Shown here piece after piece: positions 1-64,000 of a DNA stretch of 64,000 nt. Below the pieces are notes generated by a model. That model was not told where the DNA came from. It saw only the letters and a list, made by a program, of their open reading frames with translations, and did not search any database. The position numbers and the translations under genes are program-made. The stretch covers positions 3,963,747 through 4,027,746 of the forward strand of contig JACTAT010000027.1 of the NCBI GenBank assembly GCA_014526335.1. The letters run 5' to 3'. The stretch's first letter is position 1. Every line of letters begins with the position of its first letter. The DNA is from Chrysaora quinquecirrha. Its lineage: Eukaryota > Cnidaria > Scyphozoa > Semaeostomeae > Pelagiidae.

Positions 1-2
1 CT

Positions 3-689
3 TTCGACGGAAGACCGAAAAGTTACCGAAGACAGTTTAATTTTATCGGCAGCCCGATTATTAAAGCGACAAACTTTTCGGCGTATGATGCTAATGATGA
101 TAATAGTAATAACTGCGGTAACGACAAGATTTCTCGAATGTTACTCGTTAAAGACTCCAAAAAACTGCGAAGAGCGAACCATTGCGAAGGAAGGCCTAAA
201 CAGGCGACAACTCTTCAAGTTCCGATAATAAAAGTCGAAAATTCTTCGTTGATTAGCGAAAACAATTCGTCCATGCAACTATCTATATCGGACACAGCAC
301 TAACTGGCTTGCCAAATCAGCCTAGGACACCAGAACGGAAAAGACCGAGAAGGCCGGTACGACGATCTATGCGAGAATTTGCGACAAAATTCGTCAGTCA
401 TTCACTCGTGTTTCACTCCGCGCAACGAAATGGGGCGAATACTGTAGCGATTGTCGTCGCATGCCTGACTGTTTGTTATTTGCCACAGACTATTTTGCTG
501 TTGATTCGTAGTCTATTCGGAGACAGTGCTGATATTATATATATCGCAGACACATGGGCTGATATGCTTTTGTTTTTGAACAGTTCTATCAATCCATTTA
601 TTTACTGCTATCGATCTCAAGATATTAAAGAATGCATACGTGCTATATTGAAAAGAAAACAAGACTCACTGGAGATTGAATTGGATTGA
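3..689 (+). CDS. Class A (rhodopsin-like) GPCR, 3' part only
   Basis: The reading frame is open from the left window edge, so the N-terminal half of the gene lies outside; 228 residues are visible. The first visible part is a long hydrophilic third intracellular loop rich in Ser, Asn and basic residues. Then come TM6, with CYLP in place of the usual CWxP, and TM7, with the NSSINPFIYCYR motif (the NPxxY signature). A short basic tail ends the protein. No intron is seen in this part. It is a paralogue of the complete receptor at 6865-8604: TM6-TM7 align closely, including the shared IADTW and NSSINP blocks. Family membership is secure. The ligand cannot be inferred; lineage-expanded orphan receptors of this type are common in cnidarians. 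Confidence 0.85.
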   Translation, partial: FDGRPKSYRRQFNFIGSPIIKATNFSAYDANDDNSNNCGNDKISRMLLVKDSKKLRRANHCEGRPKQATTLQVPIIKVENSSLISENNSSMQLSISDTALTGLPNQPRTPERKRPRRPVRRSMREFATKFVSHSLVFHSAQRNGANTVAIVVACLTVCYLPQTILLLIRSLFGDSADIIYIADTWADMLLFLNSSINPFIYCYRSQDIKECIRAILKRKQDSLEIELD

Positions 690-1017
690 TGTTTTTATAT
701 CTCTTGTTGCCCTGTTATTGTTCATATGTTACGTAAAGGTACAGTAATATGTAGTACTCGTAGCGCAGTTATCTAACTGTATTTAAATGCGTCGAAATCG
801 TACCCATTCTGAATTGAATTGAATTGATATTTTGGCAGCCTGTCGCGCTGTCTCGTTGTTAAAGTCTGCTTGCCAAAACGAGACATCTTCTGAATTGAGT
901 TGAATTAATAACTTACCGTCTCAGTCATCCAGTTGCTGGTTGTTAATGCTGAGCGTCAAGATATACGGAATTGTGTATTGAGTTGAATTGATAGGTGGAC
1001 ACCCTACCGTTGTAGTT
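690..1017. repeat. Intergenic DNA with GAATTGAATTGATAT motif copies
   Basis: No coding signal. The stretch carries spaced copies of a GAATTGAATTGATAT-like motif (about 808, 898 and 980), often followed by a G/C-richer GGCAGCC or GGACACCC block. Related copies occur at 1378 and 1465 and elsewhere in the window. Confidence 0.45.
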
Positions 1018-1325
1018 AAGTGAAGTAAAAAGTAAAGTTTTTGAGAAGTCACCGTTGTTGAGTCTACTACTAGCCGAGGGCTACTCAATCGACTTAACAC
1101 TTTACCCCTGTTTGGATGCATTAGCATATAGCAGGGTGCAACAACAACGGCGCTAATAACCACCGACCAGGTACCCATTTATACACCTGGGTAGAGTGAG
1201 GCACATTTGTGTTAACAACTTGCCCAAGGCTGTTATCTTTGCAGCACAAGTGGAAAGACCGTGGCTCGAACCCACAACATTTTCGTTGTGAGCCTAGCAC
1301 GCTAACCACTGCGCCATAGAGACAA
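1018..1325 (-). mobile_element. tRNA-derived SINE with Nin-DC-like central domain
   Basis: Read on the minus strand, the element starts with a tRNA-like head: an A box in GGCGCAGTGGTTAGCGTG and a B box in GGGTTCGAGCC. A central block follows containing CTTGGGCAAGTTGTTAAC and CAGGTGTATAAATGGGTACC, which resembles the Nin-DC domain of metazoan SINEs. A second copy of the same family lies on the plus strand at 11274-11570 and aligns along nearly its whole length. It is non-coding and would depend on a LINE for mobilisation. Confidence 0.8.
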
Positions 1326-2062
1326 CAAATATATACTTCCAAGTAAATATGAACTTCCAAGAAATACATGTGGTGTAAATTGAATTGAATTGATATCTTG
1401 GCTCTCCTAGCCACCCTGGTGTTAGGTGTGGTTTAAGTATAAATTTTGTGTCCAACATTGTTAATTTAATTGAACTGATATCTGGGCAGCCTACCACTGT
1501 ATATACATCCTAAATGTATGTCAATATTTGTATCGAATTGGTCACCTTGTTTAGACATATTACCTGAGTCGTAGTCATTGCTATTGAATGGAACTGCTGG
1601 ACCATCGGTCTTCTGAGCGATAACTGGGACTCGAGTAATAATAAGTCTAAACTTTGTTATGGTTATAACAGACTCCAGAAAAGTGTTCAACCTTCCTCCA
1701 GACAATAATACAGGTAGCCGAATACCTTCCTCACTAAACAATGAAAAACAGGCGTGTTTTGGGTGTGGCAAAAGATTCTCCTTTGTTCTAACTGACTTTC
1801 CTCCGGTCAATGACTGTGTTACCGTAACTTTTTCCTGACTCTGGGTTATAAAAGATTTCTTAGAGAAAATAGATTCGAAATCCTCGTTTCCATGATACAT
1901 GGCAACGTAAGCTTAACTTAGCTTAGGCAACTGGAGTCTGTTGCTTGACGATGCACGATGCACCCGTGCAGATTTAGACTAAACATTGATTTTCTCTGTG
2001 AAAGTAGTAGAATCACGGGGTTAATAGATAGAGATTTATTATCGGCAGTCTAATTCTAAGTA
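1326..2062. other. Intergenic, no gene seen
   Basis: Two more GAATTGAATTGATATC-type motif copies lie at about 1378 and 1465. A 'gataactgggactcgag...aataagtcta' motif near 1619-1650 recurs near 11785, 55000 and 55212. A 144-codon minus-strand open frame here overlaps these repeat motifs and shows no domain. Confidence 0.4.
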
Positions 2063-2459
2063 CACGCTTTTTTTATAAGGAACCTACCTCAAGGCCTAGT
2101 TCTTAAAGTTCCTTATTTTTGGACCTCTTTGAGGCAATTGTAGTTCCAAGAGTTCCTAAATAGTTCCTTAATTTTAACTGCACATTCAGCGGTCTTAACA
2201 ACAAAAGAGAGACATTTGCATGTGAGCAAAGCTCGAGACTACTCAAAGAAACATTGGATACATGCTTAACGTACAATTTATGTGATTTTCGACTGCAAAT
2301 GAATTGAACCGGCTTTCTAATTCTTGATTATTTACAGTGATAAAAGCATTCAACATTCAAAAGTCCCTTAATGATTTTCTCTTTAGTAGTATAAGTTCTT
2401 TAAATTTTCGGACATGTTTTTGTTCCTTATAAAGTGGTTCTTTTTAAAATAAAAGCGTG
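2063..2459. mobile_element. MITE, TA target site, CACGCTTTTTTATAAGGAAC ends (copy 1)
   Basis: The 397-bp element is bounded by TA dinucleotides at 2061-2062 and 2460-2461. Its inverted ends begin CACGCTTTTTTTATAAGG on the left and match AAAGTGGTTCTTTTTAAAAT plus AAAAGCGTG on the right. Sub-terminal GTTCCTTA words repeat in both orientations. A near full-length second copy lies at 60585-60983. There is no transposase frame. The TA target site suggests a Tc1/mariner-type helper, which is an inference. Confidence 0.85.
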
Positions 2460-2865
2460 TATATACTCTGTTAAAACGACTCAGTAACATTTGTAAATAA
2501 AACGTCTCTTGTAGAACAGGGGACAAATTACAATCCTATTTTGTAAATATTTTTTGGTAGAAACCCCTTTCTGTTAATTAAGTTTGCTTTTAACAGGTAC
2601 ACTCCTGTTTTTGTAGATTTTTTTCTGTATATAGGTCAAACGAAACCCAGATTTTCAATTTGTTGAATAGTTTTTCTTTGTTAAATAATGCAAATTTTGA
2701 ATTTAGAGAGATCGAAGGAACGTTTATTTAATTATCTTGGGTTGGAAAATCATCTATTTCATTGAGAAGTATACCGTTTTAACAACAGCACCCAAATAAG
2801 TTGCATTAGGCCACATTTCTTATATAAAAGATCTTCGAAACCACGTTTTAGACTCGTGTGCGGTA
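2460..2865. other. Intergenic, nothing recognised
   Basis: AT-rich sequence with no coding signal, RNA gene or clear repeat. Confidence 0.4.
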
Positions 2866-2960
2866 TAGGTGAAAGTGAAGGTGAAATGGTGTATTTAGCG
2901 TCAGTCGCTAGAATCTCAGAAGTAGGTTAACTAATCGAAACCTCGACCCTGGGCCTGTAT
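2866..2960 (+). repeat. Dispersed 'GGTGAAATGGTGTATTTAGC' repeat, copy 1
   Basis: This roughly 95-bp block reads GGTGAAGGTGAAATGG, GTATTTAGCGTCAGTCGC, CTCAGAAGTAGG, ACCTCGACCCTGG in order. The same series recurs near 36538 (+), 56228-56335 (-) and 61233 (+). The type of element is not recognised; it may be the 3' part of a SINE. Confidence 0.6.
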
Positions 2961-2964
2961 CTCT

Positions 2965-3150
2965 ACTGTACTCAATATCCTCCACTGTACTGATGATATC
3001 CCTCCACTGTACTGACGGTATCCCTCCACCTTACTGAATATCCTCCGCTGTTCAAATGATATACCTCCACCGTACTGATGATATCCCTCCACGGTACTGA
3101 ATATCCTCCACTGTACTGCACATAAGTCAGTCAGTCAGTCAGTCAGTTCA
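2965..3150 (+). repeat. Minisatellite CCTCCACTGTACTGATGATATC, then (CAGT)n
   Basis: Direct repeats of about 17-23 bp built on 'CCTCCACTGTACTGA' plus TATCC run about seven times, with small changes. They end in a perfect tetranucleotide run (CAGT) at about 3124-3148. Confidence 0.85.
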
Positions 3151-4019
3151 GTATTAGACCCTCATTAGATTTGGTCATGAACACCGAAATTGCTTTTTTA
3201 ATATGCTCTGCAAAATATATGAATGGGGATCGTCATCTGGCACAACTTATCCTTTCTTGTGTAACTTAACTGCTGTTTAATCTAGGGGATTTTAGCTTTA
3301 AAGAATTCTCTCCAAAATTTTAGTCTCGTAGCTATTTCCGTAAACATGTGTGTTCTAGGTATATAGAGTATTTCAGGCGCAGAATTATATGTACTGGAAA
3401 TAGTCATCTTGTAGCACTTAGTCTGAATTGTTGTCCCCGAGTTCTGCTAAGTCCAGGGGATTATATTTTCACAAGATTCGTTTCTTCATGGTAGTTATTC
3501 CATTAGATGCTGTTTACCAAATAACAAGTGGCAGAGCAAATTTGCCAAACCATTTATGTTATCATCTATTTAGCGTTTCTTAGGAGCGAGAGTCAACTCA
3601 CATTCAAATATTGTTTGTAAGTTCCGTAAAACGAAGTAACTTTTCGAGATCTTCAAGAATTTGGTATGAACTTAAAGCATTTTGTGCGATGAGATCCGAT
3701 TTATGTTGATGTAATTTTTTCAACTGCTTATACGGAGAGTTATTTGGTTTCGTGAAAAGGCTTCTTATCAAGCAAGATCTTATCAAGATCTTATAGGGCA
3801 TGAATTTGTAAATGGATGAAGCGTAGTGGAAGGGTGACGTTTTGCCTTGCATTATGACCTGAAATCAGCATCAGCATCAGCACCGTGAAATGCCTTCTTT
3901 CGACCTACTAACGTTATCCTCATGGTAATCTAGATCAGTTACCTAGTCCTGGAAACATATGTTCAAAGCTTCTCTTAGCTTAAGGACCGAGTTTTACAGC
4001 TGCAACTAGCGGATGATTC
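3151..4019. other. Intergenic, nothing recognised
   Basis: No coding potential or repeat structure that I can support. A short minus-strand open frame at 3604-3852 has no recognisable features. Confidence 0.4.
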
Positions 4020-4440
4020 CTTATTATTCGTTCCGGTGCTCTTTAACTATTGGTTTTGGAGTTGATGCTGTGGAACAGAGCCTGAGATTTGCAAGTCTTA
4101 GCAACGGGCAACAATACTGAGATCAACGATTACTGAGAGTTGAATTACTAGGCATCTATCTTACGACCCTTGCTGTTGGTTGTGATTTCTTATTACAAGC
4201 TCTGGTGCCCTTTGACTATTGGTCTTTGCAGTCGATGCTGTGGAATAAAGCCTGAGATTTGCAAGTCTTAGCAGTGGGCAACATTACTGAGATCAACGAT
4301 TACTGAGAGTTTAATTAATAGGCATCTATCTTACGAGCCTTGCTGTTGGTACTGATTTCTTATTACAAGTTTTGGTGCCCTTTGACTATTGGTCTTTGCA
4401 GTCGATGATGTGGATTTAAGCCAGTTGTTTGCAAGTCCTA
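4020..4440 (+). repeat. 170-bp tandem repeat, about 2.5 copies
   Basis: The word GCCTGAGATTTGCAAGTCTT occurs at 4080 and 4250, and a diverged form follows at about 4420. The blocks between, including GAGATCAACGATTACTGAGA and CCTTTGACTATTGGTCTTTG, repeat with the same 170-bp spacing. Confidence 0.8.
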
Positions 4441-4499
4441 TTCAACATAAGGCTATAGTTTGAACTGGAGTCTTCAGCACAGAAAGATTGATTTTTGTT

Positions 4500-4900
4500 G
4501 CAACGGGTGGTTGTATCAAGGTCCCAGTCTTAAAAACCCCACCGCTTGTGATACAATTGAATCTATCTAACATGGTTCAAACACACTGGAGTTGCATCTA
4601 GACATCATTATTTAAAACTTCCGCTTGTGTCTCATTTGAACCTATTCTACATGGCCATGAACACGTTGAAGTCTTGAGTGCAGTAAGATTGCTTTTTGTT
4701 GCAACAGGAGTTGCATCGAGTCATCATCAGTCCTGAAACTCCGCCTCTTGTGTTGCATTTGAATCTATTCAACATGGCCAACACGTTGAAGTCTTGAGCA
4801 CAGTGAGATTTCTTTTGTTGCAGCAGGAGGTGCATCAAGGCATCAATCCTAAAACGCCGCCACTTGTGTTGCATTTGAACCTATTCAACATAGCTGTAGC
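4500..4900 (+). repeat. About 120-bp tandem repeat, about 3 copies
   Basis: Words such as TTGTGTTGCATTTGAA, CTATTCAACATGGCC, ACACGTTGAAGTCTTGAG and a GTTGCAACAGGAGTTGCATC-like block recur about every 116-122 bp. The copies are diverged, so any open frames crossing them are incidental. Confidence 0.75.
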
Positions 4901-5319
4901 ATGAAAAGCCTAGCCAAGTAACCCATTAATATTACTGCATGTTACAACAGATTGGGGCATCTATTGCATAAACTATGCCATTTGTATGTTGCCTTAAAAT
5001 TTAATCAGTCAGCAATTTGAGTACCCTGCTGTTGAATCATCTAGCTGAGCCTTTTGCGTCATATGCGGCCAGACACAGATTTGTGTTGCACGTTGGAGTG
5101 GTGTCTTTCCTACAATCTGGACTCTATTTATTGCCTTTAAACCTACTATTGATTTGGGAATTTCATTTCTTCTGACTCGGGTATCGCTCAGAGCTTTGTA
5201 GCACTAGATTAGGCTATTCATTCAAGAGTGCCTGAAAGTAGGTTCTTTCACCGTTTCAGCACCATAATATTGAGTAAACGGACCAAAGAGATCAATAAAA
5301 TGTAGAATAAGACTATTTA
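4901..5319. other. Intergenic, nothing recognised
   Basis: No coding signal or clear repeat. Confidence 0.35.
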
Positions 5320-6760
5320 TTCAGCCGGCAAGTAAAGAGGTCCTTATAAGCAGAATTGTTTTTCGATTTTAACAGCTGGGATTCGATAATACGACGGCAA
5401 TTTCAGCTAGATTGAAATCGATATTAACCGATTTAGGATCAGCAGGACTGGTTTTACTTCTAAGACTGCTTTTGAAATTGGAATTCTATCGAGCAATGAG
5501 AAGTGAAGATTTTGCTTTGTGGATTTCAGCAGCTGTGGCACAGTAAGTAGAAGGCAAATTCAGTTGTATTCGGATCGAACGTGCTTGTTTTAAAGACAAA
5601 CTGGACTGTTTTTGCTGTGTAGACTGTTTTTTGAAGTAGAATTCTATCAAGGTGCAGTGAGCAAAATTCCCTTCGTAGTTGTTTGATTCGAATCTATCAA
5701 GGTGCTGCAAAATTCCCTTCGTTTGGGTAGACAGAGCTCAATACGTCGGACTGTTTTTGAATCTGCTGAGTAGACTGTTTTGCTGCCAAGACCGCTGAAG
5801 TAGAATTCTATCAAGGTGCAGTGAGCAAAATTCCCTTCGTTTGGGCTGAGACAGCTTTAGCTCAATACGTCGAAGGCAAATCTAGCTATATTTGAATCTA
5901 GGATGCCTGTTTGAAGAGAAAAAGGACTGTTTTGCTGCCAAGACCGCTGTTTGAAGTGGAATTCTATCAAGGTGCAGTGAGCAAAATTCCCTTCGTTTGG
6001 GTTAGACAGCTTTAGCTCAATACGTCGAAGGCAAATCTAGCTATATTTGAATCTGGGATGCCTGTTTGAAGAGAAAAAGGACTGTTTTGCTGCCGAGACC
6101 GCTGTTTGAAGTGGAATTCTATCAAGGTGCAGTGAGCAAAATTCCCTTCGTTTGGGTTAGACAGCTTTAGCTCAATACGTTGAAGGCAAATCTAGCTATA
6201 TTTGAATCTAGGATGCCTGTTTGAAGAGAAAAAGGACTGTTTTGCTGCCAAGACCGCTGTTTGAAGTGGAATTCTATCAAGGTGCTGCTGTTTGGGTTAG
6301 ACAGCTTTAGAAGTGTTTGAAGAGAAAAAGGACTGTTTTGCTGCTAAAGCTGCTGTTGAAGTAGAATTCTATCAAGGCGCAGTGAGCAAAATTCTCTTTC
6401 TTTGGGCTTTGACAGCTTTTGCTCAATACGTCGAGGACAAATCTAGCTATATTTGAATCTTTGGTGACTGTTTAAATAGAAAAAGGACTGTTTTGCTGCT
6501 CAGACTGCTTTTGAAAGCAAAATTCTGTCGTCCAACAAGAAAGGAAATATGCCTATGTTTTGGGTTTTGGACAGCTGTTTCTCAGTACGTCAAGGCAAAT
6601 CTAGCTTCATTGTATGTTCGAATCTAGAGTGTGTATTTTAAGAGAAGCCGAACCGTTTTTTGCTGCTTAGACTGTTTTGAAGTCTAAATTCTGTCGAGTT
6701 TACGAGGTACAAAGAGAAAAAATTTCCTTTCTGGATATTCGCAGCCGTATATTTTTGGAT
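5320..6760 (+). repeat. 150-bp tandem repeat upstream of the GPCR gene
   Basis: About nine degenerate copies carry GGACTGTTTTGCTGCCAAGA, GGAATTCTATCAAGGTGCAG, TGAGCAAAATTCCCTTCG and TTAGACAGCTTTAGCTCAAT in order. The GGACTGTTTTGCTG word lies near 5934, 6079, 6234, 6330 and 6485, giving spacings of 145-155 bp and one internal deletion. The array degrades towards the receptor gene and ends about 100 bp before its start codon, so promoter or 5' leader sequence must lie within or next to it. Confidence 0.85.
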
Positions 6761-6864
6761 AAGCCAGACAGTTTTACCGGAAAACCGGCATTTTATTAAA
6801 ACCGGAGAAACGGACTGTCGTCTTAGCGAAACATTGCCGAGATTTCGTCGGCAACGAAGCGAAA

Positions 6865-8604
6865 ATGAATCAGTCGAATTCGGTCAACAGCACGCCTGCC
6901 GAGATGTGTTTCTATCTCACTGTCGTCCACACTCATCACTCTTTCGGGTTGATTTTTACAGCCATCGTTACTTCGGTTCTCGGTATTTTCGTCACAACGG
7001 CTTCCGCACTCGGCAACGGTATCATGCTTTTCGTTTTCTGGAAGTACGAACGATTACGAACACCGTCCAATCTTCTCATTAGCAGCCTATGCGTCTCTGA
7101 TTTTCTCGTTGGGATCATCGTTCAACCGCTTAGCATTATCCGCCGCTTGAGCGAAGCGTTTGATCGACGCGTTTGTATCATACGGATTATTTGCGCGTAT
7201 TTCTTCGGTCTCTGTTTCATCTCCTCGATCTTCAACATAGGCCTTATCAGTATCGATAGATGCGCGGCGATTGTCAGTCCGTTCCGTTATGAGCGCACGG
7301 CGACTGTTTCGTTACATTTGAAGGTCATTTCCTTAACGTGGATCTTACTAGCTTTGTACTCTTCGCTCGTTAATTTCAATTTAATATCCGCTGCGGTAAA
7401 TTTTAAAATGATATTCGCAATGGTCGGAACTACAGCTTGTGTCGTTTTTATTTGCTACGGCCTGATTATTCGCGTTGCTGTTTCTCAACGGAGAAAAATT
7501 GCTAAATCTTCCGTTGTATTGCCTACGGGTGCAAGAGCGTCACGTTCAGAGGATTATGCGGCGGAGTGTTGTGTTTCTGGTCAAACTGTTGATGCGGTTC
7601 GTGTAGGCGCGGCGAAAGTAAACCGAAGTCTGAGCACTGAAAGCCGAAATGCGGAACACGAAATCTGTAATCTGAATGATCAATCGGAAAACAGGGAACG
7701 CGTAGTATGCAGTGTGATTAATGTAGATGGTAAAATAGGCTACAGAAATTGTATTTCGAGCAAGGAAATTGAAAACATGGATCAGGAGAATGTTGGCTTG
7801 TCCGATTATAATCAAAGTAAGGAACATACTAACTATAGTTTAAGCACTCGAGTGGAAGACACAGGACAAGAAATCTGCCGTTTGAACGGTGAAATAAGTA
7901 ACACGGTACACGCGTGTTTTCAAAAAGTAGATGCTAATGTGCGGACTATGCAAGACAGGGTTAAAAAAAGTGAATATAAACAGAGAACCACCACGAAAAA
8001 ACCAGTTGAGGGAACTAGCATCGAATCAGATATCGCTAGTCGTGATGATATTATGGCGTTTAATAAGACCATGGAAGAACGCGAATCACGATTAGGTGCG
8101 ATAAACGACAGGGATTATGTTTGTGATGATAACGGTGCTGCGATAGAGACCTTTTCCAGTGGAGAATTACGATTACAGTCGACAAACGAAACAGGTAACG
8201 CTAAAGGCGATATAAATGCAACGATAACAGAGACACAGTCACGTCGAGAATCGCGAATACAGACGATAAAGGAGAAACAACAAGATATAGGATTCCTAGC
8301 TAAGAAGTTATCAAAAAATTCCAAAGATATGCTCAGAAAAATCGGCGACTATCGCCGTGGAAGTGTCACTATCGCCATCGTCATATTCTTTCTCGTTATT
8401 TGCTATTTTCCACAAATAATATTGATGCTGATTAGAGCGACATTGGGCGATAATGTCGACCTGATCTTTATCGCCGATACTTGGTCGGATTTTCTCATCT
8501 TTCTCAACAGTTCGATAAACCCTTTGATCTATTGTTATCGTAATAAAATGATTCGAGACGCTGTTCGAAATACGATTCGATGCAACAGAGTGAATGCTGG
8601 TTAA
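6865..8604 (+). CDS. Class A (rhodopsin-like) GPCR, intronless, very long third intracellular loop
   Basis: A 579-residue seven-helix receptor. The start is the first ATG after an in-frame stop at 6760, and the tail has an N-glycosylation site (Asn8-Ser-Thr). Landmarks are TM1 Gly-Asn (N51), TM2 SD (D79), TM3 with Cys104 and the DRC form of DRY at 131-133, TM4 Trp159, TM6 CYFP at 513-516 and TM7 NSSINPLIY around 548-556. The second extracellular loop is very short and lacks the Cys that usually pairs with TM3, and TM5 has no Pro. This combination is seen in the melanocortin/S1P/cannabinoid-adenosine (MECA) branch. The third intracellular loop, about residues 212-497, is hydrophilic and unusually long. 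Ligand and G-protein coupling are unknown. The partial receptor at 3-689 is a tandem paralogue. Confidence 0.92.
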   Translation: MNQSNSVNSTPAEMCFYLTVVHTHHSFGLIFTAIVTSVLGIFVTTASALGNGIMLFVFWKYERLRTPSNLLISSLCVSDFLVGIIVQPLSIIRRLSEAFDRRVCIIRIICAYFFGLCFISSIFNIGLISIDRCAAIVSPFRYERTATVSLHLKVISLTWILLALYSSLVNFNLISAAVNFKMIFAMVGTTACVVFICYGLIIRVAVSQRRKIAKSSVVLPTGARASRSEDYAAECCVSGQTVDAVRVGAAKVNRSLSTESRNAEHEICNLNDQSENRERVVCSVINVDGKIGYRNCISSKEIENMDQENVGLSDYNQSKEHTNYSLSTRVEDTGQEICRLNGEISNTVHACFQKVDANVRTMQDRVKKSEYKQRTTTKKPVEGTSIESDIASRDDIMAFNKTMEERESRLGAINDRDYVCDDNGAAIETFSSGELRLQSTNETGNAKGDINATITETQSRRESRIQTIKEKQQDIGFLAKKLSKNSKDMLRKIGDYRRGSVTIAIVIFFLVICYFPQIILMLIRATLGDNVDLIFIADTWSDFLIFLNSSINPLIYCYRNKMIRDAVRNTIRCNRVNAG

Positions 8605-10023
8605 TGCTAAAGCCCGGAACGGCAAACTTGGGTCTTGAAACCTGAAATACCGGAACTTCATTTAGCCTTGGCCAAATGTCGCCAATGTTGCACCGAAAAT
8701 TTCGCTGAACTTCTTTTTGCATGTTGCGTGCTGTAAGGGAAGGGGTAGCTAAATTCAGCAAACATTTCTTGCCAACATTCGAACTAAAGATGCTTTTAAT
8801 TGAAGAGCATGGGACTACTGTGGGATCTCTTATTCGGATTCGTTTCAATTCAATTCAATTCGAATTATTTCGTAAAATACAAGGTTACAAATTAAAAGGC
8901 TAAAAATACTTGTATTCTACGCGACCCAAGAGAAGCAGAGCTTATCTTGCTTGGGGCGCTAAATCAAACTTTTAAAAGTTACAGTAAGTTGATCAAAATA
9001 TAACAGTAAAAGATAGTAACATTTATTTCCATGTGTTTCTTTGTCGAAAAAGGATAAATTTGTTAGTTAAGGAGCTTCGTTAAGAATGAGAATGCTGTCT
9101 GACTTTGTTTTACCGCATTAAAAGCGGGTGCAGTACCTAATTCGCATGCGTAGAGCCAACGTTTTTTCGGCGCGAGTGGTCAAAGAAAGTCAACATTCTG
9201 AAACGTAAATTTCAGTTCGGTAAAATGATTTTTTCTTTCATGCTTATGTACATCTGTCGGCTTATCTCCTCTCTTAATTACCGTGGAAAATTTCCCGCGT
9301 GTCCAGATCAAATGTCGATTTTCTGAGCTTTGATCACCGCTTCATCCCTGTAATAACCATTCTCAACAGCTAGAGCAACTGTCTCTTTCCCGCCATTCTT
9401 ATCACTGTTGAAAACGAGGTCAATTCATTGAACGGCTGTTTACTTCCCACTTCCCTCAATTTCCTTCATGTTACGAGAAATATCTCTCAATAACTCAGAC
9501 ATGTATCTTCTTTCCAAACTTGAAAAGTCCTTATTACACCCTTTCAACTTTGGGCTTCGTTTTCTAAAGCTTTGAAAATCGCGTCAATGAAACTTTTTAC
9601 TTCAGATCCCGGGGGGTAGTTGACTTAGTTTCAGATAAGGACGTGTCGCCCAAGAAACAAAATGCCTACCCATATTTATACCACATTCTTTCGTCAAGTC
9701 TCCAATACCCAAAATATTTTAAATCCCCCCCTCAAATTCAGATTCGAATTCATCAACACCTTCCTTTAAGTGTTGCAAGAAATTTTATACTTCCAGTCCT
9801 TAAAATGTTGATTTTACAGCAATCAAAAGTAGGGTATAAAAATGTAAAATGGATTTGCCCGTGAAAAATGACTAAGGGTGTAAAATTTCAACCCGAGAGA
9901 TTTTCACGATACTCTATCTTTAATTGCCATAAAAGAATGCTCTGCTTGTTTTGGCTATGTCTTTTTGTTCGACTTGATTTTAAATATGTTTTCGTTTATT
10001 TTATCCAAATTTTTATTTCTTAG
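8605..10023. other. Gap between GPCR and DUF2452 gene; promoter/first exon not resolved
   Basis: No convincing coding exon. The missing 5' exon(s) of the downstream DUF2452 gene should lie here or in a long intron, but I could not find a frame encoding the expected QxQxxxLQEQ-like region ending in a donor. A GAATT run lies at 8846-8865. Confidence 0.4.
9142..9153. promoter_or_regulatory. Possible NRF1-type GCATGCG site
   Basis: The sequence TCGCATGCGTAG matches the core of the palindromic NRF1 motif common in housekeeping promoters of animals. It lies about 0.9 kb upstream of the first recognised DUF2452 exon. One site alone is weak evidence. Confidence 0.25.
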
Positions 10024-10930
<907 letters not shown>

Positions 10931-10936
10931 AATTAT

Positions 10937-10942
10937 AATAAA
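10937..10942 (+). terminator. Poly(A) signal of the DUF2452 gene
   Basis: AATAAA lies 7 bp after the stop codon; another overlaps the stop at 10926-10931. Both would give a very short 3' UTR. Confidence 0.5.
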
Positions 10943-11273
10943 TTTGCATAATTTAAAAAGCTTGGTTAAACATTTATTTTGGCTAAAACTAAGGCAAATT
11001 TTGCCATAGTCAATAGACTTCTATACAGCACTTGATTTGCTTCATATAGCCACTTCCAACTTCCTCTGTTTCTTTTGAATTCTGTTCACTGCGGGGTCAT
11101 TATGGGTTGACCTCTGCGGAGGAAAATCAGCGATTGTTAGTTGAGTTGCTCTCATCAACATTCAGTGATTCTCTACGACAGAAGTGAACCCCGGAAAGAT
11201 CCCCTCTGCATAACAGAAACAATAAGAAACAGGAGTGAAGCAAGTCTAGATTCGTTACAGTGTATCTTTAGTG
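10943..11273. other. Intergenic, nothing recognised
   Basis: No coding signal or repeat seen. Confidence 0.35.
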
Positions 11274-11570
11274 TGGTCTCTGTGGCGCAGTGGTTAGCGT
11301 GCTGGACTCACAACGAAAATGTTATGGGTTCGAGCCACGGTCTTTCCACTTATGATGGCAGAGATAACAACCTTGGGCAAGTTGTTAACACAAATGTGCC
11401 TCTCTCCACCCAGGTGTATAAATGGATACCTGATCGGTAGTTATGAGCGCCGTGTGTGGCTGCACCCTGCTATATGCTAATGCATCCAGACCAGGGGTAA
11501 AGTGTAAAGTCTACTGAGTAGCCCTAGGCTAGTAGTAGACTCAAAAACAGCAACTTTACTTTACTTTTCT
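11274..11570 (+). mobile_element. tRNA-derived SINE with Nin-DC-like central domain (copy 2)
   Basis: A tRNA-like head has TGGCGCAGTGGTTAGCGTG and GGGTTCGAGCC as A and B boxes. A central block with CCTTGGGCAAGTTGTTAAC and CCCAGGTGTATAAATGG follows, then a tail ending in CTTTACTTTACTTTT. It matches the minus-strand copy at 1018-1325. Short open frames across it are incidental. Confidence 0.82.
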
Positions 11571-11584
11571 TCAAGCTAGCGAAC

Positions 11585-11780
11585 CTATACGCACTACTGT
11601 GGTGAATATTGACTACTGTTGTGGGATTTTTGCTTGATGTGGTAGATACGCAGTACTGTGGTGGGTTTTTAGCTCTGTGTGGTGAATACCCACTTCTACA
11701 CTGGGTTTTTTTACTTGATGTGGTGCATACGCACTATTGTGGTGGGTTTTTAGCTTGGCGTGGTGGATTTCTTGGTGGAT
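11585..11780 (+). repeat. About 50-bp minisatellite 'TACGCACTACTGTGGTGGGT'
   Basis: Four to five degenerate copies contain TACGCA-TACTGTGGTGGG, TTTTTAGCTTG and GATGTGGTG. A diverged copy of the same word lies at 59948-60000, directly beside a relative of the 197-bp satellite, just as this one lies beside the main array. Confidence 0.7.
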
Positions 11781-12289
11781 TAACGATAACTAGGACTCGT
11801 GTAATAAGTCTATTCCAAGCTAGCATACACAAGTTTCTATAAGAAACTCTCTACTAGCTTTATAGAGCTTATATAGCTTTATACGGATGTCCTTTAAGAA
11901 ACCTTTTATCCCAGTATAGCCATAGATAACACAGTACGAACATTTTGGGGACCCTTCGCTTTTGCAGAAGGGGAGCCTAAACTGCGTTACGTCACTGGAA
12001 AATCTTTTCGTAGCATAAATATTAGTTTGATTGAAATTGATTTGCAACACATTGTGAAATTAATTGTTTTTCGATCAATGAATAATATATTGTAAAGTGA
12101 GATTTGTTTTTTCGTGTGCTCTATAGCTTGTATCTAAAGATGTGTTTCTTGCTACGGCACTCTGCAGTGCAGTTTGGCCTAACAACATTTGCAAAGAGAG
12201 TCTAATGGCGGCTGAGGGCCAAGACTATGATCTACACGCGCGCAATATCGATTACGTTGTTTGAGTTTTCCATTAGTATAGCCTTGCCT
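11781..12289. other. Intergenic, nothing recognised
   Basis: Contains one 'gataactaggactcgtgtaa' dispersed motif near 11785. No coding signal is seen. Confidence 0.35.
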
Positions 12290-12375
12290 TGTCACATTTT
12301 TCCCGATTTGTTTGCAAATTTGTGGCCATTTGGCAAGAAAAAAAGCGAGTCTTCAAAACCCCTGACCTTGGCCGA
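12290..12375 (-). repeat. Left-edge satellite copy in inverted orientation
   Basis: The words GTGGCCATTTGGCAAG, GCGAGTCTTCAAAACCCCTG and TTGGCCGATTTTTGG match the reverse complement of the satellite unit. At about 12375 the orientation flips, forming an imperfect palindrome with TTTTTGAAACTCGCATTTTC on the right. Confidence 0.7.
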
Positions 12376-15300
12376 TTTTTGGCCGTTTTATGGGTTTTTG
12401 AAACTCGCATTTTCTTCAAAAATAAATCTCACAACCTGCCAAATACCCCCCGATAGCCTCTAGGGGGTTTATAACGTATTTTTTATCAGTTTGGGCCGAA
12501 TTAGAAAGTAGAAATTATCTTCAAAAAATCGGCAAAAAGGTAAGTCTATAGCCTTGCCAAATGACCAAAAAATCAACCAAAATTAGGGGTTTTTTAAAAT
12601 CGCATTTTTCTTCAAAAATAAATACAATAACCCCCCAAATGCCCCCGAATAGTCTTTACGGGGTTTATAAAGTATTTTTCTATCAATTTGGGCCGAATTA
12701 GGAAGAAAAAATTACCCTCAAAAAATCGCCAAAAAGGTAAGTCTATAGCCTTGGCAAATGGCCAAAAATTGGCCAAAATTAGGGGCTTTTTAAAATCGCA
12801 TTTTTCTTCAAACATTAATCCAATAACCTCCCAAATACCCCCCGAATAGTTTTTAAGGGTTTTCTAGAGTATTTTTCTATCAATTTGGGCCGAATTAGGA
12901 AGAAAAAAATAACCTAAAAAAATCACCAAAAAGGTAAGCTTATAGCCTTGCCAAAAGGCCAAAAATCGGCCAAAATTAGGGGTTTTTAAAAATCGCATTT
13001 TTCTTCAAAAATAAATAAAATAACCCCCCAAATACCCCCCGAATGGTCTTTAAGGGGTTTATAGAGTATTTTTCTATCAATTTGGGCCGAATTAGGAAGA
13101 AAAAATTACCCTCAAAGATCGCCAAAAAGGTAAGTCTATAGCCTTGCCAAGTGGCCAAAAATCAGCCAAAATTAGGGGTATTTTAAAATAGCATTTTTCT
13201 TCAAAAATTAATAAAATATCCCCCCAAATACCCCCCGAATGGTCTTTAAGGGGTTTATAGAGTATTTTTCTACCAATTTGGGCCGAATAAGGAAGAAAAA
13301 ATTACCCTCAAAAAATCGCCAAAAAGGTAAGTCTATAGCCTTGGCAAATGGCCAAAAATTGGCCAAAATTAGGGGCTTTTTAAAATCGCATTTTTCTTCA
13401 AACATTAATCCAATAACCTCCCAAATACCCCCGAATAGTCTTTAAGGGTTTATAGAGTATTTTTCTATCAATTTGGGCCGAATTAGGAAGAAAAAATAAC
13501 CTCAAAAATCACCAAAAGGTAAGCTTATAGCCTTGCCAAAAGGCCAAAAATCGGCCAAAATTAGGGTTTTTAAAATCGCATTTTTTTCAAAATAAATAAA
13601 ATAACCCCCCAAATACCCCCGAATGGTCTTTAAGGGGTTTATAGAGTATTTTTCTATCAATTTGGGCCGAATTAGGAAGAAAAAATTACCCTCAAAAAAT
13701 CGCCAAAAAGGTAAGTCTATAGCCTTGCCAAAAGGCCAAAAATCGGCCAAAATTAGGGGTTTTTTAAAATCGCATTTTTCTTCAAAAATAAATAAAATAA
13801 CCCCCCAAATACCCCCGAATGGTCTTTAAGGGGTTTATAGAGTATTTTTCTACCAATTTGGGCCGAATAAGGAAGAAAAAATTACCCTCAAAAAATCGCC
13901 GAAAAAGTAAGTCTATAGCCTGGCCAAAAGGCCAAAAATCAGCCAAAATTAGGGTTTTTTAATCGCATTTTTGTAAAAAAATAAATAAAATAACCCCCCA
14001 AATACCCCCCGAATGGTCTTTAAAGGGTTTATAGAGTATTTTTCTATCAATTTGGGCCGAATTAGGAAGAAAAAGTTACCCTCAAAAAATCGCCAAAAAG
14101 GTAAGTCTATAGCCTTGGCAAATGGCCAAAAATCGGCAAAAATTAGGGGTTTTTTAAAATCGCATTTTTTTTCAAAAATAAATAAAATAACCCCCAAAAT
14201 ACCCCCCGAATGGTCTTTAAGGGGTTTATAGAGTATTTTTCTATCAATTTGGGCCGAATTACGAAGAAAAAATTACCCTCAAAAAATCGCCAAAAAAGTA
14301 AATCTATAGCCTTGACAAAAGGCCAAAGATCGGCCAAAATTAGGGGTTTTTTAAAATCGCAATTTTCTTCAAAAATAAATACAATAACCCCCCAAATACC
14401 CCCCGAATGGTCTTTAAGGGGTTTATAGAGTATTTTTCTATCAATTTGGGCCGAATTAGGAAGAAAAAGTTACCCTCAAAAAATCGCCAAAAAGGTAAGT
14501 CTATAGCCTTGGCAAATGGCAAAAATCGGCCAAAATTAGGGGTTTTTCAAAATCGCATTTTTCTTCAAAAATAAATACATAACCCACCAAATACCCCCCG
14601 AATGGTCTTTAAGGGGTTATTAAAGTATTTTTCTATCAATTTGGTCCATATTAGAAAGAAAAAATTACCCTAAAAAAATCGCCAAAAAGGTAAGTCTATA
14701 GCCTTGCCAAATGGCCAAAAATCGGCCAAAATTAGGGGTTTTTTAAAATCCCATTTTTCTCCAAAAACAAATAAAATAACCCCCCAAATACCCCCGAATG
14801 GTCTTTAAGGGGTTTATAGAGTATTTTTCTATCAATTTGGGGCGAATTAGAAAAACTAAATTACCCTCAAAAAATCGCCAAAATAGTAAGTCTATAGCAT
14901 TGCCAAAAGGCAAAAAATCGGCCAAAAATAGGGGTTTTTAAAAATGGCATTTTTCTTCAAAAATAAATTGAATAACCCCCCAAATACCCCCCGAATGGTC
15001 TTTAAGGGGTTTATAGAGTATTTTTCTATCAATTTCGGCCGAATTAGGAAGAAAAAATTTCTCTAAAAAAATCGACAAAAAGGTAATTCTATAGCCTTGC
15101 CAAATGGCCAAAAATCGGCCAAAATTAGGGGTTTTTTAAAATGGCATTTTTCTTCAAAAATAAATTGAATAACCCCCCAAATACCCCCCGAATGGTCTTT
15201 AAGGGGTTTATAGAGTATTTTTCTATCAATTTGGGCCGAATTAGGAAGAAAAATTACCCTCAGAAAACCGCCAAAAAAGTAAGTCTATAGCTTTGCCAAA

Positions 15301-16461
15301 AGGCCAAAAATCGGCCAAAATTAGGGGTTTTTAAAAATCGCATTTTCTTCAAAAAAAATAAAATAACCCCCACAATACCCCCGAATTGTCTTTAAGAGGT
15401 TTATAGAGTATTTTTCTATCAATTTGGGCCACATTAGGAAGACTAAATTACCCTCAAAAAATCGCCAAAAAAGTAAGTCTATAGCCTTGCCAAAAGGCCA
15501 AAAATCGGCCAAAATTAGGGATTTTTAAAAATCGCATTTTTCTTCAAAAATAAATAAAATAACCCCCCAAATACCCCCGAATGGGTCTTTAAGGGGTTTA
15601 TAGAGTATTTTTCTATCAATTTAGGCCGAATTAGGAAGAAAAATTTACCCTCAAAAAATCGCCAAAAAGGTAAGTCTATAGCCTTGCCAAATGGCCAAAA
15701 ATCGGCCAAAATTAGGGGTTTTAAAAATGGCAATTTTCTTCAAAAATAAATACAATAACCCCCCAAATACCCCCCGAATGGTCTTTAAGGGGTATATAGA
15801 GTATTTTTCTATCAATTTGGGTCGAATTAGAAAGAAAAAATTACCCTCAAAAAATCACCAAAAAGGTAAGTCTATAGACTTGCCAAATGGCCAAAAATCG
15901 GCCAAAATTAGGGGTTTTTTAAAATGGCATTTCTCTTCAAAAATAAATAAAATAACCCCCTAAATACCCCCCGAATGGTCTTTAACGGGTTTATAGAGTA
16001 TTTTTCTATCAATTTGGGCCGAATTAGGAAGAAAAAATTACACTCAAAAAATCGCCAAAAAAGTAAGTCTATAGCCTTGCCAAAAGGCCAAAAATCGGCC
16101 AAAATTTGGGGTTTTTAAAAATCGCATTTTTCTTCAAAAATAAATAAAATAACCCCCCAAATACCCCCCGAATGGTCTTAAAGGGGTTTATAGAGTGTTT
16201 TTCTATCAATTTGGGCCACATTATGAAGAAAAAATTACCCTCAAAAAGTCGCCAAAAAAGTAAGTCTATAGCCTTGCCAAAAGGCCAAAAATTGGCCAAA
16301 ATTTGGGGTTTTTAAAAATCGCATTTTTCTTCAAAAATAAATAAAATAACCCCCCAAATACCCCCCGAATGGTCTTAATGGGGTTTATAGAGTATTTTTC
16401 TATCAATTTGGGCCACATTAAGAAGAAAAAATTACCCTCAAAAAATCGCCAAAAAGTAAGT

Positions 16462-18420
16462 CTATAGCCTTGCCAAAAGGCCAAAAATTGGCCAAAATTT
16501 GGGGTTTTTAAAAATCGCATTTTTCTTCAAAAATAAATAAAATAACCCCCCAAATACCCCCCGAATGGTCTTAATGGGGTTTATAGAGTATTTTTCTATC
16601 AATTTGGGCCGCATTAGGAAGAAAAAATTACCCTCAAAAAATCGCCAAAAAGGTAAGTCTATAGCCTTGCCAAATGGCCAAAAATCGGCCAAAATTAGGG
16701 GTTTTTTTAAATCGCATTTTACTTCAAAAATAAATAAAATAACCTCCCAAATACCCCCCGAATGGGTCTTTAAGGGGTTTATAGAGTATTTTTCTATCAA
16801 TTTGAGCCGAATTAGGAAGAAAAAATTACCCTCAAAAATCGCCAAAAAGGTAAGTCTATAGCCTTGCCAAAAGGCCAAAAATCGGCCAAAATTTGGGGTT
16901 TTTAAAAATCGCATTTTTCTTCAAAAATAAATAAAATAACCCCCCAAATACCCCCCGAATGGTCTTAAAGGGGTTTATAGAGTGTTTTTCTATCAATTTG
17001 GGCCACATTAGGAAGAAAAAATTACCTCAAAAAATCGCCAAAAAGTAAGTCTATAGCGCTGCCAAAAGGCCAAAAATCAGCCAAAATTTGGGGTTTTAAA
17101 ATCGCATTTTCTTCAAAATAAATAAAATAACCTCCCAAATACCCCCGAATGGGTCTTTAAAGGGGTTTATAGAGTGTTTTTCTATCAATTTGGGCCACAT
17201 TAGGAAGAAAAAATTACCCTCAAAAAATCGCCAAAAAAGTAAGTCTATAGCCTTGCCAAAAGGCCAAAAATTGGCCAAAATTTGGGGTTTTTAAAAATCG
17301 CATTTTTCTTCAAAAATAAATAAAATAACCCCCCAAATACCCCCCGAATGGTCTTAATGGGGTTTATAGAGTATTTTTCTATCAATTTGGGCCACATTAA
17401 GAAGAAAAAATTACCCTCAAAAAATCGCCAAAAAGGTAAGTCTATAGCCTTGCCAAATGGCCAAAAATCGGCCAAAATTAGGGGTTTTTTTAAATCGCAT
17501 TTTACTTCAAAAATAAATAAAATAACCTCCCAAATACCCCCCGAATGGGTCTTTAAGGGGTTTATAGAGTATTTTTCTATCAATTTGAGCCGAATTAGGA
17601 AGAAAAAATTACCCTCAAAAATCGCCAAAAAGGTAAGTCTATAGCCTTGCCAAAAGGCCAAAAATCGGCCAAAATTAGAGGTTTTTAAAAATTGCATTTT
17701 GCTTCAAAAATAAATAAAATAACCCCCAAATACCCCCCGAATGGTCTTTAAGGGGTTTATAGAGTATTTTTCTATCAATTTGGGCCGAATTAGGAAGAAA
17801 AAATTACCCTCAAAAATCGCCAAAAATGTAAGTCTATTGCCTTGCCAAAAGGCCAAACATCGGCCAAAATTAGGGTTTTCAAAAATCGCATTTTTCTTCA
17901 AAAATAAATAAAATAACCCCCAAATACCCCCGAATGGTCTTTAAAGGGTTTATAGAGTATTTTTCTATCAATTTGGGCCAATTAGGAAGAAAAATTACCC
18001 TCAAAAATCGCCAAAAAGGTAAGTCTATAGCCTTGCCAAATGGCCAAAAATCGGCCAAAATTTAGGGTTTTTAAAATCGCATTTTCTTCAAAATAAATAA
18101 AATAACCCCCCAAATACCCCCCGAATGGTCTTAAAGGGGTTTATAGAGTATTTTTCTATCAATTTGGGCCACATTAGGAAGAAAAATTACCCTCAAAAAA
18201 TCGCCAAAAAGGTAAGTCTATAGCCTTGCCAAATGGCCAAAAATCGGCCAAAATTAGGGGTTTTTTAAAATCGCATTTTACTTCAAAAATAAATAAAATA
18301 ACCTCCCAAATACCCCCGAATGGTCTTTAAGGGTTTATAGAGTATTTTTCTATCAATTTGAGCCGAATTAGGAAGAAAAAATTACCCTCAAAAATCGCCA
18401 AAAAGGTAAGTCTATAGCCT
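16462..18420 (+). repeat. Higher-order repeat inside the satellite (four-unit, about 783 bp)
   Basis: The rare variant TTTGAGCCGAATTAGG, together with upstream TTTTACTTCAAAAATAA and AACCTCCCAAATACC, occurs at 16801, 17584 and 18357, spaced 783 and 773 bp, close to four units. The neighbouring units share the same TTTGGGG and CACATTA variants in the same order, so blocks of four units were copied together. Confidence 0.75.
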
Positions 18421-21400
18421 TGCCAAAAGGCCAAAAATCGGCCAAAATTAGAGGTTTTTAAAAATTGCATTTTTCTTCAAAAATAAATAAAATAACCCCC
18501 CAAATACCCCCCGAATGGTCTTTAAGGGGTTTATAGAGTATTTTTCTATCAATTTGGGCCGAATTAGGAAGAAAAAATTACCCTCAAAAAATCGCCAAAA
18601 AAGTAAGTCTATAGCCTTGCCAAAAGGCCAAAAATCGGCCAAAATTTGGGGTTTTTAAAAATCGCATTTTTCTTCAAAAATAAATAAAATAACCCCCCAA
18701 AAACCCCCCGAATGGTCTTTAAAGGGTTTATAGAGTATTTTGCTATCAATTTGGGCCAAATTAGGAAGAAAAAATTTCCCTCAAAAAATCGCCAAAAAGG
18801 TAAGTCTATAGCCTTGCCAAATGGCCAAAAATCGGCCAAAAATAGGTGTTTTTAAAATCGCATTTTTCTTCAAAAATAAATAAAATAACCCCCCAACTAC
18901 CCTCCGAATGGTCTTTAAGGGGTTTATAGAGTATTTTTCTATCAATTTGGGCCACATTAGGAAGAAAAAATTACCCTCAAAAAATCGCCAAAAAGGTAAG
19001 TCTATAGCCTTGCCAAATGGCCAAAAATCGGCCAAAATTAGGGTTTTTAAAATCGCATTTTTCTTCAAAAATAAATAAAATAACCCCCCAAATACCCCCG
19101 AATGGTCTTTAAGGGTTTATAGAGTATTTTCTATCAATTTGGGCCGAATTAGGAAGAAAAATTACCCTCAAAAATCGCCAAAAGGTAAGTCTATTGCCTT
19201 GCCAAAAGGCCAAAAATCGGCCAAAATTTGGGGTTTTTAAAAATCGCATTTTTCTTCAAAAATAAATAAAATAACCCCCAAATACCCTCCGAATGGTCTT
19301 TAAGGGGTTTATAGAGTATTTTTCTATCAATTTGGGCCACATTAGGAAGAAAAAATTACCCTCAAAAAATCGCCAAAAAGGTAAGTCTATAGCCTTGCCA
19401 AATGGCCAAAAATCGGCCAAAATTAGGGGTTTTTTAAAATCGCATTTTTCTTCAAAAATAAATAAAATAACCCCCCAAATACCCCCGAATGGTCTTTAAA
19501 GGGGTTTATAGAGTATTTTTCTATCAATTTGGGCCACATTAGGAAGAAAAATTACCCTCAAAAATCGCCAAAAGGTAAGTCTATAGCCTTGCCAAAAGGC
19601 CAAAAATCGGCCAAAATTAGGGGTTTTTAAAATCGCATTTTCTTCAAAAATAAATAAAATAACCCCCCAAATACCCTCCGAAGGGTCTTTAAGGGGTTTA
19701 TAGAGTATTTTTCTATCAATTTGGGCCACATTAGAAAGAAAAAATTACCCTCAAAAATCGCCAAAAGGTAAGTCTATAGCCTTGCCAAATGGCCAAAAAT
19801 CGGCCAAAATTAGGGGTTTTTAAAATCGCATTTTCTTCAAAATAAATAAAATAACCCCCAAATACCCCCGAATGGTCTTTAAGGGTTTATAGAGTATTTT
19901 TCTATCAATTTGGGCCGAATTAGGAAGAAAAATTACCCTCAAAAATCGCCAAAAGGTAAGTCTATAGCCTTGCCAAAAGGCCAAAAATCGGCCAAAATTA
20001 GGGTTTTTAAAATCGCATTTTCTTCAAAATAAATAAAATAACCCCCAAATACCCCCGAATGGTCTTTAAGGGGTTTATAGAGTATTTTTCTATCAATTTG
20101 GGCCACATTAGGAAGAAAAATTACCCTCAAAAATCGCCAAAAGGTAAGTCTATAGCCTTGCCAAATGGCCAAAATCGGCCAAAATTAGGGGTTTTTAAAA
20201 TCGCATTTTCTTCAAAATAAATAAAATAACCCCCAAATACCCCCGAATGGTCTTTAAGGGGTTTATAGAGTATTTTTCTATCAATTTGGGCCACATTAGG
20301 AAGAAAAATTACCCTCAAAAATCGCCAAAAAGTAAGTCTATAGCCTTGCCAAATGGCCAAAAATCGGCCAAAATTAGGGGTTTTTAAAATCGCATTTTCT
20401 TCAAAATAAATAAAATAACCCCCAAATACCCCCGAATGGTCTTTAAGGGGTTTATAGAGTATTTTTCTATCAATTTGGGCCGAATTAGGAAGAAAAATTA
20501 CCCTCAAAAATCGCCAAAAGGTAAGTCTATAGCCTTGCCAAAAGGCCAAAAATCGGCCAAAATTAGGGGTTTTAAAATCGCATTTTCTTCAAAATAAATA
20601 AAATAACCCCCAAATACCCCCGAATGGTCTTTAAGGGGTTTATAGAGTATTTTTCTATCAATTTGGGCCACATTAGGAAGAAAAATTACCCTCAAAAATC
20701 GCCAAAAGGTAAGTCTATAGCCTTGCCAAATGGCCAAAAATCGGCCAAAATTAGGGTTTTTAAAATGCATTTTCTTCAAAAATAAATAAAATAACCCCCT
20801 AAATACCCCCCGAATGGTCTTTAAGGGTTTATAGAGTATTTTTCTATCAATTTGGGCCGAATTAGGAAGAAAAAATTACACTCAAAAATCGCCAAAAGGT
20901 AAGTCTATAGCCTTGCCAAAAGGCCAAAAATCGGCCAAAATTAGGGGTTTTAAAATCGCATTTTCTTCAAAATAAATAAAATAACCCCCTAAATACCCCC
21001 CGAATGGTCTTTAAGGGGTTTATAGAGTATTTTTCTATCAATTTGGGCCGAATTAGGAAGAAAAAATTACCCTCAAAAAATCGCCAAAAAGGTAAGTCTA
21101 TAGCCTTGCCAAAAGGCCAAAAATCGGCCAAAATTTGGGGTTTTTAAAAATCGCATTTTTCTTCAAAAATAAATAAAATAACCCCCCAAATACCCCCCGA
21201 ATGGTCTTAAAGGGGTTTATAGAGTATTTTTCTATCAATTTGGGCCACATTAGGAAGAAAAATTACCCTCAAAAAATCGCCAAAAAGGTAAGTCTATAGC
21301 CTTGCCAAATGGCCAAAAATCGGCCAAAATTAGGGGTTTTTTAAAATCGCATTTTCTTCAAAATAAATAAAATAACCCCCAAATACCCCCGAATGGGTCT

Positions 21401-24400
21401 TTAAGGGGTTTATAGAGTATTTTTCTATCAATTTGGGCCCAATTAGGAAGAAAAATTACCCTCAAAAATCGCCAAAAGGTAAGTCTATAGCCTTGCCAAA
21501 AGGCCAAAAATCAGCCAAAATTAGGGGTTTTAAAATCGCATTTTCTTCAAAATAAATAAAATAACCCCCAAATACCCCCGAATGGTCTTTAAGGGTTTAT
21601 AGAGTATTTTTCTATCAATTTGGGCCGAATTAGGAAGAAAAATTTCCTCAAAAATCGCCAAAAGGTAAGTCTATAGCCTTGCCAAATGGCCAAAAATCAG
21701 CCAAAATTAGGGGTTTTTAAAATCGCATTTTCTTCAAAATAAATAAAATAACCCCCAAATACCCCCGAATGGTCTTTAAAGGGTTTATAGAGTATTTTTC
21801 TATCAATTTGGGCCACATTAGGAAGAAAAATTACCCTCAAAAATCGCCAAAAGGTAAGTCTATAGCCTTGCCAAATGGCCAAAAATCGGCCAAAATTTGG
21901 GGTTTTTAAAATCGCATTTTCTTCAAAATAAATAAAATAACCCCCAAATACCCCCGAATGGTCTTTAAGGGGTTTATAGAGTATTTTTCTATCAATTTGG
22001 GCCGAATTAGGAAGAAAAATTACCTCAAAAAAATCGCCAAAAGGTAAGTCTATAGCCTTGCCAAAAGGCCAAAAATCGGCCAAAATTTGGGGTTTTTAAA
22101 ATCGCATTTTCTTCAAAATAAATAAAATAACCCCCAAATACCCCGAATGGTCTTTAAGGGGTTTATAGAGTATTTTTCTATCAATTTGGGCCGAATTAGG
22201 AAGAAAAAATTACCCTCAAAAATCGCCAAAAAGGTAAGTCTATAGCCTTGCCAAATGGCCAAAAATCGGCCAAAATTAGGGTTTTTAAAATGGCATTTTT
22301 CTTCAAAAATAAATAAAATAACCCCCCAAATACCCCCGAAGGGTCTTTAAAGGGTTTATAGAGTATTTTTCTATCAATTTGGGCCACATTAGAAAGAAAA
22401 AATTATTCTCAAAAAATCGCCAAAAAGGTAAGTCTATAGCCTTGCCAAATGGCCAAAAATCGGCCAAAAATAGGTGTTTTTAAAAATCGCATTTTCTTCA
22501 AAATAAATAAAATAACCCCCAAATACCCCCGAATGGTCTTTAAGGGTTTATAGAGTATTTTTCTATCAATTTGGGCCGAATTAGGAAGAAAAAATTTCTC
22601 TCAAAAAATCGCCAAAAAGGTAAGTCTATAGCCTTGCTAAATGGCCAAAATCGGCCAAAATTAGGGGTTTTTTAAAATGGCATTTTTCTTCAAAAATAAA
22701 TAAAATAACCCCCCAAATACCCCCCGAATGGTCTTTAAGGGGTTTATAGAGTATTTTTCTATCAATTTTGGGAGAATTAGGAAGAAAAAATTACCCTCAA
22801 AAAATCGCCAAAAGGTAAGTCTATTGCCTTGCCAAATGGCCAAACATCGGCCAAAATTAGGGTTTTCAAAAATCGCATTTTTCTTCAAAAATAAATAAAA
22901 TAACCCCCCTAATACCCCCCGAATGGTCTTTAAAGGGTTTATAGAGTATTTTTCTATCAATTTGGGCCGAATTAGGAAGAAAAAATTTCCCTCAAAAAAT
23001 CGCCAAAAAGGTAAGTCTATAGCCTTGCCAAATGGCCAAAAATCGGCCAAAATTAGGGGTTTTTTAAAATGGCATTTTTCTTCAAAAATAAATAAAATAA
23101 CCCCCCAAATACCCCCGAATGGTCTTTAAGGGGTTTATAGAGTATTTTTCTATCAATTTGGGCCGAATTAGGAAGAAAAAATTACCCTCAAAAATCGCCA
23201 AAAATGTAAGTCTATAGCCTTGCTAAAAGGCCGGAAATGGGTCAAAGTTAGGGGTTTTTAAAAATCGCATTTTTCTTCAAAAATAAATAAAATAACCCCC
23301 CAAATACCGCCCGAATGGTCTTTAAGGGGTTTATAGAGTATTTTGCTATCAATTCGGGCCAAATTAGATAGAAAAAATTTTCCTCAAAAAATCGCCAAAA
23401 AGGTAAGTCTATAGCCTTGCCAAATGGCCAAAAATCGGCCAAAATTAGGGTTTTTTTAAAATGGCATTTTTCTTCAAAAATAAATAAAATAACCCCCCAA
23501 ATACCCCCCGAATGGTCTTTAAGGGGTTTATAGAGTATTTTTCTATCAATTTGGGCCACATTAGGAAGAAAAAATTACCCTCAAAAAATCGCCAAAAAGG
23601 TAAGTCTATAGCCTTGCCAAATGGCCAAAAATCGGCCAAAATAGGGGTTTTAAAAATCGCATTTTCTTCAAAATAAATAAAATAACCCCCAAATACCCCC
23701 GAATGGTCTTTAAGGGGTTTATAGAGTATTTTTCTATCAATTTGGGCAGAATTAGGAAGAAAAATTATCCTCAAAAATCACCAAAAAGGTAAGTCTATAG
23801 CCTTGCCAAATGGCCAAAAATCGGCCAAAATTTGGGGTTTTTTAAAATGGCATTTTTCTTCAAAAATAAATAAAATAACCCCCCAAATACCCCGCGAATG
23901 GTCTTTAAGGGGTTTATAGAGTATTTTTCTATCAATTTGGGCAGAATTAGGAAGAAAAAATTACCCTCAAAAAATCGCCAAAAAAGTAAGTCTATTGCCT
24001 TGCCAAAAGGCCAAAAATCGGCCAAAATTTGGGGTTTTTAAAAATCGCATTTTTCTTCAAAAATAAATAAAATAACCCCCCAAAAACCCCCCGAATGGTC
24101 TTTAAAGGGTTTATAGAGTATTTTGCTATCAATTTGGGCCAAATTAGGAAGAAAAAATTTCCCTCAAAAAATCGCCAAAAAGGTAAGTCTATAGCCTTGC
24201 CAAATGGCCAAAAATCGGCCAAAAATAGGGGTTTTTAAAAATCGCATTTTTCTTCAAAAATAAATAAAATAACCCCCCAAATACTCCCCGAATGGTCTTT
24301 AAGGGGTTTATAGAGTATTTTTCTATCAATTTGGGCCGAATTAGGAAGAAAAAATTTCTCTCAAAAAATCGCCAAAAAGGTAAGTCTATAGCCTTGCCAA

Positions 24401-27400
24401 ATGGCCAAAAATCGGCCAAAATTAGGGGTTTTTTAAAATGGCATTTTTCTTCAAAATAAATAAAATAACCCCCCAAATACCCCCGAATGGTCTTTAAGGG
24501 GTTTATAGAGTATTTTCTATCAATTTGGGCCGAATTAGGAAGAAAAATTACCCTCAAAAATCGCCAAAAAGTAAGTCTATAGCCTTGCCAAATGGCCAAA
24601 AATCGGCCAAAATTTGGTGTTTTAAAAATCGCATTTTTCTTCAAAAATAAATAAAATAACCCCCAAATACCCCCGAATGGTCTTTAAGGGGTTTATAGAG
24701 TATTTTCTATCAATTTGGGCCGAATTAGGAAGAAAAATTTCCCTCAAAAATCGCCAAAAAGGTAAGTCTATAGCCTTGCCAAATGGCCAAAAATAGGCCA
24801 AAATAGGTGTTTTTAAAAATCGCATTTTTCTTCAAAAATAAATAAAATAACCCCCCAAATACCCCCTGAATGGTCTTTAAGGGGTTTATAGAGTATTTTT
24901 CTATCAATTTGGGCCGAATTAGGAAGAAAAATTTCCCTCAAAAAATCGCCAAAAAGGTAAGTCTATAGCCTTGCCAAATGGCCAAAAATCGGCCAAAAAT
25001 AGGTGTTTTTAAAAATCGCATTTTTCTTCAAAAATAAATAAAATAACCCCCCAAATACCCCCAAATGGTCTTTAAGGGGTTTATAGAGTATTTTTCTATC
25101 AATTTGGGCCGAATTAGGAAGAAAAAATTATCCTCAAAAAATCGCCAAAAAGGTAAGTCTATAGCCTTGCCAAATGGCCAGAAATCGGCCAAAAATAGGT
25201 GTTTTTAAAAATCGCATTTTTCTTCAAAAATAAATAAAATAACCCCCCAAATACCCCCTGAATGGTCTTTAAGGGGTTTATAGAGTATTTTTCTATCAAT
25301 TTGGGCCGAATTAGGAAGAAAAATTTCCCTCAAAAAATCGCCAAAAAGGTAAGTCTATAGCCTTGCCAAATGGCCAAAAATCGGCCAAAATTAGGGGTTT
25401 TTAAAATCGCATTTTTCTTCAAAAATAAATAAAATAACCCCCCAAATACCCCCCGAATGGTCTTTAAGGGGTTTATAGAGTATTTTTCTATCAATTTGGG
25501 CCACATTAGGAAGAAAAAATTACCCTCAAAAAATCGCCAAAAAGGTAAGTCTATAGCCTTGCCAAATGGCCAAAAATCGGCCAAAAATAGGTGTTTTTAA
25601 AAATCGCATTTTTCTTCAAAAATAAATAAAATAACCCCCCAAATACCCCCAAATGGTCTTTAAGGGGTTTATAGAGTATTTTTCTATCAATTTGGGCCGA
25701 ATTAGGAAGAAAAATTTCCCTCAAAAAATCGCCAAAAAGGTAAGTCTATAGCCTTGCCAAATGGCCAAAAATCGGCCAAAAATAGGTGTTTTTAAAATCG
25801 CATTTTCTTCAAAATAAATAAAATAACCCCCAAATACCCCCGAATGGTCTTTAAGGGGTTTATAGAGTATTTTCTATCAATTTGGGCCGAATTAGGAAGA
25901 AAAATTTCCCTCAAAAATCGCCAAAAGGTAAGTCTATAGCCTTGCCAAATGGCCAAAAATCGGCCAAAATAGGTGTTTTTAAAAATCGCATTTTTCTTCA
26001 AAAATAAATAAAATAACCCCCCAAATACCCCCTGAATGGTCTTTAAGGGGTTTATAGAGTATTTTTCTATCAATTTGGGCCGAATTAGGAAGAAAAATTT
26101 CCCTCAAAAAATCGCCAAAAAGGTAAGTCTATAGCCTTGCCAAATGGCCAAAAATCGGCCAAAAATAGGTGTTTTTAAAAATCGCATTTTTCTTCAAAAA
26201 TAAATAAGATAACCCCCCAAATACCCCCAAATGGTCTTTAAGGGGTTTATAGAGTATTTTTCTATCAATTTGGGCCGAATTTGGAAGAAAAAATTACCCT
26301 AAAAAAATCGCCAAAAAAGTAAGTCTATTGCCTTGCCAAAAGGCCAAAAATCGGCCAAAATTAGGGGTTTTTAAAATCGCATTTTTCTTCAAAAATAAAT
26401 AAAATAACCCCCAAATACCCCCGAATGGTCTTTAAGGGTTTATAGAGTATTTTTCTATCAATTTGGGCCAATTAGGAAGAAAAATTACCCTCAAAAATCG
26501 CCAAAAGGTAAGTCTATAGCCTTGCCAAATGGCCAAAAATCGGCCAAAATTTTTTTAAAATCGCATTTTCTTCAAAATAAATAAAATAACCCCCAAATAC
26601 CCCCGAATGGTCTTTAAGGGGTTTATAGAGTATTTTCTATCAATTTGGGCCGAATTAGGAAGAAAAATTATTCTCAAAAATCGCCAAAAGGTAAGTCTAT
26701 AGCCTTGCCAAATGGCCAAAAATCGGCCAAAATAGGTGTTTTTAAAATCGCATTTTCTTCAAAATAAATAAAATAACCCCCAAATACCCCCGAATGGTCT
26801 TTAAGGGGTTTATAGAGTATTTTCTATCAATTTGGGCCGAATTAGGAAGAAAAATTTCCCTCAAAAAATCGCCAAAAAAGGTAAGTCTATAGCCTTGCCA
26901 AATGGCCAAAAATCGGCCAAAAATAGGTGTTTTTAAAAATCGCATTTTTCTTCAAAAATAAATAAAATAACCCCCCAAATACCCCCAAATGGTCTTTAAG
27001 GGGTTTATAGAGTATTTTTCTATCAATTTGGGTTGAATTAGGAAGAAAAAATTTCCCTTAAAAAATCGCCAAAAAGGTAAGTCTATAGCCTTGCCAAATG
27101 GCCAAAAATAGGCCAAAATTAGAGGTTTTTAAAATGGCATTTTTCTTCAAAAATAAATAAAATAACCCCCCAAATACCCCCCGGATGGTCTTTAAAGGGT
27201 TTATAGAGTATTTTGCTATCAATTTGGGCCGAATTAGGAAGAAAAAATTTCCCTCAAAAAATCGCCAAAAAGGTAAGTCTATAGCCTTGCCAAATGGCCA
27301 AAAATCGGCCAAAAATAGGTGTTTTTAAAAATCGCATTTTTCTTCAAAAATAAATAAAATAACCCCCCAAATACCCCCCGGATGGTCTTTAAAGGGTTTA

Positions 27401-30400
27401 TAGAGTATTTTGCTATCAATTTGGGCCGAATTAGGAAGAAAAAATTTCCCTCAAAAAATCGCCAAAAAGGTAAGTCTATAGCCTTGCCAAATGGCCAAAA
27501 ATCGGCCAAAATTAGGTGTTTTAAAATCGCATTTTCTTCAAAATAAATAAAATAACCCCCAAATACCCCCAAATGGTCTTTAAGGGTTTATAGAGTATTT
27601 TCTATCAATTTGGGCCGAATTAGGAAGAAAAAATTTCCCTCAAAAAATCGCCAAAAAGGTAAGTCTATAGCCTTGCCAAAAGGCCAAAAATCGGCCAAAA
27701 TTAGGGGTTTTTAAAATTGCATTTTTCTTCAAAAATAAATAAAATAACCCCCCAAATACCCCCCGAATGATCTTTAAGGGTTTATAGAGTATTTTTCTAT
27801 CAATTTGGGCCGAATTAGGAAGAAAAATTTCCTCAAAAATCGCCAAAAGGTAAGTCTATAGCCTTGCCAAATGGCCAAAAATCGGCCAAAATTAGGGGTT
27901 TTTAAAATCGCATTTTCTTCAAAAATAAATAAAATAACCCCCCAAATACCCCCTAAATGGTCTTTAAGGGGTTTATAGAGTATTTTTCTATCAATTTGGG
28001 CCGAATTAGGAAGAAAAAATTATCCTCAAAAAATCGCCAAAAGAGTAAGTCTATAGCCTTGCCAAAAGGCCAAAAATCGGCCAAAATTAGGGGTTTTTTA
28101 AAATTGCATTTTTCTTCAAAAATAAATAAAATAACCCCCCAAATACCCCCCGAATGATCTTTAAGGGGTTTATAGAGTATTTTTCTATCAATTTGGGCCG
28201 AATTAGGAAGAAAAATTTCCCTCAAAAAATCGCCAAAAAGGTAAGTCTATAGCCTTGCCAAATGGCCAAAAATCGGCCAAAAATAGGTGTTTTTAAAAAT
28301 CGCATTTTTCTTCAAAAATAAATAAAATAACCCCCCAAATACCCCCCAAATGGTCTTTAAGGGGTTTATAGAGTATTTTTCTATCAATTTGGGCCGAATT
28401 AGGAAGAAAAATTTCCTCAAAAATCGCCAAAAGGTAAGTCTATAGCCTTGCCAAATGGCCAAAAATCGGCCAAAATTAGAGGTTTTTAAAATGGCATTTT
28501 CTTCAAAATAAATAAAATAACCCCCAAATACCCCCGAATGGTCTTTAAGGGGTTTATAGAGTATTTTTCTATCAATTTGGGCCACATTAGGAAGAAAAAT
28601 TTCCCTCAAAAATCGCCAAAAGGTAAGTCTATAGCCTTGCCAAATGGCCAAAAATCGGCCAAAATTAGGGTTTTTAAAATCGCATTTTCTTCAAAATAAA
28701 TAAAATAACCCCCAAATACCCCCGAATGGTCTTTAAGGGGTTTATAGAGTATTTTTCTATCAATTTGGGCCGAATTAGGAAGAAAAATTATCCTCAAAAA
28801 TCGCCAAAAGGTAAGTCTATAGCCTTGCCAAATGGCCAAAAATCGGCCAAAAATAGGTGTTTTTAAAAATCGCATTTTTCTTCAAAAATAAATAAAATAA
28901 CCCCCCAAATACCCCCCGAATGGTCTTTAAGGGGTTTATAGAGTATTTTTCTATCAATTTGGGCAGAATTAGGAAGAAAAAATTATCCTCAAAAAATCGC
29001 CAAAAGAGTAAGTCTATAGCCTTGCCAAAAGGCCAAAAATCGGCCAAAATTTGGGGTTTTTAAAAATCGCATTTTTCTTCAAAAATAAATAAAATAACCC
29101 CCCAAATACCCCCCGAATGGTCTTTAAGGGGTTTATAGAGTATTTTTCTATCAATTTGGGCAGAATTAGGAAGAAAAAATTATCCTCAAAAAATCGCCAA
29201 AAGAGTAAGTCTATAGCCTTGCCAAATGGCCAAAAATCGGCCAAAATTTGGGGTTTTAAAATCGCATTTTCTTCAAAATAAATAAAATAACCCCCAAATA
29301 CCCCCGAATGGTCTTTAAGGGGTTTATAGAGTATTTTCTATCAATTTGGGCCACATTAGGAAGAAAAATTACCCTCAAAAATCGCCAAAAGGTAAGTCTA
29401 TAGCCTTGCCAAATGGCCAAAAATCGGCCAAAATTAGGGGTTTTTAAAATCGCATTTTCTTCAAAATAAATAAAATAACCCCCAAATACCCCCGAATGGT
29501 CTTTAAGGGGTTTATAGAGTATTTTTCTATCAATTTGGGCCGAATTAGGAAGAAAAATTTCCCTCAAAAATCGCCAAAAGGTAAGTCTATAGCCTTGCCA
29601 AATGGCCAAAAATCGGCCAAAATTAGGGTCTTTTAAAATCGCATTTTCTTCAAAATAAATAAAATAACCCCCAAATACCCCTCGAATGATCTTTAAGGGT
29701 TTATAGAGTATTTTTCTATCAATTTGGGCCGAATTAGGAAGAAAAAATTTCCCTCAAAAAATTGCCAAAAAGGTAAGTCTATAGCCTTGCCAAATGGCCA
29801 AAAATCGGCCAAAATTAGGGGTCTTTTAAAATCGCATTTTTCTTCAAAAATAAATAAAATAACCCCCCAAATACCCCTCGAATGATCTTTAAGGGGTTTA
29901 TAGAGTATTTTTCTATCAATTTGGGCCGAATTAGGAAGAAAAAATTTCCCTCAAAAAATTGCCAAAAAGGTAAGTCTATAGCCTTGCCAAATGGCCAAAA
30001 ATCGGCCAAAATTAGGGGTTTTTTAAAATGGCATTTTTCTTCAAAAATAAATAAAATAACCCCCCAAATACCCCCAAATGGTCTTTAAGGGGTTTATAGA
30101 GTATTTTTCTATCAATTTGGGCCGAATTAGGAAGAAAAATTATCCTCAAAAAATCGCCAAAAGGTAAGTCTATAGCCTTGCCAAATGGCCAAAAATCGGC
30201 CAAAATTAGGGTTTTTAAAATCGCATTTTCTTCAAAATAAATCAAATAACCCCCAAATACCCCTCGAATGGTCTTTAAGGGGTTTATAGAGTATTTTTCT
30301 ATCAATTTGGGCCGAATTAGGAAGAAAAATTCACCCTCAAAAAATAGCCAAAAAAGTAAGTCTATAGCCTTGCCAAATGGCCAAAAATCGGCCAATATTA

Positions 30401-31379
30401 GGGGTTTTTAAAAATCGCATTTTAATTCAAAAATAAATCAAATAACCCCCCAAATACCCCCCGAATGGTCTTTAAGGGGCTTATAGAGTATTTTTCTATC
30501 AATTTGGGCCGAATTAGGAAGAAAAATTACCCTCAAAAAATCGCCAAAAAGTAAGTCTATAGCCTTGCCAAATGGCCAAAAATCGGCCAAAATTAGGGGA
30601 TTTTTAAAATGGCATTTTCTTCAAAATAAATAAAATAACCCCCAAATACCCCCGAATGGTCTTTAAGGGCTTATAGAGTATTTTTCTATCAATTTGGGCC
30701 GAATTAGGAAGAAAAATTACCCTCAAAAAATCGCCATTTGGTAAGTCTATAGCCTTGCCAAATGGCCAAAAATCGGCCAAAATTAGGGGATTTTTAAAAT
30801 GGCATTTTTCTTCAAAAATAAATAAAATAACCCCCCAAATACCCCCCGATGGGTCTTTAAGGGGTTTATAGAGTATTTTGCTATCAGTTTGGGCCGAATT
30901 AGGAAGAAAAATTACCCTCAAAAAATAGCCAAAAAAGTAAGTCTATAGCCTTGCCAAATGGCCAAAAATCGGCCAATATTAGGGGTTTTAAAAATGGCAA
31001 TTTTCTTCAAAATAAATCAAATAACCCCCCAAATACCCCCCGAATGGTCTTTAAGGGGCTTATAGAGTATTTTTCTATCAATTTGGGCCGAATTAGGAAG
31101 AAAAATTACCCTCAAAAAATCGCCAAAAAGGTAAGTCTATAGCCTTGCCAAATGGCCAAAAATCGGCCAAAATTAGGGGATTTTTAAAATGGCATTTTTC
31201 TTCAAAAATAAATAAAATAACCCCCCAAATACCCCCGAATGGTCTTTAAAGGGTTTATAGAGTATTTTTCTATCAATTTGGGCCGAATTAGGAAGAAAAA
31301 TTACCCTCAAAAAATCGCCAAAAAGGTAAGTCTATAGCCTTGCCAAATGGCCAAAAATCGGCCAAAATTAGGGGTTTTT

Positions 31380-32520
31380 TGAAATCGCATTCTTCTTCAA
31401 AAATAAATAAAATAACCCCGCAAATACCCCCCCGAATGGTCTTTAAGGGGTTTAAGAGTATTTTTCTATCAATTTGGGCCGAATTAGGAAGAAAAATTTA
31501 CCCTCAAAAAATCGCCAAAAAGGTAAGTCTATAGCCTTGCCAAATGGCCAAAAATCGGCCAAAATTAGGGGTTTTTTAAAATGGCAATTTTCTTCAAAAA
31601 TAAATACAATAACCCCCAAATACCCCCCGAATGGTCTTTAAGGGGTATATAGAGTATTTTTCTATCAATTTGGGTCGAATTAGAAAGAAAAAATTACCCT
31701 CAAAAAATCACCAAAAAGGTAAGTCTATAGCCTTGGCAAATGGCCAAAAATCGGCCAAAGTTAGGGGTTTTTTAAAATCGCATTTTTCTTCAAAAATAAA
31801 TAAAATAACCCCCAAATACCCCCCCGAATGGGTCTTTAAGGGGTTTATACAGTATTTTTCTATCAATTTGGGCCGAATTAGGAAGAAAAAATTACCCTCA
31901 GAAATCGCCAAAAAGGTAAGTCTATAGCCTTGCCAAAAGGCCAAAAATCGGCCAAAATTAGGGGTTTTTAAAAATCGCATTTTTCTTCAAGAATAAATAA
32001 AACAACCCCCCAAATACCCCCCGAATGGTCTTTAAGGGGTTTATAGAGTACTTTTCTATCAATTTGGGCCGAATTAGGAAGAAAAAATTACCCTCAAAAA
32101 TCGCCAAAAAGGTAAGTCCATAGCCTTGGCAAATGGCCAAAAATCGGCCAAAATTAGGGGTTTTTAAAATCGCATTCTTCTTCAAAAATAAATACAATAA
32201 CCCCCAAATACCCCCCGAATGGTCTTTAAGGGGTATATAGAGTATTTTTCTATCAATTGGGGCCGAATTAGAAAGAAAAAATTACCCTCAAAAAATCACC
32301 AAAAATGTAAGTCTATAGCCTTGGCAAATGGCCAAAAGTCGGCCAATATTAGGGGTTTTTTGAAATCGCATTCTTCTTCAAAAATAAATAAAATAACCCC
32401 GCAAATACCCCCCCGAATGGTCTTTAAGGGGTTTAAGAGTATTTTTCTATCAATTTGGGCCGAATTAGGAAGAAAAATTTACCCTCAAAAAATCGCCAAA
32501 AATGTAAGTCTATAGCCTTG
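31380..32520 (+). repeat. Second higher-order repeat in the satellite (about five units)
   Basis: A distinctive variant (TTTTTTGAAATCGCATTCTT, AACCCCGCAAATACC, seven-C tract, GGGGTTTAAGAG) appears at about 31380 and again at about 32362, 981 bp apart. The units between also share AGGGGTATATAGAGT and ATCACCAAAAA variants. Confidence 0.7.
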
Positions 32521-32965
32521 GCAAATGGCCAAAAATCGGCCAAAATTAGGGGATTTTTAAAATCGCATTTTTCTTCAAAAATAAATACAATAACCCCCCA
32601 AATACGCCCCGAATGGTCTTTAAGGGGTTTATAGAGTGTTTTTCTATCAATTTGGGCCGAATTAGGAAGAAAAATCACCCTCAAAAAATCGCCAAAAAGG
32701 TAAGTCTATAGCCTTGACAAATGGGCAAAAATTGGCCAAAATTAGGGGTTTTTTAAAATCGCCTCTTTCTTCAAAAATAAATTCCATAACTGGCCAAATA
32801 CCCCCCGAATAGCCTTTACGGGGTTTATAAAGTATTTTTCTATCAATTTTGGCCGAATTAGGAAGAAAAAATTACCCTCGAAAGATCGCCAAAGATGCCC
32901 AAGTCTATAGCCTTGCCAAATGGCCAAAAATCGGCCAAAAATTAGAGGTTTTTAGAACTTATCTA

Positions 32966-33400
32966 CGTGTTGTAAGAGCCCCCGATTTTGGCCGATATTT
33001 TGTGATTTGGCAAAGCTACAGAATTGCCTTTTTGCGAGATTTCAAGGTTTTTTCTATCCTCATTGGACCCAATGTGATAAAAAACACCTTATAAACCCCC
33101 TAAAGACTATTTGGGGGGTATTTGGCATGTTATGATATTTCATTTTTGAGGAGAAAAGCGTGTTTAAAAAACCCCTGATTTTTAAATGACATTTTGCAAG
33201 GCTATAGACTTACCTTTTTGGCGATTTCTATAGGGTAGTTTTCTGTTCCTAATTCGACCCAATGTGATAAAACATTTTGGTAGTTTTTGGGGTTTTACTT
33301 GAAGAAAAAAGAGAGTTTTCAGAACCCCTGATTTTGATCGATTCTCGGCCATTTGGCAGGTCTTTAGATTTGCCTTTTTGCCTAAGTATAGGCTTGTCTT
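32966..33400 (-). repeat. Right-edge satellite copies in inverted orientation
   Basis: From about 32978 the sequence reads as the reverse complement of the unit. It contains CCCCCGATTTTGGCCGATAT, CTTATAAACCCCCTAAAGAC, TATTTGGGGGGTATTTGG, then TTGCAAGGCTATAGACTTAC and CTTTTTGGCGATTTCTATAG. At least two diverged copies follow one another before the signal fades near 33400. Confidence 0.85.
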
Positions 33401-33639
33401 TTTTTTGTCCAAATGTCGTTGACTTTTGATCCTTTTATGCTTGACGTTACAGGACAGAAATCGTATTTTATGCCTGGTGATTATTGGAAAGAGCAGACAA
33501 AAAAACAAAAGAAGAGAGATAATAATACACAAGGTTTTGTAGTATCTGAGATTGTATTCAGCAAATGCAGTATCAATAACTCTGATTCAAAATTATTGTA
33601 AACTCTGTCATTGATTCCATCCCATCTAATATTTTCTTA

Positions 33640-34720
33640 AAGTTTTTAAATAGATAGGCTAATATTAAGCATTCAAAGCGCAGTATTAAATCTGTGTAAT
33701 ATACGACAATATTATGCTCTCAAATTGCCAAATAGTTGCCACGAAAAGGCAATATCAAGTCTATGAAATACATGACCCTAATGCACCTCAGTTGAAAACT
33801 ATTTTTTAAATACATAGGGTAATCTTAGGCCTTAGAGAAGAAATATTAGGCCTATGAAATATAGGCTAGTATTTGGCAAAAAATCACCAAATAGCTTGAA
33901 AATATATAACCTAATCTTAGGCCTAAAAAGGAAAATATTTAACCTATGAAATAAAGGCCAGCGTAAGGCAAAGAATTGCCAAATAGCTCCAAAAATATAG
34001 GCTAATCGTTGGCCTAAAAGGGTAATATTAAACCTATAAAATATACGCAAATATTAGGCAGCAAAATCGGCAAATAGCTGCAATTATTTAGGCTAATAAT
34101 AGGCCTCGAAAGTGCAATATTAAGCCTATTAGATATACGTGAATATTTGGTACCAAAAACGCCAAATCTTTGCTAAATATAGAGGCTAATGTTAAGTTCA
34201 TACGCGGATATTAGACAACAATCGCCAATAGCAATATACATATGCTAATCTTAGGTTTCGAATATATAGTTCTAAGAGCGCTCCATGGTTCTAACCTAGG
34301 AAATATGCACCAGTATTGGGCATAGAACTCAGCAAATGGCTGCAAAATATATAGGCAAATGTTAAGCATAGAAAATGCAGTATTAAAGATTGTTAAATAT
34401 AAGCTTATATTGAACACCAAATGCAAAATAGTAATATCACTGCATATTAGTTACTACATAATAGTTATAAAACTGTATATGTAGTCAATATGCATTTTAG
34501 GCTTGTCTTTAACCGAAAAAACGAAGTATTAGGCTAAAAATTTTAAATAAATTCTAAATACATAGGCTAATGTTAGGCACTGAGACTGCACTATGTATGC
34601 TAGCTGTTAAATACAGAATATAGCTCTTTAATATAGTCTATAAAGTATACAAAAGTCGGCAGCGAATCGCCAAATAGTTGCTAGATATTCAGTCGTATGG
34701 TGATTGAAAGCGATATCTTT
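33640..34720 (+). repeat. Degenerate 90-100 bp tandem repeat
   Basis: A loose consensus of GCCAAATAGCTGCAAA, ATATAGGCTAATNTTAGGCC and GCAATATTAAGCCTATGAAA recurs roughly every 90-160 bp, with the CCAAATAG word near 33727, 33890, 33980, 34070 and 34673. The sequence is very AT-rich and has no gene. Confidence 0.7.
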
Positions 34721-35017
34721 CTTAACTATTGTTTTCGTAACCTGTTCATGGCCAGGTGATCTTGTGAGTTCATGAGTTCAAATGCTTTTCTATACTGCTT
34801 ATCAAGTACAACATGTAGGTCTATGAATAATTGAATCTTCAGTCAAAGATCAATTCAGATTCAGTGAAGATTGAGACACGACGACGGGTAAACCAATGAT
34901 CTCACCATACCATGTTATGTGAATAGCGCTTCGTGATCAGATCTTAACAGCCGAAATAGCGACTCAGACAATTGTATTGTTCGTCCTACCACATCGCTGC
35001 TGTACTGCTTCTCAAAT

Positions 35018-35310
35018 CGGTGAGTAGTCTACGGAATAATATTAAGTATTTCAATGATATTCTACGGAATAATATCAAGATTTTCTAAGGATATTCTACA
35101 CACAAAATAATATTGAGCATCTCAATGATATTCTAAGGAATAATATTAAGAATTTCAATAACAGTTCAGGACATTCTACATACAGAATAATATTGAGCAT
35201 TTCATTGATATTCTACGGAATAATATTAAGAATTTCATTATTTAAGAATATTCCACAGAATAATATTGAGCATTTCGATGATATTCTACGGAATGATATT
35301 GAGATTTTAA
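35018..35310 (+). repeat. Minisatellite 'GATATTCTACGGAATAATATT'
   Basis: About eight copies of TATTCTACGGAATAATATTA alternate with AGCATTTCAATG or AGAATTTCAAT blocks, in units of about 35 bp with local insertions. Confidence 0.8.
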
Positions 35311-35779
35311 AGTGGGGGGCGTATCAATTCATAAATCTCGTACACCTTGACGATAAATCTTCATAAATCCTTCAAATCTGTTTTAACGTTATTCTTAATT
35401 GACAATATTCGTACTGATGTAAAAACAGTATGAACTAAAAAGTTAAGCAAAAGCTAAATATTCCTCTAAAATACTCTGTCATGGTATGGTTATGTAAGAA
35501 ATATTGCTGTAGCAATCAATGATCGTGTCAGGCTAATAGAATTGCTTTTGTATGCAGTGTATACTCTCTTGTCTAACATGAAAACAGCAAGGGTCGTATC
35601 CACTTGCTAACGAATCCACCTATTTCTAATCAATACGTTCACACAGCAGGGAGCATATACGCCAACCAACCTGATATTCACTTTACGGGTATCAAGGTAG
35701 AAACAAATCGAAGCTGGACTCGTGTCGATCGATGTTTACTACAAGATTGTTGGTCGCCTTCCTGTGGCATCAGGGGTGG
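35311..35779. other. Intergenic, nothing recognised
   Basis: No coding signal or clear repeat. Confidence 0.35.
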
Positions 35780-36300
35780 CTGAATTGTTTTACGTCCTTT
35801 TTCTCTTCCCACTAGTCCAATAACACGCAAAGAGCACTAGTATTCGTGGACATCCCCAAGGTGCCAGTACGGGACCCCTAAAGTTGTCATGATGGCTTAC
35901 CCATAAGTGAGGGTGGTGTGGCCGAGTGGTCAAGGGTGATCGTGGGTTCGAATCTCGTCGGGACCACTTTCCACAAGCCTGCAGTCAACTCAGCTGTCCA
36001 TCCTTCCGAGGTCGGTAAATGAGTACCTAGATTTCTGGGGTAATAACCGACAGTGTCCCTAATTAGTAGAAATGCTAAATACCTTGACACTTAAATAAAG
36101 TCGATTATTATTATTATTATTGAGATCTCGAGAATTTTCTTGGGTGTATTTCTGCCGCATTGTATTGACTGAATTGCATTGCAGCCTTTGCTTTCTTTTG
36201 TCACCAGTCAAATATCAAGAAAAAGCACTAGTATTCGGGGACATCTCTCAGGTGCAAGCAGCCACCCCAAAAAACTGTCGTGATGGCTTACCTACGGATC
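35780..36300 (+). repeat. Direct duplication of about 130 bp on both sides of a SINE
   Basis: The blocks at 35780-35910 and 36165-36300 share GAGCACTAGTATTCGTGGAC / AAGCACTAGTATTCGGGGAC, a CATC-CAGGTGC stretch and TGATGGCTTACC in the same order. The SINE at 35912-36122 lies between them. Confidence 0.6.
35912..36122 (+). mobile_element. tRNA-derived SINE with TTA tail
   Basis: The tRNA-like head has GTGGCCGAGTGGTCAAG (A-box region of a Leu/Ser-type tRNA) and GTGGGTTCGAATCTCG (B box). A central block with CATCCTTCCGAGGTCGGTAA and ATGAGTACCTAG follows, and the element ends in CGATTATTATTATTATTATT. It differs from the Nin-DC-like family at 1018 and 11274, so at least two SINE families are present. 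Confidence 0.75.
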
Positions 36301-36390
36301 TCGGAAGCAACATGCTGTTGAAATCCCGGCACGAACTTGCACTAAAAATCATTTTTGCCAATTTATTGAGTTTATATATATTGCCTGGCT

Positions 36391-36640
36391 AAGCGGCCTG
36401 GGTGGCCAAGAGTGTTCTCGGTTTCAATAATTTGAGCCCACGGTCGCAGAATTCTGTTACTCACTAAAATTAGATGCCTGCTACAGCTTGGGAACAGGTG
36501 CGAAATTTAAGTCAAATATGAATGATATGGGACGAATAGGGTGAAGGTGAAGGTGAATTGTGCTTAAGGGTCTCAGTAGTAGGTTAACTAATCAAGACCT
36601 CGATCCTGGCTGTGGTGCTACCGTGGCTGGGCTCGAAACC
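36391..36640 (+). repeat. Possible tRNA-like fragment plus dispersed GGTGAAGGTGAA repeat, copy 2
   Basis: GGCCTGGGTGGCCAAGAGTG near 36399 resembles a tRNA A-box region, but no good B box follows. From 36538 the dispersed repeat begins: GGTGAAGGTGAAGGTG, CTCAGTAGTAGGTTAACTAA, AGACCTCGATCCTGG. Confidence 0.45.
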
Positions 36641-37025
36641 TGACCACACTCCTGCAACGACATCACCTTCGAACCGAAGTAGAACCGAGATATTATCTGT
36701 GAGATATGATCGTGTAATGAATAAACTGGACATCTTAAAAGCTACCACATTCACGGCAAATTGTGGCACTGCAAGCATCAACTTAGGCCATAATTTTATA
36801 TAACCTTCCATGTTTGGAAAACCGTCAGAATTCTGACAACATAAGAATGGGCAGAAAAGGTGCCAAAAAACGGCTGCTGAAAAAGGTAGAGTGATAGAAT
36901 AAACATTGTTCTGAAGATACTGCCAAGTTGAAGATTTCGGGCCGAATTGTCCTCTGATTCGCATCAACCACGTCTAATTTGGCGTGTTTCTCTGCTTGCA
37001 TACTGAAAGGTGATTTCTCTTGCAG
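36641..37025. other. Upstream region of gene A (likely 5' intron/UTR)
   Basis: No coding signal. It ends in a pyrimidine-rich TGATTTCTCTTGCAG acceptor, so at least the last part is intron between a non-coding first exon and the gene A start exon. Confidence 0.4.
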
Positions 37026-39039
37026 AAAATGTCGAGACTGTGTGTGTTTCTCCTCCTGGCTTTCTTGGTGGCAACAGCCTTAGCTGCTCCAATTGGTGAG
37101 AAGGATAAAACTGATGATAAGCCTGCTGATGATCAAACTAAAGCTGCAAACACCGAGACACAAAAGCCAGAAGCACAAGTAACTGAGCAAGAAGACAAGG
37201 AAGAAGATAAAACTGAAGACAAAGCTGGTGAACAAACTGAAGAAAAGACCGACGAGAAGACCGAGGAAAAGAAAGAAGAAAAAAGTGAAGAAAAAGTTGA
37301 AGAAAAAGCTGAGGCTAACGAAAATGAAGATGAAAAGGATGACAATGCAGAACAGTCTGAGAAGAAATGCGGCAGGTATAAGCAATATAAAATACCTTTA
37401 TTTTGCATTTATATGTGGCAACAGTATCTTTAAAATGCCAAAATAACCTAAAATCTAAGATAGCTCTACTATTGAAAAGTATTCATCCAACAAAGATGCA
37501 ATTGTTCTACAGAACCTGACGAGATCGTTGAGTAACTCTCCAAGTCTCTCCTCCAGTTTTTTGTTGTGTCTCAGCTATTATGAGCCTTCACCAGTGACAT
37601 AAATATCAACATATATTTGTCACTGATTTCCCATTTAGGCCCATATTAACACAAATTCTGGGTAGCCATTGCTGGGTTTGGACTTTCATATTGGATGGGC
37701 CTTTGGTTACCTTAAAGACGTTTTAAGGTTAATCTCCACCATAAATAAGAATGAATGTAGTGGGGTTCCACATGGATCGTGTTTGGCGCCTTTTCTTTTC
37801 AAACTGCACAGAATGGCTCCGAAAACTGTTTGAAAAACACCTGCCGATGAGACATAAGTGAATATCACGTCTACAGACCTAGTTGAGCTTCAACTGACTT
37901 GCGAAAAGAGCTAGAAAATAAATCAGGCTGGATGAGGATAGAAAAGCGTAGTTGGACTACTTCAAAAAGTGACTATATTCTCATAGGGTATGGACGACAT
38001 ATTGACAGGATAGAGACTTGCCCGATCTTGTCCTAATGGAGTTTACGTTATCAGAGCCGAAGGCGAAGCGAAATTAACTCTAACAGCACGTAGGCTAGGC
38101 AAAATTCACGGTGAAACGTTTGGTCCTTTCACCTTGGCTTCGATGGTGCATTAGTAGCTATATGTCAGTAAAATAGTCGTTATTAAAACATGAGATCGTT
38201 AGGATCAACTCACTGTTGTCCCCTTTAGGCCCAAATTAAACTATACCGGATAGCTATCGGTGTGTTTTGAAGTCCGCCCACTATCATTAGGTATTCCAAA
38301 AGCTGATTGGTGTTTAAAACACAATGCCAATTCAGCTTTTCTTTCTGATTGGTTCATTTTGAGCCGCATCTGGGTATAAACTTTGCCTTAGTCTATTGTT
38401 TCGGCCTGTTTCTGACGTTCATACTCTGAAGAGTGTCAGACGAAAAAAGCTTTTAAACATGCCCGAAAATGTTTCCGCTGTTTATCGTAATTTTTGTACA
38501 ACTCAAAGACTATTCTAAAAGTGTTTCATTTATATTTTAGCTGTGGTGGACATCACGGAGGCCATCATGTAGCACATCACGTTGAGCATATTGAACCTGT
38601 TCACGTCCATGCAGAACCAGTGCACCACGTGGTCGGAGCACATGTACACAACCACGAGTATCCTCATGTCGCTACTCACCATGGAGACCACTTTGCAGTT
38701 GATACTGGTGTAGCAGGCCATGTTTTCGGTGGTCATGGTTACGGCGGCCATCATGGCGGACACGGCGGATACGGTGGATACGGAGGATATGGCGGATATG
38801 GCGGACATGGTTATGGTCATGGACACGGTCACGGACATGCTGTCCATGTTCACCATACTGAGCATGTAGAGCCTTGTCATACCGTGTATGTTCATCACGG
38901 ACACCACGGCGGACACGGTTGCCATGGATATGGTGGTTATGGTGGCCATGGAGCTCATTTCGAAGGTGACGCAGCAGATAATGTGGAGGAGAAAGAGAAT
39001 GAAAATGCAGAAACAGCCCAAGAAGAAGATGAAGAGTAA
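37026..39039 (+). CDS. Gene A: secreted acidic + His/Gly-rich protein, two coding exons
   Basis: Exon 37026-37375 follows a TTCTCTTGCAG acceptor; ATG is at 37029. It ends GGCAG/GTATAAG in phase 2. Exon 38541-39039 follows TATATTTTAG and continues in phase, giving 281 residues. The signal peptide runs to ALA/API (about residue 20). A lysine/glutamate low-complexity domain follows (EEKTDEKTEEKKEEKSEEK-type words, about 21-112), then Cys-Gly-Ser-Cys at the junction. The His/Gly domain (about 116-265) has GGHHGG, GYGGYGGYGG and GHGHGHGH runs and two more Cys. The tail is acidic. No known domain is recognised. Its composition resembles metal-binding structural proteins such as Nereis jaw or squid beak histidine-rich proteins; this is an analogy, not homology. 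Genes B and C nearby have the same plan. Confidence 0.85.
37376..38540 (+). other. Intron of gene A
   Basis: GT-AG intron of 1165 bp, phase 2. No gene or mobile element was recognised inside. Confidence 0.75.
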
Positions 39040-39173
39040 ACATGGATTCTAGAAATTTATAATATGATTCATTAATGAATTGAGATAATTTTTGATACAT
39101 CAAAAAATCACTTTTAAACGTCTGTATCATTGCTTACGATCTATGCAATAGATAACTGCTGCATACAGTATAT

Positions 39174-39179
39174 AATAAA
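39174..39179 (+). terminator. Poly(A) signal of gene A
   Basis: AATAAA lies about 135 bp after the gene A stop codon. Confidence 0.55.
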
Positions 39180-39262
39180 TTTGTTAGTCAGTGAAAGCGT
39201 GTGTAACTTTCTCCATATAAAATCTGTTTTTGAAACTCGTGCTGATGAATCGAGAGTCGTAA

Positions 39263-39482
39263 GGCCCTGGCCATACATTTTGTGAAACGTTATCAAACAA
39301 TTTGTCAAAAGTTTGTCAAATATTTGAAAATTCCTCATCAAGTAATGTTTCAAAGTCTGGTCACGTCACAAAACATTGCTTGACAAGCTAAGCAAAAGAT
39401 GATGCGCGATATTTTTTAAAAAGTTTAAAAACATTTTGCTTGACAAGCAAATTTCAAATGTGTGCCAAAAATTGTTTGATTA
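39263..39482. mobile_element. Truncated PIF/Harbinger-like MITE
   Basis: It begins TAA/GGCCCTGGCCA like the intact element at 63346-63626. It shares the internal words TTTGTCAAA, GTCTGGTCACGTCACAAAAC and TGCTTGACAAGC. The right inverted end is lost or diverged after AATTGTTTGAT. Confidence 0.7.
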
Positions 39483-41149
39483 TATCAACTCTTCGCAAAC
39501 AGCAGCGACAGCCTTCCCTAAAAAACTGCGGCCTGTCTGTAGCTACAGCAAATCATCCAGGGAAGGTTGACAGAGGACTTCCGAAAGACTTTACCAAACC
39601 AGTGTCACATGATCACTGACGATTTGGCAGAAAGAGGTAATATGCAAATTGATCCACGTGATCATTTGTCACGTGATCATTAACAAGATAGTCAGTTCAT
39701 TTACCAAACACTCCACATAATGGCCAATCAGAAGGCTTGCTCAGGTTTTGGGGATTCAATTCAATAGATAAAGCTAAAAAGTCTCAGCCTCCTAAAATTC
39801 TGCGCAACCTCGTTCTGAAGACATAATGCTGCATTTCTGACTAATCAAAGAACTGTGAAATCTACAAGTAAGAGCTGGGAGACAGTGGCGTAGCAAGACA
39901 TCCAACATTGCAGGGGCAGAATGGCGTAGTCAAAAAAATTAGGGCGTGGTTTTCAGAAAAATAACTAGGTTGTACCATACAACATTTTTACATCATATTT
40001 AGCCTGTATAAAAAACTTATCTGGGCAATGATTGGAGGGGGGGGGTGACAAAAAACCCTTTGCCTCCTGTCTTCAAAATCAATTGCATTTGTAGTAGTAA
40101 AGACCAAAAACCTTTCATGATGTCGATTAAATCTGATAATAGGAGAAAAGGTAAGAATGTATTTTGGATAGAGCGGTTGAATGATATGAATCGAAGAAGT
40201 AATCAACAAACTGCGGACACTTGGCTTGCTTGACTAACAGAGTATTGTTCAGGCAAACCTTCTCCGTGAAAGCTGATTGGTAGACTCAATACATACACAA
40301 GTCGTTCGTAATTTGTCTATTGAATTGAATTGCGTCTAGCCCAGCGCGACCAGAAGAGCAGGGACTCTCTAGATCAAGCCGTTTATAAAATATTTCGGTA
40401 AAGTATTGGAAAGTCGACTAAAATAAATCAACAACACCAGTAATATGAAGTTCGAAGACATAAGATTGCATTATCAAAACATTGCCGTCAAGACATAAGA
40501 TAGCAGTACATTCATTTGAGAATCTCAAAAACCCACGCCCCTGGACGGCCAAATGTCCTCCTACGTGTACGAACCCCCTTTTTTACAACACAGTACCAAA
40601 AATATCAATACCATGCTAAAAAAACCTATGAAAATGTGATCTATAACCAAGTCTTCACTTCTCGATGACGGGTGGGAGCATTGCACAAAAACAATCAAAA
40701 TCAGATCTCCATGAATCGAAGCATGTTGATCATGACCTTACAACGGGTACCGTATGAACAACGTTTCATGTCACTGATTCCTGTTTACTTGTTATCGTTG
40801 ATACTCAACACAAACAACTACATTTTGTAGGGTAAGTATTGAATTTTAAATTTTTGTATTTTGTTTAATGCAACGTTATTCAAAAGGTATATAAATTTCA
40901 AACAAAGTTTTCTCGTCTGTGGAGTAAATTAAGTATGTCTTGCTATAAATTTCTTATATTAAACTGTTTTCTCTACCTATAAATTTCTTATATATTAAAC
41001 TGTTTGCTCTAGAGTTAGAACTTTAGTTGATTTTAAAACTCAGAAATTGTTTGTTATTCCGTCTTTGACTTGTTGAACAACAAAGTTTAATCTGGGCATG
41101 AAAGTGTCAACAATAGTCATGAGAAAGCATCTATTAACGTGTCGAATAG
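39483..41149. other. Intergenic, no gene seen
   Basis: No supported exon. A GAATTGAATTG motif lies at 40321 and a run of nine G at 40036-40044. Repeated CACGTGATCAT words occur near 39655-39680. Confidence 0.4.
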
Positions 41150-41990
41150 GGTATGGAAAATGCACTACTACCAGATGTCGTATAGGATAGACCTTCAAGA
41201 ACACGCTTCAAAATGAAGATGTGAGGGAATACGGCATGAAGTGAAGATGCTAATAAATGAAGTAGGAAATGAAGATGCCTATGGGTACATAGGGAAAATA
41301 GTACGAAACGAAATGGTAATTTACGTGGTATAAAATCTAATTAAATTGGTATGAAATTAAGACGCTCATGATTATGATAACGAATAAAGATGCTAAAAGT
41401 ATCAAATGAAGATGCTAATGAAAAAAGTGGGAAATGAAGATTCTAATGAATACAGTATGAAATGAACATTCTGATGAATACAGTAGAAGATTAAGATGCT
41501 AATCAATACGGTATGAAATGAAGATACCAATGAATACAGTATGAAATGAAGATGCCAATGAATACAGTATGAAATTAAGATGCGAATGAATACAGTATGA
41601 AATGAAGATGCTAATGAATACAGTATGAAATTAAGATGCCAATGAATACAGTAGGAAATAAAGATGGTAATGATCGATGTACGAAGTAGGAAATGATGTT
41701 GCTAATTAATATAATACGAAATGAAAGTGCTTATGAATCAGTATGGAATAAAGATGCAAACTTATAAGATTTGAAAGGTCAAGATTTGAAACCTAATTAG
41801 TACCTTCTAATTAGTTCCTTCTAATAAAACCTTATTAGTACCAAATGATGATGCTGATAAACATGAAATGAAAAGAAGATTATAAGGTCCCAATGGAGAC
41901 GCCATTGATTATGACATGTGAAGAATATCTTTTGAATACTGTATATGATGAAAATGCAGATGAAAGTGACATGAGGTGAAATGAGGACAA
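41150..41990 (+). repeat. 28-bp minisatellite 'AATGAATACAGTATGAAATG AAGATGCT'
   Basis: About twenty degenerate copies of a unit built from AATGAATACAGTATG and AAATGAAGATGC occupy the upstream region of gene B. They are most regular between 41400 and 41660. Despite many ATG triplets there is no long open frame. Confidence 0.85.
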
Positions 41991-42109
41991 TGTTTCAAAA
42001 ACACCATGCATCATTTACAGACAGCGTTGTTCTCTGTTTTGTTTTTAGCCCCCCACAAGCATACCCTATCATCTTCGTTTTTAATAACAATTGCTTTCTT
42101 TTTATTCAG

Positions 42110-44755
42110 AAATTTAGGTTATAGACAATGAAGATTACAGTAGCATTGATCCTGGCCTTAGGCCTTGCATTTGTTGCCAGTGCACCAATAGATCTTAATG
42201 ATCAAGAAGCAAGCAAGGAAGTTGCCATTGTCAATGATGTACAAGATGATGGCCAGAAGAGAGATGTAGCCCCAGCGAAGGAACAAAAAGAAGAAGGAGA
42301 AGGTAAGCAAGTGACTGTTTAGCTTTTCACCTCTAAGAGTCTTCAATAATGTCTAATATTTGACAAGGCGACAGTTAATAGTCCGGGCAAGAGGTTCATT
42401 CTTTCTATTAGATACCTCATAAGAAACTAAACAAACACTTGACAATATTTTTTGTGAAGAAAAGGTGAAATCATTCATATAAGAGAGTCATATAAGAGGT
42501 TAGGCCTTAGGTCAGGTACCAACCTTACATAGTAATATGCAAGACTTTGGTACTCGTCTGAACGAGTCTAAAACTCTCGAGTTAATCACTTGTCAGCCCA
42601 GGTCCGGTGTTGGTGTGATTAGCACTTGCGCTTCTCACGCAATAAACCCCGGTTCGATTCTCACACATGTCACTGACAAGCTCCAATAAGAGTGAAACGC
42701 GTCTGGCATTTGAGAATGGGGCGGCTGGTGAAATTAAATCTAAAATTGCGTTCAAAATTTTCAGAAGAAGAAGACGAAGAGGAGGAAGAAGATGAAGAAA
42801 AGCAAAAATCAACAAGAACAACAACAACAATTGCCACAGCAACAACAACAACAACAACCACAACAGCAACCTCAACAACCAGCAGGCCAACAACAGCAAC
42901 AACCTGCCGTAAATCCGGCCACCCAGCAAACTGGAGCCGCTCAACAACCTGCCGCCCAGCAAGGACAACAACAACAACAAGATGAAGACAAAGATGATGA
43001 GGATGATGAAGAAGATGATGAGAACAAGGAAGGTGATGATAGTGAGGAAGATGATGAAGAAGATGATAAGAAGAAGAAGGAAGAAGCCGCTGACGACAAG
43101 AAGGAAACAGAAGAAGAAGGGTGAGTAATCTACATAACCTATTAGTTACACTGTTTATTACAGCAACCGTCCCTGTTTTAGAACTATTGAAACTGCTTCC
43201 TTGCTCCAAAAGTAAGGACTGAAATGAAGAAAAGAACAATAAGAAGCTTAAAAATTTTTTGTCAATAACAAACGAAAGATTAAAATTGTTTGCTGTCAAC
43301 TGGAAATTCGACTGTATTTCCCAAAAGTCACAATCAGAGCAAGAGCAAGCTTTCTGTCGCTTCGATTTTGACCTTCATTAATTCTCACCGAATTTAGAAT
43401 GCTTTACAGTAGACCACTTCAAAGAGGTTTTTTGGAAGATGCAAGACATCCTGAGAAAGGGAATCCTCTCCGCGTGCAACGACCTGGTCGCATTAGGAGA
43501 GGTAGTGCAGCAAATTATGCTTCCAATTCAATTCCCAGCTTGTCTGCCCAAGTAGGCATTTAATCATGCATTTTCCTTTTTGTTTGTATTTTGCATCTTT
43601 TTTCCTGACTTTCTACAGATATTTTAAACATTTATTTTCGCAGATTCCTTTTCTCTCCTTTTCTTCAATTTTTCGTGAATTTTTTGTGAAATTTATTGCA
43701 GTACCTCTCCTAAATCGACCACAATCCATGTCGTTGCACGTGGAGAGGATTCCCTTACTCAAGATATCAGCCATCTTCCAGAAAAATGTCGAGTCAACCC
43801 AGACCTCTTTGAAAAGGTCTATTGACATATCCTTTCGCCAACTCTACGGTTCTCTTGTCCTATACCTTAGCTTTTTACTCAAACTATCTGACACTATAAC
43901 TAGGCAAGGGTCTACTCTACCGAGATAGCGATTTACGGTGGTTTTTACTTATGGAAAACAGAATGTTCTCAAAAACTCCAATCCAGCTAACAAATTGTCT
44001 CGGTACACTGTCAAATTACTTAGAACACAAGAGACTTGAAAGTCACTGGCCTTCTTGCCATAATAACTATGATAACTACATAGAATACAGAGAATGCAAT
44101 GAGAGAAATATCGTGATTACACATAATAAGAAAGTCATCGGGCGGAGATACAGAGGAGGAGATACAGAAAATGAGAACGGTTAGGAGAATATGGAAATTG
44201 ATCAACTAACCTGGCTTTCAAAGAGGATTCACACAGAGAGGATTCCGTGTAGCTGGATGTATACGAGATAAATTGATGAATAAAATTAATCAATCAATGT
44301 ATACAAAGAAGAAGAAAACAGAGATTGATCATGATATAATGGATGATCGTTCTTATTCTAGCGATCAAAGACATGGACTAGTCCATGGACATGGCCACAC
44401 TGACCACCACCCATTGGCTCCGTTTGACCAGCACTACGTTGCCCCAGCAATACATCACTACCCTGCCCCAGTTGTTCATCACGAACATCACCATGGTCAC
44501 CATGGATACGGAGGTCACCACGGTGGTGACCATGGTTATGGCGGTCACCATGGACACGGTGGTCATCATGGAGATAACCATCATGGACATCACGTTCTTC
44601 ATCTTCACCATCAACATCATCCAGAGCCAGCTAAAGTCGTCCATGTTCTCCATGACGACCATCACCATGGTCACCACGGCCATCATGGGGTGCATGTTTC
44701 ATACGGCCATCATGGCGGCCATCACGGGGGCTCGCATGCAGGAGGTCATGCATAA
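42110..44755 (+). CDS. Gene B: secreted acidic/Gln-rich + His/Gly-rich protein, three coding exons
   Basis: Exon 42110-42302 follows a TTTTTATTCAG acceptor, starts at ATG 42128 and ends AGAAG/GTAAGC (phase 1). Exon 42765-43120 follows AAAATTTTCAG and ends AGAAGG/GTGAGT (phase 2). Exon 44362-44755 follows TCTTATTCTAG. The signal peptide ends VASA/PID (about residue 19), an acidic stretch follows, then Gln-rich runs (QQQQQ with Pro), then Asp/Glu/Lys runs (DDEDDEEDDEN-like), then His/Gly (GHHGYGGHHGGDHGYGG). In the assembly, exon 2 begins in the E/D-rich frame but the Gln-rich part lies in another. One surplus A in the A5 run at 42804-42808 explains this exactly and gives 307 residues. Both outer phases fit the correction. 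There is no known domain; it is a sister of genes A and C. Confidence 0.8.
42586..42700 (+). mobile_element. tRNA-like SINE fragment in gene B intron 1
   Basis: GGTGTGATTAGCACTTGCG and CCCCGGTTCGATTCTCAC are spaced like tRNA A and B boxes. It lies just upstream of the exon 2 acceptor at 42764. The 3' limit of the element is unclear. Confidence 0.5.
43411..43828. repeat. Inverted repeat in gene B intron 2
   Basis: The left arm (about 43411-43520) contains CTTCAAAGAGGTTTTTTGGA and GGGAATCCTCTCCGCGTGCA. The right arm (about 43690-43826) is its imperfect reverse complement, with TGCACGTGGAGAGGATTCCC and CCTCTTTGAAAAGG. The spacer is about 170 bp. Both arms read similarly in translation (FKEV, FWKMxDIL, KGILSxCND), so they may be an inverted duplicate of an old coding fragment. 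Confidence 0.65.
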
Positions 44756-44871
44756 ACAGACGAAGACGCAGCACAATTACTGAAGACTGATTTTCACTTG
44801 ACCGAAGACAAAATCGACAGAAGACCTTACATGAGAATATACTTTGAAAACTTACTGACTTAAAGCAAAAA

Positions 44872-44877
44872 TAAAGT
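44872..44877 (+). terminator. Poly(A) signal of gene B
   Basis: AATAAA lies about 117 bp after the stop; a second AATAAAG lies near 44922. Confidence 0.55.
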
Positions 44878-45479
44878 ACTTGTAAATAACTACTTCCCCA
44901 GGAATAATGTTTTCCACGTAGAAATAAAGATATGAGCTTAGCGTAAGTCATTTATCATGAAAATCAGATCGGTTGTGAATGAAATGAACTTTTGTGTTAC
45001 TGAACCAACTGTTTGATGGCTGACTTTTGAGTAGGTTTCTAATACTAATTTCGAATGCGTAATCAGTCTAGACAAGTCTACATTGCAAATAATTACAAAT
45101 CCTGAGGCACTTTCAGTGGTTTGTGAAAAAGAAAGATTGCATCATTTAATATACTGTAATAGGAACAGAGAAGAGTCTCCAGGAAGAAGACAAGTCAATT
45201 TTGCTTATTGAATGTTCAAGTTCTGTAAACGATAACAGGGAGGTTGTGTTTTGGGAGAATGTTTTAAGACTGAATACCCTTTTTGGCAATGTGCGAGCTC
45301 GTGAAAAAAAGGATTTTGGAATGATGTTGAGTTGAAATGCCTCGCTGATGGTACACTTTGCTCTAATTGGAGGCTTAAGTACATTGAGCATAGAAGCATT
45401 ATGTTAAAACAATATAAGTTTAGAGCTTGGAGCATTATGCAGTGCTTTTTGCAGTGCAGTGCAATAAGAGTAGTCGCAT
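44878..45479. other. Intergenic or intronic, nothing recognised
   Basis: No coding exon seen. If the exon at 46084 belongs to gene B, this would be intron. Confidence 0.35.
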
Positions 45480-46020
45480 TAAGGTGGTAACGCGGTCAGA
45501 AAATGGCTAGTCTGTATGAATACTAAATTGCTGAGAAGTCTGTTGATCAACAGAATCCACTGACTTCCATGCAATCACTCAAAACTACAGTTACAGTGTA
45601 GGATATCTCTGTTGCTTGATACAGTAGATTTTGAGCATAACTCATGGCCAATGGGGATAGCCACATAAAAAGGGGAAACGCGGTCAAAAAAATGGCTAGT
45701 CTTGTATACTAAAGCGTATAAAAAAGTATTTACCGGGAAAACCTCCTGACGCATTTTCATTCAACTTCCCAAAAGTTAATGACAGTGCAGGAAGTCAAGT
45801 CTGATAACTTGTTAGATTGCTAACGACTCAAGCAATAAGTCTTAAGCAGTCGAAAGTATAAAAGCGAAGAAACGGTGGTATAGTGGTGGTCAGAAACATG
45901 GCTAGTCTTGTATACTAAAATGTATAAAAGTCTGAGAAAACCTCCTGACGCACTTCTATTCAATTACCCAAAACTGCAGTGACAGTGAATGATGTCTCCT
46001 TGGCTTGTTAGAATCTGAGC
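45480..46020 (+). repeat. About 200-bp tandem repeat, three copies
   Basis: ACGCGGTCAGAAAATGGCTA, GGTCAAAAAAATGGCTAGTC and GGTCAGAAACATGGCTAGTC head three copies at about 45491, 45678 and 45890. Each is followed by GTATACTAAA words and, in the last two, by ACCTCCTGACGCA and a GACAGTG word. Confidence 0.75.
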
Positions 46021-46083
46021 TTAATATTATCGCGGATTTCTTCAAAACTACGTTTTACTGATCAAATAATTTATTTACCACAG

Positions 46084-46462
46084 CAAACAAAGACATGGAA
46101 TGGGACACGGATATGGTGGACATGGATACGGCGGACATGGCGGACATGGTGGTCATGGATATGGCTTCGGACATGGCTATGACTCTCACATCGGACATGC
46201 TTATGCTGGAATAAATCACATCGTTGATACCGAGCCTGCAATCCATCATTTCCCTGGACATCATGGCGGACACCACGGCGGACACCACGGAGGACATCAT
46301 GGATACGGCGGACACCATGGTGGATATGGCGGCCATCATGGCGGACATCATGGCGCTGTTCATGTTTTACATCACAACGGACACCACGGTGGGCACCATG
46401 GCGGACATCATGGCGGTTATGGTGGACATGGTGGACATCATGGTGGATTCGGACATCATTAA
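46084..46462 (+). CDS. Orphan His/Gly-rich terminal exon, related to genes A and B
   Basis: The exon follows a TTTATTTACCACAG acceptor, is open in phase 2 and ends in TAA; it would encode 125 residues. It begins KQRHGMGHGYGGHGYGG, matching the start of gene B exon 3 (DQRHGLVHGHGH). The rest is GHHGGHHGGHHGGHHGYGG-like with a short IVDTEPAIHHFPG spacer. No signal-peptide exon is found between 44756 and 46083, where only tandem repeats lie. The simplest reading is an alternative 3' exon of gene B, since both acceptors share phase 2. Otherwise it is a duplicated gene that lost its 5' exons. An ATG at 46100 could in principle start an unspliced, leaderless form. Confidence 0.7.
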
Positions 46463-46816
46463 TCACGAGCTTAGCCAATGCAAACACTCAAGTCAAGAAA
46501 TGCAAATGAAACATAGCGTAATGGATCGTATATAGACAGGCCTCACTTCACTGACAGCAGATACTTTTATTCGTATTGCTATACAAGCATATACAATCAG
46601 AGACTTAAATACATAATACTATATTTAGAATAATTACTGAAAAAATGGAAAATTCTAAAAACGCACTCACATTTTCTTTTTCTCTTGCTAAGAGTAGAGT
46701 TGCTCTCCGGATTATCCATAAAGAAAAAACTTCAAGTGTAGTCTTTCTTTACTGATTTTAGCCATGTTGGTGAACATTTCTTTTCACTGATTTTCACTGA
46801 TACAGCATGCTGTAAA

Positions 46817-46822
46817 AATAAA
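46817..46822 (+). terminator. Poly(A) signal after the orphan exon
   Basis: AATAAA lies about 355 bp downstream of the stop codon at 46462. Confidence 0.4.
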
Positions 46823-47057
46823 TTGAAAATATAATAGCGGCTTAGAGAGCTCTTTATTCGGGCATGTACCACAGAGAGGCAATGCTACCTAAAATGCTAA
46901 TCAGAAACAATGGCATATTTTCCAAAAGTTTGGCAAGTTTACCTGCGATTAGAGCGATTGTTTTTTTTGTATCAAGACCATTACACATTTTTGTTTATAA
47001 GAAACCGGTTTATAAGAAACCAAGATCAAGAGACGCACAGAATTCAAGAAACTTTTA

Positions 47058-47572
47058 AGGCCTTGTTTACACGAGGCCCGTTCACTTTTGATCCCTATAA
47101 AAAGTGATACGGGTATGTTGCGTTTATACGGCGCCGCACAGCTTTTGTTATTGATAGGCTTTCCGTAGACTTACTTCATGAGTCGTTGTTATCGCTGTTG
47201 AATTGAATTGCTGGACGCTCAAACTACTGAAGCGAACAACAACGACATCAATTCAATTCAATTTGAGCGAAAGTTACGGACCCGGGCAAGGTTAGGCTTT
47301 CCGTTTACACAAGTGCAGATTCGCATGAAATAGAGGCCTAAGTAACGAACTGAAATTCGAAAAAATGTGGGCATATGCGCATAACACATAAACGTGTTTC
47401 AAAGCGGATCAAAAGTAAGCCAGATTGGTTGTTTACACGAGACCAGATCACTTTGGAAACATCTTGCTAAAAGGATCAGAACTGATCTGGCTATCCGTAT
47501 TGATTTTGATGCAGATTGCTTGGCCTCATGTAAACGGGAAGCGTATCCGTATCAATGTTTGTAAACGGGGCT
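47058..47572. mobile_element. MITE-like element with TAAGGCCTTGTTTACA ends
   Basis: The left end TAAGGCCTTGTTTACACGAG and right end TTTGTAAACGGGGCTTA are imperfect inverted repeats. Internal TGTTTACACGAGACC and CATGTAAACGGGAAGC repeat the terminal words. It contains a GAATTGAATTG...CAATTCAATTC inverted pair at 47198-47268. The ends resemble PIF/Harbinger-type termini, but the flanking target site is not a clean duplicate. Confidence 0.6.
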
Positions 47573-48318
47573 TAGGACTACATCAACATAATTAAGAAAT
47601 TTTAGAAATTTAAAGTCTGTTACTAAACCAGAGGGTATTGGTCTAACAACGTATTCGCGACTTATTTTCTGACAAAGACTCTTATCCCTCATAACCTATT
47701 TTGCGATCTATTTACTTTTCTTATCCATTTTAAAAACGACATTTAGGGAGGCATAACTTGAATCAAAGAAAGTATTAAGAAACCTTTAAGAAACTTTTGT
47801 ACTGAAATAGGGTAAAAAATTAAGAAACTTTTTGAACTACGCCCCAAGTTAGGTTTCTTATAAAATACAAAACGTGTAATTACGAAAAATTTAATTTGAA
47901 TATGAGGACTCTTTCTCGGCCATAACAATGGTGAAATATGACAATCATCGTAATTTTCTGCTGGTTTGCCTGTGGTATTTGCTGTTGCAGCTCCCAGAAG
48001 GTCAGAACAATACAAAACTTTGGCCTTCTCTCTCAAGAGAACGCGAAAGCAACGCGGAGATGACGTATCACCCAGAAGGTTGAATATCAGACGCAGACGC
48101 GGGAAAATGACTAGTGCCCAGATTCTTTGTCTGCTCGCGACGTCTTCTTTACTTATAGCGTCCTATTGCTAGAACAGACTTAGCTATAACAAAAATTCAC
48201 AACATAATTTTGTCTTGGCTATGTTCAATATCATATTCTAATATCTTCTAAACGCAGAAAAAGCAGTAATTCATAAAATAAATAAGGAACTATTAAATCA
48301 ATAGAACACCATAAAATA
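47573..48318. other. Intergenic, nothing recognised
   Basis: No exon or repeat supported. Confidence 0.35.
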
Positions 48319-48319
48319 C

Positions 48320-48678
48320 CGTGTGACGTCATCACAACTCTATTTTCAGAACTTAAATGCGTCAAAAATTATGCGCAAACGTGCAGAATAAGGCAAATTT
48401 GTCAAATACTGTATTGCCTGAGATATGGCCATCCGAAGAAAAACATGTCAATAGGAAATCACTGTACTTTGCGCCTTATTGCTTTATGAACCAGAGCAAA
48501 ACTACAGCGTTTCCTATTGAAATGCAGCTAGTATTTCTTAGGATGGCCATATCTCAGATAATATCTAACATATTTGACTGATTTTTTATAGATTTCTGCA
48601 CTTCATTTTTCTATGCTTTTTAAGAAAATGAAGAGCATATTGAGAAGTTCTAAAAATAGAATTTTGTGACGTCACGTC
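48320..48678. mobile_element. Fold-back MITE with GTGACGTCA ends
   Basis: The left arm GTGTGACGTCATCACAACTC then TATTTTCAGAACTT is mirrored on the right by AAGTTCTAAAAATAGAATTT then TGTGACGTCAC. Inside, GAGATATGGCCATCC and CAATAGGAAA at 48418-48456 are mirrored by TTTCCTATTG and GGATGGCCATATCTC at 48510-48560. Nearly the whole element could fold as one hairpin. Confidence 0.75.
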
Positions 48679-48985
48679 TTTAGCACTGTTAAATACACAT
48701 AAATAGACTTTTTCATGCCCTAGACAGTTCAATGAATGTTTAAGTTCAAAGTGGCTGCTATGGGGTAATGTTCAAGTAATATTAAAGTTCGAGTATGAAT
48801 TTGATCATCAGGAGCAGCACGCTAAAATCGAGTACTATGTAGAATTTTCACTGTAGAAATCAGGATGTACATAAGCATAAAAGATGAAACCCCATATGAG
48901 GCAACGCAATGTCCAGTAAAAGTTTGCGTATATAGAGTACACCCAGAAGAGGGAAGCGTCCGTGTCCAGTTTGAATCATCAGTAT

Positions 48986-51858
48986 TTAGAATCCATACCC
49001 GTAGGGTGCATGTCCGTGTTCTGAGCCCCATGATCCAGCTACACCACCATGGGTACCATGGGTGTGGGGGTCGTGTCCTGGCCAGATGTCGTATCCTCCG
49101 TGGTGGGCGTCACCATGGTGTGCGTGATCGATGATGGGATGGTGATCAACGACAGGATGATGCTCAAAGTGGTGCTCCTCTGGGTGGTGCACATGGTCGA
49201 TGTGAACATTGACCGGTACAGCAGCATGATGCGGTTGTGCGAGATGAAGATGATCATCATGACCGTGGTTGAAAGGTAGACCAACATGATGAACAGGCAG
49301 ACCAACAGCATGTGTGTGATGAAGGCTTCCATGGACTGGAATGTCTGCGCCGTGTTGCCGATGGCTGTGAGAGAGTGGGGTGGCACGTGGCACTCTTCGA
49401 AGTAGTCAGCATTTGGCCAGAAATACCAGGCTAGGTTGCCATCCCGACATTCAAGCTTTCCGCAAACATCTTCATAAGCTTGTTTACCATGTTCAACTTT
49501 TTTATCGTTGTATTTGCAATCTCTATGATAAATTAATAAATTAGTATGAGATGATGTGGTAGTGACAGGCAGAGGAAAGCGGATCAGAGTAGAGTGGCAG
49601 AAAAACAAAGTAAAGAAGAGCAGAGCAGAACACAGCACAGCAAGGTTGATAGTTTAGGAAAGAGGACAGCAAAATAGCAAAGACGAATAGGAGCAGAGTG
49701 TGAGCTGATAAAGGCAAAGTGAGAAGGGAAATGCAGAGCACAGCATATGGAGGAGAACAAAAGAAGAGCAAAGCAAAGCAGAGCAGAGAAGAACAGAGCA
49801 GAGAAGAACAGAGCAGAGAAGATCAAAGCAGAGCAGAACAGAGCAAAGCAGAGCAGAGCAGAGCAGAGTAGGGTAGAGCAGAGAAAAAGCAAAGCAGAGC
49901 AGAGTAGGGTAGAGCAGAGAAAAGTAGAGCAGAGCAGAGCAGAGCAGAGCAGAATAAAGCAGAGCAAGCTAGAACAGAGCAGAGCAGAGCAGAGCAGAGC
50001 AGAGCAGAGCAGAGCAGAGTAGAGCAGAGCAGAATAAAGCAGAGCAAGCTAGAACAGAGCAGAGCAGAGTAGAGCAAAGCAGAGCAGAGTAGAGCAGAGC
50101 AAAGTAGAGCAAAGGAGAGCAGAGCAAAGCAGAGCAGAGATTTGCAGAGCAGAGAACAGTAGAGCAGAGCAGTGTAGAGCAGAGCATAGCAGACCAAAGT
50201 AGAACAGAACATAGAATAGCAGAGCAAAGCAGAGCAGAGCAGAGCAGAGTAGGGTAGAGTAGAGAAAAGCAGAGCAAAACAGAGCACAGCAGAGCAGAGC
50301 AGAGTAGAGTGGAGCAAAGCAGAGCAGGGTAGAGCAGAGCAAAGTAGAGCAGAGCAGAGCAGAGCACAGCACAGCAGAGCAGAGCAGAGCAGAGATTTGC
50401 AGAGCAGAGCAAAGCAGAGCAGAGATTTACAGAGCAGAGCAAAGTAGAGCAGAGCAGTGTAGAGCAGAGCATAGCAGACAAAAGTAGAACAGAACACTGA
50501 ATAGCAGAGCAAAGCAGAGCAGAGTAGGGTAGAGCAGAGAAAAGCAGAGCAGAGCAGATAAAAGCAGAGCAGAACAAATCAGAGCAAGGTAGAACGGAGC
50601 AGAGCAGAGCAGAGTGGAGCAAAGCAGAGCAAAGCAGAGCAGAGCAAAGCAGAGCACAACAGATAGAACAAAGTACAGCAGAGCAAAGCACAGCAGAGCA
50701 GAGCAAAGCACAGCATAGCAGTTCTGATCAGAGAGGGAAAGACAAGAGCAAGCAACAGCACAGCAAAGATTCAAAGCATATTAGTAATCTAAGGTTACTC
50801 TAACTGAACAATCTATGCCGAGGAAATTACTTTTCGTTCTGTTTTTCTCTTTTAACGAGACTTCCAGTTGAGTCACCATTATTGTCATTATTACCAGTAT
50901 CACCTCCATCGCCACCACTTTTGTCATTTCCGTCATTTTTATCCTCTGGCTTCTTATCTTTACTGCTGTCGTCGTTCTCACCATCAGTACCGCCAGTGGA
51001 CGGAGCTCCTTTGTTCGGGTCTCCCATGTTATTGTCAGGACCACTTTGTGAAGTAGGTTCACTCCCATCATTGTTGGCGAAACTGTCACTTCCATCATTT
51101 TTATCCTCTGGCTTCTTATCTTTACTGCTGTCGTCGTTCTCACCATCAGTACCGCCAGTGGAAGGAGCTCCTTTGTTCGGGTCTCCCATGTTATTGTCAG
51201 GACCACTTTGTGAAGTAGGTTCACTCCCATCATTGTTGGTGAAACTGTCATTTCCGTCATTTTATCCTCTGGCTTCTTATCTTTACTGCTGTCGTCGTTC
51301 TCGCCATCAGTACCGCCAGTGGACGGAGCTCCTTTGTTCGGGTCTCCCATGTTATTGTCAGGACCACTTTGTGAAGTAGGTTCACTCCCATCATTGTTGG
51401 TGAAACTGTCATTTCCGTCATTTTTATCCTCTGGCTTCTTATCTTTACTGCTGTCGTCGTTCTCGCCATCAGTACCGCCAGTGGACGGAGCTCCTTTGTT
51501 CGGGTCTCCCATGTTATTGTCAGGACCACTTTGTGAAGTAGGTTCACTCCCATCATTGTTGGTGAAACTGTCATTTCCGTCATTTTTATCCTCTGGCTTC
51601 TTATCTTTACTGCTGTCGTCGTTCTCGCCATCAGTACCGCCAGTGGACGGAGCTCCTTTGTTCGGGTCTCCCATGTTATTGTCAGGACCACTTTGTGAAG
51701 TAGGTTCACTCCCATCATCATTTTGATCTTTTCCGGCATTTTCACCTGGGCCGTCATCATCTGGCAAGGGAGCAGAGTTAGCCAATGCGAGACACCAGCA
51801 AGCGAGCAGACAGAAGATCAAACAATTTCTCATCTTTGCTGTTCGCTGACAATTTAAT
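48986..51858 (-). CDS. Gene C: secreted acidic tandem-repeat + Cys/His-rich protein, two coding exons
   Basis: Exon 1 runs 51858 to 50831 after a TATTAATCTTAG acceptor, with ATG at 51833. The signal peptide ends NSA/PLP. About five 54-residue repeats follow (EPTSQSGPDNNMGDPNKG, APSTGGTDGENDDSSKDKK, PEDKNDGND), very acidic. A phase-2 donor GAAAA/GTAATT is proposed; unspliced, a TAA follows at once. Exon 2 (49522-48986) follows TTTATCATAG in phase 2. It starts KDCKYNDKK and has a Cys pattern like a single VWC domain (four Cys, CRDGNL), then a His-rich domain (HHVGLPFNHGHDDHLHLA, HHPEEHHFEHHP) ending PYGYGF. Two one-base gaps break the frame: T4 instead of T5 at 51260-51263, and a missing base at G4 49377-49380. 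With both restored the length is 513 residues. The joining of exons 1 and 2 is inferred. Confidence 0.68.
49590..50757. repeat. (AGAGC)n-type microsatellite array inside gene C intron
   Basis: About 1.2 kb of GCAGAGCAGAGCAGAGC, with interspersed AAAGC, GTAGAGC, GATTTGC and GAACAGAGC variants, fills almost the whole intron of gene C (50830-49523). The long LCSALLCSALL-like frames on the minus strand and their plus-strand counterparts are repeat artefacts. Confidence 0.9.
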
Positions 51859-52496
51859 CTAAGATTAATAAAAAATAAGTGAGTAAAGAAATACTTAATT
51901 ACAGAGGCGTCAGAACATCTTGCCTTGTTGCTTAACGGGACTGAGCCGTTAAAGCATTGAGAGGCTTAACCAGCCCACTTTTGGTTTTTTTCACAAAGAT
52001 GCCAGGCAAGGGAGTAGCAAAGCCTTCTTAAGCCAGCTTCCACTGGGCTGAGTTTTCCAGCGTGGAGCGGAGCGGCTATTGTAGTCGCTTCTCAACGCTC
52101 TGCTACGCGCGTTTTTGAAATTTCCCCGCCTCCGAGGGCGCCTGCCAATAAAATCACTAGAAAGCTGCGGAAAACTGACCATTACAACGTCAAGCTTCTA
52201 TTTTTAAATGTAATCAAGTTAGTTGAAAAATGGACAAAAACAAGAAAGTCAAGTTTCAGTTTCAAGTCTCTAAGAAACTGAGTTATGAGAAACTACAATC
52301 ATGGACAGAACTGTCGAGACGGAAATGAAATTTTGTCTTTAAGTCCCCCTATATCCCATCTACTGGAAAGAAATTCTAAGAACGGAAGAGGTTGGATGGG
52401 AAGTTGTTCTGGAAGAGAGACGGGACCGTTGTTGCACAAGTAGAGGACTATAGCTTGGGAAACAACCAAAGAACTTTTAGTAACTTTTAAGATATA
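51859..52496. other. Upstream region of gene C; nothing firm
   Basis: Next to the acceptor at 51859-51860 this is presumably 5' intron of gene C. CCAGCTTCCACTGGGCTGAG near 52030 with flanking GC-rich sequence may be a MITE end, but I could not find its partner. Confidence 0.3.
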
Positions 52497-52852
52497 CACT
52501 CTTTTTTTTTATAAGAACCAGGAAATTTCGATCAAGGCTGGCTGTTCTTAAATTTTTGCTGTTTTTGAGCCTGAAATGTTCTTAATCTGTTCTTAATTCC
52601 TTGGTTACTTAGATATCCATATTTTCAATGAATGTCTAGGGTGGTACTAGGTTTGTGTGGAAATGCAGCATTCTTGTCTATTTCTCTGTTTGCTTGCTTT
52701 TTACGTTCAGTCGGACTGTCTTACTCACATATCTAGCTGATATTCTTAGGGCTTTTGAGAAGGCCAGCCTCAGCTTGTTCTTTATTTTTTCTTAAAATCT
52801 GGGCAAAATCCAGGCTTTTGTTCTTACAAAATTGTTCTTATAAAAAAGGGTG
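52497..52852. mobile_element. MITE related to the 2063/60585 family
   Basis: The left end TA/CACTCTTTTTTTTATAAGAA is mirrored by TTGTTCTTATAAAAAAGGGT plus GTG on the right. GTTCTTA words repeat near both ends. The interior is unrelated to the 2063 and 60585 copies, but the terminal design (TA flank, CAC...TTTTTTATAAG) is shared. Confidence 0.75.
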
Positions 52853-53999
52853 TGCACGATACAAAGATACGGGTCAAATTTTCCTACATGTGCGCAGATT
52901 TACTACAGAACGTGTCGAAAACGGAACGTTAATACGTAAAAACATTTTTAGAAGGGATGGGAAATAACGAAGAACAGTCAGTACAGAAAAGAAAAATCTA
53001 GGAAAAAGAGTTTTCTTAAGTTTTTGAAACACTGACAAACTTTTGGTGCCGAAGCTCTTCACCGATGTACGAAAAAATGATCGCGTTTAATATCATAAAT
53101 TCACGTAAAGAAATAAACCAACAAACAAACCAATAAACAAACAAACAAGCATGAAAACATACATAAACTTTTATTTGGTATATCACTTACCTTGTTAGTC
53201 TTTCTTGAAATGTTTGATAAACACTAAATCACAACCAGAAGCGAAGTGATTTCGTTTTGGAAAGGTCAGGTACATGCTTGACTCATGAACAAGTCAGCGA
53301 GCAATGAACGATTAAACATAATGGCCCACCTGTTTATCTTTTACCCTTATTGACAAACAAGTAACATCAACAACAACTTGCTTGCTATTCATTTCATCTT
53401 ACACGCATTCTTTCCTATGGCAGACTTTCTTTAAGAAATATTTTTCCACAAGTGGCATACCAGAATAGATAGGACTCGAATCTGGACTACATGACCAGAG
53501 AGCCAACATCGTTTCATTAACTATAGAGCTCAATGAAATAGTCGTCAACTCTCCAAGTCATGCAGCCCAAGGTTCTCCTCCCATTTGACATTTTTTGTGT
53601 TTCGGCCACGTTAAACTCTCTTCAGCACCATATATATGTATTTAGCTTTGCCATGTCTCTTTATAGTTACAGAGGCCTCTAAATTTAGCCATACCATTCT
53701 TAAATACAATGAAGAATTCTCCGATATAGTACACATCGTATTTGATTTTGCCTGAAGGGACATTTTTCTTTAATGGGCAGTTCCTCTCGTTGTCGCCCCC
53801 TTCCCGGTTTCCCTGATAGTTTTCAATTCTTCAGGGTATATAAAATAAGGGATACTTCTGCAAAGGGATAATTCTAGAAAACATAGGACTTGAATTCAAA
53901 ATGAAGAAAAAAATAGGATATTAGCTTCAACTGCAGTTGAGGGGTCTCTAGTTACCAGCATTGTTACTTAAGTATATGTGGCATTGTGGCCTACTTAAA
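52853..53999. other. Intergenic, nothing recognised
   Basis: A short (CAAA/CCAA)n-like stretch lies at 53115-53150. No gene is supported. Confidence 0.35.
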
Positions 54000-54009
54000 C
54001 TTTCGCTCA

Positions 54010-54060
54010 CAATGAATTGAATTGATATGGTGGTTGAACGTCCAGAAATTCAATTCAATA
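54010..54060. repeat. Short palindromic GAATTGAATTG element
   Basis: ATGAATTGAATTGATATGG and AGAAATTCAATTCAATA face each other across a spacer of about 15 bp. The same inverted pair occurs at 47198-47268. Confidence 0.45.
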
Positions 54061-54880
54061 GCGATAACTGCAATTCAGGTGATAAGTCTAGGATACAACT
54101 GCTTACACTTATTTGATGAGTCGTGGTTTTCGCTCCTCAGGCCAATTTGATAGATAGGTCGCTTAGAGCTTTATTGCACGAATCTCGTGTTCCGTTCAAA
54201 AAATCCAGACCAACAACCACAACAATTTGCTACACTGACAACTGAGTCCCAGTTTGAGCCCTTCTGACAACAACAACAACTAAAGATGGTTATAAGTCTA
54301 GGTGGCTCGGAACAACCCATCAGTTTCTCTGAGCATAACGCCATCCAATTCAATTTCATTAAGGGCATGTTCTTCTATACCAGTTCTTTTTCGGTAGCCT
54401 CCTTTTTTCGGAATGTGTGTTTTTCGACGCCATTCTTCTGAAAACAGCGGGTTTTGGAGCTCTCCAAACCTTCTGCCATCCCGAGCCTTTCGAGAGATTT
54501 TCGGTTTGAAGTTCACGAGACTGCAATTTTACCAGTTGCCAGGAGACATTCCACGAAAGGGTCTGGGGACGAGGCAAACAAGAATTTTGGCGCGAAAGTT
54601 GATTGACGTTTGGAACAAACTTTGGAAACTCTCAGATTTTCAGAATCCCTGTTTTTTTAAAGTCATGATTCTGTTTTTGGGAGCTTTCTGTTTACGAAAT
54701 TCGGAAGTTTTGGAGGCTCAGAAAATTCAGAAAAACACACCCTAAGAAATAGTTGTTGCTTTCACTCAAGGCTGCCGTTGCTGTTTGCGGAGAGTGGGAC
54801 TTGTGTAACGAGTCTACTTCAGCACTTGCTATGAGTACCAGTTAGACTCACTACAAAAGTCGTAGATTCGCTCCCAGCCC
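54061..54880. other. Intergenic, nothing firm
   Basis: It contains 'ataagtcta' dispersed motifs. A 110-codon plus-strand open frame at 54413-54745 has no domain or splice context and I do not call it a gene. Confidence 0.35.
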
Positions 54881-55305
54881 CGCACGCAACACGGCCCGCT
54901 CATACTACAGTAGTTTGAGCTGCCACCATTAACAACAGCAACAACTAATTTTTTCATTTTACATTATCTGAATGAATTGAATTGAGGTGAAGGCAAGGAA
55001 AATTACGACTCGTGTAGTAAGTCTAAGTACTACAATAAAAATGCGCGCGCAGTACAGTTAATTAGCGTATGACGAATATACTAAGCCCCCAACGCAACAC
55101 AGCCCGCTCATACTACAGTAGTTTGAGCTGCCACCATTAACAACAGCAACAACTAATATTTTGATTTTACATTTCTCTGAATGAATTGAATTGAGGTGGA
55201 GGCAAAGAAAATTACGACCCGTGTAGTAAGTCTAAATACTAGTTACAATAAAAAAGGCGCGCGCAGTACAGTTAATTAGCGTATGATGAATATACTAAGC
55301 TGGCT
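54881..55305 (+). repeat. 208-bp direct tandem duplication, two copies
   Basis: CGCAACACGGCCCGCTCATA at 54885 and CGCAACACAGCCCGCTCATA at 55093 start two nearly identical copies. Both contain GCCACCATTAACAACAGCAA, TGAATGAATTGAATTGAGGT, TGTAGTAAGTCTAA and GCGCGCGCAGTACAGTTAAT. Confidence 0.85.
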
Positions 55306-56227
55306 CCCTGAGGCGATCAATAGACAACTCGAGTAACCGTTTTGACCTTTGTTGACTAACATTGCTATTATATATTACCAAACAATAGGTATCTTCGGTA
55401 CAGGTGGTCTGGTTCTTAGTACTGATTCAGTGGTCATGGGATCACGACTGGTCTTGACCGGAGACTAATTTCAATCTGAATCAAGGCTGTTAAAGAAAGT
55501 CACGTTCTTTGATCGTAAATAAAATTATGGATGGAAAACAAATGTATTAAAAAGATAAAAGGTATTCTAAGTTTATATATTATTTTTCTTGAACTTCTAT
55601 ATACGCAAAACCCTAAGAAGAGACTTGTACCACGAATAAGATATGGTTCTTAGGGATGCGGCTTACATTGTTTTATAGACAGGCGATGTGAAATAATACG
55701 TATCTAGACCTAGAGACAACATTGGGGTTATTGTTGGGGTTATGGTTAGCTTAGAGCTACATTTAGCGTTAAAATAAGTGCAAGATGGTGCTTTAATGCT
55801 TGTATAAGGCTAAGAAATTCATTAACATTAGGTTGGCCGTTAGCGTCAGTATGAGGCCTAGGCCATATTCTGGTAACAAGCAAAGGCGTTTCTAAAAGCT
55901 GTAACAACTCCGGGCATCCCTCATTAAATCATAAAACTTTTGGACAAAACACACTACCCTCAATTAGAGGTCATCAAGCGGTCAGATTTTCGAGAGTGCG
56001 GTCTCTAACGCAGACGATAAGAAAAGACCATATTTATCTTATCATATTAGCAGCCTGTATTGAAGTGAATAAAATTTGAGTCGCTTGATAATTCAGTCCC
56101 AGCTATATCTCATGTCTTTGTGCAGAGAAGCCACATAAGTCCTGATTCTATGAAGGTGCTGTTGCACCGTGGCCTAATTCAGCTGGCTCGTGGTGTCAGA
56201 AACTCAGCGAGGTCGGAATTAGAGCCC
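55306..56227. other. Intergenic, nothing recognised
   Basis: No exon or repeat supported. Confidence 0.35.
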
Positions 56228-56335
56228 CAGCTACGGAAGCGTCAAAGCCACGGTCGAGGTCTCGATAGATCACCTACTTTTTAGATCCTAGCGACTGGCG
56301 CTAAATACACCATTTCACCTCAACCTTCATCATCA
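56228..56335 (-). repeat. Dispersed 'GGTGAAATGGTGTATTTAGC' repeat, copy 3
   Basis: On the minus strand it reads GGTGAAATGGTGTATTTAGC, GCCAGTCGCTAGGATCT, AGACCTCGACCGTGG. This is the same series as 2866-2960. Confidence 0.65.
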
Positions 56336-56699
56336 AATAGAAGCCGTCTTAATCGATTGACGGATTGACGGGGCTACCGTGCCTAAATAAGTTTAAATGT
56401 AACGTAATGTAAATGTCATAGAGGACCCTTTTTGTTAATTCGCGTAGTAGCTTTGTTGAGACCACGGAGCAAGCTCAATCAAGAGGTGTGGTCACACACA
56501 TCGTGAGGGAGGACGGGGATGACGTTGCTTAGATAAGCCTGCTGCTCGGAACAAAACCCATAGTTTGTGAGAATAACAAGCGCATGTGTCTATTATAACG
56601 TCACATGACAGGATGAAATGATTTAAGATTTATCTAGCTACTCTTGTAGGCTTCAGGAGTCAAGCCTTGTTGTGGTTTGAATATCAGGAGTTCCCTTAA

Positions 56700-56974
56700 G
56701 GCCTGGCTAAATTAGGAGACATGTCGCGCGTGACATTGATGTCCCTCGGTGTCTCCCAGTGTAGCCACCTCGGAAACTTTGTAGCGCGCGACAAAATTTG
56801 TAGCAAGAGACACGCAAATGTTTTGGGAGACAACAGAAACATTTCTTGTCTCCGCGACATGCAAATGACTCTTGGGACGTGTTGTTCGCTTGTCGTTCGC
56901 ATGTTTAGCCATCCTGGGAGACACGCCGAATACAGTGTTGCGCGCGACAAGTCTCCTAGTTTAGCCATAGCTTT
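56700..56974. mobile_element. MITE with GGCCTGGCTAAATTAGGAGA ends
   Basis: The left GGCCTGGCTAAATTAGGAGA then CATGTCGCGCG is mirrored on the right by CGCGCGACAAGTCTCCTAGT then TTAGCCATAGC. TAA and TTA flank the ends. GCGCGACAAA and CTTGTCTCCGCGACATG words repeat inside. It sits about 50 bp upstream of the exon at 57024, so it lies in the 5' intron or upstream region of that gene. The open frame that runs from it into that exon is accidental. Confidence 0.72.
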
Positions 56975-57023
56975 AGTGTTGGCAAATGACCCCCCAAATG
57001 ACGCAACCTCTCTTGTTTTACAG

Positions 57024-57377
57024 CACATGGCGATACTCTGTGGAACAATAGCAATTCTTTTGCTATTGTCTCCAATCACTTCCGCCGCATACATTGGTTT
57101 CGACTCAGACAAACTTCGTGAAATAACAGACGATGAAATGGACAGATCTCTTGTTCCCATGATACGAATACCACGTGATGAACCACGTGATCCGAACCCA
57201 CTATTTCAAAATTCGTTTGAGATAAAAGACGAAAATGACGTGGATGAAACGCTGCGGTTTGGAAACGAGGCTTTAAGAAAGCGGGAAGTCAGTGAAGATA
57301 TGGGTGTGGAAACGATACAGCACACCGACAGCCAGTCGCCTCCTGAAAACGAGACTAAGCACGTAAGAACGTTATAA
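57024..57377 (+). CDS. Small cysteine-poor secreted protein
   Basis: The exon follows a CTCTTGTTTTACAG acceptor, with ATG at 57027, so a non-coding exon lies upstream. The 116-residue product has a clear signal peptide (residues 1-20, hydrophobic core AILLLL, cleavage TSA/AYIG). The mature chain is acidic and Cys-free, with RDEPRDPNP, LRFGNEALRKREV and a final NET glycosylation site. The single dibasic site (LRKR/EV) and Arg-Phe-Gly word invite comparison with peptide-hormone precursors, but the Gly is not followed by a basic cleavage site and no peptide is repeated. So a neuropeptide role is only a possibility. I recognise no family. The open frame extends upstream into a MITE; the conserved-looking part starts at this ATG. 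Confidence 0.65.
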   Translation, partial: HMAILCGTIAILLLLSPITSAAYIGFDSDKLREITDDEMDRSLVPMIRIPRDEPRDPNPLFQNSFEIKDENDVDETLRFGNEALRKREVSEDMGVETIQHTDSQSPPENETKHVRTL

Positions 57378-57461
57378 CAGAGTTAGTGCTGTATAAAACA
57401 ATTTGTACATATATAGACGAAATTAAGAGAAAAGAGCGAAAATTAACTTTGACGTACTAAG

Positions 57462-57467
57462 AATAAA
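57462..57467 (+). terminator. Poly(A) signal of the 57027 gene
   Basis: AATAAA lies 84 bp after the stop codon. Confidence 0.55.
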
Positions 57468-58383
57468 ACCCCAATAGGCATCTAACAAAATCTACAAAGC
57501 AGAAGACTAGCAATGCTGACAGCTAATCTTCTCACTGGGTACAGTGGGTACCGGATGGGAAACCCGCGAGGACTCACTTACCATTTTGTCCTCAAAAATT
57601 GTAAACTACAAGACCCTTCGTAGTGTTGAATAATGAAACGAAAGAACTATTATTTCTTTAACCATTTGTATATTGTAGACAGATTTTTTATATGTTTTGT
57701 ATATTTAGAATATGTATATTATATTATGTAATATATATGTTATGTTATATTATTATTTTATATAATGTATATTAGCTATACCAGTTATTACTAGGGCATC
57801 ATATTAATGAAAACAGGTGTGATATTTCTTTGTATGTATTTTTTAAACAAATTTTGAATAGTATAAACATCACTGTATTTCCCAAAATGCTAAGTTTTTT
57901 TATCGTTGTCCGCGTCCTGGAGGTCGATTTATGCCATCATATCTTGGCCGTCTGCCTCGTTCTAATGCTCGACTTTTCCCATCATGCCCTAGCTGCCTAC
58001 CTCGTTCGGATGCTCGATGTATCCCATTATGCCCTAATATGTGCACATGCCTAAGAGGGCTTGCTCGCTCGTGGACTGAAGATGGCGGGAAATAGTACGT
58101 CTTCTTATGAAATGTTTTTTTCCCAACTTCGTTTTTGCCACAGTCATAATACCAAAGGCATAAGTAATAAATTTCATAGATTAGCGATATATAGATTAAT
58201 ATCAAAGATGTCTTTAAGAATGTCTCGTGATAACTGATTTCCATGCTTGTTAACGTCTTCAAGCTATTGTGGGCTCACTGATTGACTTATTATTTCAAAC
58301 AGACTGGTACTGCTTTACTATCTCGTGAAAGGCCTCATTTTCAAATTGTTGTCAAACGTATCAATCTTCAAGCCTATTTTGAC
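57468..58383. other. Intergenic, AT-rich
   Basis: A nearly pure TA/ATT stretch lies at 57690-57785. Near 57905-58050 a short degenerate direct repeat appears (CTCGTTCTAATGCTCGA / CTCGTTCGGATGCTCGA, with CCCATCATGCC). No gene is supported. Confidence 0.4.
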
Positions 58384-58990
58384 TTCTCGGAGGGCTTTGC
58401 TCAGCTCAGCTGTACAAGGCCTTGTACTGTCTTGCTCTGATGTTATCTTTTCTTCTCTTCCTCTATACTTAGTATCCTGCTCTAAATCTTATCTGTTGCT
58501 CTGCTTTGGCTCTACTCTCTTTACCCTTGCCTGCTCCGATGCTTTCTCCTCTGCTTTCTTTACCGTATCCTGGCCTGCTGTGCTTTGACTCTACTCTTGG
58601 TCTCGCTCTATCCTACTCTATTGCCCTTCTTTTCTGCTTTTCTTTCTCGTATCCTGGTCTGGTCTGGTCTGGTCTGGTCTGGCCTTGTCTGTTCTGGTCT
58701 GGCTCTACTCTGCTTCACCCTGTCCTGTTCTGTTGCTCTCTTTCCACTATTATTCTTCTTTGCCCTAAGCGCTCTGCAGCTATCGCCTCTGCTCTTCTCT
58801 ACCGTATCCTGGTCTGTTCTGGTCTTCTCTTCCTTGAACCTGCTTCCCCTTGCCCTGCTCTGAAAGTATCGCCTCTGCTCTTCTCTACCGTATCAAGATC
58901 TACAGTGCTCTGCTTCCAGATTCCACTCCACCCAACTCTACTTTTTTGCTCTGCTTTATTTGCTTTATCTTGATCTTCTTATGCAATCCT
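58384..58990. repeat. CT-rich degenerate array (CTCTGCTTTGCTCTAC-like, TGGTC run)
   Basis: Pyrimidine-rich short repeats such as CTGCTTTGGCTCTACTCT and a CTGGTCTGGTCTGGTCTGG run at about 58650-58681. The composition matches the complement of the AGAGC array at 49590-50757, in a more decayed form. The CTCTTCTCTACCGTATC word occurs twice (about 58790 and 58878). Confidence 0.75.
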
Positions 58991-59599
58991 GTCTTTTGCA
59001 CATAGCCCAAATGGTAATGCTATTATCTGTTTAGATCTTGAGCAATACAAGCTGCATATATGTTTCAAACGACTTTAGCGTAGCCCAACGAGCAACACCT
59101 ACAATTTTAGCATCAGTATAACTCTACAAAGTATGCAATTGTCTTCAGAAAATCATCACAAGTATTTGGGTTCCACTGTCTTCAAAACGGCCAAACATCC
59201 ATATTTTTCCTCATCGAAACATGATCTTGACAACGCAGAGTTAAACGTACAGCGAAATCGTCCAAGATTTCCAACAGGTACAGAAATGACTGAGCTAAAA
59301 GCGAGTTGATAAAGAAAGCATATGTCAGATGGCCAACAGTGCCGAATCTATTAAGACTTCCATTAAGAATTCTGTGAAGAGAAAGGCCTTTTTCAAGTCG
59401 TTACTTATTCATGAGTGTAGCCAATCATAATTTCATTATACTGAAAATATCATTAATTCAGTCTTCAGAAATCAATAAAATCGAAAAACCAAACTGGCTT
59501 TGCATTAATCAGTTGGGAATTTCAAAGAAAACCTATTCTTAAGCTTTATAGTCTATGGTCTGTCTAGCTCTTAAGTAGCGAGACTTGCATAAAGTCAGG
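58991..59599. other. Intergenic, nothing recognised
   Basis: No exon or repeat supported. Confidence 0.35.
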
Positions 59600-59950
59600 G
59601 GTTTTTTACTAACCCATACACCACCCTAGCGAATTTATAGTCTATAGACTTACTATTTTGGTGATTTTTCGGGAGAAATTTTTTCTCCCAAATTCGAATC
59701 TATCTGGTCAAAAAATACTCCATACCCCTAAAAGCTATTCCGGAGCTTTATGGTAAGTTTCCACCCTTATTTTGGAAGAAAAAGCGGGCTTTGAGAACCT
59801 ATGATTTTGGCTGATTATTGGGCACTTTGCTAGTCTATAGACTTACTATTTTGGTGGTTTTTCGGGGGAAATTTTTCTTCCTACTTCTTATCTTTCTGAT
59901 CAAAAAATACTCTAAATACCCCTAAAAGCTATTCCGGAGCTTTATGGTTG
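59600..59950 (-). repeat. Diverged relatives of the 197-bp satellite, two copies
   Basis: Read on the minus strand it carries the satellite word order. On the plus strand, TAGTCTATAGACTTACTATT occurs at about 59640 and 59832, followed by TTTTGGTG-TTTTTCGGG, AAAAAATACTC, CCCCTAAAAGC and GAAGAAAAAGCGGGCTTTGA then CTATGATTTTGGCTGATTAT. Spacing is about 190 bp. Divergence from the main array is large, but the order of landmarks is kept. Confidence 0.7.
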
Positions 59951-60005
59951 TTACGCATTACTGTGGTAATTTTTGTAAGTACAGTGGTGGTGTTTTTTGC
60001 GTAGA
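59948..60005 (+). repeat. Minisatellite word TTACGCATTACTGTGGTAAT beside satellite relatives
   Basis: TTACGCATTACTGTGG and AGTACAGTGGTGGTGTTTTT match the minisatellite at 11585-11780. Confidence 0.5.
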
Positions 60006-60584
60006 AAAAGTCCCCCCAATCACTTTCGATCGTCACAGCCCTTGGAGAATCGGGAACTTTGAACGCTCATAAAATCAAAAGTACCAGTGATAGGACTGTG
60101 AAACTTTGTACTTAGACTAAGTTTGATTGCTTTATACAGTGTAAGCATCGTAAACGTGATATCATTAGATTTTGAGAAATTTTGCCCTGCGCGCAATATT
60201 TCAATTCTGGCGGCCTTTCGTCGCAATGGTATCTATTGTTGCAAAATTGTAAATGTTTTGTATTTGTTTACCTTTGTATGGAAGCAACTTTTCCAGTTCT
60301 CCTCAATTGTATACATCAATTTACTTCGCACTGTCTTCAACCAACAATGTGCCATAAACAAAACAATACCATATACTAAACAATATCAAAAAGGCTCATA
60401 TTTCGAAAGGATTATTCAACACAAGTGTAGCTAGTCTTTAAAGTTTTGTTCTGGACTAACATCTACACCTGCTCCGTATACGTTCATATCTAAAAGACTA
60501 CTTCAGGCCTGCTGTTCTCACGAGTTTATTATTATACTCTGTCAGCTGTAACTAAATCGGCCATTCTTTGAAGTAATGTTGCTA
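60006..60584. other. Intergenic, nothing recognised
   Basis: Short open frames only, with no domain or splice support. Confidence 0.35.
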
Positions 60585-60983
60585 CACGCTTTTTTATAAG
60601 GAACCTACCTCAAGGCCTAGTTCTTAAAGTTCCTTAGTTTTGGACCTCTTTTGAGGCAATTGAAGTTCAAAAAGTTCCTTAATAGTTCCTTAATTTTAAC
60701 TGCACATACAGTGGTCTTAACAATAAAAGAGAGACACTTGCATGTGAGCAAAGCTCGAGACTACTCAAGGAAACATTTGATACATGTGTAACGTACAATT
60801 TATGTGATTTTCGAATGCAAATGAATGGAACCGGCTTTCTACTTCTTGGTTATTTGCAGTGATAAAAGCATTCGACATTGAGAAGTTCCTTAACGATGTT
60901 CTCTTTAGTAGTATAAGTTCTTTAAATTTTCAGGCCTTCTACATGTAGGTTCCTTATAAAGTGGTTCTTTATAAAAAAGCGTG
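60585..60983. mobile_element. MITE, TA target site, CACGCTTTTTTATAAGGAAC ends (copy 2)
   Basis: The 399-bp element is flanked by TA (60583-60584, 60984-60985). Inverted ends CACGCTTTTTTATAAGGAAC and GTTCTTTATAAAAAAGCGTG are nearly perfect. It aligns almost base for base with 2063-2459, including CAAAGCTCGAGACTACTCAA and GAACCGGCTTTCTA. Similarity of this level suggests recent activity. Confidence 0.9.
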
Positions 60984-61232
60984 TACTAATGTGAATGAAT
61001 ACAAGGCTAAAGATGGCAGAAGAATATACTTCACAAGTTGTCTGTCAGTTGCAAGTCAGTCAGACAATCAAACTGCACCGCAGCTCTGGGCCACTCTACT
61101 GTTCTCAGATTGATTTGTTTTGCTTTGCTTTTACGGTTTTTTTATTATTGCTTTCCATTGATTTGTTAAACTTGGCTTACTTTAGCTTCGCTGGGGCTCA
61201 GCTTTGCATTCCTGTATTGCAGAAATTCCGAT

Positions 61233-61320
61233 TTAGGTGAAATAGTGTTTTAAGCGTCTGTCGCTTGGATCTCAGAAGAAGACAGACTAACTGCTGAACA
61301 GAGATACGTCGTCGCTTCGG
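61233..61320 (+). repeat. Dispersed GGTGAAATAGTGTTTTAAGC repeat, copy 4
   Basis: GGTGAAATAGTG, TTTTAAGCGTCTGTCGCTTG and GATCTCAGAAGAAG follow the same order as the other three copies. Confidence 0.5.
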
Positions 61321-61451
61321 CTACCGATGGGTCAAGGAATATGCTATCGATGTTTTGACAGGGAGAGAGTTGTTTGATTTAGTTGAATTGCTTCCGACTG
61401 TGAAGCTGAATATACCGTGCATGCCTGTTGAGGATGCGAATCATTCCAGCT

Positions 61452-61518
61452 ATCGCAACGATGTTGTTGCTGTTCTTGTTGCTGTTGTTGCTGTTGTTGC
61501 TGTTGTTGTTGTTGTTAT
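61452..61518 (+). repeat. (TTGCTG/TTG)n microsatellite
   Basis: GTTGTTGCTGTTGTTGCTG continuing into GTTGTTGTTGTTG. Confidence 0.9.
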
Positions 61519-61529
61519 TTCTTTATTTT

Positions 61530-61950
61530 GACAAGGCTGTAATTTCCATGATGTTTCTAACTTTATCAGCTAATTTAGACCCACCATGCATGCCACATCC
61601 AGGTATAGACCCCCTAGTTTAACATCCCTTCCGAAGGACAGCAGAGTGAGTTGTTTAGTCATTCGTCTGGAAAGTCACCCATCCAGATACTGACCTCACA
61701 CTACCAAGCTTAACTTCAGCTGTCTAACAAGAACTGACTGAGAAGCTTGGCCGCTCATTCAACGATACGTTAAGCGCTAATGCGAAAACCTACTGTTGAT
61801 AAAGGAATAGAATTATGCAAGGTGAGGATGACCCTGAAGCAATAAAAGACGATTTCTCGGCAAACGTGGTACTAGCTGTTTTGGAAAGGACAGTTCTCAC
61901 CCAAAAAGTAATAAAAGCTCTGGGTAATGGATGGTGTTTGGTTTACATCA
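61530..61950. other. Intergenic, nothing recognised
   Basis: No exon or repeat supported. Confidence 0.35.
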
Positions 61951-61954
61951 TGAC

Positions 61955-62620
61955 AGAGCTATCCGATACGAAACGCTCTAAAAATTGGAGTGGTTTTCGT
62001 TTCGTTTTTTGGATAATTTGAAAATCACTCCGCTTCGGATGTAATTGACATTCTTTGTGTGTATACCAGGGGTTAACTGTTGAAATTTTCTATCTCGGTT
62101 ATCTGGTATAGTGTAAATAGGTCTATCCGATACGAAAATCAAGTCAGGAACGGTAGGTATGCGGTATAAGGTAAACACGTGCCTATCCGATATGTTATTG
62201 CAAGGCGCGGCACTCCGATTACTATCCGGTATAGTGTAAAAGGGACCTAACTGTTAATTTTCTATTGTCTCGGATAGTGTAGCTAAATGGGTCTATCTGG
62301 TATGAAAATCAGGACGCAAAGATAGCTATCCGGGACAATGTGAACACTAGCCCTATCTGATGCATGTTATTGCAAAGCGTGGCGCTCTGATAGCTATACG
62401 GTCCCCTATACGGTATAGTGTAAACGGGACATAAACATTGAAATTTTTACTATTGTCTCAGCTATCCAGTGTGAATGGGTATATCCGATATGAAGAGCAA
62501 GACGCAACGATAGCTATCCGGTATAATAAAAACACTTGCCCTATCCATAACGCATGGTTATTGCAAGGCGCGACGCTCTAATAACAATCCGGTACAAAAC
62601 GGGGCCTTCATCAAAGGAAC
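61955..62620 (+). repeat. About 180-bp tandem repeat, about 3.5 copies
   Basis: TTATTGCAAGGCGCG at 62195, TTATTGCAAAGCGTGGCGCT at 62367 and TTATTGCAAGGCGCGACGCT at 62558 mark copies. Other recurring words are CTATCCGATA, ATAGCTATCCGG and GGTATAGTGTAAA. AAACGGGGCC at the right end resembles the end of the MITE-like element at 47058. Confidence 0.8.
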
Positions 62621-63342
62621 CATATTGAAGTTTGCTGTTAATCTTAACGCAAACACCACGACACGAAATCAGCATATCTAAGTACGCGGAAAGCAGAAAA
62701 CCTAATGTTTGTGTTATCGATTTTGATAGAAAAGTTCAACTTCTATATCAACAAAATATTCGCGCTTGCTATTTCGCTTTGATGGCTCAATAAGTTAGCC
62801 TTCATGTACGTATCAATTATTTAAACAAAGTGTAGGAGTGTTTGATAATGCTCAAGAAAGAACCTCCGACAACAGATATATAAAAGTTCGATATTCATAT
62901 TGAGATTAGAAGTATTAAGAAACGAATATTCACTTACTTGAAGTCCTTTGAAGACTGAAGACGTGGTCTAACAGAACACTGCCATTCGATTAGGCATCTG
63001 GGATTCTTGAATACCGCATCAAGCATAAGCACTTTTCATCACCAAACAGAGATTCAAACAGAGATTCATGGCCAATCTAGAAAAGCAAGTTGTGATGAAA
63101 ATCAAAAGTGTATTTGGTGATTTCCTCAACATTATCGATTATGGTTTATTTGTAATTGTGAATAAAGTACGAAGTATCTACTATTGCAAGTTGAAATCAA
63201 GATTGCTAATGCATGGCAGGACACTTAGAAGAACAGATTAAACAGAAAGTGGCTTTTTCCAGTTATGTTTTGCTGGAAATCACTCATCAGAATGTCATGC
63301 TAGAATATGGAATTATAGAAAGTCATGGACGACCTCTGAGTC
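62621..63342. other. Intergenic, nothing recognised
   Basis: No exon or repeat supported. Confidence 0.35.
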
Positions 63343-63345
63343 TAA

Positions 63346-63626
63346 GGCCCTGGCCAAACGATCAAACATTGTTCGTTAAAAATCTAGAATTTTTTTCTCA
63401 AACAAAATGTTTTACTGTTTGGCCACGTCGCAAAACATTGTTCGCCTTATATTTCTTGCTTGTGGCATGCAGCAAATGATTTTTTAGCTATTTAAAACAT
63501 TGCTAAGTAATTAGCTTGCCAAATGGTTGCAAAGCAATATTTTGCGACGTGGCAAAACACTAAAATATTACTTGATAGCAAATTTCAGATGTTTGACAAA
63601 CAATGTTTGATCGTTTGGCCAGGGCC
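63346..63626. mobile_element. PIF/Harbinger-like MITE, complete
   Basis: The 281-bp element is flanked by TAA on both sides (63343-63345, 63627-63629). It has perfect 28-bp inverted ends starting GGCCCTGGCCAAACGATCAA. Internal GGCCACGTCGCAAAACATTG and CAATATTTTGCGACGTGGC form a second inverted pair. The three-base TAA target and GG-starting ends fit PIF/Harbinger. A truncated relative is at 39263. Confidence 0.92.
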
Positions 63627-63629
63627 TAA

Positions 63630-64000
63630 GAACTGAATTGTGGAATCAAAGAGCAACGGAATCATATAATCATGGAATTACGGAATAAAGGAATGAAGAG
63701 GCTGAGAATAACGGAGATTAAAAACAGGAACAAAAAATCACGCATACAATAAACTCAGTCAGAGTATGAGAGAATCATGGAATCATGAAATCATAGAATA
63801 ATGAATGCGTAGCGATTAAGCAGGGAATCATTTAGATAACCCAATGATACAATCAAGAGAAAGTAAAATCACTGATCATAGAAGCAAAGAATCATAGAAC
63901 CTTGAAATCAAAGAATAAGAGAGTCATATAATTGTGGAATCAAAGAATCACAAAATCACTTATGCAACGGTTTAAAAGCAAGTGGAATCGCAGAATCATA
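63630..64000 (+). repeat. Degenerate GGAATCATA microsatellite, continues past window end
   Basis: GGAATCATATAATCATGGAA, GAATCATGGAATCATGAAAT and GAATCATAGAA words repeat irregularly in units of 9-10 bp to the right edge. Confidence 0.8.

Follow-up and report, generated by a model that had tools for sequence, protein, structure and literature searches.

What kind of gene cluster lies within a 64,000-nucleotide stretch of the Chrysaora quinquecirrha genome (hereafter the window), and do its members belong to a single family? The first-pass annotation had described genes A, B and C as sharing one architecture, in which a signal peptide and an acidic or Gln/acidic block are followed by a phase-2 intron leading into a His-rich exon. 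Our analysis suggests that genes for acidic and His-rich matrix proteins do lie side by side here and that their products are probably secreted. The clustering, the probable secretion and the presence of both parts in one predicted chain stood up, and the phase-2 entry into the last exon was supported as a set of predicted joins; the exon structures of genes B and C, however, differ from those first proposed.

The window contains four His-rich coding exons inside an 11-kb span (29-42 His per 100 aa), and in a composition scan their best stop-free 100-aa stretches contained 42, 34, 31 and 29 His. The runners-up were the antisense frames of two of these four exons (25 His each), followed by a stretch with 13, and the maximum reached in dinucleotide shuffles of the window (n = 20) was 9 His per 100-aa stretch. 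The 199,954 bases sampled elsewhere on the contig contained no 60-aa frame in which His numbered at least 12 and Gly at least 6, and none of the 11 His-rich 60-aa stretches in the flanks had such a composition. We rejected the idea that the His frames arose by chance or from microsatellites. Three of those flank stretches (L008) lie opposite Asp-rich frames, as expected from simple GAT-like repeats, two (L011 and L015) are copies of a single dispersed repeat, and the remainder appear simple or tandem by eye. The GC content is approximately 38%; an intronless rhodopsin-type GPCR frame is also present, with a collagen-plus-Ig frame (judged by eye) nearby, as would fit an animal, probably cnidarian, genome.

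Gene A is predicted to comprise two plus-strand exons joined by a GT-AG intron in phase 2, giving an intact ORF of 281 aa. Exon 1 (37029..37375) encodes a signal-like start, with a hydrophobic stretch of 3.44 recognized by eye and by hydropathy, then an E/K/D-rich acidic block with a net charge of -20 across 93 aa, and closes with a phase-2 GT donor. Exon 2 (38541..39039) is His/Gly-rich (24% His and 25% Gly, 49% in sum), contains conserved Cys and continues into an acidic C-terminal tail before the stop at 39039. The proposed succession of signal-like start, acidic block, phase-2 intron and His-rich exon is confirmed for gene A as a predicted join, and the protein is probably secreted. One relative of the His exon was identified (P0001; E = 2.5e-13, 54% identity, 72% of the queried region). 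It keeps not only the acidic tail of gene A exon 2 but also non-repetitive blocks and three Cys positions.

Gene B, on the same strand, has the His-rich last exon and phase-2 entry that had been attributed to it, but it has three coding exons and carries a one-base frame slip. Exon 1 (42128..42302) encodes a signal-like start and a short acidic stretch and ends at a strong GTAAGC donor; exon 2 (42765..43120), covered by an open frame at 42744-43124, is Gln-rich and then acidic, with the phase-2 donor GTGAGT; and the last exon, B3 (44362..44755), contains 37% His and 21% Gly. When joined at the GTAAGC donor, exon 2 sits one base out of frame relative to exon 1 as assembled, and the translation contains stops. 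The additional His/Gly exon noted at 46084 proved to be real, its composition lying beyond that of the shuffles. This exon, D (46084..46462, plus strand; 32% His, 40% Gly), is by sequence comparison a duplicate of B3. Both start with G[D/K]QRHG after joining, and C follows both acceptors. On the plus strand between the end of gene B and position 46084, no start followed by a hydrophobic, signal-like stretch (hydropathy of at least 2.2) was seen, and the exon anatomy suggests that D is likely an alternative 3' (last) exon of gene B. A protein search with B3 and D gave 0 of 7990 scored candidates at E ≤ 0.001, a result from which composition correction may hide relatives. The sole scored candidate in a genome search with the gene A exon (E ≤ 0.001) was the query's own place, and a genome search with B3 (E ≤ 1) likewise returned one scored candidate, B3's own locus. 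Because the latter search missed exon D, neither genome search is a measure of rarity.

Gene C is encoded on the minus strand. Its first exon (50831..51833) specifies a signal-like start and about five 162-bp (54-aa) repeats rich in Asp, Asn, Lys and Gly, and the predicted intron (49523..50830) consists mostly of an AGAGC minisatellite (49765-50721). The His-rich exon proposed for this gene is real, but it begins near 49522, about 160 bases further upstream than in the first-pass model, with a four-Cys domain ahead of the His stretch. The first part of this exon (49381..49522) encodes the VWC-like domain (CKYN...CGKLEC...EECHVP) and the second part (48986..49380) a tail with 28% His, shifted to a different frame by a one-base break directly after the Cys domain. 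The other one-base break is in the third 162-bp repeat, where A4 stands in place of A5, one A short in comparison with the sister repeats. The AG before 49364 was rejected as the spliced start of the His exon because four of the four relatives of gene C (P0003-P0006) read through it. All four continue in frame across the break point after the Cys domain, and the His frame of gene C retains their end motif; one of the gene C breaks is thus absent from its relatives.

Whether these genes descend from one locally expanded family, as had been supposed, was addressed with dipeptide-preserving shuffles of the His regions (300 for each of 21 pairs). A and B3 proved to be related in their His regions (z = 5.5), as did B3 and D (z = 6.3), each pair scoring above all 300 shuffles. 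Gene C, in contrast, gave z values of -0.1, -0.3 and 0.6 against A, B3 and D, which is no detectable relation, although a very distant link may remain. Weak residual signal was seen for A and D (z = 2.0; 11 of 300 shuffles reach the value), A and P0006 (z = 1.9; 11 of 300), B3 and P0006 (z = 1.8; 10 of 300) and B3 and P0004 (z = 1.5; 28 of 300). A single A/B/C family was rejected on these tests, which leave gene C unlinked to the others; by this comparison the genes are two families, A/B/D and C.

P0003-P0006 match gene C with E values of 3e-54 to 3.3e-10 and keep both the Cys domain and the His tail; P0004 and P0005 span the whole domain, and P0003 and P0006 begin within it. As aligned, these proteins and gene C make up a family of their own, marked by a VWC-like Cys domain. 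This contig also contains a gene C paralog at a distance of 0.84 Mb, in which a signal-like start precedes the Cys domain; it is without an acidic block and only weakly His-rich. A full VWC domain has a ten-cysteine pattern, which the four Cys of gene C do not make up; the fold of VWC subdomain 1 consists of two- plus three-stranded sheets. In a fold comparison of the Cys domain, the VIA rows were mucin, NEL and VWF modules, and families outside that list may fit too. No Pfam profile, VWC included, matched five aligned C-family members at E up to 10, a threshold at which HMMER filters may still drop very weak matches. The gene C frames had no Pfam match either (the CAP/GLIPR1-like domain included), and a PDB sequence search with the C family gave no matches at E up to 1. 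The 489 pattern matches in genome_contigs and the 77 in viral_contigs included none that encodes a bacterial or viral relative of gene C by tblastn. Relatives of the last exons of A and C do exist, but an N-terminal acidic half was recovered in none of them, and the collection searched seems to consist of single exons. The acidic-His pairing is therefore predicted within the window only.

We favor, with a probability of roughly 60%, the reading that these genes encode structural proteins, secreted and for the most part disordered, of a material that lies outside the cell or in secretory granules (a cuticle, capsule, glue or fibre). In A, B and D, a signal peptide would lead the chain into the secretory pathway, the acidic or Gln/acidic block would bind cations and keep the chain soluble, and the His/Gly-rich exon would condense and cross-link upon a rise in pH or the arrival of Zn or Cu. 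The conserved Cys of gene A could form disulfides that assist cross-linking, and gene B may produce two versions through the choice between two last exons. Gene C would tie its VWC-like Cys domain, likely a docking module, to the His-rich tail behind acidic repeats. The matrix proteins would most likely be cross-linked by metal-His and disulfide contacts. Published analogues, in the excerpts of the literature available, are glassin and perisilin of sponge silica, spinalin of nematocyst spines and the His/Gly proteins of the Nereis jaw, which are reported as zinc binders; for the jaw protein Nai11527 a signal peptide is described, and the composition is given as 29% Gly and 16% His. Compared by description, Nvjp-1 and Nai11527 of the Nereis jaw and the HBPs of squid beak resemble the window genes in being His- and Gly-rich, but the same excerpts describe no acidic half in them. 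Excerpts of PMC10772126, PMC13120676, PMC6171002, PMC10014300, PMC9935875, PMC7430897 and PMC11959691 also formed part of the comparison.

The exact combination of parts had been presented as one without a known description. This is weakened by Hydra spinalin, glassin, perisilin and vertebrate HRC, which are close in build and, by analogy, are precedents for acidic-plus-His proteins. Koch et al. reportedly described spinalin in 1998 as having a signal peptide and ending in a basic and an acidic region. According to excerpts of three papers, the spines and operculum of Hydra nematocysts contain spinalin, a Gly/His-rich protein whose locus has alternative downstream exons (PMC9205923, PMC4195985, PMC2687796). 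It can be likened by description to A, B and D, being Gly- and His-rich and lineage-restricted with alternative downstream exons. A signal-like start is seen here, and Gly plus His amount to 49% of the last exon of A and 72% of D, but in A and D an acidic block precedes the Gly/His region. Gene A, and gene B with exon D, could accordingly be nematocyst structural proteins that act like spinalin, being sorted to the capsule vesicle and assembled into spines or operculum, and the composition of D and its probable use as an alternative last exon of B would suit such a role. We nevertheless regard this as unlikely, given the large size of the acidic block in gene A and, in the literature excerpts available, the reported lack of an ortholog beyond Hydra, or in Nematostella or Galaxea. 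One paper, as excerpted, mentions a spinalin-like harpoon protein in Nematostella; another calls it fibroin-like. Our literature search found no cnidarian protein of acidic and His-rich build apart from the spinalin title, and the available part of a pedal disc paper (PMC6626399) contains no mention of histidine.

Genes B and C cannot be read through as assembled, and therefore either could be a pseudogene. Taken further, B, C and D would be decaying relics and gene A the sole working gene, as the one-base break in B, the two in C and the absence from view of a first exon for D might indicate. However, all three breaks are single-base; comparison with the sister repeats shows one to be a short A run, and the other two would fall at, or close to, short runs of A or C, a pattern that long-read assembly is expected to produce. 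Apart from these breaks the frames are open, and the end motif shared with the relatives persists in C, so that general decay also seems unlikely.

A role as mineral-associated matrix proteins, with the acidic block binding ions of calcium carbonate or silica in the manner of glassin or of the acidic matrix proteins of corals, appears quite improbable. Skeletal matrices typically hold acidic low-complexity secreted proteins, which counts in its favor. Glassin and perisilin, both with His-rich regions, occur in hexactinellid sponge silica. As excerpted, glassin carries a signal peptide and, in the same chain, a domain rich in His and Asp, but it is a tandem repeat of HD, P and HT domains; no such repeat was seen here, where the acidic and His parts occupy separate exons. 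Perisilin resembles gene C and its paralog in having a signal peptide, a Cys-rich domain and a variable C-terminal His-rich region absent in some members, although its Cys domain is described as CAP/GLIPR1-like, whereas that of gene C is small and VWC-like. Against this role, the literature search found nothing joining histidine-rich proteins with a coral skeletal organic matrix proteome, and no word starting with "histidine" occurs in the main text of a paper on an octocoral skeletal proteome. Equally improbable are HRC-like secreted proteins that buffer or detoxify Zn, Cu, Ni or Ca: the His and acid content is high and HRC, as excerpted, is a high-capacity Ca binder that combines a signal sequence with His-rich and acidic repeats, poly-Glu and a Cys cluster, but HRC is a sarcoplasmic-reticulum protein whose His and acidic residues alternate inside one repeat, and the Gly/Tyr-rich GGYGGHG pattern and repeat turnover of the window genes look structural (retention and membrane signals were judged by eye).

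Returning to secreted structural proteins, a more specific version is a long shot: A, B and D would be non-Hydra counterparts of the Gly/His-rich nematocyst spine proteins, each chain pairing a Gly/His block for assembly with an acidic one as solubiliser. B would swap the His-richer B3 for the Gly-richer D to set stiffness per cell type, and the same material would receive a VWC-like docking domain from C. If the predicted joins hold, the window contains two secreted families whose chains each combine an acidic with a His-rich polyelectrolyte, undescribed in the literature found, and the C family contributes a Cys domain that is small and conserved and has no match in Pfam. In their cnidarian host, these genes would be candidates for Gly/His-rich proteins of the stinging capsule or cuticle, which are known from Hydra only in the literature excerpts available.

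The stretch from 36 to 54 kb of the window was read, stop-to-stop frames were listed and exon joins were rebuilt by script; candidate signal peptides were assessed visually and from hydropathy. Gene A (+ strand) begins with an ATG at 37029; exon 1 ends at 37375 with a GT donor, an AG acceptor precedes 38541, and the stop lies at 39039. The scripted join is in phase 2 and yields 281 aa with no internal stops, running from a signal-like start through an E/K/D-rich block (93 aa, net charge -20), CGSCGGHHGGHH and a His/Gly/Val-rich region to a second acidic tail. The exons and the overall architecture described for this gene by the first-pass annotation are real. A protein search with the gene A exon passed two proteins from 7979 scored candidates. 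One, P0001, retains the non-repetitive blocks HEYPHV, AVDT.VA, AVHVHH and EPC, as well as the positions of three Cys residues, along with the acidic tail, which argues that the last exon of gene A is a coding exon under selection. The other, P0002 (E 8.3e-4), was dropped as a relative; it carries Pfam PF07172, a plant glycine-rich family.

The His-rich exons likewise proved real, as the most His-rich stop-free 100-aa segments in the window contained 42, 34, 31 and 29 His, compared to maxima of 4-9 in 20 dinucleotide shuffles. Antisense frames of two of the four exons reached 25 His per 100 aa. Within the window, 60-aa frames carrying 12 or more His together with 6 or more Gly occurred at all four exons and at the two antisense shadows, and at no site in 199,954 fetched bases outside it (~99 kb to the right, ~89 kb to the left and 10 kb around a Cys-domain paralog of gene C; small overlaps counted). 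The flanks hold 11 His-rich stretches, different in kind from the four exons. A near-identical dispersed repeat with a His/Pro/Tyr-rich tandem frame occurs twice there, ~151 kb apart (L011:6836-7486 and L015:8607-9227, local coordinates of fetched stretches).

Gene B (+ strand) has three coding exons. A strong phase-1 donor at 42302 closes exon 1, the acceptor at 42764 leads into exon 2 in the frame stopping at 42983-42985, and the Gln-rich frame, which runs on to a phase-2 donor at 43120, is displaced by one base. An assembly error could plausibly sit at an A5 run in exon 2; a weak alternative donor may instead account for the mismatch. Exon 3 (B3, 44362-44755) is 37% His, and a further exon, D (46084-46462), contains 32% His and 40% Gly; once joined, both open alike with G[D/K]QRHG. 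The hydropathy scan revealed no signal-like start on the same strand between the end of gene B and D, and the simplest reading is that D is an alternative last exon of gene B.

Gene C (- strand) starts at 51833 and, by frames and repeat comparison, encodes a signal-like stretch followed by roughly five repeats of 162 bp, each coding for 54 residues. There are no differences between copies 1 and 2, 5/162 bases differ in copy 4, copy 5 diverges toward its end (14/162), and the A5 run of copy 3 is short by one A; the predicted donor after 50831 is in phase 2 provided that this missing base is counted. Just under 1 kb of the predicted intron (49765-50721) is an AGAGC pentanucleotide minisatellite. 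With the frame break of the last exon bridged by X, 4 of 18 candidates passed a protein search (P0003-P0006; E 3e-54, 9.5e-46, 2e-41 and 3.3e-10). In all four, a Cys domain (CKYN...HG..AY.DVCGKLEC..G.L.WY.WPNAD......CHVP), complete in P0004 and P0005 and entered partway in P0003 and P0006, runs in one unbroken frame into (P/A)PL.HGH and a His-rich tail, while gene C in the window breaks frame immediately after CHVP. The start of the last exon is therefore placed near 49522, at an AG acceptor giving phase 2, and the exon includes the Cys domain. The original model of gene C lacked this conserved domain and exon start. Since a Cys-domain search of the genome (328 Mb, 740 contigs) matched only gene C and one paralog, the sources of P0003-P0006 are very likely other genomes; the same is less certain for P0001. 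Near the paralog (L023 7782-9600), unit frames resemble by eye those of a 197-bp satellite, which itself occupies 20.6 kb of the window (12388-32953; ~106 copies, 93% matches).

Kinship among the His regions was assessed over 21 pairs with 300 dipeptide-preserving shuffles each. A scored strongly with P0001 (z 15.4), and B3 scored with A (z 5.5), P0001 (z 3.8) and D (z 6.3); A-D was marginal (z 2.0, reached in 11/300 shuffles) and P0001-D was not significant (z 0.5). C grouped with P0004 (z 14.4) and P0006 (z 4.1), which matched each other (z 6.4), but gave z -0.1, -0.3 and 0.6 against A, B3 and D. These scores indicate common ancestry, in the His region, for A with B and for B with D, whereas the likeness of C to A, B and D is one of composition only, as far as the shuffle test can see. 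The proposal that A, B and C form a single family is therefore not upheld.

The combination had also been considered undescribed, a claim weakened by close precedents. Published analogues are good, each being set beside A, B and C by description or lacking one of its defining features here. Glassin and perisilin are found in sponge silica, Nereis jaw proteins are reported to bind zinc, HRC is described as another acidic and His-rich protein, and Hydra spinalin is located in nematocyst spines (PMC9205923, PMC4195985, PMC2687796). Spinalin orthologs are reported not to have been found outside Hydra; the product of a Nematostella spinalin-like gene is a fibroin-like factor according to one paper and still named spinalin-like in another.

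Other features were noted in and around the window. An intronless rhodopsin-type GPCR frame lies at 6763-8604 (Pfam 7tm_1, E 5e-26). A frame at 57027-57377, with a signal-like start, a dibasic site (FGNEALRKR) and no Pfam match, may encode the precursor of a secreted peptide. An acidic Pro/Glu-rich repeat gene (L009:6773-7580, -) with a probably secreted product lies some 57 kb beyond the right end of the window; it has a signal-like start, PEN-type repeats and a phase-1 donor, with no His+Gly-rich frame in its fetched neighbourhood. By eye, an astacin-like metalloprotease exon (L009:9421-9684, -) and a collagen-plus-immunoglobulin frame (L015:7309-8292, -) also lie near the cluster.

Alongside the observed composition, relatives of two last exons and exon duplication, a mode of action can be proposed in which the A, B and C proteins would be secreted, their acidic parts would maintain solubility and bind cations, and their His-rich parts would bind Zn or Cu and undergo condensation with rising pH. 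Cys residues may form disulfides, and the VWC-like domain of C may dock it to partners. What is left is two adjoining families of putatively secreted proteins whose general kind is already known. Should the host be a cnidarian, both families would have a testable tie to stinging-capsule or skeletal materials.
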